Shown piece by piece: positions 1-37,827 of a stretch of 37,827 nt of DNA. The position numbers and the translations under genes are program-made. Origin of the DNA: Desulfobulbaceae bacterium (GTDB lineage: Bacteria > Desulfobacterota > Desulfobulbia > Desulfobulbales > Desulfobulbaceae); assembly GCA_011389815.1 (NCBI GenBank), contig JAABTP010000025.1:1-37827 (forward strand). Direction: 5' to 3'. The notes beneath the pieces were generated by a model, which worked only from the letters and a program-made list of their open reading frames with translations, had not been told where the DNA came from and searched no databases. Positions within the stretch are counted from its first letter, which is position 1. Every line of letters begins with the position of its first letter.

Positions 1-39
1 AATAAAAAATGTTTACGAAAATATTTTTGTTCAACTATG

Positions 40-477
40 CTATTTCAGCATTTGAGAGGGGTTCGGGAATTGCTGAATGACAACAAACTCGTCACTCCCA
101 ACCCGATAAATTTTTTGCTTTGGATAAGTAGCTCTTAACTTGTTAGCAATATCGACGAGAATTTCGTCACCGGCAGGAAGACCATTTATATCAATAAATC
201 TTTTAAAATTATCAATATCTATACACAAGAAACGTTCTTGATAAAGACTATGGTCTTTCCAATCTTCTCCACATGTAGCACGGTTAATATCCTGTCTTAA
301 TTGGCTACTTGTACCGCATTTAGTTAAACTGTCAGTGTCATAACCAGGGTGGCAACGTTGCATGAGGTGTTGGATAATTACTTGCTGGACATGCTCAGAA
401 ACATTATAAGATAAATAATCCTCCTGAATATGATCAAGAAAATCTTTATACAATTTCCCAGGAATTTCGATTTGCAT
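40..477 (-). CDS. Short, C-terminally clipped GGDEF-domain protein
   Basis: A 145-residue protein. Residues about 1-45 form an unrecognised helical N-terminus. Residues about 48-135 match the first half of a diguanylate cyclase (GGDEF) fold, with the metal and substrate region DIDNFKRFIDINGLPAGDE and the signature loop as VGSDEF instead of GGDEF. The chain stops only about 17 residues after the signature, whereas a full domain runs on for another 60-70 residues. Catalytic c-di-GMP synthesis is therefore unlikely unless the product works as a binding or regulatory module. Stop codons follow in the 39 bases to the window edge, so no continuation is visible. It may be a decayed remnant. The family call is good; the functional state is inferred. 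Confidence 0.7.
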   Translation of the reverse strand: MQIEIPGKLYKDFLDHIQEDYLSYNVSEHVQQVIIQHLMQRCHPGYDTDSLTKCGTSSQLRQDINRATCGEDWKDHSLYQERFLCIDIDNFKRFIDINGLPAGDEILVDIANKLRATYPKQKIYRVGSDEFVVIQQFPNPSQMLK

Positions 478-537
478 TAATTTTATTTATTGCACTTAAC
501 CAGTATTTATAAGTGGTGATTTTCCATGCTATCGACT

Positions 538-835
538 TTACAACTCCTTATTTGTTACCAACAACCTTCTCTTGTTAACTAACGCTCCTTCGTTGATTAA
601 CAACAACCTTTTGTTGGTAGCAAACAACCTTCTGTCAGGAGCAAACACTCCTTCGTTGATTATCAAACACCTTCTGTTTGTAACAAATAACCTTCTCTTG
701 ATAATAAACAACCTTTTGTTAGCAACAAACAACTCCTTGTTTGTTACCAAACACCTTTTGTTGATAGCAAACGTTCCTTCGCTGTTTAACAAAACTCCTT
801 CGTTGATTAACAACAACCTTTTGTTTGCGAACAAA
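538..835. repeat. Degenerate 21-bp tandem repeat array of mini-hairpins
   Basis: About 13-14 imperfect units of 21 bp, each roughly AACAACCTTCTGTTGATAAC. Many units contain a small inverted repeat around a CCTT or CCTTC core; the clearest is CAACAA-CCTT-TTGTTG at 601-616. A 31-nt stretch at 585-615 recurs exactly at 795-825, a distance of 210 bp or ten periods. A 13-nt part of it recurs at 648-660, three periods away. Because the period is a multiple of three, both strands stay open and would encode heptapeptide repeats. Neither has a good start (only TTG) or a ribosome-binding site, so I treat the array as non-coding. Confidence 0.85.
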
Positions 836-848
836 AAGCATCGCTTTT
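834..848. other. Small hairpin closing the repeat array
   Basis: AAAAGC-ATC-GCTTTT is a perfect 6-bp stem with a 3-nt loop immediately after the last repeat unit. It could act as a weak terminator, or may just be a diverged unit. Confidence 0.4.
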
Positions 849-1178
849 CTCATGATTTGTAAGCAAAACCTATCCAATATCCCTACAACAATGCTCCCAA
901 CGAAAGGACAAACTCCCTGAAGCGATAGTCAAAACACTTTATCTAGCGCATGCCTTGAAAAAATTCAAGAAACGAATTACAACGATCCAGTTTATCCCCT
1001 GACAAAAAACCTCCTCCAAAATTCATGCAGAAATCCTTCGCAAAAAAACAAGATACAGTTTATGAACAGACAGTAACGCTGAACAAATCTTCCAGCCGCT
1101 TGGTTCCCGCCGGACGAGCACAACAAGTTCGAGCGACCCAGGGCGGTCAATAACCTCATTCAATACAGAACAAAAAAT
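849..1178. other. Gene-free leader region upstream of ettA
   Basis: About 330 bases between the hairpin array and ettA. I see no convincing coding region, no strong sigma-70 promoter and no clear terminator. The promoter of ettA should lie here. The bases just before the ettA start are A-rich and lack a recognisable Shine-Dalgarno sequence. Confidence 0.5.
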
Positions 1179-2864
1179 ATGGCACAAGAAGCGAATAAAA
1201 TCATCTATTCGATGATTAAGGTCAGTAAAAAGTATAAGGACCAGGTGGTCATCAAGGATATCTCCCTCTCCTATTTCTACGGCGCCAAGATCGGTGTCTT
1301 GGGCCTGAACGGCTCGGGTAAGAGTACCCTGCTCCGTATCCTGGCAGGCAAGGACAAGGAATTTGAGGGCGAGAGCCTTCTTTCCGAGGGTTTTACCGTG
1401 GACATGCTGGAGCAGGAGCCAGAGCTTGACCCGGACAAGACCGTGCGGGATATTGTCGAGCAGGGCGTGCAGGGGATTGTTGATCTGCTGGAAGAATATA
1501 ACCAGATCAATGCCAAATTTGCCGAACCCATGGACGACGATGCCATGCAGTCCTTGATTGACCGCCAGGGCGAGGTGCAGGACCAGCTGGATGCTGCTGA
1601 TGCCTGGAACCTGGACAGCCGCCTGGAAATGGCTATGGATGCCCTGCGCTGTCCCCCTGCTGAGGCCAGAATCGGAGTTCTCTCCGGTGGTGAAAAACGC
1701 CGGGTGGCCCTGTGTCGCATCCTGCTCAAAAAGCCGGATATCCTCCTCCTGGATGAACCCACCAACCATCTGGATGCTGAGTCCGTGGCCTGGCTGGAGC
1801 ATCATCTCCAACGCTACGAGGGAACAGTCATCGCGGTGACCCATGATCGTTATTTTTTGGATAACGTGGCTGGTTGGATTCTGGAGCTTGATCGGGGGCG
1901 CGGTATACCCTGGAAGGGCAACTATTCCTCCTGGCTGGAGCAGAAACAGAAGCGTCTGGCTCAGGAAGAGAAAAAGGAGAGCGAGCGACAGCGCACTCTG
2001 CAACGGGAGCTGGAATGGATTCGCATGAGTCCCAAGGGACGGCATGCCAAGGCCAAGGCCCGTATTAATCAATACGAGCAACTCCTTAATCAGGATACCT
2101 CTGAGCGGGTGCAGAAGCTGGAGATCTACATTCCGCCCGGTCCCCGCTTGGGCAAGGTGGTTATTGAGGGCGAGGGGATCAGCAAGAGCTATGGTGATCG
2201 TATCCTGGTGGAGGATCTTTCCTTTTCTTTGCCGCCGGGCGGGATCGTTGGTATTGTCGGCCCCAATGGTGCGGGCAAGACCACCCTCTTTCGGATGATC
2301 ACTGGTCAGGAAGAGCCGGATGAGGGGAGTATCCGCATCGGCGAGACCGTGAAGCTCTGCTATGTGGATCAGAGCCGTGATAATCTTGATCCCGATAAAA
2401 CCATCTTTGAGACCATCTCCGAGGGCCAGGATACCATCTGGCTGGGTACCCAGGAGATCAATGCCCGTGCTTATGTGGCCAAGTTCAACTTCAGCGGCTC
2501 TGCCCAGCAGAATAAGGTCTCAGAGATCTCCGGTGGTCAGCGTAATCGGGTCCATCTTGCCATGATGCTCAAAGAGGGCGGGAATGTTTTACTGCTTGAT
2601 GAGCCGACCAATGATCTGGATGTCAACACCCTGCGCGCTCTGGAAGAGGCCCTGGAGAATTACGGCGGTTGCGCGGTTATCATCAGCCATGACCGTTGGT
2701 TTCTTGATCGCCTTGCCACCCATATCATGGCCTTTGAGGGCGATTCCAAGGTGGTCTGGTTTGAGGGTAATTACTCGGAATATGAACAGGATTATAAAAA
2801 GCGGATGGGCGCGGAAGCAGATCAGCCCCATCGGATTCGCTATCGCAGCTTGACCAGGGATTAG
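1179..2864 (+). CDS. ettA: Energy-dependent translational throttle protein EttA (ABC-F ATPase)
   Basis: A 561-residue ABC-F protein, close to the 555 residues of E. coli EttA. It is a soluble, ribosome-associated ATPase that gates entry into the elongation cycle according to ATP/ADP state. Two ABC domains are visible. The first has Walker A GLNGSGKST (residues 42-50), signature LSGGEKRRVAL and Walker B ILLLDEPTNHLD. The second has GPNGAGKTT, ISGGQRNRVHLA and LLLDEPTNDLD. Between them lies the charged P-site tRNA-interaction linker (WLEQKQKRLAQEEKKESERQ and onward). No transmembrane segments are present, as expected for ABC-F. The ATG at 1179 starts exactly where the family starts (MAQEANKIIYSM). 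A 23-nt piece of the 3' part (2715-2737) is duplicated downstream at 3663-3685. Confidence 0.95.
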   Translation: MAQEANKIIYSMIKVSKKYKDQVVIKDISLSYFYGAKIGVLGLNGSGKSTLLRILAGKDKEFEGESLLSEGFTVDMLEQEPELDPDKTVRDIVEQGVQGIVDLLEEYNQINAKFAEPMDDDAMQSLIDRQGEVQDQLDAADAWNLDSRLEMAMDALRCPPAEARIGVLSGGEKRRVALCRILLKKPDILLLDEPTNHLDAESVAWLEHHLQRYEGTVIAVTHDRYFLDNVAGWILELDRGRGIPWKGNYSSWLEQKQKRLAQEEKKESERQRTLQRELEWIRMSPKGRHAKAKARINQYEQLLNQDTSERVQKLEIYIPPGPRLGKVVIEGEGISKSYGDRILVEDLSFSLPPGGIVGIVGPNGAGKTTLFRMITGQEEPDEGSIRIGETVKLCYVDQSRDNLDPDKTIFETISEGQDTIWLGTQEINARAYVAKFNFSGSAQQNKVSEISGGQRNRVHLAMMLKEGGNVLLLDEPTNDLDVNTLRALEEALENYGGCAVIISHDRWFLDRLATHIMAFEGDSKVVWFEGNYSEYEQDYKKRMGAEADQPHRIRYRSLTRD

Positions 2865-2956
2865 GGCGTTACCGAAAAAATAAGCCTTGAAGAAGTACTG
2901 GCGGCTGTTTGCAAAGAGGGCAGCTATAAAGATATGGGTTATATGTATTTTGCTCA

Positions 2957-2996
2957 TTGACATGAATCTGGCTACTGTCTATCATTATGCTAGACA
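2957..2996 (+). promoter_or_regulatory. Sigma-70-like promoter with overlapping operator for the relB/yafQ-type operon
   Basis: A consensus -35 TTGACA (2957-2962), a 17-bp spacer and -10 TATCAT (2980-2985) lie 41 bp upstream of the antitoxin start. An inverted repeat TGTCTA-N9-TAGACA (2976-2996) covers the -10 box. This is where an autoregulating RelB/DinJ-type antitoxin would be expected to bind. Promoter elements and palindrome are seen directly; autoregulation is inferred from the family. Confidence 0.7.
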
Positions 2997-3026
2997 ATAT
3001 CTCCATTCTTCATCAGAGAGGACATT

Positions 3027-3284
3027 ATGGCAAAAACAGCAATGGCCCACGCTCGGCTCTCACCGGAAGTAAAAGAACAGGCAGAAAGCATCTTAAAAGA
3101 ACTCGGCATTTCCATTTCAACAGCGTATGAACTCTTTTACCGCCAGATCATAGCGTATAACGGATTGCCTTTTGATGTTAGGATTCCCACAGAAGAAACT
3201 GCTCAGGCTATGCAGGATGCCCGAGACGGCAAAGGAACACTGTACAGCAATGTGCAGGATATGCTGACTGACTGCGAAGAATAA
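3027..3284 (+). CDS. RelB/DinJ-family antitoxin
   Basis: An 85-residue antitoxin. The N-terminal half (residues about 5-48) is a ribbon-helix-helix DNA-binding domain of RelB/DinJ type: ARLSPEVKEQAESILKELG, then ISISTAYELFYRQIIAYNGLPFDV. The C-terminal tail should wrap the toxin. A GAGAGG Shine-Dalgarno sits 5-6 bases before the ATG. The TAA stop shares one base with the toxin ATG (TAATG), the usual translational coupling. A palindrome overlapping the upstream promoter fits autorepression. It neutralises the adjacent YafQ-like RNase. Confidence 0.92.
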   Translation: MAKTAMAHARLSPEVKEQAESILKELGISISTAYELFYRQIIAYNGLPFDVRIPTEETAQAMQDARDGKGTLYSNVQDMLTDCEE

Positions 3285-3556
3285 TGCTTCCCATCCGACC
3301 GACAACACGATTCAAGAAGGATCTGAAAAGAGCAATTAAACAGGGTCGTGATCTCCAAAAACTCCAGGATATTCTTGAACAGCTTGCTATTCCGGAACCA
3401 CTTCCTCCCACCTGCAGAGACCATAAACTCAAAGGTGTCTGGCAGGATTTTCGGGAATGTCATATTCAACCGGATTGGCTCCTGATCTATACAATCACTG
3501 ATTTTGAACTCCGACCGGCACGTCTTGGTACTCATGCTGAACTCTTCAACAAGTAG
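3284..3556 (+). CDS. YafQ-family mRNA interferase toxin
   Basis: A 90-residue RelE-superfamily toxin of the YafQ branch, a ribosome-dependent endoribonuclease. All residues known to matter in E. coli YafQ have equivalents at a constant offset of three: H47, H60, D64, W65, H84 and F88, within KGVWQDFRECHIQPDWLLIY and the C-terminal HAELF. The protein is full length, so it should be active when its antitoxin is lost. It is translationally coupled to the RelB-type gene upstream. The module sits between ettA and a short duplicated ettA segment, which suggests local insertion or rearrangement. Confidence 0.92.
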   Translation: MLPIRPTTRFKKDLKRAIKQGRDLQKLQDILEQLAIPEPLPPTCRDHKLKGVWQDFRECHIQPDWLLIYTITDFELRPARLGTHAELFNK

Positions 3557-3582
3557 GTTGGTCGAAAAAAACAAAATCTGCC

Positions 3583-3600
3583 AGGGTAAAACGTACCCTC
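3583..3600 (+). terminator. Weak terminator-like hairpin after the toxin gene
   Basis: AGGGTA-AAACG-TACCCT forms a 6-bp stem followed by a short CTTT. It lies 27 bp after the yafQ-like stop. The U tract is short, so termination efficiency is doubtful. Confidence 0.4.
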
Positions 3601-3662
3601 TTTAACGCACAAACCTAAGCCGATCAATCTGATTCAGGCCTGACTCCATGCTGGCCCAGCAA

Positions 3663-3685
3663 GCCACCCATATCATGGCCTTTGA
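3663..3685. repeat. 23-nt exact copy of an internal ettA segment
   Basis: Bases 3663-3685 are identical to 2715-2737 inside ettA (coding ATHIMAF). The match is flanked on its left by a 14-nt match (3650-3663) to 4201-4214 inside hoxF. The two matches meet at 3663, as if short segments of both neighbouring genes had been joined. It lies just upstream of the metallochaperone gene and may be the scar of a rearrangement involving the toxin-antitoxin module. Confidence 0.75.
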
Positions 3686-3713
3686 ATGTATAACCTCAAC
3701 AAAGGAGAACCCT

Positions 3714-3923
3714 ATGACTGATCAATCATCCTACACCCTCAAGGTAGAAGGCATGAGCTGCAAACATTGCGAAGCTACTGTTACCGAGGCAGCCCGGTCT
3801 GTTGCTGGCGTAACAGCCGCCAACGTCGACCTGGAAGCCGGCAAGGTCACCGTGCAAGGTGGTGAGCCGGAGGCCGTGATACAGGCCATCACCGAGGCAG
3901 GCTACACCGCCAGCTTACCCTAA
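3714..3923 (+). CDS. CopZ-like heavy-metal-associated (HMA) domain metallochaperone
   Basis: A 69-residue single HMA domain (ferredoxin-like beta-alpha-beta-beta-alpha-beta fold) with the metal-binding motif GMSCKHC, two cysteines in CxxC. Small free-standing HMA proteins usually bind Cu(I) and hand it to P1B ATPases or regulators. I chose the ATG at 3714 because an AGGAGA Shine-Dalgarno sits 5-6 bases upstream and the HMA fold begins soon after. The frame is open further upstream, but that part is the duplicated ettA/hoxF-like junction. No copper ATPase or CueR-like regulator is present in the window, so the partner is unknown. Confidence 0.9.
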   Translation: MTDQSSYTLKVEGMSCKHCEATVTEAARSVAGVTAANVDLEAGKVTVQGGEPEAVIQAITEAGYTASLP

Positions 3924-3940
3924 CTTATCAAATTTGATGA

Positions 3941-3962
3941 GGGCCTGTTTCCATACAGGCCC
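3941..3962 (+). terminator. Hairpin between the metallochaperone gene and hoxF
   Basis: GGGCCTG-N8-CAGGCCC is a perfect 7-bp GC-rich stem 17 bp after the stop codon. It lacks a T run, so it may act as a terminator or processing hairpin rather than a classical Rho-independent terminator. Confidence 0.45.
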
Positions 3963-4019
3963 AGGCAATAGGTCTGAACCGCGATTTACCCCAGATATTT
4001 TTTTTGCAAAATAAAAGAA

Positions 4020-4033
4020 GCATGGTACCATGC
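4020..4033. promoter_or_regulatory. Perfect 14-bp palindrome upstream of hoxF, candidate operator
   Basis: GCATGGTACCATGC is a perfect palindrome 39 bp before the hoxF start codon. Its position in the leader of the hydrogenase operon suggests a binding site for a dimeric regulator. No regulator gene is adjacent, so the role is inferred from symmetry and position only. Confidence 0.4.
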
Positions 4034-4072
4034 GGTAAGCTTTTCAAGCCATTCTTCAACAGGGAGAACTTT

Positions 4073-5914
4073 ATGTCCGAACACATTGCCGCTATTTCAG
4101 ATATTGCTGCAAAGTATGATAACGACCCGAACCGCCTGCTCGACATACTCATTGATGTGCAGGCCCAGGAGCGTTGCGTCACTGATGATGTTACCCGGCA
4201 GCTGGCCCAGCAAGTGGGACTGTCCTGGGCTGATATCCACCAAACTGTTTCCTTTTATCATTTCCTTTCCGAGACACCACGCGGGGAATACACTATCTAC
4301 CTCAATAATGGCCCGGTTGCCATTATGCAGGGCTATGAAGAGGTTGCTGCCGCTTTCAGCGAGGCCGCAGGCTGTTCCATTGATTCTGTAACAGAAGATG
4401 GACGTATCGGCCTCTTTGTCACAGCAGACATCGGCATGGGCGATCAAGAGATCGCCGCCTTGATCAACAGGGTTGTCTTTACCTGCCTGACCCCGGAAAA
4501 GGCCCGTGCCTTGGTCAAAGATATGCAGGAAGGCTTGTCTGTCCAGGACATGGCCAGAAAACACAGAGAATATGGGGACGGGAATAATAGCCTCCCTGCT
4601 ATCCATTCTATGGTCCGCAATAATATCCAAAAGGCTGGACCAGTATGTTTAGGCCCATATGAAGTTGGGGTTGCCCTGCGAAAATGCGCTACGCAATCCC
4701 CGGAAGATATTCTTTCCCAGATCAAAGCCTCCAAGCTACGGGGACGGGGCGGGGCCGGTTTCCCCACGGCCATGAAATGGGAATTCTGCGCCAAGGCCCA
4801 AGGGCCGGAACGCTGCGTGGTCGCCAATGCCGATGAAGGCGAACCCGGCACCTTTAAGGATCGGGTGCTGCTCACCGAACGGGCAGAACTCCTCTTTGAA
4901 GGCATGGCTATCTGTGCCTATGCGGTCGGGGCCACAACCGGTTCCCTGTATCTGCGCGGAGAATACACCTATCTCAGGGAATATCTGGAACAGGTGCTGG
5001 AGCAGATGCGCGCCGATAACCTGCTGGGTAAAGATATTGCAGGCAAGGCAGGCTTTGATTTTGACATCCGGGTGCAGCTGGGCGCTGGCTCTTATGTCTG
5101 CGGCGAAGAATCCGCCCTGCTGGAATCTGCTGAAGGCAAACGGGGCGAGCCAAGAAACCGCCCTCCCTTCCCGGCCCAAAGCGGTTACCGGGCAATGCCC
5201 ACGGTCATTGATAATGTGGAGACCCTTGCCTCGGCAGCCCAGATCATTGATAAGGGGGCTGACTGGTTCAGCAATATGGGCACTGAGGAATCCACTGGCA
5301 CCAAGGTGCTGTCCATCTCCGGAGACTGCGACCGGCCCGGCATCTACGAGGTCGAGTTTGGTATCACCATTGGTGAACTGCTGGATATGGCCGGTGCCAG
5401 AGATCCACAGGCCGTGCAGGTGGGTGGCCCTTCCGGGCATTGCCTCAATGCTGACGCCAGGGACACCATGATCAGCTTTGAGGGCTGCTCCTCAGCCGGT
5501 GCAATCATCATCATTGGAAAGCAACATGATCTGCTGGCCATTATTGATAATTTTATGGAGTTTTTCACGGACGAGTCCTGCGGCTCTTGTGGCCCCTGCC
5601 GGTCCGGTACCTGGATGTTGCGCAATACCCTGCGCCGCATCAGGCAGGGTCAGGGCACGCGGGAAGATCTCACATCCATGCGCCAGTTGAGTGAAGTCAT
5701 GAAAAAAACCACCAAATGTGGTTTGGGCCATACTGCGCCCCATCCTATCCTCAATACTATGGATAATTTTCCCCATCTCTATGAGGCCCTGATCCCTGAA
5801 CAGAGTGATATCCGGGTCTTTGACCTGGAGGCTTCGATCAAGGCAGCCAATGCTGCGGTGGGCAGAACATCAGCGTCCAAGGAGACCAGGGAGAAAGAGG
5901 AGGAACAGTTATGA
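4073..5914 (+). CDS. hoxF: NAD-reducing hydrogenase diaphorase subunit HoxF (NuoE-like/NuoF fusion)
   Basis: A 613-residue diaphorase subunit of the cytoplasmic group 3d NAD-reducing [NiFe]-hydrogenase. It exchanges electrons between NAD(H) and the iron-sulfur chain through FMN. Residues about 1-145 form a NuoE-like domain whose usual four [2Fe-2S] cysteines are absent (the first site reads YLNNGPVAIMQGY). The same loss is known in HoxF of Cupriavidus necator. The NuoF part carries the FMN/NAD motif RGRGGAGFP (223-231), NADEGEPGTFKDR (252-264), GAGSYVCGEES, and [4Fe-4S] ligands C503, C506, C509 and C549. The ATG at 4073 has an AGGGAG Shine-Dalgarno; an in-frame upstream start is possible but adds 23 unrelated residues. 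It overlaps hoxU by 4 bp (ATGA). Confidence 0.95.
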   Translation: MSEHIAAISDIAAKYDNDPNRLLDILIDVQAQERCVTDDVTRQLAQQVGLSWADIHQTVSFYHFLSETPRGEYTIYLNNGPVAIMQGYEEVAAAFSEAAGCSIDSVTEDGRIGLFVTADIGMGDQEIAALINRVVFTCLTPEKARALVKDMQEGLSVQDMARKHREYGDGNNSLPAIHSMVRNNIQKAGPVCLGPYEVGVALRKCATQSPEDILSQIKASKLRGRGGAGFPTAMKWEFCAKAQGPERCVVANADEGEPGTFKDRVLLTERAELLFEGMAICAYAVGATTGSLYLRGEYTYLREYLEQVLEQMRADNLLGKDIAGKAGFDFDIRVQLGAGSYVCGEESALLESAEGKRGEPRNRPPFPAQSGYRAMPTVIDNVETLASAAQIIDKGADWFSNMGTEESTGTKVLSISGDCDRPGIYEVEFGITIGELLDMAGARDPQAVQVGGPSGHCLNADARDTMISFEGCSSAGAIIIIGKQHDLLAIIDNFMEFFTDESCGSCGPCRSGTWMLRNTLRRIRQGQGTREDLTSMRQLSEVMKKTTKCGLGHTAPHPILNTMDNFPHLYEALIPEQSDIRVFDLEASIKAANAAVGRTSASKETREKEEEQL

Positions 5915-6675
5915 GTGAAACGATTGAAACATCAAGTGAGACAATTACCCTAACCATTGACGGACAGGAAATCCAGGCAAAGACAGGCCAAACCATCCTC
6001 CAGGCTGCCTGTGAAAACGGTATATATATTCCCACCCTTTGCGCCCTGCATGCAGACAAGGAAAACGGGCTGAAATCGGATATTGCCCCAGGAACCTGCC
6101 GCATCTGCACGGTCAGGGTGAACGGTCGTACTATGGCGGCTTGCACCACCCCGGTTGCCCAGGATTATATTGTGGAGAATGACACCGAGGAACTCAACGA
6201 CCTGCGCAAAACCATTGTCGAGCTGCTCTTTGTTGAGGGCAATCATTTCTGCCCCTCCTGCGAAAAAAGCGGCTCCTGCGATCTCCAGGCCCTGGCCTAT
6301 CGCTATCAGATGCTCTCGCCCCGATTTCGCTATGCCTTTAGCTCCCGTGAGGTCAATGCCGAGTCTCCTAAACTCCTTTTTGACCGCAACCGCTGTATCC
6401 TCTGCCGACGTTGCGTACTGGCTATCACGACCGAGGACGGGAAACAGCTCTTTGGCTTTACCAAGCGAGGGGATAAAAGCGGGATTATCATGGATGAAGA
6501 GCTGGTCAAAAACATCTCGGAAGAGCAAGCCCAACAGGCTATGCACATCTGTCCGGTAGGAGCGATCATCCGCAAAGAAAAGGGCTTTGACACCCCCTTT
6601 GGTCAGCGGAAATACGATCATAATCCCATCGGTTCGGAGACGGTCTGCACAACCTGCAACGGAGAAAAATCATGA
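5911..6675 (+). CDS. hoxU: NAD-reducing hydrogenase iron-sulfur subunit HoxU
   Basis: A 254-residue electron-wire subunit homologous to the N-terminal part of NuoG. It links the diaphorase (HoxF) to the hydrogenase module (HoxYH). Three cluster sites are readable. The [2Fe-2S] ferredoxin site uses C44, C63, C66 and C78. The histidine-ligated [4Fe-4S] site uses H112, C114, C117 and C123 (GNHFCPSCEKSGSC). A further [4Fe-4S] site uses C162, C165, C168 and C214 (RCILCRRC and HICP). Length and cluster set match HoxU of the C. necator soluble hydrogenase (234 residues) with a slightly longer N-terminus. The start overlaps the hoxF stop and the stop overlaps hoxY, both as ATGA. Confidence 0.95.
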   Translation: MSETIETSSETITLTIDGQEIQAKTGQTILQAACENGIYIPTLCALHADKENGLKSDIAPGTCRICTVRVNGRTMAACTTPVAQDYIVENDTEELNDLRKTIVELLFVEGNHFCPSCEKSGSCDLQALAYRYQMLSPRFRYAFSSREVNAESPKLLFDRNRCILCRRCVLAITTEDGKQLFGFTKRGDKSGIIMDEELVKNISEEQAQQAMHICPVGAIIRKEKGFDTPFGQRKYDHNPIGSETVCTTCNGEKS

Positions 6676-7223
6676 AGAAACCGATTATTGCCACTGCTTC
6701 CCTGGCAGGCTGCTTCGGCTGTCACATGTCTTTTCTTGACATAGATGAACGCATTCTTGATCTTGTCGAGTTGGTTCACTGGGGCAAAAGCCCGATTAAC
6801 GATATCAAGACCTTTGAGCAGGACTGTGATATCGCGTTGATTGAAGGCGGATGCTGCAATGATGAGCATATCCATACCCTGCGCGATTTCCGCAAACATT
6901 GCCGTATTCTGGTGGCCGTGGGCGAATGCGCCATCATGGGCGGATTACCAGCCATGCGCAATAATATTCCCATCCAGGAATGTTTGGAAGAAGCCTATCT
7001 GAACAGTCCGTCCACGGCCCAGGCAAACCCGGAGCAAATTCTGCCCAACGATGCAGAACTGCCTGCGTTGTTGGACAAGGTATATCCCTGTCACGAGATT
7101 GTGAAGATGGATTATTTCCTTCCCGGCTGCCCACCCAGGGCTGATCTGATCTACGGGGCATTAACTGCCCTGGTCACTGGTCAGGAAGCGAAACTCCCCT
7201 ATGAAGTCATTAAATTTGATTAA
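6672..7223 (+). CDS. hoxY: NAD-reducing hydrogenase small subunit HoxY
   Basis: A 183-residue [NiFe]-hydrogenase small subunit of the short group 3 type. It has no Tat signal, so the enzyme is cytoplasmic. It holds the proximal [4Fe-4S] cluster through C14, C17, C86 and C153 (CFGCHMS, GECAIMGG, LPGCPPRAD), as in HoxY and NuoB-like proteins. There are no extra cysteines for medial or distal clusters. It pairs with HoxH, encoded 31 bp downstream. The N-terminus starts right at the family start (MKKPIIATASLAGCFGC), supporting the ATG at 6672. Confidence 0.95.
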   Translation: MKKPIIATASLAGCFGCHMSFLDIDERILDLVELVHWGKSPINDIKTFEQDCDIALIEGGCCNDEHIHTLRDFRKHCRILVAVGECAIMGGLPAMRNNIPIQECLEEAYLNSPSTAQANPEQILPNDAELPALLDKVYPCHEIVKMDYFLPGCPPRADLIYGALTALVTGQEAKLPYEVIKFD

Positions 7224-7254
7224 GCAACCCAGGAATCGGAGCTGATAAACCATT

Positions 7255-8721
7255 ATGGCACAAAAAATTACCATTGAACCGGTCACCCGGGTTGAAGGGC
7301 ATGGCAAGGTCACCATTCATCTGGATGATAACCAGCAGGTGACAGAAAGCAGGTTGCATATTGTCGAGTTTCGCGGCTTTGAACGTTTTGTCTGTGGCCG
7401 CCCCTTTTGGGAGGCACCGGTACTGGTCCAGCGACTCTGCGGCATTTGCCCGGTCAGTCATCATCTGGCTGCGGCCAAGGCTATGGACATGATTGTGGGA
7501 GCCGGAGCTGGCAACGGCCTGACCCCGGTGGCAGAGAAGATGCGTCGCCTCATGCATTACGGCCAGATCTTTCAATCCCATGTCCTCCACTTCTTCCATC
7601 TGGCCTCGCCGGACCTCCTTTTCGGTATGGACGCTGATCCTGAGAAACGCAATGTGATCGGGGTTATTATGGAGCACACCGAGCTGGCTAAACAGGCTGT
7701 GCTCATGCGTAAATACGGGCAGGAAATCATCGCGGCCACTGCTGGCAAGAAAATCCACGGCACCGGTGCTATCCCCGGCGGCATTAATAAAAATCTCAGC
7801 CTGGAAGCTCGGGACGCCTTTCTCAATGGCATCAACAGCAATCCTGATCTCTCTGCCGACAAGATGATAGAGTGGTCAGAAGCGGCCATTGCCCTGCTCC
7901 TTGATTATCACAGCAGCCATACCGAGTTTCTGGACGGCTTTGCCGCCTTTCCCTCCAACCACCTGTCGCTGGTTCGCCCGGACGGGGCACTTGATCTCTA
8001 TCACGGGGTTCTGCGTGCTGTTGATCCAGAAGGCAAACGGATCGTCAATGATGTGGACAGCCGGGATTATCTGGATGTGGTGGCGGAAGAGGTTCGTTCC
8101 TGGAGCTATATGAAGTTCCCGTATATTAAGGAACTGGGGCCGAAGGACGGTTGGTACCGGGTTGGTCCGCTGGCCCGGCTCAATGTCTGCGACTTCATCC
8201 CCTCGCCCAAGGCCCAGGCGGCCTTTGAGCAGTTCCGCGCCTACACCAAGGGCAAGCCCAATCATATGAGTATGCATTACCACTGGGCACGCCTGATCGA
8301 GACCCTGCATGCGGCGGAGATGATGAAGGAGCTGCTCCTTGACCCGGATCTCCAAAACACCGATTTGGTCACCAAGGGTGAGCGATGCGGTGAGGGTATC
8401 GGGTTGCTTGAGGCACCCCGAGGCACCCTGTTCCACCATTACCAGGTCAATAAACAGGATCTGATCACCATGTGCAATCTCATTGTCTCAACCACCAATA
8501 ATAACGAACCCATGAACCGGGCCGTCAATGCGGCAGCTGTTGCTCAGATGACCGGCAAGGCTGAAATCACCGAGCCGATGATGAACGCGGTTGAGGTGGC
8601 CATCCGCGCTTATGATCCCTGCCTGAGCTGCGCTACCCATGCCATGGGCCAGATGCCCCTGGAGGTCACCCTCTACGATGCCGCAGGAGCTGTCCTTGAT
8701 CAGCAAAGGAAGGGTATGTGA
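7255..8721 (+). CDS. hoxH: NAD-reducing hydrogenase large subunit HoxH (NiFe catalytic subunit precursor)
   Basis: A 488-residue large subunit, the same length as C. necator HoxH, carrying the Ni-Fe(CN)2CO active site. The N-terminal ligand motif is RLCGICPVSHH (C62, C65). The C-terminal motif is DPCLSCATH (C456, C459). Maturation should cleave after H462 and release a 26-residue tail starting AMGQMP; HoxW, encoded next, is the expected protease. It catalyses reversible H2 oxidation, with electrons passing through HoxY and HoxU to HoxF and NAD+. The Hyp maturation genes and nickel uptake are not in the window and must lie elsewhere. Confidence 0.96.
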   Translation: MAQKITIEPVTRVEGHGKVTIHLDDNQQVTESRLHIVEFRGFERFVCGRPFWEAPVLVQRLCGICPVSHHLAAAKAMDMIVGAGAGNGLTPVAEKMRRLMHYGQIFQSHVLHFFHLASPDLLFGMDADPEKRNVIGVIMEHTELAKQAVLMRKYGQEIIAATAGKKIHGTGAIPGGINKNLSLEARDAFLNGINSNPDLSADKMIEWSEAAIALLLDYHSSHTEFLDGFAAFPSNHLSLVRPDGALDLYHGVLRAVDPEGKRIVNDVDSRDYLDVVAEEVRSWSYMKFPYIKELGPKDGWYRVGPLARLNVCDFIPSPKAQAAFEQFRAYTKGKPNHMSMHYHWARLIETLHAAEMMKELLLDPDLQNTDLVTKGERCGEGIGLLEAPRGTLFHHYQVNKQDLITMCNLIVSTTNNNEPMNRAVNAAAVAQMTGKAEITEPMMNAVEVAIRAYDPCLSCATHAMGQMPLEVTLYDAAGAVLDQQRKGM

Positions 8722-9224
8722 GATCGCCCTCTGCGTCTACTAAGGTGCTGGTCTACGGATTCGGCAATCCGGGCAGGGAAGATGATGGGGCCGGTGTTGC
8801 CCTGGCAGAACGCATCCGGGCAGCAGCCCTGCCCGGCGTGACCACGGACAGTAATTATCAGCTCAATGTGGAAGATGCCCTGCTCCTCAGCGAGCATGAT
8901 ATCGTCATCTTTGCCGATGCCACCCATAACCCGGTTGATCGCTTCAGCTTTTACCGACTGGAGCCTGATCCCTCTGTTTCCTTTACCACCCATGCCATGT
9001 CGCCAGGCGCTGTGCTGGCTCTCTGCTCCCAGCTCTATGGAAAGACCCCACCCGCCTATATGCTGGAAATAGGTGGGGTATCTTTTGCGTTGCAGGAGGG
9101 GATGACGGCTGAGGGGGCGGAGAATGTGGGGGCGGCAGGGGATTTTTTGTTGGAGTTGCTGAGGGAGCCGTGCCTTGATAGTTCTCTCTTGACATGGATA
9201 CGGCATTGCCGTAATAATAAATAG
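8718..9224 (+). CDS. hoxW: HoxH maturation endopeptidase HoxW
   Basis: A 168-residue hydrogenase maturation protease of the HycI/HybD family. It removes the HoxH C-terminal tail once nickel is inserted. Nickel-binding residues inferred by alignment with HybD are D23 (in GNPGREDDGAG), D67 (FADAT) and H92 (TTHAMSPG). I chose a GTG start at 8718 because it overlaps the hoxH stop as GTGA and follows the purine-rich AAGGAAGGG, a good Shine-Dalgarno. The motif region begins directly after. It is the last gene of the hoxFUYHW operon; the following genes are unrelated toxin-antitoxin remnants. Confidence 0.93.
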   Translation: MRSPSASTKVLVYGFGNPGREDDGAGVALAERIRAAALPGVTTDSNYQLNVEDALLLSEHDIVIFADATHNPVDRFSFYRLEPDPSVSFTTHAMSPGAVLALCSQLYGKTPPAYMLEIGGVSFALQEGMTAEGAENVGAAGDFLLELLREPCLDSSLLTWIRHCRNNK

Positions 9225-9225
9225 T

Positions 9226-9537
9226 ATGCTTTTTATAGAGACCTCAATTTTTACTCAATATATTCTGGAATACCTTTCCGATGACGAGTATTCCGCTCTG
9301 TAACTTTTTCTCAAAGAACACCCTGAATCGGGCAAAGTTGTCCCTTCGGGAGGCGGGGTAAGAAAATTGCGCTGGGCTGCGAAAGGACAGGGGAAGAGAG
9401 GTGGACTTCGGGTCATCTATTACTGGAAGAAATCCGAAGATGAAATCTGGATGCTGACTGTATATTCCAAAAATGAAAAAGAAAATATCCCCGCTCATAT
9501 CCTTAAAAAAATTGTACAGGAGATCAAAAATGGGTGA
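9226..9537 (+). pseudogene. HigB-2/RelE-like toxin gene interrupted by one in-frame stop
   Basis: Reading from the ATG at 9226 gives 25 residues (MLFIETSIFTQYILEYLSDD and onward to EYSAL), then a TAA at 9301-9303. The same frame then continues for 77 residues (LFLKEHPESGKVVPSGGGVR and onward) to a TGA at 9535. The two halves together are one full-length RelE/HigB-2-type toxin of about 103 codons. Related toxins typically have glutamine after the EY-AL segment, so a CAA-to-TAA change would explain the break. No good start exists just after the stop. The antitoxin downstream overlaps its end and is intact. It could be a natural knock-out of the toxin or a sequencing error. Confidence 0.8.
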
Positions 9538-9817
9538 AAGAAATATAGGGCTTGAGATTCTGGAGGGAGTGAAAGAAATCAAAGAATACAAGAAAGGGAA
9601 TCTTTCCTTGAGAACCTCCCGGCTGTCCGAACCTTCTCCACCGCGAACAATCAGGGAGAAGCTGCAGCTCTCACAGCTTGCTTTTGCAAATTTGATGGGG
9701 GTCAGTGTCAGGACGCTGCAGGATTGGGAACAGGGCAGGAGAAATCCTAAAGGCCCGGCCAAATCTTTGCTGAGGATAGCGGAACAAAACCCGGATGCCT
9801 TTTTAACCGTCTCCTGA
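9530..9817 (+). CDS. HigA-like XRE-family antitoxin
   Basis: A 95-residue antitoxin with a C-terminal Cro/CI helix-turn-helix: TIREKLQLSQLAFANLMGVS and VRTLQDWEQGRRNPKGPAK, followed by LLRIAEQNPDAF. This layout (toxin first, XRE antitoxin second, helix-turn-helix near the C-terminus) is typical of HigBA-2 and NadS-type pairs. I chose the ATG at 9530, which overlaps the toxin reading frame by 8 bp. It should bind its own promoter and, where present, HigB-type toxins. Its cognate toxin upstream carries a nonsense codon, so it may now be an orphan antitoxin. Confidence 0.88.
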   Translation: MGERNIGLEILEGVKEIKEYKKGNLSLRTSRLSEPSPPRTIREKLQLSQLAFANLMGVSVRTLQDWEQGRRNPKGPAKSLLRIAEQNPDAFLTVS

Positions 9818-10096
9818 ATGCTGTTGTTGATGCTACTGTATATCCTTCATGCTATGAAGGCGGCTGGCAATTGGATTAAGACATTAAAACTGGTGGAAAA
9901 ATATTTTGATGCATTTTTATATGTCACTAACTGGGAAACACATCAGCTTCTTTTGAGGATTCCACGAAAATTAATAGATTTGGCTCTGGCAAGTAAATAT
10001 TGCATCGGAGACAGTTGGACTATCTATAAAAAGGGAGATTACCTGATCTTTGATTTTACATCTGAAACCGAAGATTATGATTTAGCTAACCTATAA
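9818..10096 (+). pseudogene. Probable internal fragment of a conserved hypothetical gene
   Basis: A 92-codon frame starting directly after the antitoxin stop, without a Shine-Dalgarno. Residues about 27-88 (VEKYFDAFLYVTNWETHQLL, then RIPRKLIDLA and DYLIFDFTSETEDYD) look like the middle of a longer conserved bacterial protein of unknown function that I know only from sequence. In such proteins this block is preceded by a longer N-terminal part and followed by a large C-terminal part, both missing here. I therefore regard it as a remnant. The family recollection is from memory and needs a search; the frame itself could still be expressed. Confidence 0.45.
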
Positions 10097-10161
10097 ATCT
10101 TTCTTACATTTTTCGGTAAATCAGGGACACACGTTAAACCATAAAACAAAAAGGTATAAAT

Positions 10162-10518
10162 ATGCATCGTGACAGCAAGGTAATCGGCTATTTCGCTTAC
10201 AAATCAAAAACAGAAGTCATGTGCGATGGTGATGCTTGCGTAATCTCTGGTTCAGAACAAGAGATGAAAAACTTCATAAATTTTGTATCACCAGAATCTG
10301 CAAAGAAAACAACAATAAAGAAAACCAGATTTGGTGAAATAGTCAATGGAATAAAACGGGGTGCCGCATATGCTTTCGACGAACAGTCATATAATCGTTT
10401 TTACCCTCTTGCTAATGAAGTAGGTTTTAACCTAAAAGAAGAGAGTTTTTCAGGTGAAAGCGAAACCGGGTTCCACTTTGTAACGATCATCAGGGAGTCA
10501 CAGGACAGAATCAAGTGA
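10162..10518 (+). CDS. Conserved hypothetical small protein
   Basis: A 118-residue soluble protein with no signal peptide or membrane segment that I can see. It starts MHRDSKVIGYFAYKSKTEVM and has a compact alpha/beta look, ending with GFHFVTIIRES. An AAGGT Shine-Dalgarno lies 7-8 bases before the ATG. I do not recognise a functional family; similar short proteins exist in other anaerobes and cyanobacteria as I recall, but without assigned role. It lies in an AT-rich patch beside two broken genes, so it may belong to an accessory region. Confidence 0.7.
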   Translation: MHRDSKVIGYFAYKSKTEVMCDGDACVISGSEQEMKNFINFVSPESAKKTTIKKTRFGEIVNGIKRGAAYAFDEQSYNRFYPLANEVGFNLKEESFSGESETGFHFVTIIRESQDRIK

Positions 10519-10541
10519 TCAGAAAACCAGATCCTGTCCTG
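10501..10541. terminator. Long inverted repeat between convergent genes
   Basis: A 12-bp inverted repeat with a single mismatch (CAGGACAGAATC at 10501-10512, GATCCTGTCCTG at 10530-10541) spans the stop codon of the hypothetical gene. It lies 18 bp from the end of the convergent DUF1641 gene. It could end transcription from both sides, although there is no T run. Confidence 0.5.
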
Positions 10542-10559
10542 TAAATAAGAAAACAACAA

Positions 10560-11330
10560 TCAGGCCGAGCCAGAACAGCAATCCTGGGAACAAGAATCCT
10601 GAGAAGCCTCTGCTTGAGGCTTTTTCAAGACCGACATAACCGCTGCCAGCTCCATCAGGATACCAAGCCCTTCCTGTACTTCCGGGCGTTTCATAGCAGA
10701 CATCATGCCAAAAACACCTTTGACCGGTTTGACTTCGTCAAGGTCAATTGCCTTAACCCTGGTGCTGACCCGCTCGCCGATCTCCATCATCTGGCTAAAA
10801 TCATCAAACAGACCACGTTGCTTCAGGGCTTCCAGACGTTCAACCATTTCGTCAACCACAGGCCCACTCAACTCAGCTACATCCCGTCTCATGTCCATAA
10901 AAGAACTGAGCAGCTTCATCATCTCGGCCATATTCCCCATATTAACGATAAACTGCCTGAGCAACTCCTGCAGATTTTCGCCATCAAAGCCCTGGAGAGC
11001 TGTGTGCAGGCGAAGGGCCAGCTCTTGAAACATATCGTTGCCGTACGGCTCAAAATCCCTTTTAAAATCCATAATACTGTTCAGGCTTTTAAGGGCTTCA
11101 GTAATATTTTTACTGGAAGCCAGAGACTGGCCCACCATCTCTCCGACATCTTCCAGGTCAACATTTTTATCCAGACCACTCAGACGGGCTGTGGCCTCAT
11201 GAACCATGGAGTGAACCAGGGGCTCCAACTCCTGCTTCAGCTCCGCATAGGGTCTGACAGCACGTTTGGCTTCCCGCACTTCCTCGGTAAGTTCATCAAG
11301 GCGGGCGAGAATCTTCTCTTCATTGGTCAT
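10560..11330 (-). CDS. DUF1641 protein, probable partner of the SQR-like flavoprotein
   Basis: A 256-residue, mostly helical protein. The core (residues about 80-230) has the DUF1641 pattern, including DVAELSGPVVDEMVERLEAL, MMEIGERVSTRVKAIDLDE and PVKGVFGMMSAMKRPEVQEG. The N-terminus looks like a coiled coil. The C-terminus ends in a cysteine-rich tail (SCSQDCCSGSA) that may bind metal or join thiol chemistry. DUF1641 proteins are often encoded beside sulfide:quinone reductase-like or formate dehydrogenase genes. Here the gene starts 11 bp after the flavoprotein stop, with a GGGAG Shine-Dalgarno. Function is unknown; a role as accessory subunit is inferred from neighbourhood. Confidence 0.85.
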   Translation of the reverse strand: MTNEEKILARLDELTEEVREAKRAVRPYAELKQELEPLVHSMVHEATARLSGLDKNVDLEDVGEMVGQSLASSKNITEALKSLNSIMDFKRDFEPYGNDMFQELALRLHTALQGFDGENLQELLRQFIVNMGNMAEMMKLLSSFMDMRRDVAELSGPVVDEMVERLEALKQRGLFDDFSQMMEIGERVSTRVKAIDLDEVKPVKGVFGMMSAMKRPEVQEGLGILMELAAVMSVLKKPQAEASQDSCSQDCCSGSA

Positions 11331-11341
11331 GATGCTCTCCC

Positions 11342-12571
11342 TTATTCCTGAACCTTACCCGCAAGAGACATCTGAGCCTCAAGCGGCAATTCCTCACCAG
11401 TCAGCAGTTTATTCCAGTATACCCATTTGAACATCATTTTGCCCCAATGATTGGCCTTGGTATCACCAAGGAGAGTAAAGGGTCCCAGGCCGGGCAGGGG
11501 AAATTTACCAGGAAGCGGCTCGTACTCATAGTTGAAGTCAATGAGTGAGGCCTTACCAAAGCCGGTTTCAATAAAGCAGTTGGAATGACCGTCATAATCG
11601 GGCCGAACCGGCTCATCATTGATCTCGCGCATGAAATTTTCTATCATGATCTCGGCAGAGAAATGGGCTACAGAACCGGCCTTGGAGGTGGGAATGGTTG
11701 TGTTGTCGCCAAGGACATACATATTTTTATGGTGTTCCGCCTGCAAGGTATGGTTGTTCGTTTTAACGTATCCCACTTCATCCATCGCAACCCCGGAATT
11801 GACCAGATAGCGGGCCCCCACATTGGGTGGAATGGAAACAAGCAGATCCCACTCAATTTCATCACCAGCTGCCGAGATCAGCTTGTTGTCGTTGCAGTCA
11901 ACTTCGGCAAGGATAAAATCGGCAGTGACCTTGATGTTCTTTTCGTGCATCATTTTGGTAAAATAGGCAGATGCCTTGGGCTTGGTAAAAGCACCGGTCA
12001 TAGGGGTGACAAACTGGATTTCAATATCATCACGAACCCCTCGCTCGGTAAAGTACCAGTCAGCAAGATAGACAAATTCCAACGGAGCAACAGGGCACTT
12101 ATAGGGGAATTCCGCAATATCCAGCACCATCTTGCCGCTCTTAAAGCTGCGTAGTGCCTTTTCCAGCTTTGTCGCTCCTTCCAGGGTGTAAAAATCAAAA
12201 ATCTTGGTATGCCAACCGTCCATCATGCCCGGAACTTCTTCCGGAGCAAGGCCGACACCGGAACAAACAATGACTTTGTCGTATTCATATTTCCCTGCTG
12301 TGGTCTCAACGACTTGCGTCTCTGTATCAACACCGACAATCTCATCAATGACAAAATTAATGCCCTTGCCGATAAACTCACTGCGGGTGCGAATAATCTC
12401 TTCGGGCTTGTACATACCAAAGGGAATAAAGATCAGGCCAGGCTGATAAATATGCCTATCATCTTTATCTATAATGGTGATGGACCACTCTTCACGGTCC
12501 AGCTTTTTGCGCAGGTTGTTAGCAACCATTGTTCCTGCACAGCCCGCTCCAAGAATAACCAATTTCTTCAT
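11342..12571 (-). CDS. Sulfide:quinone oxidoreductase-like FAD flavoprotein
   Basis: A 409-residue flavoprotein of the disulfide reductase superfamily. FAD-binding GAGCAG lies at residues 8-13, and the second FAD motif is VLGDNTTIPTSKAGSVAHFS (about 286-305). Two cysteines sit where the redox pair of sulfide:quinone reductases lies: C159 in FPYKCPVAPLE and C332 in GHSNCFIETG. The tail holds an aromatic amphipathic stretch (HWGKMMFKWVYWNKLL) suited to peripheral membrane binding. It probably oxidises sulfide to sulfur or polysulfide and reduces quinone. An AGGAGAG Shine-Dalgarno precedes the ATG. The exact SQR type is not certain, and a related polysulfide- or thiol-dependent oxidoreductase is possible. 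Confidence 0.85.
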   Translation of the reverse strand: MKKLVILGAGCAGTMVANNLRKKLDREEWSITIIDKDDRHIYQPGLIFIPFGMYKPEEIIRTRSEFIGKGINFVIDEIVGVDTETQVVETTAGKYEYDKVIVCSGVGLAPEEVPGMMDGWHTKIFDFYTLEGATKLEKALRSFKSGKMVLDIAEFPYKCPVAPLEFVYLADWYFTERGVRDDIEIQFVTPMTGAFTKPKASAYFTKMMHEKNIKVTADFILAEVDCNDNKLISAAGDEIEWDLLVSIPPNVGARYLVNSGVAMDEVGYVKTNNHTLQAEHHKNMYVLGDNTTIPTSKAGSVAHFSAEIMIENFMREINDEPVRPDYDGHSNCFIETGFGKASLIDFNYEYEPLPGKFPLPGLGPFTLLGDTKANHWGKMMFKWVYWNKLLTGEELPLEAQMSLAGKVQE

Positions 12572-12937
12572 CGTTCCTCTCTCCTTTGAGACGTTTGTTC
12601 ACTGGCCAATAGGGTTTTGGCCTCTTTTTGACTACCTTTGGAAACAGGGAATGAGAATATTTTTATCTCTCAAGGCCTGGATCAACGTCCTGATCAAAAA
12701 TCAGGATCTAAAAACTAGAAAATTAGATAAGAGGTACCACAAAGTGCATTTCAGGTCAACAGGTGTTTTGAGCTTTTTTATACAATTACAAACAGTGCAA
12801 ACCCAACTCTTCAATAAATGGTGTGAACTGATGATAGGGGGGTTGGGGTTGACATCCCCTGCACATGGCTTTACATTGCTCCCGCATAAGCCCCTGACAT
12901 CGGGAATTCAACCAACCCCAGCCCAGTAGCAGATACC
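12572..12937. other. Divergent intergenic region with small inverted repeats
   Basis: This 366-bp region separates the minus-strand SQR-like gene from the plus-strand nuclease-helicase gene. It has a short hairpin CCTGAT-CAAAA-ATCAGG (12689-12705). TGGGGTTG at 12844-12851 pairs with CAACCCCA at 12913-12920. No credible gene is present. Promoters for both flanking genes should lie here. Confidence 0.55.
12849..12877 (+). promoter_or_regulatory. Candidate sigma-70 promoter for the EndoQ-UvrD fusion gene
   Basis: TTGACA (12849-12854), a 17-bp spacer and TACATT (12872-12877) lie 61 bp before the start codon. The -35 box overlaps the left arm of an inverted repeat (12844-12851 with 12913-12920), so a repressor or an mRNA leader structure could modulate it. 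I see no LexA-type box. Confidence 0.5.
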
Positions 12938-15900
12938 ATGCCCTCCATACCTTTTCCTTTTATCGCTGACCTCCACATCCACTCCCTCTACTCCCGCGCC
13001 ACCAGCAAGGCCAGCAACCTGCATGGTCTGGCAGCCTGGGCCGCCATTAAGGGTATCGACCTTATTGCCACCGGCGATTTCACCCATCCGGGTTGGTTTG
13101 CCCATCTGGTTGATAACCTGGAACCCGCAGAGCCGGGCCTCTTTCGCCTGAAGAAACAGCCCGACTTTGCCGAGCTGGCCTCTATTCTGCCACCGGGTGT
13201 CCAACCGGACTGCTCAAAAATTCGTTTCCTCCTCAGTGCTGAGATCAGCTCCATCTATAAACGAGGCGGTAAGGTGCGCAAGATCCATAACCTGCTCTAT
13301 GTACCGGATCTGGAGGCAGCCCGCCGGATCAATACTGTGCTGGCCGGAATCGGTAATCTCCATTCTGACGGACGCCCTATCCTTGGCCTGGACTCCAGGA
13401 TCCTTTTGGAAATCCTGTTGGAGCAGGCCCCGGAAGGCTTTCTGGTGCCTGCCCATATCTGGACTCCCTGGTTTTCCCTGTTTGGATCCAAATCCGGCTT
13501 TAATGCTATTGAGGAATGCTTTGACGACCTGAGCAGCGAGATCTTTGCCCTGGAAACCGGTCTTTCTTCTGACCCGGTGATGAACCGCTATATCTCGGCC
13601 CTGGATCGCTTCTCCCTGATCTCCAATTCAGACTGCCATTCTCCATCCAAGCTGGGCCGGGAGGCCAATATTTTTGCTACCGAACGCAGTTTCCCTGGCC
13701 TCAAGGAGGCCATGCGTAATCCAGTTGATGCAAGCGGCGAGCAACGTTTTCAGGCCACTGTGGAATTCTACCCGGAAGAAGGTAAATACCATTGTGATGG
13801 CCACCGCAAATGCGGGGTCTGCCTGGAACCAGCCCAAACCGTGGAAGCCGAGGGCATCTGCCCGGAATGCGGCAGGCCCATGACCATTGGGGTGCTGTAT
13901 CGGGTTATGGAACTGGCAGACCGGAAAAAACCAGTCTGGCCCAAGGGATCACCAGCTGTCCACAGCCTGATTCCCCTCCAGGAAATGCTGGGCGAGCTTT
14001 TTAACTGCGGACCCGCCACCAAGAAGGTGAACACGGTCTATGGCAAGCTGATCAATAGCTTCGGCTCAGAATTTGGAATCCTGCTGGAGACCCCCGTAGA
14101 GGAGCTGAACACGGCCTCGCCCTTGCTGGGCACGGCGATTCAGCGGGTACGAGAGAACAAGGTCATTCGTAAACCCGGCTTTGACGGTGAGTTCGGAGTG
14201 ATCCGGGTCTTTGAAGAGGAAGAGCGGGACCAGCTGGCAGGTCAGCTCAATCTCTTTGGTATGACCCCGGCTAAGGCCCGCAAGAAGTCCCCTGTAAAGA
14301 AGGTGATCAGGTGGAAAAAGAGCCAGGTACGTCCTATGCAGGCCAAGAGGGAACTCAACCTGGAGCAACAGGCTGCCGTGGACAGTCTGGCCCCTCGGAT
14401 CATTGTTCAGGCCGGACTAGGTACAGGTAAAACCCATACCCTGGTCCAGCGGATGAATCGCTTGCTGGGATCAGGACAGCAGGCCATTACCGTGATCACC
14501 TTTACCAATAAGGCTGCAAATGAACTCCAGCAGCGGCTGGCTTTGCTGGACCCGAAAAAATGCGGGGAAAAGAGCAAGGATAGCGGCCCCCCTTGTGTCC
14601 GAGTGGATACCTTTCATGGCTTCTGTGTCCACTGGCTGTGCAGTCATGATCCTGCCCTCCAGTTAGCTGGTCCAGAGATGCGGACCTGGATCTTCCGAAA
14701 ACAATACCCGCAACTCTCTGAGCAGGAACGGAGGAAACTCCGGCGTGAAGCGGGCCTCTTTTTGGCTGAACAAAGGATGCTGCCAGAGCCGATTGCCTGC
14801 CCGGAAACCCTGCGCCCATATTTTGCGTACCTCCGCGAGCATAGCCTGCTGGACCTGGACGAAATTGTCCCGGCCTGCACTACCCTGCTTCATAATGATA
14901 AAAATTTCAGCGAAGAACTACGTGCAGCCACAGTCCATCTGCTGGTGGATGAGTTCCAGGATCTCAATGCGGCCCAGTATGAGTTGGTGCGCCTGCTGGC
15001 AGAGACAGCCACGGTCTTTGCTATTGGCGACCCGGATCAGGCTATTTACGGGTTTCGTGGCTCCCGGCCTGCTTGGTTTCAGCATTTTATCACGGAGCAG
15101 GAACCCGAATTCCATCAGCTGGCAATAAACTACCGGAGCGGGGCGGATATTCTCCAGGCCGCAGGAGCGGTAATTACAGCCAATCACGTTGATGAAGAGC
15201 AGGAAACAAGGACAACCGCAGTCTCAGAGCATCCGGGCACTATCTTCCGCTATCTTGCCCCTCATGCCAAAGCAGAGGCCAACTTCATTGCCGGGCAAAT
15301 CCAGCAGCTCATCGGCGGCACCTCCCATCGGGAGATTGATCAAATTCTCGGTAACGAAGGCGGCTTAGCTTTATCTGAAATTGCAGTGCTCTACCGGACA
15401 GCCCGTCAGGCCGAAACTATTGCCCAAGCCCTGGCTGAACGCACCATTCCCTGTCAGGTGGTTGATGTCCAGCCCTTTTATCAGCGCAGGGAAAGCAAGC
15501 AGCTTTATTACTGGATCCTGCTGTCTACGGACCACATTGATGCAGCAGAACTGCTCTTTTTGCTGGCTCAGGAAAAGGGCATCGGTGCCAAGGGGATAAC
15601 TGCTGCTGAGGCCGTGCTCAGTGCAGAAAAGAAGGGGGCGCCATTGGACACTCTTGCTGCCAACGCAGCTGACCTGCCTAAAAATCTGCAAAAACGAATT
15701 GCTGCCTTTCAGGAACTTGCATCGCAAATGATACAACAAAAAACTGCTGCCAAGGCTGTAAATCTGCTCTGTGAAGAGTTTCAGCTCAACCGGGATGATC
15801 CAGACCTGGTTCGCTTTTGCCAAATGGCTGCCTCTGCATCTTCCCTGTCTGCCTTTGCTGACCATCTGCGCAAGCATCAGGATAACCTGATTTATGATGG

Positions 15901-16261
15901 ACGAGCCGAATCCGTACTGTTGGCTACCCTCCATGCGGCCAAAGGGCTGGAGTTCCGAGCTGTGTTTATGGTGGGTTGTGAAAATGGGTTGCTCCCCTTG
16001 ACTTCCCGGAGCGAGCTGAGCAAGGAAGCGGAACTGGAACATATCCAGGAGGAACGACGTCTTTTCTTTGTCGGCATGACCCGGGCTGCGGAAGTGCTCT
16101 ATCTCACCGGAGCTAAGGAACGACTGGGCTTTTCCGGGCTTGAGCAGCGCACGCCCTCCCCTTTCCTGAGTGAGATTCCACCTGAACTTTTACAGAATCC
16201 TTTGATTTTGCAGAAGCAACGAAAGAAAAAACGTACTGGGAAACAGTTGAGTTTGTTTTAA
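12938..16261 (+). CDS. Fusion of Endonuclease Q-like PHP nuclease with UvrD/PcrA-like helicase
   Basis: A 1107-residue fusion. Residues about 8-420 match Endonuclease Q: PHP metal motif DLHIHSLYSRATSK (11-24), TGDFTHPGW, SNSDCHSPSKLG, and a zinc site with C292, C295, C308 and C311. EndoQ nicks DNA 5' of deaminated bases. Residues about 470-1090 are a superfamily 1A helicase: Walker A GLGTGKTHT (493-501), DEFQD (from D671), GDPDQAIYGFRGS, INYRS, LHAAKGLEF and FVGMTRA. Two clamp-binding pentapeptides appear: QLNLF (436-440) in the linker and QLSLF as the last five residues. The ATG lies ten codons before the PHP motif with only a weak Shine-Dalgarno. Domains are seen; a nick-then-unwind repair role at deaminated bases is inferred. 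Confidence 0.9.
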   Translation: MPSIPFPFIADLHIHSLYSRATSKASNLHGLAAWAAIKGIDLIATGDFTHPGWFAHLVDNLEPAEPGLFRLKKQPDFAELASILPPGVQPDCSKIRFLLSAEISSIYKRGGKVRKIHNLLYVPDLEAARRINTVLAGIGNLHSDGRPILGLDSRILLEILLEQAPEGFLVPAHIWTPWFSLFGSKSGFNAIEECFDDLSSEIFALETGLSSDPVMNRYISALDRFSLISNSDCHSPSKLGREANIFATERSFPGLKEAMRNPVDASGEQRFQATVEFYPEEGKYHCDGHRKCGVCLEPAQTVEAEGICPECGRPMTIGVLYRVMELADRKKPVWPKGSPAVHSLIPLQEMLGELFNCGPATKKVNTVYGKLINSFGSEFGILLETPVEELNTASPLLGTAIQRVRENKVIRKPGFDGEFGVIRVFEEEERDQLAGQLNLFGMTPAKARKKSPVKKVIRWKKSQVRPMQAKRELNLEQQAAVDSLAPRIIVQAGLGTGKTHTLVQRMNRLLGSGQQAITVITFTNKAANELQQRLALLDPKKCGEKSKDSGPPCVRVDTFHGFCVHWLCSHDPALQLAGPEMRTWIFRKQYPQLSEQERRKLRREAGLFLAEQRMLPEPIACPETLRPYFAYLREHSLLDLDEIVPACTTLLHNDKNFSEELRAATVHLLVDEFQDLNAAQYELVRLLAETATVFAIGDPDQAIYGFRGSRPAWFQHFITEQEPEFHQLAINYRSGADILQAAGAVITANHVDEEQETRTTAVSEHPGTIFRYLAPHAKAEANFIAGQIQQLIGGTSHREIDQILGNEGGLALSEIAVLYRTARQAETIAQALAERTIPCQVVDVQPFYQRRESKQLYYWILLSTDHIDAAELLFLLAQEKGIGAKGITAAEAVLSAEKKGAPLDTLAANAADLPKNLQKRIAAFQELASQMIQQKTAAKAVNLLCEEFQLNRDDPDLVRFCQMAASASSLSAFADHLRKHQDNLIYDGRAESVLLATLHAAKGLEFRAVFMVGCENGLLPLTSRSELSKEAELEHIQEERRLFFVGMTRAAEVLYLTGAKERLGFSGLEQRTPSPFLSEIPPELLQNPLILQKQRKKKRTGKQLSLF

Positions 16262-16363
16262 AAATATGGTAGTTACAAATGAGCAGGCCGGAATAATAGA
16301 ATATGCAGGTTGGTTGAGTAGAGATCACAGGATGGAAACAAAAAATCAGTAAAGGAGATCAAG

Positions 16364-19003
16364 ATGAGCAATCAGGAGTTCCTGCAAAAAATTGAAGTGA
16401 ACGGCACATCGTACAGCCTGTATAATCCCAAGCTACTCGTCAATAAGGGCGTAAATATTGGCCGATTGCCTTTCTCCATCCGGGTATTGGTAGAGAACAT
16501 TCTCCGGAAGATGAACGGCACCACCGTGACTGAGCAGGACCTGGAGCAGATCAGCAACTGGAAGCCTTGGTACATAGATCCGGTGGAGATCCCCTTTCAT
16601 CCTGCCCGTGTCCTGATGCAGGACTTTACCGGGGTTCCGGCAGTAGTCGATCTGGCTGCCATGCGGGATGCGATCAAGGCACAGGGAGGTGATCCTCGGA
16701 AGATCAACCCGCTGATCCCGGTGGACCTGGTAGTGGATCACTCTGTGCAGGTGGATCATTACGGGACAGCACAGGCATTGGAACAGAATGTGGTCAAGGA
16801 GTACCAACGCAATAACGAACGCTATGCCTTCCTCAAGTGGGCCCAGCATAACTTTGACAACTTCAGGGCCGTACCACCCAACTCTGGTATCTGTCACCAG
16901 GTGAACCTGGAATACCTTGCCAGCATCATCATGCAAAGGCAGCAAGGGGATTCCCTGCTCCTCTACCCAGACAGCCTGGTGGGCACAGACTCGCACACCA
17001 CCATGATCAACGGGGCCGGGGTCATGGGCTGGGGCGTAGGAGGCATTGAGGCCGAGGCCGTCATGCTGGGCCAACCCTACTTCATGTCTATCCCCGAGGT
17101 GGTTGGCGTACATATGACGGGCAGGCTCAGGCCTGGGGTCACCACCACGGATCTGGCCTTGACCGTGACCCAGATCCTGCGCGAACAAAAGGTAGTGGAA
17201 AAGTTTGTTGAGTTCTTTGGTGAAGGCAGCCAACAGCTTAATGTTATGGATCGGGCCACCATAGCCAATATGAGTCCTGAATACGGGGCCACCATGGGCT
17301 TCTTCCCTGTGGATGAACACACCATCCAGTACCTGAAAAGGACCAATCGGGCAGAGCAGGCCCGCATCACAGAGGCCTATACCAAGGAAACCGGCCTGTT
17401 CTATAATGGCTATGAAATACCAGAGTACAGCAAGATCATTGAGCTTGACTTGGGCAGTGTTGAACCCTGCCTGGCTGGCCCATCCCGCCCCCAGGACAGG
17501 ATTCCGGTCAGGGAGCTGAAAGCCACAGTCACGCCTGCTGAAGAAAAAACCGTTGCCCTGCGCATTGATGACCAGGAGATCGCCCTGCGTAACGGCAGCA
17601 TTGTTATTGCAGCGATTACCTCCTGCACCAACACCTCCAATCCCTTTGGCCTGATTGGTGCGGCCCTGTTGGCAAAAAAGGCGGTTGCTTGCGGCCTCAC
17701 GGTGCCAGCCCATGTTAAGACCTCGTTTACCCCAGGCTCCACAGTGGTTGCAGACTATCTCCGCAAGGCTGACCTCCTTTCGCCTCTGGAGCAACTGGGC
17801 TTTCATATTGCGGCCTTTGGTTGCACCACCTGCATTGGCAACAGTGGGCCTCTGCACCCGGATATTGAACAGGCTATTACAGACAATGGCCTCTCTGTGG
17901 CCGCTGTCCTGTCAGGCAACCGTAACTTCGAGGCCCGGATCCACCAGAAGATCCAGGGGAACTTCCTGGCCTCGCCCATGCTGGTTGTGGCCTTTGCCCT
18001 GTGTGGTCGGATTGATGTGGATATGGAGAAGGAGCCTGTTGGCCTGGATGGCAACGGCAACCCGGTGCTGCTTGCTGATCTCTGGCCGGATGCGGCGGAG
18101 ATAGAAGCCCTTATCAGCCAGCATCTCAGTGCAGAGCTTTTTCAGCACAACTATGCAGGTATCTTTGAGGGGGATACACGCTGGCAGGCCATGCCCGTGG
18201 CAGAAGAGACCACCTTTCCCTGGGATGCTGCGTCCAACTATATCAAGAACCCGCCCTATTTCACAGCATTCCAGCAAGAGACCAGTTCAGGGGAAGACAG
18301 TATCACGGCACGGGCTTTGCTCCTGCTGGGTGACTCAGTGACCACTGATCATATCTCCCCGGCCGGAGCAATCCCGGAGACATACCCGGCAGGCCGGTAT
18401 CTCCTGGGACAGGGTGTCAGTACCAGGGAGTTTAATTCCTACGGGTCACGACGGGGCAATCATGAGGTCATGATGCGGGGCACCTTTGGCAATATCAGGA
18501 TAAAGAATCAACTGGTTGCGCCCAGGGAGGGAAGCTTTACCCGCAAGTTCCCAGAAGACGTGGAGATGTCGGTGTATGATGCAGCAATGCAGTACCAGGA
18601 GGAAGGAACATCGCTGGTGGTGTTAGCTGGTAAGGAATACGGCACAGGCTCTTCCCGTGACTGGGCTGCCAAGGGCACCCAGCTTCTTGGGGTCAGGGCG
18701 GTTATTGCAGAGTCCTACGAACGCATCCATCGCAGTAATCTGGTGGGCATGGGGGTGTTGCCGCTTCAGTTCAGCCAGGGGGAAAGTTGGCAGGAACTGG
18801 GCCTGGACGGCTCAGAGGTCTTTACCCTGAACGGACTTGCTGCTCTGGAACCAGGAAAGGAGCTTGAGGTGCAGGCTGCAAAGGCAGATGGGAGCATAGT
18901 TGTCTTTACAGCCCTGGTCAGACTGAACACCGATATTGAGGTCAGCTATTACCGACACGGAGGCATTCTCCCCTATGTGCTCAGGGCCTTAATGGCTGAG
19001 TAG
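16364..19003 (+). CDS. acnA: Aconitate hydratase A
   Basis: An 879-residue monomeric aconitase of the AcnA/IRP1 branch, catalysing citrate to isocitrate in the TCA cycle. The [4Fe-4S] ligands are C421 (in ITSCTNTSN) and C487 and C490 (in GCTTCIGNSGPL). Other hallmarks are DSHTTMINGAGVMGWGVGG, GDSVTTDHISPAG, NSYGSRRGNHEVM and GKEYGTGSSRDWAAKG in the swivelling C-terminal domain. A strong AAAGGAGAT Shine-Dalgarno lies 5-7 bases before the ATG. It appears to be a single-gene unit ending at a palindromic element shared with the convergent DUF533 gene. Confidence 0.97.
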   Translation: MSNQEFLQKIEVNGTSYSLYNPKLLVNKGVNIGRLPFSIRVLVENILRKMNGTTVTEQDLEQISNWKPWYIDPVEIPFHPARVLMQDFTGVPAVVDLAAMRDAIKAQGGDPRKINPLIPVDLVVDHSVQVDHYGTAQALEQNVVKEYQRNNERYAFLKWAQHNFDNFRAVPPNSGICHQVNLEYLASIIMQRQQGDSLLLYPDSLVGTDSHTTMINGAGVMGWGVGGIEAEAVMLGQPYFMSIPEVVGVHMTGRLRPGVTTTDLALTVTQILREQKVVEKFVEFFGEGSQQLNVMDRATIANMSPEYGATMGFFPVDEHTIQYLKRTNRAEQARITEAYTKETGLFYNGYEIPEYSKIIELDLGSVEPCLAGPSRPQDRIPVRELKATVTPAEEKTVALRIDDQEIALRNGSIVIAAITSCTNTSNPFGLIGAALLAKKAVACGLTVPAHVKTSFTPGSTVVADYLRKADLLSPLEQLGFHIAAFGCTTCIGNSGPLHPDIEQAITDNGLSVAAVLSGNRNFEARIHQKIQGNFLASPMLVVAFALCGRIDVDMEKEPVGLDGNGNPVLLADLWPDAAEIEALISQHLSAELFQHNYAGIFEGDTRWQAMPVAEETTFPWDAASNYIKNPPYFTAFQQETSSGEDSITARALLLLGDSVTTDHISPAGAIPETYPAGRYLLGQGVSTREFNSYGSRRGNHEVMMRGTFGNIRIKNQLVAPREGSFTRKFPEDVEMSVYDAAMQYQEEGTSLVVLAGKEYGTGSSRDWAAKGTQLLGVRAVIAESYERIHRSNLVGMGVLPLQFSQGESWQELGLDGSEVFTLNGLAALEPGKELEVQAAKADGSIVVFTALVRLNTDIEVSYYRHGGILPYVLRALMAE

Positions 19004-19027
19004 GGGCACAGCATGCCGTGCCCCTAC
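19000..19027. repeat. REP-like palindrome / bidirectional terminator between convergent genes
   Basis: GTAGGGGCAC-N8-GTGCCCCTAC is a perfect 10-bp stem with an 8-nt loop. It begins inside the last codons of acnA and ends 9 bp before the convergent DUF533 gene. The GTAGGGGC/GCCCCTAC ends resemble a widespread class of REP-like palindromes. A related but decayed element lies at 35776-35832. Confidence 0.65.
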
Positions 19028-19035
19028 GGTGGATC

Positions 19036-19845
19036 CTACTGGTTCTCCTCAATGAACTGGCAGACCTCCGGGCTCAGGCCCAATGCCGTACCCAGCTCAT
19101 CAAACCACTGCCGCTCGCTCTCTGTATCAATATTCACTGCTGATGCAGCAACAGCATACATAGCCTGGCCCAGACGGATATCTTCAATGCCTTGAGTCAA
19201 ATCAGCAATACTGCGGGGATGATGTAATTCTTCCAGGAGAAACATCTTCTCTTCCTGAGCAAGCTCAACATCACGCAGACGATCAAGGATTGCCTTTTCT
19301 TCCTCACTATCAAGGGTTCCATCTGCATGGGCCGCACCCACCATGACCTGAATCAGGCGACAGGCAACGTCCTGTTCACTGAGTCCGGTGTGCACTGGTT
19401 CCATTGCAGGTTCTACAGCAACAGGCTCTTGTTGAGCAGGACTCGTACCCTGTGCCTGTTGCATATGACTCGGAGGGGGTGGGGGCGGAGGAGGAGCAGT
19501 TTGGGTCGGGCCTGCCGGACCTGCTGGTGCGTAAGAGGGCTGGGAGTACTGAGCACCCATTCCTCCAGCTGTCTGCCGCTGTTTGGCCTGTTGACCTGTT
19601 CGATAGATCTCATAAGCCCCTACACCCAGACCAATGGCTGTGAGCAAGCCCTTGCCAGAGGTCAGGTTACCTGTTAGGTTACCAAGCAAGGAACTCTTAC
19701 CCTGATGTGAGGAGCTGTGGTGCTGAACATATCCCTTTTTTCCCTTATACTTTTTTTTATGTTTTTTGTATTTCTTTTTAAAATGTTTCCCGCCCGAACC
19801 CGTGGCTTCATGCAATAACTTACCCAGCAATTTTTCAACGTCCAT
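19036..19845 (-). CDS. DUF533 (YebE-like, TerB-fold) protein with basic and polyproline linkers
   Basis: A 269-residue protein. The N-terminal helix (MDVEKLLGKLLHE) is followed by a lysine/histidine-rich stretch (KHFKKKYKKHKKKYKGKK, then HHSSSH). A glycine-rich hydrophobic segment (LLTAIGLGVGAYEIY) may contact the membrane. A linker with eight consecutive prolines comes next. The C-terminal DUF533/TerB-like helical domain (about 155-269) contains VMVGAAHADGTLDSEEEKAI. I chose the ATG at 19845 because an AGGAGAG Shine-Dalgarno lies just upstream; a longer in-frame start adds 13 residues. TerB-like domains are linked to stress or metal responses, but the role here is unknown. It converges on acnA across a palindrome. 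Confidence 0.82.
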   Translation of the reverse strand: MDVEKLLGKLLHEATGSGGKHFKKKYKKHKKKYKGKKGYVQHHSSSHQGKSSLLGNLTGNLTSGKGLLTAIGLGVGAYEIYRTGQQAKQRQTAGGMGAQYSQPSYAPAGPAGPTQTAPPPPPPPPSHMQQAQGTSPAQQEPVAVEPAMEPVHTGLSEQDVACRLIQVMVGAAHADGTLDSEEEKAILDRLRDVELAQEEKMFLLEELHHPRSIADLTQGIEDIRLGQAMYAVAASAVNIDTESERQWFDELGTALGLSPEVCQFIEENQ

Positions 19846-20305
19846 AAACTCTCCTGATAAGGATAAATATTCTGTTGCTGCCAACCTTGGACAAAAATAA
19901 TTCCCAATGTCTCTCTGTTACCTTCAGATAGAATCAAGATCTATTGTACCTATTGCGTCATTGGAAGCAAGAAAAAATCCGAGTAATTTTTGAAAAAGCG
20001 GTATGTGTTCAAAGAAAAGCAATCAGTGTTGAGTAATACAAATCTGATCAATACAGATTATCCCTGAGTACAGGAAGAAAAATATTTCAACCGGTGACCT
20101 TACTGGCTTGAATCATATACGTAACATACAGGCTATGGGGGAACAGGATCATGAATATTTCATCTCCAGTCCCCTAACATTTTTTTTCTCCTGACCATCA
20201 ATTATGTCAATATTAAAAAAAGTAGCTTGCAGGAAACCGTTTTTTTGCTACAGTAAAAATTTTGGCGGCAACTCAAGGCAACATTAAAAAACATTGGATA
20301 ACAAA
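19846..20305. other. Gene-free divergent region between DUF533 gene and dgt
   Basis: About 460 AT-rich bases between divergently transcribed genes. No coding frame with recognisable content is present. It includes T-runs near 20180 and 20240 and the candidate dgt promoter. I see no riboswitch or RNA gene. Confidence 0.5.
20227..20254 (+). promoter_or_regulatory. Possible promoter for dgt
   Basis: TTGCAG (20227-20232), a 16-bp spacer and TACAGT (20249-20254) lie 51 bp upstream of the dgt ATG. Both boxes deviate from consensus. A GTAGC/GCTAC inverted repeat overlaps them. The support is weak. Confidence 0.3.
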
Positions 20306-21502
20306 ATGAATAAAGAGAGCCCGCTGCTTGCTGATGTGCGAGATCAACTTGCCAGAGAGGAAAAAAGCTGTTTATCTCCTTTGGCCTGCCTCAGTCAGGA
20401 GAAAATCCGCCGAACAAAAGAACGACAACAAGGCTATCGCCAACCCTTTGCAAAAGATGCTGACCGCATTCTTCATTCAAAAGCGTATACCCGCTATATT
20501 GACAAAACCCAGGTTTTTTCCCTGATTGATAATGACCATATCACCCATCGGGTTCTCCATGTGCAATTAGTATCCAGAATTGCCAGAACAGCAGGCCGTT
20601 TTCTCGGCTTGAATGAAGACCTGATAGAAGCCATTGCTCTGGGCCATGATATTGGCCATCCCCCTTTTGGACATGAGGGAGAACATATTCTTGATCGACT
20701 TTGCCAGGCCCACGGCTTACCTGGCTTTCGCCATAACATCCAGTCGGTTCATTTCCTTGACCGCATTGAAAAGCAAGGACGTGGCTGGAACCTAAGCCTT
20801 CAGGTGCTGGATGGAATTCTCTGCCATGATGGCGAGGCAAACCGTACAGCACTTGTGCCGGAACGATCACGAGAAAAGACCTTTTCTCATTTTGACCAGC
20901 TGCTGGAACAGGATGCCTTTTCAAAAAGCCTGGTTCCCATGACCCTTGAGGGCTGCCTGGTACGCCTGGCTGATACTGTGGCCTATCTCGGTCGTGACAT
21001 TGAAGATGCTATAGAACTGGACCTTATTACACGCCAGGAAATCCCAGAGACCTGTGCTGAAATATTGGGCAAGAGCAACGGCACCATTGTCCACAACTTA
21101 GTCAGTGACCTGATTAGCAATAATCTGCACCTTCGTCAAAATACTCCTGGCCCTTGTTCTGATTGTATCGGATTCAGCGAACAAGTAGGTGATGCATTGC
21201 TGGAACTCAAAAAATTCAACTATGAGCGCATCTATCGTAACCCGCTCTTTAAACCGGATTTTAAGCGAATTCACAGCTGTTATGAACAGCTTTTCTCCTC
21301 TTATCTGGATCAGCTCGTTACAGATCCGTTGTCCCAAAAAACAGAGCGGAGTTTTGGGCATTCCATGACACATACCTATCGTGACAATCACGCACCGGCA
21401 GCTATTGTGAGAGATTACCTTGCTGGCATGACAGATAATTTTTTTCTACACCAGGCTGAACTGCTTGGCTGCGATGTACCGGAGAGAAGATGCATAAGTT
21501 AA
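20306..21502 (+). CDS. dgt: Deoxyguanosinetriphosphate triphosphohydrolase-like protein
   Basis: A 398-residue HD-domain dNTPase of the Dgt family, which hydrolyses dNTPs to deoxynucleoside and triphosphate. Metal-binding HD residues appear as THRVLHVQLVSRIAR and ALGHDIGHPPFGHEGE, followed by FRHNIQSVHFLDRIEK and ILCHDGEA. A later HD aspartate is in RLADTVAYLGRDIEDAIELD. Length fits the family. I take the ATG at 20306; a TTG four codons upstream is an alternative. Neither has a clear Shine-Dalgarno. The 3' end overlaps the start of the CLC channel gene by 13 bp, so the two are probably co-translated. Confidence 0.92.
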   Translation: MNKESPLLADVRDQLAREEKSCLSPLACLSQEKIRRTKERQQGYRQPFAKDADRILHSKAYTRYIDKTQVFSLIDNDHITHRVLHVQLVSRIARTAGRFLGLNEDLIEAIALGHDIGHPPFGHEGEHILDRLCQAHGLPGFRHNIQSVHFLDRIEKQGRGWNLSLQVLDGILCHDGEANRTALVPERSREKTFSHFDQLLEQDAFSKSLVPMTLEGCLVRLADTVAYLGRDIEDAIELDLITRQEIPETCAEILGKSNGTIVHNLVSDLISNNLHLRQNTPGPCSDCIGFSEQVGDALLELKKFNYERIYRNPLFKPDFKRIHSCYEQLFSSYLDQLVTDPLSQKTERSFGHSMTHTYRDNHAPAAIVRDYLAGMTDNFFLHQAELLGCDVPERRCIS

Positions 21503-23268
21503 AAGAATTTCTACCTGGCGAAAACACTGCTGTTATCATAACTGCCGCTGTTATCGGCCTGTTGGCAGGCGGTGTGATCATTATTTTTCGTGAATCAGTG
21601 GAACTGGTCCATAAATATATTTTTGAACTCGGTTCCGAGCTTCTCCATATTCATGAGGGAGGGTGGAACCGCCTCCTCCTTCCCCTGATTCCCATGTCTG
21701 GCATGATTCTCCTTATTCCTCTTTCTCTTCTTTTTCCTAAACAGGTGAACGGGTATGGTTTTACCAAATTTCTTCGTCGGGTCAACCTGGAGAACGGGGT
21801 ACTTAATGCCCGAAATATTTTTATCAAAATAGTTGCCACAGCCATCACCATTGGCTCAGGGAATTCTGCTGGGGTGGAAGGCCCAACAGCTCAGATCGGT
21901 GGCGCATTAGGATCTCAGTTTGGCCAAAAACTGAGAGTCTCTGGAGCCCGAATGAAGGTTTATATTGCTGCTGGCAGTGCTGGTGCCATTGCAGGAATCT
22001 TTAACGCTCCTCTTGCTGGCATTTTTTTTGCAGCAGAAATTATCATGCTCGGTACCTATAAAATTTCTTCCTTTTCCGCCTTGGTAGTTGCTTCCGCTAT
22101 GGCCACAGTGGTTTCACGAGCCTATTATAATAATGAGGCAATCTTTCCTATTCCAGACTATTATATGGTCAACCCAATTGTGGAAATCCCACTCTATGCC
22201 ATCATGGCGCTTTTAATTGGGCTGTTGGCTGTGGCCCATATCCGTTTTTTTTATTTTCTCCGGGACTGGTTCCACAACCTCTCCCTTTCGGAGCAGATCA
22301 AACCTATTTTTGGGGCCTTTCTGGTAGGGAGTATGGGGATCATTTTTCCTCAGGTCATGGGAGATGGATATCATTATATTGCCGAAGTTCTGACTGGTGA
22401 TGGGATCGTTTGGGTGATGTTGGCTCTGATCGCCTTAAAATCAATAGCCACTGCCATAACCCTTGGATCAGGAGGGGCTGGCGGTGTCTTTGCCCCTGCT
22501 CTTTTTATCGGAGCTGTTATCGGCGGGGCCTTTGGTGGTATTGTCCACACCCTGCTCCCCAACCACACTGCAACACCTGGGGCCTATGCCACAATAGGTA
22601 TTGGTGCCTTTCTGGCAGCCTCAACCCACGCACCCATGACTGCGATTTTTCTGCTTGTCGAGATGACTGGTAATTATATGATTATTGTCCCGGTGATGCT
22701 GACCGCCATTATCGGAACAGTGACAGCGAAGAAATTTTACAGCGATTCTATTGATACTGTAGACTTTACCCGAGATGGAATTGATATCCATGAAGGAAGG
22801 GAAGTGGCTATTCTGAAATCCATCCCTGTGGGCAAGGCCATCAGTGAAGATGTTGATTTTATCAGCGAGACAGCTAATATTAATAATCTGCTGGACCTTT
22901 TTGCCCTTGCTAAAGATTCCCTCTATTTCCCAGTGGTTGATCATGAAGGCAAGATGGTTGGGGTCGTTTCCATGCAGGATGTTAAAACCATTCTTCAAGA
23001 TGAAGAAAAACGCTGTTGCCATCTGGTTGGAGCTATTTGCAGTCGCAATGTTATCACCCTGACACCGGATCATAATCTTTTTGATGCAATACAGCTCTTT
23101 GATGTCAAAGGAATAGAAGAAATCCCAGTAGTAGAAACTATGAAAGAACAGTGGGTTGTGGGAAAACTGAAACGACGGGACGTAATTTCTGTTTATAATC
23201 ACGAAGTGTTGAAGCGGGGAATCAGCGAAAAAGCCGAAGACATCAAACTGCTCTGTTCATCATCCTGA
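21490..23268 (+). CDS. CLC-family chloride channel/antiporter with C-terminal CBS pair
   Basis: A 592-residue inner-membrane protein. Residues about 15-420 form the CLC fold with many hydrophobic helices. Anion-site motifs are GSGNSAGVEGPTAQIG, with the gating glutamate in GVEGP, and GSGGAGGVFAPALFIGA. The serine and glycine pattern fits chloride. A glutamate at the external gate suggests an H+-coupled exchanger or gated channel. Residues about 450-580 hold two CBS domains (VGKAISEDVDFISE and onward; GAICSRNVITLTPDHNLFDA), which bind adenine nucleotides and regulate gating. It starts inside the dgt 3' end with GAGAAG as Shine-Dalgarno. Confidence 0.93.
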   Translation: MHKLKEFLPGENTAVIITAAVIGLLAGGVIIIFRESVELVHKYIFELGSELLHIHEGGWNRLLLPLIPMSGMILLIPLSLLFPKQVNGYGFTKFLRRVNLENGVLNARNIFIKIVATAITIGSGNSAGVEGPTAQIGGALGSQFGQKLRVSGARMKVYIAAGSAGAIAGIFNAPLAGIFFAAEIIMLGTYKISSFSALVVASAMATVVSRAYYNNEAIFPIPDYYMVNPIVEIPLYAIMALLIGLLAVAHIRFFYFLRDWFHNLSLSEQIKPIFGAFLVGSMGIIFPQVMGDGYHYIAEVLTGDGIVWVMLALIALKSIATAITLGSGGAGGVFAPALFIGAVIGGAFGGIVHTLLPNHTATPGAYATIGIGAFLAASTHAPMTAIFLLVEMTGNYMIIVPVMLTAIIGTVTAKKFYSDSIDTVDFTRDGIDIHEGREVAILKSIPVGKAISEDVDFISETANINNLLDLFALAKDSLYFPVVDHEGKMVGVVSMQDVKTILQDEEKRCCHLVGAICSRNVITLTPDHNLFDAIQLFDVKGIEEIPVVETMKEQWVVGKLKRRDVISVYNHEVLKRGISEKAEDIKLLCSSS

Positions 23269-23335
23269 TTTTAAATTGCATATTTGTTACCTCTCCCCTC
23301 AAAATAAAGGGGGGACTGGTTTTATATTTTTCATT

Positions 23336-23713
23336 ATGAAATTAACCCTTTACTCCTTTGGTTTTAAACACGGATACCCTGATGCCAATATTGCCTGGGA
23401 TGTCCGTTTTCTCCCCAATCCCTACTGGGAAGAGCACCTGAGGGAACATACTGGTCTGAAAGAGCAAATAGCTCACTATGTTCTGGATAACGCAACTGGT
23501 CAGGAATTTTTAAAACAGCTTGCCCCTCTGCTCATATTAACCCTGAACAGCCACAAAACAGGAGGACGCGAAGAACTCCGCTGCGCTATAGGGTGTACCG
23601 GTGGACGCCATCGTTCCGTTGCCGTGGTTGAATATCTTCGGGGAGTACTGACCGATATTCTCGGTAGAGAGGATGAGCTAACTGTGTATCATCGGGATAT
23701 TGAGAAAAAGTAG
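23336..23713 (+). CDS. Stand-alone RapZ C-terminal domain protein
   Basis: A 125-residue protein equal to the C-terminal domain of RapZ/YvcJ: SFGFKHGYPDANIAWDVRFL, NPYWEEHLREHTGL, AIGCTGGRHRSVAVVEYL and VYHRDIEKK. The N-terminal P-loop ATPase domain of RapZ is absent. In enterobacterial RapZ the C-terminal domain is the part that binds the sRNAs GlmY/GlmZ and senses glucosamine-6-phosphate. I start at the ATG 23336. The nearest purine-rich sequence (AAGGGGGG) is 21-28 bases upstream within a small CCCCT/AGGGG hairpin, so initiation looks poor or regulated. It follows the CLC gene on the same strand. Confidence 0.88.
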   Translation: MKLTLYSFGFKHGYPDANIAWDVRFLPNPYWEEHLREHTGLKEQIAHYVLDNATGQEFLKQLAPLLILTLNSHKTGGREELRCAIGCTGGRHRSVAVVEYLRGVLTDILGREDELTVYHRDIEKK

Positions 23714-23741
23714 AGTGTGAACAGCAAACAGGCTTATTATT

Positions 23742-24764
23742 ATGCGGACAGAACAGCGTCAGGACTTCGACAGTCCGTGGAAGGAGGCTCTCGACGCCTA
23801 TTTTCCCGAATTCATGGGTTTCTTCTTTCCAGATATTCACGCCGCCATAGACTGGTCATGCGGATACACCTTTCTGGACAAGGAATTCCAGAAGATCACC
23901 CGGGACGCAGCAACCGGACGACGGCATGTGGACAAGCTGGTTCAGATTTTCCTGATCAACGGAGGGGAAACCTGGTTGCTTATCCATGTTGAGATACAGG
24001 GACAGCCGGATACGGTTTTCCCGGAACGGATGTTTATTTACCATTATCGTATTCTTGACCGCTACAATAAAGATACGGTCAGCCTGGGTGTTTTAAGCGA
24101 CCCAGATCCGGGATTTCGACCTGGTCCCCATGTTCGCGAACACTTTGGCTGCCGGACGGAATTTCATTTTCCGACCGTCAAGGTGCTGGATTACAAAGCA
24201 GACTGGGAAAAACTGGAGCGTTCGAAGAATCCCTTTGCTGTAGTGGTCATGGCCCATCTCAAGGCACAAGAGTTGGATCTCGGAAAAGGAGAGGAACGCA
24301 AGCAGTGGAAGCTCCGGCTGATACGCCTTCTTTACGAGTGCGGCTTTGAACGGAAAAATGTATTACAGCTGTTCCGCTTTATTGACTGGCTGCTCATGCT
24401 GCCGCCTGAACTGGAAAAAATATTTACAGAAGAAGTGCATAAGATTGAGGAGGAAAAAGACATGGAATACATCACCAGTGTGGAACGGGTTGGTATTGAG
24501 AAAGGGATTAAACAGGGGATGCTGCAGGGGATTGAACAGGGGATGCTGCAGGGAATCGAACAGGGAATCGAACAGGGAATGCTGCTGAATACAAGAGGCG
24601 TACTGCTTGAGGTACTTTCGCTCCGCTTTGGCCCGCCCACTGTTGATTTATGCGAACTGGTTGAAGGCATCACAGACTACGAAACCCTGAAGCGTCTACA
24701 TCGCTCCGCTGTGCTGTGCAGCAGTCTTGAGGAGTTCAGGGCCGGGCTGGATCGAAAGGTGTAA
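23742..24764 (+). CDS. Rpn-family recombination-promoting nuclease/putative transposase
   Basis: A 340-residue Rpn (transposase_31-related) protein of the PD-(D/E)XK nuclease superfamily. The nuclease core lies in residues about 20-160: WSCGYTFLDKEFQKITRDA, HVDKLVQIF and HVEIQGQPD, with E and Q as likely catalytic residues. A helical domain follows (about 160-240). From residue about 250 comes a short tandem repeat of GIEQ/GMLQ tetrapeptides. The C-terminal end (about 275-340) is a small helical domain. Rpn proteins act as DNA endonucleases linked to recombination and phage defence. No Shine-Dalgarno precedes the main ATG, whereas a strong one precedes an internal ATG at codon 241. No transposon ends are seen. 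Confidence 0.88.
   Translation: MRTEQRQDFDSPWKEALDAYFPEFMGFFFPDIHAAIDWSCGYTFLDKEFQKITRDAATGRRHVDKLVQIFLINGGETWLLIHVEIQGQPDTVFPERMFIYHYRILDRYNKDTVSLGVLSDPDPGFRPGPHVREHFGCRTEFHFPTVKVLDYKADWEKLERSKNPFAVVVMAHLKAQELDLGKGEERKQWKLRLIRLLYECGFERKNVLQLFRFIDWLLMLPPELEKIFTEEVHKIEEEKDMEYITSVERVGIEKGIKQGMLQGIEQGMLQGIEQGIEQGMLLNTRGVLLEVLSLRFGPPTVDLCELVEGITDYETLKRLHRSAVLCSSLEEFRAGLDRKV
24447..24464 (+). promoter_or_regulatory. Strong internal ribosome-binding site and ATG within the rpn gene
   Basis: GAGGAGGA (24447-24454) precedes an in-frame ATG (24462-24464, codon 241 of the Rpn protein) by 7-8 bases, an ideal Shine-Dalgarno arrangement. Initiation there would give a 100-residue C-terminal product containing the tetrapeptide repeats and terminal helices. 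In E. coli, Rpn genes are reported to encode such intragenic small proteins that act as antitoxins. Site is seen; function is inferred. Confidence 0.6.
24504..24590 (+). repeat. In-frame tetrapeptide tandem repeat in rpn
   Basis: Variants of a 12-bp unit, GGNATNGAACAG (GIEQ) and GGNATGCTGCAG (GMLQ), alternate here. Changes in copy number would keep the frame because the unit is a multiple of three. The array suggests slippage-driven length variation of the C-terminal helical region. Confidence 0.8.
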
Positions 24765-24846
24765 TTATATCTATATCCAAGAGTCAAATACGGAGCAATC
24801 TGTTTGTTATAACAATAATAATATATCTACTCAAGGAGGAATCACC

Positions 24847-25200
24847 ATGAAAGAATTACTCAAAAACATGCTCTACACCAGCGTTGGAGCTGCTTTTCTT
24901 ACCCGTGATAAGCTGGATGAAATTCGCAAAGAGCTGGTCGAACGGGGCAACCTAACCAAGGAAGAAGGCAAAGAATTTGTTGAAGATCTTCTCAAAAGAT
25001 CAGATAGTGCCCGTGATCAGCTGGAAATCTGGCTTAACCGTCAGGTGGAAGAACGCATCAAAGGGTTGAATCTTGCCACAGCTGAGGAGCTTAATGAACT
25101 GCGCCACAAAGTTGAAGAGTTAGAGTCCGCATTACAAGCTGCTACCTTGAAGGACAAAGAAACACCCTCAACAGGCAATAACAACAAAAAAAATACGTAA
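24847..25200 (+). CDS. Phasin-like coiled-coil protein (polyhydroxyalkanoate regulator family)
   Basis: A 117-residue protein of the small phasin-like family (PhaF/PhaI-related, COG3937). It starts MKELLKNMLYTSVGAAFLTR, then has EIRKELVERGNLTKEEGKEF, and long helices with a C-terminal leucine-zipper-like coiled coil (EELNELRHKVEELESALQAA). An AAGGAGGA Shine-Dalgarno supports the ATG at 24847; the frame is open upstream but without a better start. Such proteins coat storage granules or act as helical scaffolds. No PHA synthase gene is nearby, so the granule link is unproven. It lies 6 bp before the UbiB-like gene, suggesting one operon. Confidence 0.82.
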   Translation: MKELLKNMLYTSVGAAFLTRDKLDEIRKELVERGNLTKEEGKEFVEDLLKRSDSARDQLEIWLNRQVEERIKGLNLATAEELNELRHKVEELESALQAATLKDKETPSTGNNNKKNT

Positions 25201-25206
25201 AAATTA

Positions 25207-26922
25207 ATGGTCAGTATCAGGAGACTTGGTGCCATTAACCGCACCTACCGACACCTTACCCGATACCGGCAGATCCTGCGGATCCTCTTTAAATACGGTT
25301 TTCATGATCTGGTTGATCATCTCCATATAGATCATTACCTTGAAACCGGGCTGCAAATGATCAACCGTAAGCCCCGTGAGCAGATTTTTCGCTATTCCCG
25401 ACCGGAGCGTCTGCGCATGGGGCTGGAGGAATTAGGACCTACCTTTATCAAGCTTGGACAGTTACTCTCTACCCGGCCTGATTTCATTTCCCCTAATTAT
25501 ATTGAAGAGTTACGGAAACTTCAGGATAATGTTCCTCCTTTTTCCTTTCAGGAAGTTCAGCAAATATTTCGGGAAGAACAAGGTAAAGACCCCTCTGAAA
25601 TCTTCACGGATTTCTTTGTAACCCCGCTGGCTGCCGCCTCTATTGGTCAAGTTCATCTTGCCCGCATCGCCTCAAAAACAGAAAAATCTTTGATACGCGA
25701 TGTTGTTGTCAAGGTACAACGTCCAGGCTTAGAAAGCCTTATCTCTGTTGATCTGGAAATTCTCTCTCAGATCGCAGGCTTAATGGAAGATCATTTTGAG
25801 GAGGTTCAAGGTCATCAACCCACTGCCATTGTGGAAGAATTCGCCCTTAGTATTTCCAGAGAAATTGACTTTACTATTGAGCTCTCCAATATTCAGCATT
25901 TCTCCCGCCTGTTATCCGATAATCCAACTCTCCATGTGCCCGAGGTCTTTCCCGAGTTATCAACAGAACGTATTCTTGTTATGGAGCGGATCAATGGCAT
26001 TAAGGCGTCCCATGTCTCTGACTTGAAAAAAAAAGGATATGATCTACGGCTGATTGCTGAACGAGGCGCCAACCTTGTAATGGAGCAAATTTTTGTTCAT
26101 GGATTTTTTCATGCTGACCCACATCCAGGCAATCTTTTTATCTTACCAGGAAATAAAATCTGCTTTATTGATTTCGGCCAGATGGGAAGGCTCCTTTTAA
26201 AGGACAGGGAAAACTTTACAGATTTTGTTCTCAGTATTACCTCAGGAAAGGAAAGTGAGGTCGTTGATGGTATCCTGAAGATGACTGTGCATAAAAAAGA
26301 AATTGATCGGGATAAACTGGCGTTGGATATCAGTGACTTGACAGGACGCTACATGCATCTGCCCATTGGCGAATTAGAGGTGGAAAAAATACATTTTGAA
26401 CTACTCAAGCTCCTGACCAAACATCGCCTTTTCTTAAAGCCTAATCTCTACCTCATGTTTAAGGCCCTGGCAACAGTGGAAGGAATTGGCACAATGCTTG
26501 CTCCAGAGGTTGAGCTGCTGACCTTGGCTGACCCCTTCATGAAAAAAATCAAGCTTGACAGGGTTCATCCACGCCGCTTGTTTGATGACTTTTCCACGAC
26601 CAGTCACCAATACCTGAACCTTCTTCGTGATCTTCCTGGCGAAACCCGCAGTATCCTGGCCCTGCTTCGCCAAGGCGGAATGAAGTTGGAATTAAAACAT
26701 CGCGGACTCCGTCCTCTGGAGCGGGCCCTGTATCGGGTTTCCAACCGCATAGCCTTTGCTATTGTCCTTGCTGCCCAGATTGTTGGCTCCTCACTGATTG
26801 TTCTTTCTGGCATTAAACCACACTGGCATGACATCCCTGTTATCGGTTTGGCAGGTTTTCTTATTGCCGGAATCATGGGCTTCTGGCTCCTGATTTCTAT
26901 TCTTCGACAGGATAAACTTTGA
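25207..26922 (+). CDS. UbiB/ABC1-family atypical kinase-like protein
   Basis: A 571-residue UbiB (AarF/ABC1) family protein, peripheral to the inner membrane. The UbiB-specific KxGQ motif is LGPTFIKLGQLLSTRPDFIS (about 78-97). The A-rich loop is AAASIGQVHLA, the lysine is in VVVKVQRPG, and the catalytic and metal part is HADPHPGNLF, then IDFGQMGR. Two C-terminal transmembrane helices (IAFAIVLAAQIVGSSLIVLS and VIGLAGFLIAGIMGFWLLIS) anchor it. UbiB proteins have ATPase activity and support quinone biosynthesis or lipid handling. In a sulfate-reducer-like organism the product would be menaquinone-related. It is probably co-transcribed with the phasin-like gene. Confidence 0.92.
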   Translation: MVSIRRLGAINRTYRHLTRYRQILRILFKYGFHDLVDHLHIDHYLETGLQMINRKPREQIFRYSRPERLRMGLEELGPTFIKLGQLLSTRPDFISPNYIEELRKLQDNVPPFSFQEVQQIFREEQGKDPSEIFTDFFVTPLAAASIGQVHLARIASKTEKSLIRDVVVKVQRPGLESLISVDLEILSQIAGLMEDHFEEVQGHQPTAIVEEFALSISREIDFTIELSNIQHFSRLLSDNPTLHVPEVFPELSTERILVMERINGIKASHVSDLKKKGYDLRLIAERGANLVMEQIFVHGFFHADPHPGNLFILPGNKICFIDFGQMGRLLLKDRENFTDFVLSITSGKESEVVDGILKMTVHKKEIDRDKLALDISDLTGRYMHLPIGELEVEKIHFELLKLLTKHRLFLKPNLYLMFKALATVEGIGTMLAPEVELLTLADPFMKKIKLDRVHPRRLFDDFSTTSHQYLNLLRDLPGETRSILALLRQGGMKLELKHRGLRPLERALYRVSNRIAFAIVLAAQIVGSSLIVLSGIKPHWHDIPVIGLAGFLIAGIMGFWLLISILRQDKL

Positions 26923-27003
26923 AAAGAAACTCCACAAAAAACAAACGGAGATCCTGTCAAAATATGAGCCTAACCATTCTAGAACTCTTAAATTATAATT
27001 CTC

Positions 27004-28848
27004 ATGCATGAGCCTCTAGATAATACGCATAATCATCACGTACCAGTCTACCAAGTAGCTCTTACTTCCCTGCTTTTTTCCGCTACTCTGCCTCTCTCTT
27101 TTATCTTTTTCTGTAAATTCTATCTGGACACATGGACTTGGTTCTACGAACCACTTCATTCCCTTATTGAATCACTTGGTTCATTTGCTGCTATCACCCT
27201 GGCTCTCTTTATCCTGATAATGCGGCGTAACCTGCAGCTTCGCCCGGGATATTTATGGGTTGCCAGTACCTTAATGGGGATGGGAGTACTTGATCTCTTT
27301 CACGCCAGTATGCCGCCAGGAAAAGTTTTTATTTGGCTTCATAGCCTTGCAACATTGCTCGGTGGCCTGACCGCTGCCTTGGTTTTGCTCCCTGAGCGTC
27401 TTGCCAGCATTCCTATACTGCAATTTTTACCTTGCGCAACAGGTGTGTGTAGCACCTTTATTGGAATACTTTCGTTTTTTTACCCCGAATATCTACCTGT
27501 AATGGAAAGGGAAAAAACTTTTTCACTGGCTGCCGACAGTATGAATGCAATAGGTGGTCTCAGTTTTCTCCTTGCTTGGTTCTATTTTTGTTTACGGGAT
27601 TCAAAGGAACAACATCAATATGAAAACAATATACTTGCCAACTTCTTTCTTCTGTTTGCCATTGCAGCCTTATTGTTTAATTTTTCAATATTTTGGGGGG
27701 CGGAATGGTGGATTATGCATATTGTCCGACTCGTTGCCTACCTTGTTCTTCTTCGTTTTTTTCTTAAAATTTACAGCCGGGACATAGGGCATATAAGGAA
27801 AAGTCGAATTGAACTCAAAAAACGTACCCGTGAATTGCAACGAACCCAAAACTACCTCATTGATATTATCGAGTACTCTCCATCGCCTATCACATTAAAA
27901 GATATTACTGGAAAATTCATCCTTGTGAATCAAAAATTTAGCGATCTTTTTGCCTACTCAACAGATCAAATCGTCAATAAAACAGTGGAGGATATTTTTC
28001 CATCCGTAGCCGCACAATATCAGCAGGATGAGGATAAAAAAATAATTGAACACGGCAAGGCAACAGAGAATGAAGAAAAATATTGCTCTGTCACCAAAGA
28101 ACTTACCTGTGATCCTGTTGAAAAAACACAAACATTCATTGTTGACCGCTTTCCACTCAGAGGACATAATAATACTATTTATGGAGTCGGAACCATAATG
28201 ACTGATATTTCTCGTCGGAAAAAAGATGAAGCAAAGCTTAAATCAGCCTTACTTGAAAAAGAATCACTGCTCAAAGAGATCCATCACCGCGTTAAAAATA
28301 ATATGCAGATTGTTGCCAGCCTCATGTTTTTACAAGCCCAGAGTATTGAAAATAAGGATGCCTTTGATATTCTCCAGGAGAGCCAGGATCGAATAAAAAG
28401 TATGTGCCTGGTCCATGAACTCCTGTATCAGTCCAGCAATCTGGCTAAAGTACCTTTTAAAAAATATATGGACCCTCTTGTCTGCTCGTTACGACAATCC
28501 TATAATGCCCATAATGTTCTGTTGCATATGAATGCAGAATCCATTGACCTTCCTGTTGATGCTGCTATGCCTTGCGGCTTAATCGTGAACGAGCTTGTCA
28601 CCAATAGTTTTAAACACGCATTTACGGACAAAAATACTGGCGAAATAACCATTTCTTTTCTCAAAGACAAGACAAACTACCTACTTTCTGTTGCTGATAA
28701 TGGTCCGGGATTTCCTAATGATTATGATTGGGATGCCCCTACAACCTTGGGTATAAATCTCATTCGTACCCTTTCAAAGCAACTGGACGCTGAATTAACC
28801 TTTGAAAACCATGACGGATTGACCTGCCGATTACATTTTTCTATCTGA
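27004..28848 (+). CDS. Membrane sensor histidine kinase (MASE-like, PAS, HisKA_2)
   Basis: A 614-residue kinase. Residues about 15-255 hold around eight hydrophobic helices resembling the MASE3-type membrane sensor ([31 protein letters not shown], and a late [20 protein letters not shown]). A PAS domain follows at about 285-400 ([19 protein letters not shown]). The kinase core is of the HisKA_2 type, with H427/H428 in [24 protein letters not shown] and ADNGPGFP. The start codon lacks an obvious Shine-Dalgarno. Its TGA stop overlaps the ATG of the hybrid regulator downstream, so the pair is co-translated and the first REC of that protein is the likely partner. Confidence 0.9.
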
Positions 28849-30626
28849 TGATCGTACCCTTACTGTGGCGCAGGAGTAGAAAAAATTCTCCTGTACAACG
28901 TACCCAATACGCAAAAAAGAGCGCTATGAGTGAGCCTGTTACTGAAAAAGAAAAAAAAATACGAATACTTGTAGTTGAAGATGAAGCGATTATTGGTATG
29001 GAGCTTCAGACCAGATTAATCCGACAGGGTTATGATGTTCCCTTTGTCATAGATACCGGTCCCAAGGCCATCAAAAAAGCCGGAGAGATGGAACCAGACC
29101 TGATCCTCATGGACATCTTCCTCAAAGGCGATATGGACGGCATTGAGGCCGCAGAAGAAATTCGTCAGAAATACGCCTTTCCAATAGTTTTTCTCACGGC
29201 AAATACAGATAAGCAAACCTTTGAACGAGCCAAACGATCAGCACCGCTTGGGTATATCCAAAAACCTTTTCAGGAAAATGTCCTTTTCTCTACCATTGAA
29301 ATTGCCCTGTATAAGGGAAGAACAGAAAAAGAGCTGGATCTCTATCGGCATCATCTTGAAGACATGGTCCGGAAAAAAACCAATGACCTTGTCCACATTA
29401 ATCAGGAGCTGATTGTTGCCAAAGAGGCTGCTGAAACTGCCAATGCAGCAAAAACAGAATTTCTGGCCAATATGAGCCATGAAATTCGTACCCCATTGAA
29501 TATTATTTTGGGAAATATCCGTCTTGCCCTGGACACTTCATTAACCCAGGACCAGAGCCGTTTTTTGGCTGATGCCTACCAGTCTTCGGACTCCCTGCTC
29601 CATATTCTTAATGACATTCTTGATATTTCCAAGATGGAGGCACACCAACTTACAATAGAAAACGCCCCCTTTGAGCTACGCTCATCAATCCATCAGGTTA
29701 TCAAACCCTTTCAACAGCGTGCGCAAAAAAAAGGTCTTGAATTCTCCATCCAGATTGAAAGCACCGTACCAGACAGACTGCTCGGCGACATTCAACGTAT
29801 TGAGCAAATCCTCAGAAAAATTTTTGATAACGCGGTTAAATTTACGGATTCTGGAAAAATTAGTTTTGATATTGATGTGTCTTCAGAAAATGACCAGGGA
29901 GCAGTTATTCAATTCTGCGTAACAGATACAGGACCTGGCATTCATGATGATTTTAAAAATGATATTTTTCAGGGATTTAGCCAGGTTGACACCAGTATGA
30001 CCCGGCGTTTTGGTGGGGTAGGCCTGGGCTTGACAGTCTGCGATAAGCTGATCAAGTTCTTAGGGGGAGAGATATGGTTTGAAACACATATTGATCAGGG
30101 AAGCAAATTCTGCTTTTCTTTATATTTTAAACGCCAACAGGATGCAATAAATAATGATTGCGTGGCCCCTCATAAGGATAAAGAGAAACAACTTGGTGTT
30201 AACCTGAATATTCTTCTGGTTGAGGATAACCTGTTTAATCAGCAATTAATTAAAACCGTCTTTGAACGAAACGGACACGTTGTAACAACAGCTTCTGATG
30301 GTCTGGAATGCCTGAAACTTTTGGTAGAAAATGACTACTCTGTTGTGGTCATGGACATCCAGATGCCAGTGATGGACGGTATTAAAGCAACCCAATACAT
30401 CCGGGGCTGTGAACGTGGAGAACTCTACAGTAATGATCAGTACAAAGAGGAACTCCTCAGATTGCGGAGCCGTATTCAAGGAAAATACACGCCCATAGTG
30501 GCACTCACAGCCCATGCTATGTCTGAGGATAGAGAAAAATGCCTCAAGGCTGGAATGGACGATTATCTGACCAAGCCCTTTCGTCCTGATAAAGATTTTT
30601 CCGTGATCAAACGGGTTGCCCGGTGA
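28848..30626 (+). CDS. Hybrid REC-histidine kinase-REC signalling protein
   Basis: A 592-residue cytoplasmic hybrid. The first receiver (about 33-150) has phospho-acceptor D89 in LILMDIF. A coiled coil leads to HisKA with H211 in [11 protein letters not shown]. The HATPase has [17 protein letters not shown] and [12 protein letters not shown]. The second receiver (about 440-590) has D503 in [13 protein letters not shown] and ends [11 protein letters not shown] keep the ATG that overlaps the upstream stop (ATGA); the ATG at 28926 is an alternative that removes a basic 26-residue extension. Input probably comes by phosphotransfer from the overlapping membrane kinase. No output domain is present, so another protein must receive the signal. 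It ends 22 bp from the convergent kinase gene. Confidence 0.92.
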
Positions 30627-30648
30627 GGAATCCTGAACAGCACAACAA

Positions 30649-32685
30649 TTAACCATGGAGCATGGCCTGTTCCTGTTGCTCAAAATCTGCCATTGTGCCA
30701 ACAGGGATGTCTAAAGCAAACCACACGCCCTGACCAGGCTGACTTTCGCAATACAAGGTGCCGTGATGACGATGAACAAGGTTATAGCTGATATACATTC
30801 CCAGCCCTGCCCCGGATCTCTTCCCGGAACCACGAGTTGTGGTATAAAAAGGCTCAAAAAGATGTTCCAGGGTTTCAGCACTCATCCCTTTACCATTATC
30901 CCGATACTCCAGATGAAAATTATCCAGAGTACTGCAGGAAATATGAATTTCTCCAGCCTGAGCACCATTATCAAAACCGTGAACAAGACTGTTATGGATC
31001 AGATTCACCAACACCTGCTCAATTATACCCGCAACAGAAATAATACGTAACTCTTCCGGGCAATGAACATGCACCGTAACCTGTGCTTGCTCAAGGAGCT
31101 TGTGCAGGCTGGTCAGGACATCTTCTATTAACTCCCGAACCCAAAAATGACGGAGTTCTTCAGAAGCCCGGTCAATGGATGAACGCTTAAAGCGCTGAAC
31201 TAAATCAGCAGCCCGCCTGAGATTGGTCAAGGTCAGCCCTGTACCCTCTGTGATAATCTTCAAGGCTTCTTCCAGATCCTCTTCATCAACCTCTTCTGCT
31301 GTCAACATCCGGTTTACCTCGTTTGCAGCCTCCTGAAGTTGCGAAGCTGCGCCAACAGCAATACCAATGGGGGTATTAATTTCATGGGCAAAGCCAGCCA
31401 CCAGCCGTCCTAATGAAGCCATTTTTTCATTAGCCACCAGATGATCCCTTGTCTGTTCAAGTTCCATCACCTTAGCATGGAGTTCCTGGGTACGCTGGGC
31501 TACTTTTCTGTCCAAATCATACAGGGTCGCTTCCAGTTCAGCCTCAACCTGTTTCTGTTGCGTAATATCAGTACTCACCTGCACCATACCGTCTCCTCTG
31601 CCTCCTGTGGCGACACGACTGAGGGTGAACTTACGCCAGCCCCGCATATTATCCAGTTTCAACTCTGTATAAGGAAGTTCCTCACCGGCCCGCAGAGCCT
31701 GGCACAAGAAACAGGATTCTCTACTCAGATAGACTGAATGAAACAGGGTATGACAATCTTTCCCAATCATTTCCGTCTCACTGAGACCGGTCTCCTGACA
31801 AGCGGCTTTATTCACCTGTCGCAATCTGCCTTCCTGATCCAATAATACCGTTGCCTGAGGTACAGCATTATAGGTACTTGAATCGCGTGCCATCACTGCA
31901 AACGGTTCATGCAGCGTTGTACGAATAATCGCCTCGTAAATGAGCCAAAACGAATACAATTGCAGAAAATGGCCAACCAGATTGGAGATCCCGTAGACGT
32001 CTGTATAAAAAGTAAAAACCAGATCAACACCCACGGTTAATGCGATTCCGATCATCATAATACGATAAATGCGAGGGGACAGGAGGGCACGACGTTGCTG
32101 TAACAGCAGGCCCGCACCAATTATGATTATAATGATAAAGTACTCACTGTATATCTTAAAAGGGGTGAGTCCTGTTCCCTCCAGATAGGCAACAGGGAAT
32201 CGACCGCCTAAAATAAGGGTGATAAGAGTAAAACTGATAAGAGCCAGCACCAGCATGGCATAACTGCGGTTCAGAGAATAGGTCAGAAAAAAAGGCGCTG
32301 TGATCAGGAGCAGAGCTTCCAGATAACGTCCGGCTATCCAGAACTGCGTTGCGTGATTCGCACCGACCACTCCCGGAAAAACGTTCATCCCTTTGTACAT
32401 AAGAGTATGAAAAAGACTCAATAAACCTACCCAGAAATACCCGCATCCTAAATACATCAAAAAATGATTGCGGGAAAAATTATAGGTATGCCAAGCCACT
32501 ACGAACATCATCACTGCCACGATAATGGAAAAAAGCTCCACTAACGAATGAAAAAGAAGATAACTGTAGCGGCTGGTAAAAAAAAGAATAATACTGAGAC
32601 TGGCCATCAGGGCAAAGCCAGGAATAAGATCATAAGGCAACAGGGTAAAAAAGTGGCAGAACCTATTCCGTTGTTTATGGGTCAT
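30649..32685 (-). CDS. MASE3-PAS sensor histidine kinase
   Basis: A 678-residue kinase. A MASE3 membrane sensor with seven or eight helices spans residues about 20-260, with the family marks LFHTLMYKGM and ATQFWIAGRYLEAL. A PAS domain (about 270-390) contains a CFLC pair (ESCFLCQAL) that might sense redox state or bind metal. A coiled coil follows, then HisKA with GFAHEINTPIG, and HATPase with NLIHNSLVHGF, RDNGKGMS and GAGLGMYIS. I chose the ATG at 32685, overlapping the upstream HD-GYP gene by 11 bp; a GTG at 32736 is also possible. It is the last gene of the lpxB, HD-GYP, kinase run and is the probable partner of the REC domain encoded before it. Confidence 0.9.
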   Translation of the reverse strand: MTHKQRNRFCHFFTLLPYDLIPGFALMASLSIILFFTSRYSYLLFHSLVELFSIIVAVMMFVVAWHTYNFSRNHFLMYLGCGYFWVGLLSLFHTLMYKGMNVFPGVVGANHATQFWIAGRYLEALLLITAPFFLTYSLNRSYAMLVLALISFTLITLILGGRFPVAYLEGTGLTPFKIYSEYFIIIIIIGAGLLLQQRRALLSPRIYRIMMIGIALTVGVDLVFTFYTDVYGISNLVGHFLQLYSFWLIYEAIIRTTLHEPFAVMARDSSTYNAVPQATVLLDQEGRLRQVNKAACQETGLSETEMIGKDCHTLFHSVYLSRESCFLCQALRAGEELPYTELKLDNMRGWRKFTLSRVATGGRGDGMVQVSTDITQQKQVEAELEATLYDLDRKVAQRTQELHAKVMELEQTRDHLVANEKMASLGRLVAGFAHEINTPIGIAVGAASQLQEAANEVNRMLTAEEVDEEDLEEALKIITEGTGLTLTNLRRAADLVQRFKRSSIDRASEELRHFWVRELIEDVLTSLHKLLEQAQVTVHVHCPEELRIISVAGIIEQVLVNLIHNSLVHGFDNGAQAGEIHISCSTLDNFHLEYRDNGKGMSAETLEHLFEPFYTTTRGSGKRSGAGLGMYISYNLVHRHHGTLYCESQPGQGVWFALDIPVGTMADFEQQEQAMLHG

Positions 32686-34252
32686 TGCTGTGTTTTCCGG
32701 TGGGCATTCTTTCCTGTGTAACCGGCATAACTCCACGCTCTGCTAAACGGACAAAAGCGGCAACCACAGCCGGATCAAACTGCGTACCAGCGTTTTCCTG
32801 AAGATGAGCAAGGCAGAGTTCTGGTGCCCAGGCTTCCTTATACGAACGTTTATGGTAAAGGGCATCATAGACATCAGCGACCGAAACAATACGAGCCGCC
32901 AAAGGAATATCATCCCCCTTAAGTCCTCCTGGATAACCACTGCCATCCCAACGTTCATGATGGTTGAGAGCTATCTCACTGGCCAGCTGAAACCACTGAT
33001 GCCTTTCCAGGATTCGCTTCCCAAGAGTTGTGTGAGTTCGCATGACAGCAAGCTCCTCCTCGGTCAGATCCCCCGGTTTTTGTAAAATAGCATCAGGAAT
33101 ACCCAGCTTACCAATATCGTGCAAAATACTTGCCTGGGCACAACTCCTGGCCTCTTCCTCTTTCATCCCCATATCCAAGGCCAGCAAACGGGTATATTCT
33201 GATATTCTATGGAGATGATCGCCGGTTTCCTGGTCCTTAAACTCAGCAGCCATAGCCAACATATACAGAGATTCCTGGTTGGCCTCTTTCAGCTCAAAAT
33301 GGAGTTGTAAATTCTCCAGGGCTGCTGCACATTGATTAACCATGATCTGGATAAGATGGCGATCATCTCTGGTCAGGACACTGGTATTTTCCAAATAAAT
33401 AAATCCTTGAATATGTTTTTCACTCCCTTCATTCCCAATGGGAAGAAGCAAGGATCCTGGCTTCAGCTCACCAGTACGTGGAGTCCGCCCTTCCCTGATA
33501 ATTTCTGAACAGGTTCGGATAAGCTCAATGCATTCATGTTGCTGCTGATCTTCCTGTTCCAGGGCAAAATCCCCGGTGCCTGCCCGGATCTGGCTATGAT
33601 TACGATCAAAGGTGGAGATGAATCCGTTAATCGTACACAGGAGACCATTTTTTCCTAAATTACAGAGCCCGATAAGCTGCTGTAAAACGCCTTGAAAGAA
33701 CTGATCAATCGAATCAAAACAGGGCAGATACAGCCCAGGTGTGGCTTGCAGAATACGTTCCAGGCCCTGCCGGTTACTCTCAATAATCATAATATCACGG
33801 TAGGCCTTGAGAGCTGAACGGATGGTTGTATACAGCTTCTGGGCAGTCAGTTCGGTCTTGTCCTTATAGTCGTCAATATCATACTGGTCAATCACCTCCC
33901 GCTCCGGGGCCGATCCTGCCTGCCCTGTCCGGATAATCAACCTGACATAACGGTTTTCCAGCTCCCCACGGATATAGTCTACCAGTTCCAGCCCGGCATG
34001 TTCGGTCTCCATCACCACATCAACTAAGGCCACAGCAATATCTGTTTCATTATGGAGTATCTCCTTGGCTTCCTGAGCAGAATAGGCTGAAAAGAGCTGA
34101 ATCTTACGACCAGCAAATTCCATCCGTTTGAGAATAAGTTGGGTCAGGGTATGGACTGAGGGGTCATCGTCAATGACTAAAATTTTCCATGGGAGAGAAA
34201 AGGCCTCTTCTTTTATCGCAGCAGGATCTCTTTTTTTTCTCACTAATCGCAT
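32675..34252 (-). CDS. REC-DUF3369-HD-GYP response regulator (probable c-di-GMP phosphodiesterase)
   Basis: A 525-residue regulator. The receiver (about 22-150) has acidic residues in VIDDDPS and a phospho-acceptor in VALVDVVME. The DUF3369 GAF-like domain (about 150-320) follows. The HD-GYP domain (about 330-510) shows GDHLHRISEYTRLLAL, ILHDIGKLGIPDAIL, HHERWDGSGYPGGLKGDDIP and ADVYDAL. HD-GYP domains hydrolyse c-di-GMP, and all metal-binding motifs look intact. The start overlaps the lpxB stop by 10 bp and the stop overlaps the MASE3 kinase gene, so all three are translationally coupled. Phosphorylation by that kinase would be expected to control c-di-GMP breakdown. Confidence 0.93.
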   Translation of the reverse strand: MRLVRKKRDPAAIKEEAFSLPWKILVIDDDPSVHTLTQLILKRMEFAGRKIQLFSAYSAQEAKEILHNETDIAVALVDVVMETEHAGLELVDYIRGELENRYVRLIIRTGQAGSAPEREVIDQYDIDDYKDKTELTAQKLYTTIRSALKAYRDIMIIESNRQGLERILQATPGLYLPCFDSIDQFFQGVLQQLIGLCNLGKNGLLCTINGFISTFDRNHSQIRAGTGDFALEQEDQQQHECIELIRTCSEIIREGRTPRTGELKPGSLLLPIGNEGSEKHIQGFIYLENTSVLTRDDRHLIQIMVNQCAAALENLQLHFELKEANQESLYMLAMAAEFKDQETGDHLHRISEYTRLLALDMGMKEEEARSCAQASILHDIGKLGIPDAILQKPGDLTEEELAVMRTHTTLGKRILERHQWFQLASEIALNHHERWDGSGYPGGLKGDDIPLAARIVSVADVYDALYHKRSYKEAWAPELCLAHLQENAGTQFDPAVVAAFVRLAERGVMPVTQERMPTGKHSNDP

Positions 34253-35430
34253 TGGGATGCTGCCTCCTGCTTTATACAGGTGAATGCAAGTTCTGCGGCT
34301 CGCTTTGCACAGCCTGAAGGGCCAAGCTTTTCCGTAACCTGGGCAAGGCCCTGAATCATTTTTTCCCGATAATCGCTATTATTCACCATAATCTGAAGGT
34401 GGTCAGCAATGGCCTCTGGTGTGACCGCATCCTGGAGTAATTCAGGAATCACCTCCTGGTCAGCAATCAGGTTTACCAGAGAAACATAACGAATATTGCG
34501 GATGAGCAAGCGTCCTAACTGATAGGTTCGCAGAGAAAGTCGATATGTGGTCAGGGTGGGTATCCCAAGGATGGCCAGCTCCAAGGTCACGGTTCCAGAT
34601 GCGGCAACCACAGCATCGCAGGCTGCCATTACATCATAGCGTTTATTACTGACCACATGGAGAGCAAGACGATCCTGATACTCGGCAAGACCACTTTCCA
34701 GCAGCAATTCCTCAGAAATTGTTGAAGCACAAGGCAGCAAAAAAAGCCATTTTTTCTCCTGCTCTCTTTGCACCAGATTATGAGCCGCCGCCAGAAAATC
34801 AGGGAGCAGGGAACGAATCTCTTTAGAGCGACTGCCTGGCAACAGGCCAATGATGCGGGTTGCCGGATCAACTGACAGGTTCTGGTCCTGGAGAAATTCT
34901 TCCCTGTTCGCAACCAGTTCTTTTTTGACAGTATCCTTGAGCGGATGCCCTACAAAATCAACAGCCACTCCACGGGCGGCGTAAAAATCTTTTTCAAAGG
35001 GCAGGATAACCCCGATCCGATCTGTAAGCCTGCCAATTTTCCTGACCCGGCCACTGCGCCAGGCCCAGACTTGGGGGCTGATGTAATAAAATACCGGGAT
35101 TCCCAATTTCTTAGCCTTGGCAGCAAGAAGGAGATTAAAATCCGGATAATCAATCAAAATCAACAGAGCTGGTTTTTCGTTCTCCATCCGCTGAATCAAA
35201 GCCTTACGAGCAGCCAGGATATCGCCAAAATGGCTGATGACCTCAGTAATTCCTACCACTGCCAGCCTGGAGGCATCAAAAAGCATTTCTACACCAGCAG
35301 CAGCCAGTTCATGGCCACCAATACCGGAAAAAGAAAGATCAGGGTCCATGGCCTGCATGGTTTCCACCAATCGAGCTCCATGCATATCACCAGAGGCCTC
35401 TCCAGTGACAATCATTATAGGGGTGGTCAT
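34243..35430 (-). CDS. lpxB: Lipid-A-disaccharide synthase
   Basis: A 395-residue GT19-family glycosyltransferase that joins UDP-2,3-diacylglucosamine to lipid X in lipid A synthesis at the inner membrane. Hallmarks are VTGEASGDMHGARL (about 8-21), GIGGHELAAAG, LILIDYPDFNLLLA, FYYISPQVWAWRSGRVRKI and LLPGSRSKEI, then ASGTVTLELAILGIPT in the donor-binding half. Length matches the family. It proves an outer membrane with LPS. Other lpx genes are not adjacent. Instead lpxB overlaps signalling genes, an unusual context. The region upstream is a decayed intergenic zone, so the promoter should lie within about 35431-35520. Confidence 0.95.
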   Translation of the reverse strand: MTTPIMIVTGEASGDMHGARLVETMQAMDPDLSFSGIGGHELAAAGVEMLFDASRLAVVGITEVISHFGDILAARKALIQRMENEKPALLILIDYPDFNLLLAAKAKKLGIPVFYYISPQVWAWRSGRVRKIGRLTDRIGVILPFEKDFYAARGVAVDFVGHPLKDTVKKELVANREEFLQDQNLSVDPATRIIGLLPGSRSKEIRSLLPDFLAAAHNLVQREQEKKWLFLLPCASTISEELLLESGLAEYQDRLALHVVSNKRYDVMAACDAVVAASGTVTLELAILGIPTLTTYRLSLRTYQLGRLLIRNIRYVSLVNLIADQEVIPELLQDAVTPEAIADHLQIMVNNSDYREKMIQGLAQVTEKLGPSGCAKRAAELAFTCIKQEAASQCD

Positions 35431-35885
35431 ATTTAAAAGCCCTTTACGGACTACTATCTCTTAATATTATTGCATAAAACATTTAAAGCACTGCAAGTAA
35501 AGATAAATTATCAGTTTACAATACCCTATTCTCAGGACGGATGAAAGCTTTCTCCAAAACTCTTGTCAGGAATGTCTTCGCCTTAAAAAATAATTATCTT
35601 ATGGAAGACGCTTCGATGTCAAACAGTTATCCAAATAAAGTGTAATTCTTTTACCAGGTATGAAAAATTGCTCAATAGCAAGCCGAAGGCAGAAAAAAAA
35701 CAGGTAAGCTGTGAGAAAGGATGTGGTGAGGGATTCAACAGGAAATATTCTACCCATTATTTCGAGAGCCGTTGAGCCAACCCTATGTGTTCGCTCTTTT
35801 ATGCCGGGCAGACAAACAGGTCTGCCCTACAATTCAGCACCTCAAAACGGGGAAGGTATTTCTTTTCAAGACGATGCCGAAAACC
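35431..35885. other. Intergenic decay zone upstream of lpxB
   Basis: About 455 bases with no gene that I can support. It contains the REP-like element at 35776-35832 and should hold the lpxB promoter at its left edge. The rest shows no recognisable protein similarity in any frame. Confidence 0.5.
35776..35832. repeat. Decayed two-hairpin REP-like element
   Basis: The right arm is a perfect hairpin GGGCAGAC-AAACAG-GTCTGCCC followed by TAC. The left part (GCCAAC-CCTATGT-GTTCGC) is an imperfect hairpin. The combination, with a CCCTAC end, recalls the GTAGGGGCGAAC/GTTCGCCC plus GGGCAG/CTGCCC composite palindromes scattered in many bacterial genomes. It is related in style to the palindrome at 19000-19027. 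Confidence 0.55.
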
Positions 35886-36443
35886 TCACTGGCAAAGACC
35901 GGAAAAGACCTCTCGTAATACATGATCATTCAGGCGGCTCATCAGTTGCTCTTCATATTCATCATCCACAACCAAATCCTCGTTCGTTGCTCCAGAATCT
36001 TCTACAACGCCACTGCACTGCTGTATGGGGGGGATAGGCTGCGATTCTATTTCATCCTGAAAATCCCGGTTATTTTCTATCCATCTCTGACAATCGTCAT
36101 GGCTGCCAATGCAGGTAAAAATCAGCCGGTTTTCCCGTTTCAGTCCGATCAGCCGGAAACCGCAGGAAAGGTTGTATTTACGGCAGTCCCGCAGGCGCAG
36201 CTCGCCGTTATGAGTACGCTTGCAGGAGGCTTTTTCGTCCAAAGGATCGGTTTGCAAACGATGTATGATCTGCTCTGCCCGTTCAGCAATGGTTCGCTCT
36301 TTCTTTCCGGCCTTATGCATGGCCTGGAACTGCTTCCTGAAGGCTCGGGTCTGATGGATTTCAAGTTGCTTCATTCTGTTCCCTCTGTCTTGTGTTGGAA
36401 CAGGGGACTGGATCTCCAGGTTTTTCGATTGATAATCAGACAT
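35886..36443 (-). CDS. RelE/ParE-superfamily toxin-like protein with acidic C-terminal tail
   Basis: A 185-residue protein. After a 24-residue leader, residues about 25-128 have the RelE/ParE look: LEIHQTRAFRKQFQAMHKAG, ERAEQIIHRLQTDPLDEKAS, ELRLRDCRKYNLSCGFRLIG and IFTCIGSHDDCQRWIENNRD. The last 55 residues are strongly acidic (VVEDSGATNEDLVVDDEYEE) and end in a helix (MSRLNDHVLREVFSGLC). A GGAG Shine-Dalgarno lies about 9 bases before the ATG. There is no antitoxin gene on either side. The family assignment is by motif only. An acidic tail that masks a basic RNase-like core is possible. Confidence 0.68.
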   Translation of the reverse strand: MSDYQSKNLEIQSPVPTQDRGNRMKQLEIHQTRAFRKQFQAMHKAGKKERTIAERAEQIIHRLQTDPLDEKASCKRTHNGELRLRDCRKYNLSCGFRLIGLKRENRLIFTCIGSHDDCQRWIENNRDFQDEIESQPIPPIQQCSGVVEDSGATNEDLVVDDEYEEQLMSRLNDHVLREVFSGLCQ

Positions 36444-36970
36444 AACATTTCTCCGTGAGAAAAAAAAGAAACATTGCCCGCAGCAATTATCGAGGACAAC
36501 GTGTTGATAACGAGTCAGACGGTCTCAATCCGTCTGTGCTGTTAGAGAGATGCGGAGAAATCCGCAGGAAGGCATCAGGAGAGGATAAAGACCGATGACA
36601 ATTTTCCCGAACCCAGACCGGGTTGGGTGCCGTTACGGCAGCTTCATGTGCAGCGATAGAGAGTCAGCATGGAATATCTTTCTTTATTGAGTAAAATCGA
36701 TATAATATGACGGGAATTGCAAGGCGGAAAGGACAGAAGGTGCTGTCGCCTGTTCGTACTGCTGCTGATCCCGAATCGAAAAGAAGGAGATGAGCGCATA
36801 CAGATTTCCGGCAACCTATCGGTTTCCACGTTCTGCTTGTGGTGGTTCACTCTCCAATCTGGCGCAATATGCCCGACCGTTGCGAGCGAAATGATCGGCG
36901 TGCATGCGTTCAACTACTGGAACTACTGGCTATCTGCTGCCTGTTCTCAACCTGTATTTCATTCAGCCAC
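36444..36970. other. Gene-free region with four clustered hairpins
   Basis: These 527 bases hold four hairpins within 125 bp: CAGACGG-N7-CCGTCTG (36516-36536), TGCGGA-GAAA-TCCGCA (36551-36566), CCC-g-AACCC-N5-GGGTTGGG (36606-36627) and TGCCGT-T-ACGGCA (36628-36640). Read on the minus strand they would lie in the leader of the RelE-like gene. The remaining part (36660-36970) has only short open frames with no recognisable product. A structured leader or small RNA is possible; I do not recognise a known riboswitch or RNA family. Confidence 0.5.
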
Positions 36971-37192
36971 TTAAGAGTTATTCTTCTTCTTGAAATAGTT
37001 AGCTTTGATCCAGTTGGCATTTAGACCGATATGAATGCCTATTCCTATGGTGAGCAGAATGCCACCAGTTGGATGTATCATCTCAAATGTTTCATGTGAG
37101 ATATAATGACGAAATGTACTCGATACAATCTGATTGACGAGCAACAAGCCTATGATCGGGTTAAGAATCTTGAGAAATGAGATGCGGTTCAT
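36971..37192 (-). CDS. Small two-helix membrane protein (DUF4405-like)
   Basis: A 73-residue inner-membrane protein with two hydrophobic helices: ILNPIIGLLLVNQIVSSTF and GGILLTIGIGIHIGLNANWI. Between them is a short loop with two histidines (RHYISHETFEMIHPTGG). The tail is basic (YFKKKNN). The pattern of a histidine in the loop and IGIHIGLNANWIK in the second helix resembles DUF4405-type cytochrome-b-like small membrane proteins that may bind haem. A GAGGAGG Shine-Dalgarno lies about 11 bases before the ATG. Function unknown. Confidence 0.65.
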   Translation of the reverse strand: MNRISFLKILNPIIGLLLVNQIVSSTFRHYISHETFEMIHPTGGILLTIGIGIHIGLNANWIKANYFKKKNNS

Positions 37193-37287
37193 ATGGTACT
37201 ATCCTCCTCATGCGTGTTTCGAAAATATATACATAGCTTTTTGCACATAACAGTATTAGCAAGCAGAAATAATTAGAAACATTCAAA

Positions 37288-37488
37288 TTAGATGCGCTTC
37301 TTCTGAATAACCCGCTGCTGAAGGGGCAGCGTGGTCTTAGCATCATTGACGCTGTAGTTGGAATTTTCCTCATTCATCGCAACAGCCAATTCTTCCGTCC
37401 CGGCCGAGTCGCAGGGTATAAAGCGAATTTTATAGGACCGGGGAATAGTGAGAACGTTAACTTCGGGCCGCCATTGGATCTTTGCCAT
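37288..37488 (-). pseudogene. Truncated HU-family DNA-binding-like gene (N-terminal part only)
   Basis: A 66-codon frame. Residues about 1-55 (WRPEVNVLTIPRSYKIRFIP, then GTEELAVAMNEENSNYSVND) match what I recall as the start of a larger HU/IHF-like DNA-binding protein family of Bacteroidetes and Desulfobacterota. That family would continue with a full DNA-binding arm of another 60 or more residues. Here it ends in a basic tail (LPLQQRVIQKKRI) soon after. A GGAG Shine-Dalgarno remains in front of the ATG. It is most likely a 3'-truncated remnant, but a short expressed product is not excluded. Confidence 0.5.
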
Positions 37489-37827
37489 GAGATGCTCCGA
37501 TATTGAGGGGAATGCTGCTCGAACAGTAAGGTAAATACTGTCTGGCAGAGTACTTCTGTCCTGTTGTTTTTGTCAAGATTTTTTTCAACGACAGGATGAT
37601 TATTTAGGCGGGAAAGAGGATGCCCGATGCGGGGCGGTCATTATAGGTATAACGGATCTGCCGTGATACCCGATACGATCTGGTCGTTATACGTAGTATC
37701 CACTGATTTTCTCCTACAGTGCGTTATTTCGTTCTTTCTATATGAAACTACAGCAATTCAGAGCCTAAACTTTTTTCAATATGAGAATAGCGCAATGAGA
37801 AATTTTGGGCGCAACTATCCCGCCTCT
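37489..37827. other. Gene-free window end
   Basis: About 340 bases up to the window edge. I see no coding region, RNA gene or clear repeat, only a small ACGG-N5-CCGT palindrome near 37657. It may include the promoter of the HU-like remnant on the minus strand. Confidence 0.45.

What the first reader, a model, noticed from the sequence alone, without database searches (positions are those of the whole stretch)
12938..16261. One-protein repair machine: EndoQ-like nuclease + UvrD-like helicase + two sliding-clamp motifs
The sequence shows an Endonuclease Q-type PHP and zinc-finger module (residues about 8-420) joined in frame to a complete SF1A helicase (about 470-1090). A beta-clamp-binding pentapeptide QLNLF (436-440) sits between them and a second, QLSLF, forms the very C-terminus. 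Known EndoQ cleaves 5' of deaminated bases, and archaeal EndoQ works with PCNA. The fusion plus bacterial clamp motifs suggests that nicking at hypoxanthine or uracil, strand unwinding and clamp-guided resynthesis are physically linked. I know of no characterised bacterial protein of this design.
Basis: partly seen in the sequence, partly recalled or inferred. Interest (0 to 1): 0.78.

Follow-up and report, generated by a model that had tools for sequence, protein, structure and literature searches.

The report
EndoQ–helicase fusion with clamp-binding tails
Many bacteria carry one large protein that appears to cut DNA next to a deaminated base and then peel the cut strand away while docked on the replication clamp, which could supply the missing second step of a little-studied DNA repair route.

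Summary
ORF 12938-16261 (+), 1107 aa, is an Endonuclease Q module (8-428) joined in frame to a full UvrD/PcrA-type SF1A helicase (470-1090), with QLNLF at 436-440 and QLSLF at the C-terminus. The Pfu EndoQ residues whose loss I saw reported to kill activity, and its base-selectivity pocket, are conserved. The fusion is widespread: the 80 best-scoring relatives, from ten or more phyla, are all fusions, and 42 of 148 genomes of the window's phylum carry it. The C-terminal clamp motif is in 72 of 78 and 28 of 38 homologues, against 0 of 30 ordinary UvrD/PcrA. New here: stand-alone EndoQs often end in the same motif, and in split two-gene versions EndoQ and helicase each carry a tail. So the linker motif is the old EndoQ tail: two clamp-binding partners were fused. 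Best reading: nick 5' of a deaminated base, helicase displacement of the damaged strand, clamp-guided refilling. Activity, clamp binding and polarity are inferred. My paper searches found no description of the fusion. A new variant of known parts.

The parts
12938..16261 (+). Fusion gene, 1107 aa: EndoQ-like lesion endonuclease + UvrD-like SF1A helicase
12959..14221 (+). EndoQ module, residues 8-428: PHP nuclease, Zn ribbon, C-terminal helical domain
   Evidence: phmmer to 5zb8/7k30; model aligns to 5zb8 Z 42.7
12968..12985 (+). PHP motif I, DLHIHS (D11, H13, H15)
   Evidence: 80 of 81, one gap; place
13235..13252 (+). E102, equals Pfu E76 (metal ligand)
   Evidence: 81 of 81; mapping
13277..13294 (+). 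H117, equals Pfu H84 (metal ligand)
   Evidence: 81 of 81; mapping
13448..13471 (+). PAHIWTPW, H173 equals Pfu H139 (metal ligand and base pocket)
   Evidence: 81 of 81; mapping
13553..13573 (+). ETGLSSD, G208 and S210 equal Pfu G169 and S171 (base-selectivity pocket)
   Evidence: 81 of 81; mapping
13622..13639 (+). SNSDCH, D232 equals Pfu D193 (N in the 7k30/7k31 chains)
   Evidence: 81 of 81
13799..13870 (+). Zn ribbon, ligands probably H289, C292, C308, C311 (His where the archaeal enzyme has its first Cys)
14243..14257 (+). Linker clamp-binding pentapeptide QLNLF (436-440)
   Evidence: model block 431-440 has mean pLDDT 67, then 449-467 under 50
14354..16207 (+). UvrD-like SF1A helicase core, residues about 473-1090
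14411..14434 (+). Walker A, AGLGTGKT (492-499); L494 is Pro in 80 of 81 rows
14945..14968 (+). Walker B, VDEFQDLN (670-677)
16244..16258 (+). C-terminal clamp-binding pentapeptide QLSLF (1103-1107)
   Evidence: pLDDT under 50 for 1101-1107

Best explanation
A clamp-tethered excision-repair enzyme for deaminated bases. The EndoQ half flips out uracil, hypoxanthine, xanthine or an AP site and cuts the backbone on its 5' side, leaving a 3'-OH and a 5'-phosphate end that carries the lesion. The fused UvrD-like motor then loads at the nick, moves 3' to 5' on the intact strand, and so peels off the lesion-bearing strand. The two QLxLF tails hold the protein on the beta clamp, so the 3'-OH can be extended by a clamp-bound polymerase and the flap trimmed and sealed. 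Shown here: domain make-up, intact active sites, conserved tails, and that the linker motif stands where stand-alone EndoQs end. Inferred: substrate, polarity, clamp binding, order of steps. In archaea a PCNA-bound polymerase was proposed to displace the strand; here the helicase would do it.
For: Active site: Pfu E76, H84, H139, D193, G169, S171 map to E102, H117, H173, D232, G208, S210, all invariant in 81 of 81 rows. Roles of E76, H84, H139 and the pocket: PMC8307549 section 15. The essential archaeal Asp: PMC6202378 passages. Complete SF1A motor: Z 36-39 to the best nine PcrA/UvrD/Rep entries over 542-588 residues; Walker A Lys and Thr 81 of 81, Walker B Asp and Glu 80 of 81 with one gap. 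Clamp tails: 72 of 78 and 28 of 38 strict against 0 of 30 UvrD/PcrA controls; the C-terminal motif and the segment after the linker motif are low-confidence, flexible stretches. Rosetta-stone evidence: in L129, L133 and L138 EndoQ and a separate helicase gene on the same strand are neighbours and each ends in a clamp motif; L098/L234 is a fourth such pair. These helicases group with the fused ones apart from 30 UvrD/PcrA frames. A dnaN-like gene lies within 6 kb in 13 of 120 loci (Pfam check on 4 of the 13). Archaeal precedent: EndoQ binds PCNA by a C-terminal motif and is stimulated by it (PMC4858679 passages). A helicase step after EndoQ was drawn in one of two models in 2015 (PMC4357722 passages).
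Against: I saw no activity reported for any fusion. The linker motif fails the relaxed rule in 39 of 120 fusions; among these are all three Gastranaerophilales, three Micromonosporaceae outside Micromonospora, and Desulfovibrio-type members. Stand-alone EndoQ genomes mostly show no clamp-tailed partner helicase: 3 by the relaxed rule and 1 weak case in 15 genomes, against 0 in 15 EndoQ-less genomes, with only the best loci read. 36 of 42 fusion genomes also keep a UDG-superfamily match, so uracil repair may be redundant. The score to TIGR00375 is under its curated cut-off. The window's own Walker A has Leu where 80 of 81 rows have Pro. The EndoQ tree needs 11 changes of the fused state, so the link is not always kept.
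Confidence: 0.62

Rival explanations
1. Fork- or nascent-strand quality control: the clamp-held protein scans freshly made DNA behind the fork for misincorporated dUMP or dIMP and replaces the tract; its nicks could also mark the new strand for mismatch repair.
For: Two clamp tails in one chain; linkage to dnaN, and gyrB, in some lineages.
Against: Nothing tested here separates it from ordinary repair of deaminated bases; such tails are shared by many repair proteins (family knowledge).
Confidence: 0.15
2. Anti-phage defence: the nuclease-helicase cuts and unwinds uracil-containing or otherwise modified phage DNA, as Gabija or other helicase-nuclease pairs do.
For: PADLOC GajB models match the helicase half, up to 236.6 bits; an antiviral role for Bacillus EndoQ has been suggested (PMC8307549 section 15).
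Against: The pcrA model scores higher (270.5 bits); the flanking genes are an SQR and an aconitase; recurrent neighbours in some lineages are dnaN/gyrB or a nadD-like gene; no match to the EndoQ module in 72,556 plasmid records and no phage record covering 80% of the query among 50,697; one strong match in each of 12 genomes checked.
Confidence: 0.08
3. Broad AP-site or oxidised-base endonuclease with a helicase, in which deaminated bases are minor substrates.
For: Pfu EndoQ also cuts AP sites and some oxidised pyrimidines (PMC8307549 section 15), and Hx and U were less suitable substrates than an abasic analogue in one kinetic study (PMC11354406 passages).
Against: The residues that exclude T and A from the pocket are invariant.
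Confidence: 0.1

Closest known systems
Archaeal and Bacillus Endonuclease Q (PfuEndoQ, TkoEndoQ, B. pumilus EndoQ; TIGR00375 / COG1379)
   Same: Fold, catalytic residues, base pocket, Zn ribbon, clamp-type motif after the last domain
   Different: The solved one is about 400 aa without a motor; here a UvrD-like helicase is fused, and His stands where the archaeal Zn ribbon has its first Cys
UvrD / PcrA / Rep SF1A helicases
   Same: Full-length SF1A motor by structure alignment, with the SF1 motifs
   Different: Separate branch in the tree, equivalog cut-offs not reached, QLxLF tail present (0 of 30 controls have the strict motif)
RecBCD with its beta-clamp motif in RecB (PMC13254535, passages)
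   Same: A helicase-nuclease reported to dock on the beta clamp
   Different: Unrelated nuclease, acts at double-strand ends; the motif is in the RecB nuclease domain
Pol III alpha with internal and C-terminal clamp motifs
   Same: Two clamp motifs in one chain (PMC13254535 passages)
   Different: A polymerase

Membership tests
Endonuclease Q | PHP metal ligands and essential residues (Pfu E76, H84, H139, D193) | tested here: met
   E102, H117, H173, D232, each 81 of 81 (roles)
Endonuclease Q | Base-selectivity pocket (Pfu H139, G169, S171) | tested here: met
   H173, G208, S210, each 81 of 81
Endonuclease Q | Zn ribbon after the PHP domain | tested here: met
   H289-x2-C292 ... C308-x2-C311; His at 289 in 112 of 113 fusions, 54 of 54 stand-alone and 4 of 4 tandem rows
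Endonuclease Q | Fold | tested here: met
   5zb8 Z 42.7, rmsd 3.1 over 389 residues
Endonuclease Q | Clamp/PIP-type motif at the end of the EndoQ module | tested here: met
   QLNLF 436-440; relaxed rule in 81 of 120 fusions
Endonuclease Q | Cleavage 5' of deaminated bases | not testable with these tools
   bench assay needed
NCBIfam TIGR00375 | curated score cut-off 326.6 bits | tested here: not met
   169.4 bits; 0 of 148 genomes of the phylum sample reach it. Hence called EndoQ-like, not a TIGR00375 member
UvrD/PcrA/Rep orthologues | NCBIfam equivalog cut-offs (pcrA 911.2, uvrD 1144.45, rep 951.45 bits) | tested here: not met
   270.5, 246.9 and 237.3 bits; separate branch. But 0 of 59 genomes of the phylum reach the pcrA cut-off either
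SF1A UvrD-like helicases (Pfam PF00580/PF13361) | gathering score and SF1 motifs | tested here: met
   161.8 and 135.7 bits; motifs
SF1A UvrD-like helicases | 3' to 5' unwinding | not testable with these tools
   bench assay needed
Gabija | GajB beside a GajA nuclease | tested here: not met
   adjacent genes are SQR and aconitase
Beta-clamp clients | Pentapeptide close to QL[SD]LF (consensus recalled) | tested here: met
Beta-clamp clients | Binding to DnaN | not testable with these tools
   no complex prediction available

The most novel reading that the evidence does not exclude
A further, glycosylase-free excision-repair route in bacteria: one polypeptide does incision and strand displacement while docked by two tails on the clamp (possibly on both sites of the dimer, or by hand-over between nuclease and motor), acting on nascent DNA as a replication-coupled deaminated-base editor that can also give the strand signal for mismatch repair.
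Probability: 0.17. Interest if true: 0.88.

Novelty: new variant of a known kind. Interest (0 to 1): 0.7.

Why it matters
What happens after EndoQ cuts has been open since its discovery; published models offer polymerase strand displacement, or a second cut by EndoV followed by an unnamed helicase (PMC4357722; PMC4858679; passages). This family offers a helicase and ties it, with EndoQ, to the clamp. It also suggests that EndoQ, described in those papers as mainly archaeal and absent from most bacteria, is common in one bacterial phylum (104 of 148 genomes with a match). The window's genome, 97% complete, has no EndoV match, so a two-cut route by EndoV seems not available there.

Tried and rejected
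Chance motifs: rejected (shuffles and UvrD controls). A chimeric or frameshift artefact: rejected, since the same fusion recurs in unrelated assemblies including records titled complete genomes of Desulfonema magnum and Dactylosporangium vinaceum. Operon partner upstream: ORF 12474-12929 matches no Pfam or NCBIfam family and overlaps the SQR gene; taken as spurious. Own promoter: TTGACA-17-TACATT at 12849-12877, but the number of hits is what shuffles give. UDG or EndoV replacement: EndoV in 13 of 42 fusion genomes, 29 of 61 other EndoQ genomes, 23 of 45 others (fused against the rest, Fisher p 0.066; partial EndoV matches over the cut-off counted); no UDG-superfamily match in 6 of 42, 0 of 61, 5 of 45 (p 0.076), not significant and five of the six belong to one family. 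Phage or plasmid origin: no support. The helicase's GIG motif (recalled as duplex-binding) is not conserved in the fusions. The largest neighbour cluster (32 loci, both sides and both strands) was not identified and not used.

Selection and dropped rows. The 80 loci are the best-scoring of at least 584 against the full-length query, so they favour fusions. L020 and L031 (cut) and the window were left out of the first tail count; L112 and L115 (cut by the locus end) and L166 (early stop) out of the second. L181 and L175 look like the same records as L010 and L014 (equal contig lengths); they were removed but not, so the two tail sets share at least two proteins and the 120 loci hold two pairs of doubles. 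One search also left out L190 and used L231-L233 in place of L112, L115, L168. Seven Micromonosporaceae rows were left out of A1; L014, L020 and L031 out of A1. G002 and G013 (cut frames) and G118 (marginal match, counted as without EndoQ) were not fetched. Tail control L190 ends in masked letters and counted as no motif.
Full report
What is there. The frame 12938-16261 (+) encodes 1107 residues without interruption. The first 428 match Pyrococcus furiosus Endonuclease Q (5zb8, 7k30; E about 1e-49) and residues 470-1090 match UvrD/PcrA/Rep helicases. A model from 71 fusion sequences has mean pLDDT 87.9 and pTM 0.60: both modules are well predicted, their mutual placement less surely. Structure comparison gives 5zb8 at Z 42.7, the best nine PcrA/UvrD/Rep entries at Z 36-39, and three further ones at 31-36.

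Active sites. A review lists E76, H84 and H139 of Pfu EndoQ as zinc ligands whose change to alanine abolishes activity, and H139, G169, S171 as the residues that keep T and A out of the pocket (PMC8307549, section 15, read whole). Alignment places these at E102, H117, H173, G208, S210. D193, which the 7k30 and 7k31 chains carry as N and whose equivalent was mutated as the essential residue in the Methanosarcina enzyme (PMC6202378, passages), is D232. All are invariant in the 81-row alignment. In the Zn ribbon the place of the first archaeal cysteine holds histidine in 112 of 113 fusions, 54 of 54 stand-alone and 4 of 4 tandem rows, so this is a trait of these bacterial proteins, not damage. 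Walker A and B and the other SF1 motifs are intact, though the window's own Walker A has Leu494 where 80 of 81 rows have Pro.

How common. Each of the 80 carries EndoQ and helicase sequence in one frame; L014 and L031 are cut by contig ends and L020 stops early. Their record titles include Desulfobulbaceae and other Desulfobacterota, Micromonosporaceae, KSB1, Sedimentisphaerales, Fodinibius, Gastranaerophilales, Caldilineales, Spirochaetaceae, Polyangium, Elusimicrobia, Aerophobetes, Binatia, Cytophagales and SAR324. In 148 genomes of the window's phylum (Desulfobacterota, judged by its nearest named relatives) TIGR00375 matched 104. Of these, 42 including the window are fused; 59 have an unfused frame; 2 are cut frames not fetched and 1 is marginal. 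In 149 genomes of the phylum of Micromonospora halophytica only 4 matched, 2 of them in frames over 1100 aa, one being that genome itself, so the fusion is patchy there. Each of 12 genomes reached from 12 loci holds one strong match.

The two clamp motifs. In the last 15 residues the strict motif is in 72 of 78 and 28 of 38 fusions, the relaxed motif in 75 of 78 and 32 of 38; shuffled tails give 0.2 and 0.1 (strict), 3.4 and 1.4 (relaxed). The rule was set after the tails had been seen. Of 30 UvrD/PcrA control frames from the same phylum, 0 are strict and 1 relaxed. In the linker the relaxed motif is in 81 of 120 against 5.1 expected. Stand-alone EndoQs end in the relaxed motif in 43 of 58, the strict one in 26 of 58. 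Thus the linker motif stands where a stand-alone EndoQ ends.

Split versions. In L129, L133 and L138 EndoQ stops right after its motif (QLSLF, QLKLF, QLGLF) and a separate helicase frame on the same strand overlaps or follows within about 200 bp, ending in QMKLF, QLSLFSR and QLTLF. L098/L234 is a fourth pair, its EndoQ ending QMRLL and its helicase QMELFS. A fifth, L141, sits inside a fused group and is probably a broken fusion. Some other genomes with unfused EndoQ hold an unlinked helicase with a similar tail; seven, hand-picked, were kept for the tree (L217-L223): four tails match the relaxed rule (L220-L223), L217 is cut by the contig end, and L218 and L219 only resemble it. In a FastTree of 164 helicases the fused, split and these unlinked ones lie together (support 92, with one further long-branch helicase, L227; 99 for the 124 that include all fusions), apart from the 30 UvrD/PcrA frames (29 controls and the window genome's own); the four split genes lie outside the group of 124. 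The root is a midpoint, several branches are long, and support for the outer split is only 92. In the EndoQ tree the fused state needs 11 changes, so losses, re-splits or broken assemblies also occur. A less selective test, 15 EndoQ-less and 15 stand-alone genomes, reading only the best loci of each, found clamp-tailed helicases in 0 and in 4 (L285, L286 and the earlier L223 by the relaxed rule, L282 weak): a partner helicase is not obligatory for a stand-alone EndoQ.

Neighbourhood. In 13 of 120 fusion loci a dnaN-like gene lies within 6 kb, in 10 of those with a gyrB-like gene; 4 dnaN and 1 gyrB were checked by Pfam. Eleven of the 13 share one arrangement, so this is perhaps two independent cases. 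In 8 loci a nadD-like gene precedes the fusion, 7 of them within 300 bp (one checked by Pfam). In the window the flanks are an SQR (minus strand) and aconitase; the dnaN match of this genome is on another contig. Such loose context fits a housekeeping gene.

Mechanism. Published archaeal models have EndoQ on PCNA nick 5' of the lesion, PolB displace the strand, Fen1 trim and ligase seal (PMC4858679, passages); a second model of 2015 adds a 3' cut by EndoV and removal by a helicase (PMC4357722, passages). With a 3'-to-5' motor (polarity from UvrD family knowledge, not tested) loaded on the intact strand at the nick, the strand displaced is the one that carries the lesion at its 5' end. A bacterial replicase displaces strands poorly (recalled), so a built-in helicase would replace PolB's displacement. 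Two tails could occupy both sites of a clamp dimer or hand over from nuclease to motor; the C-terminal tail and the linker after 448 are flexible in the model.

Known or new. Searches of the paper library for 'Endonuclease Q' with 'helicase' (8 papers), 'EndoQ' (16), 'PHP domain' + 'UvrD' + 'fusion' (3), 'YqxK' (2), 'EndoQ' + 'Bacillus pumilus' (4), 'COG1379' or 'TIGR00375' (2), 'Endonuclease Q' + 'UvrD' (3) and 'PHP domain' + 'helicase' + 'sliding clamp' + 'fused' (2) showed no title or abstract opening on such a fusion. I read passages of six of these papers and one whole section, not all texts. The library lacks most subscription papers. The 2015 paper draws a Desulfovibrio homologue in Figure 9A; figures are not held, so I cannot say whether it was drawn as a fusion. 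Clamp motifs in bacterial EndoQ homologues were reported in 2016.

Verdict. Real, conserved and functional-looking; the parts are known, the combination and its evolutionary history appear undescribed in what I could search. The catalytic and clamp claims are inference from strong conservation.

Noticed in passing
window 11342-12571 (-): Scores 628.5 bits, over the 525 cut-off, to NF049943 'type III sulfide quinone reductase, selenoprotein subtype', yet the frame has no in-frame TGA, so this copy seems to lack selenocysteine.
   Followed up: partly
L135, L137, L139, L142, L143, L144 (unfused EndoQ frames): Nested among fused EndoQs in the tree, with no helicase in the fetched stretch and no motif in the last 15 residues (L139 keeps QRSIF before a short tail): possible helicase losses, or assembly breaks.
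   Followed up: partly
L153, L231, L232 (family f30): Fusions on a long common branch; the helicases of L231 and L232 score only 331-363 bits to the fusion-helicase profile; could be a separate fusion event.
   Followed up: no
L051 4696-5538 (-), with dnaN at 5557-6675 (-): In a Gastranaerophilales genome an AP_endonuc_2-fold gene (PF01261) and dnaN lie just beyond the fusion gene on the other strand; could be an AP endonuclease, but the Pfam fold is broad.
   Followed up: no
L145 5476-6793 (-), genome G088: EndoQ is split over two overlapping frames in a one-contig genome: frameshift or decay; the second part keeps QQSLF near its end.
   Followed up: no
window 14411-14434 (+): Walker A reads AGLGTGKT; the Leu is Pro in 80 of 81 aligned rows.
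   Followed up: no
window 20294-21502 (+): dGTP triphosphohydrolase-family gene, a nucleotide-pool enzyme, about 4 kb downstream of the fusion.
   Followed up: no
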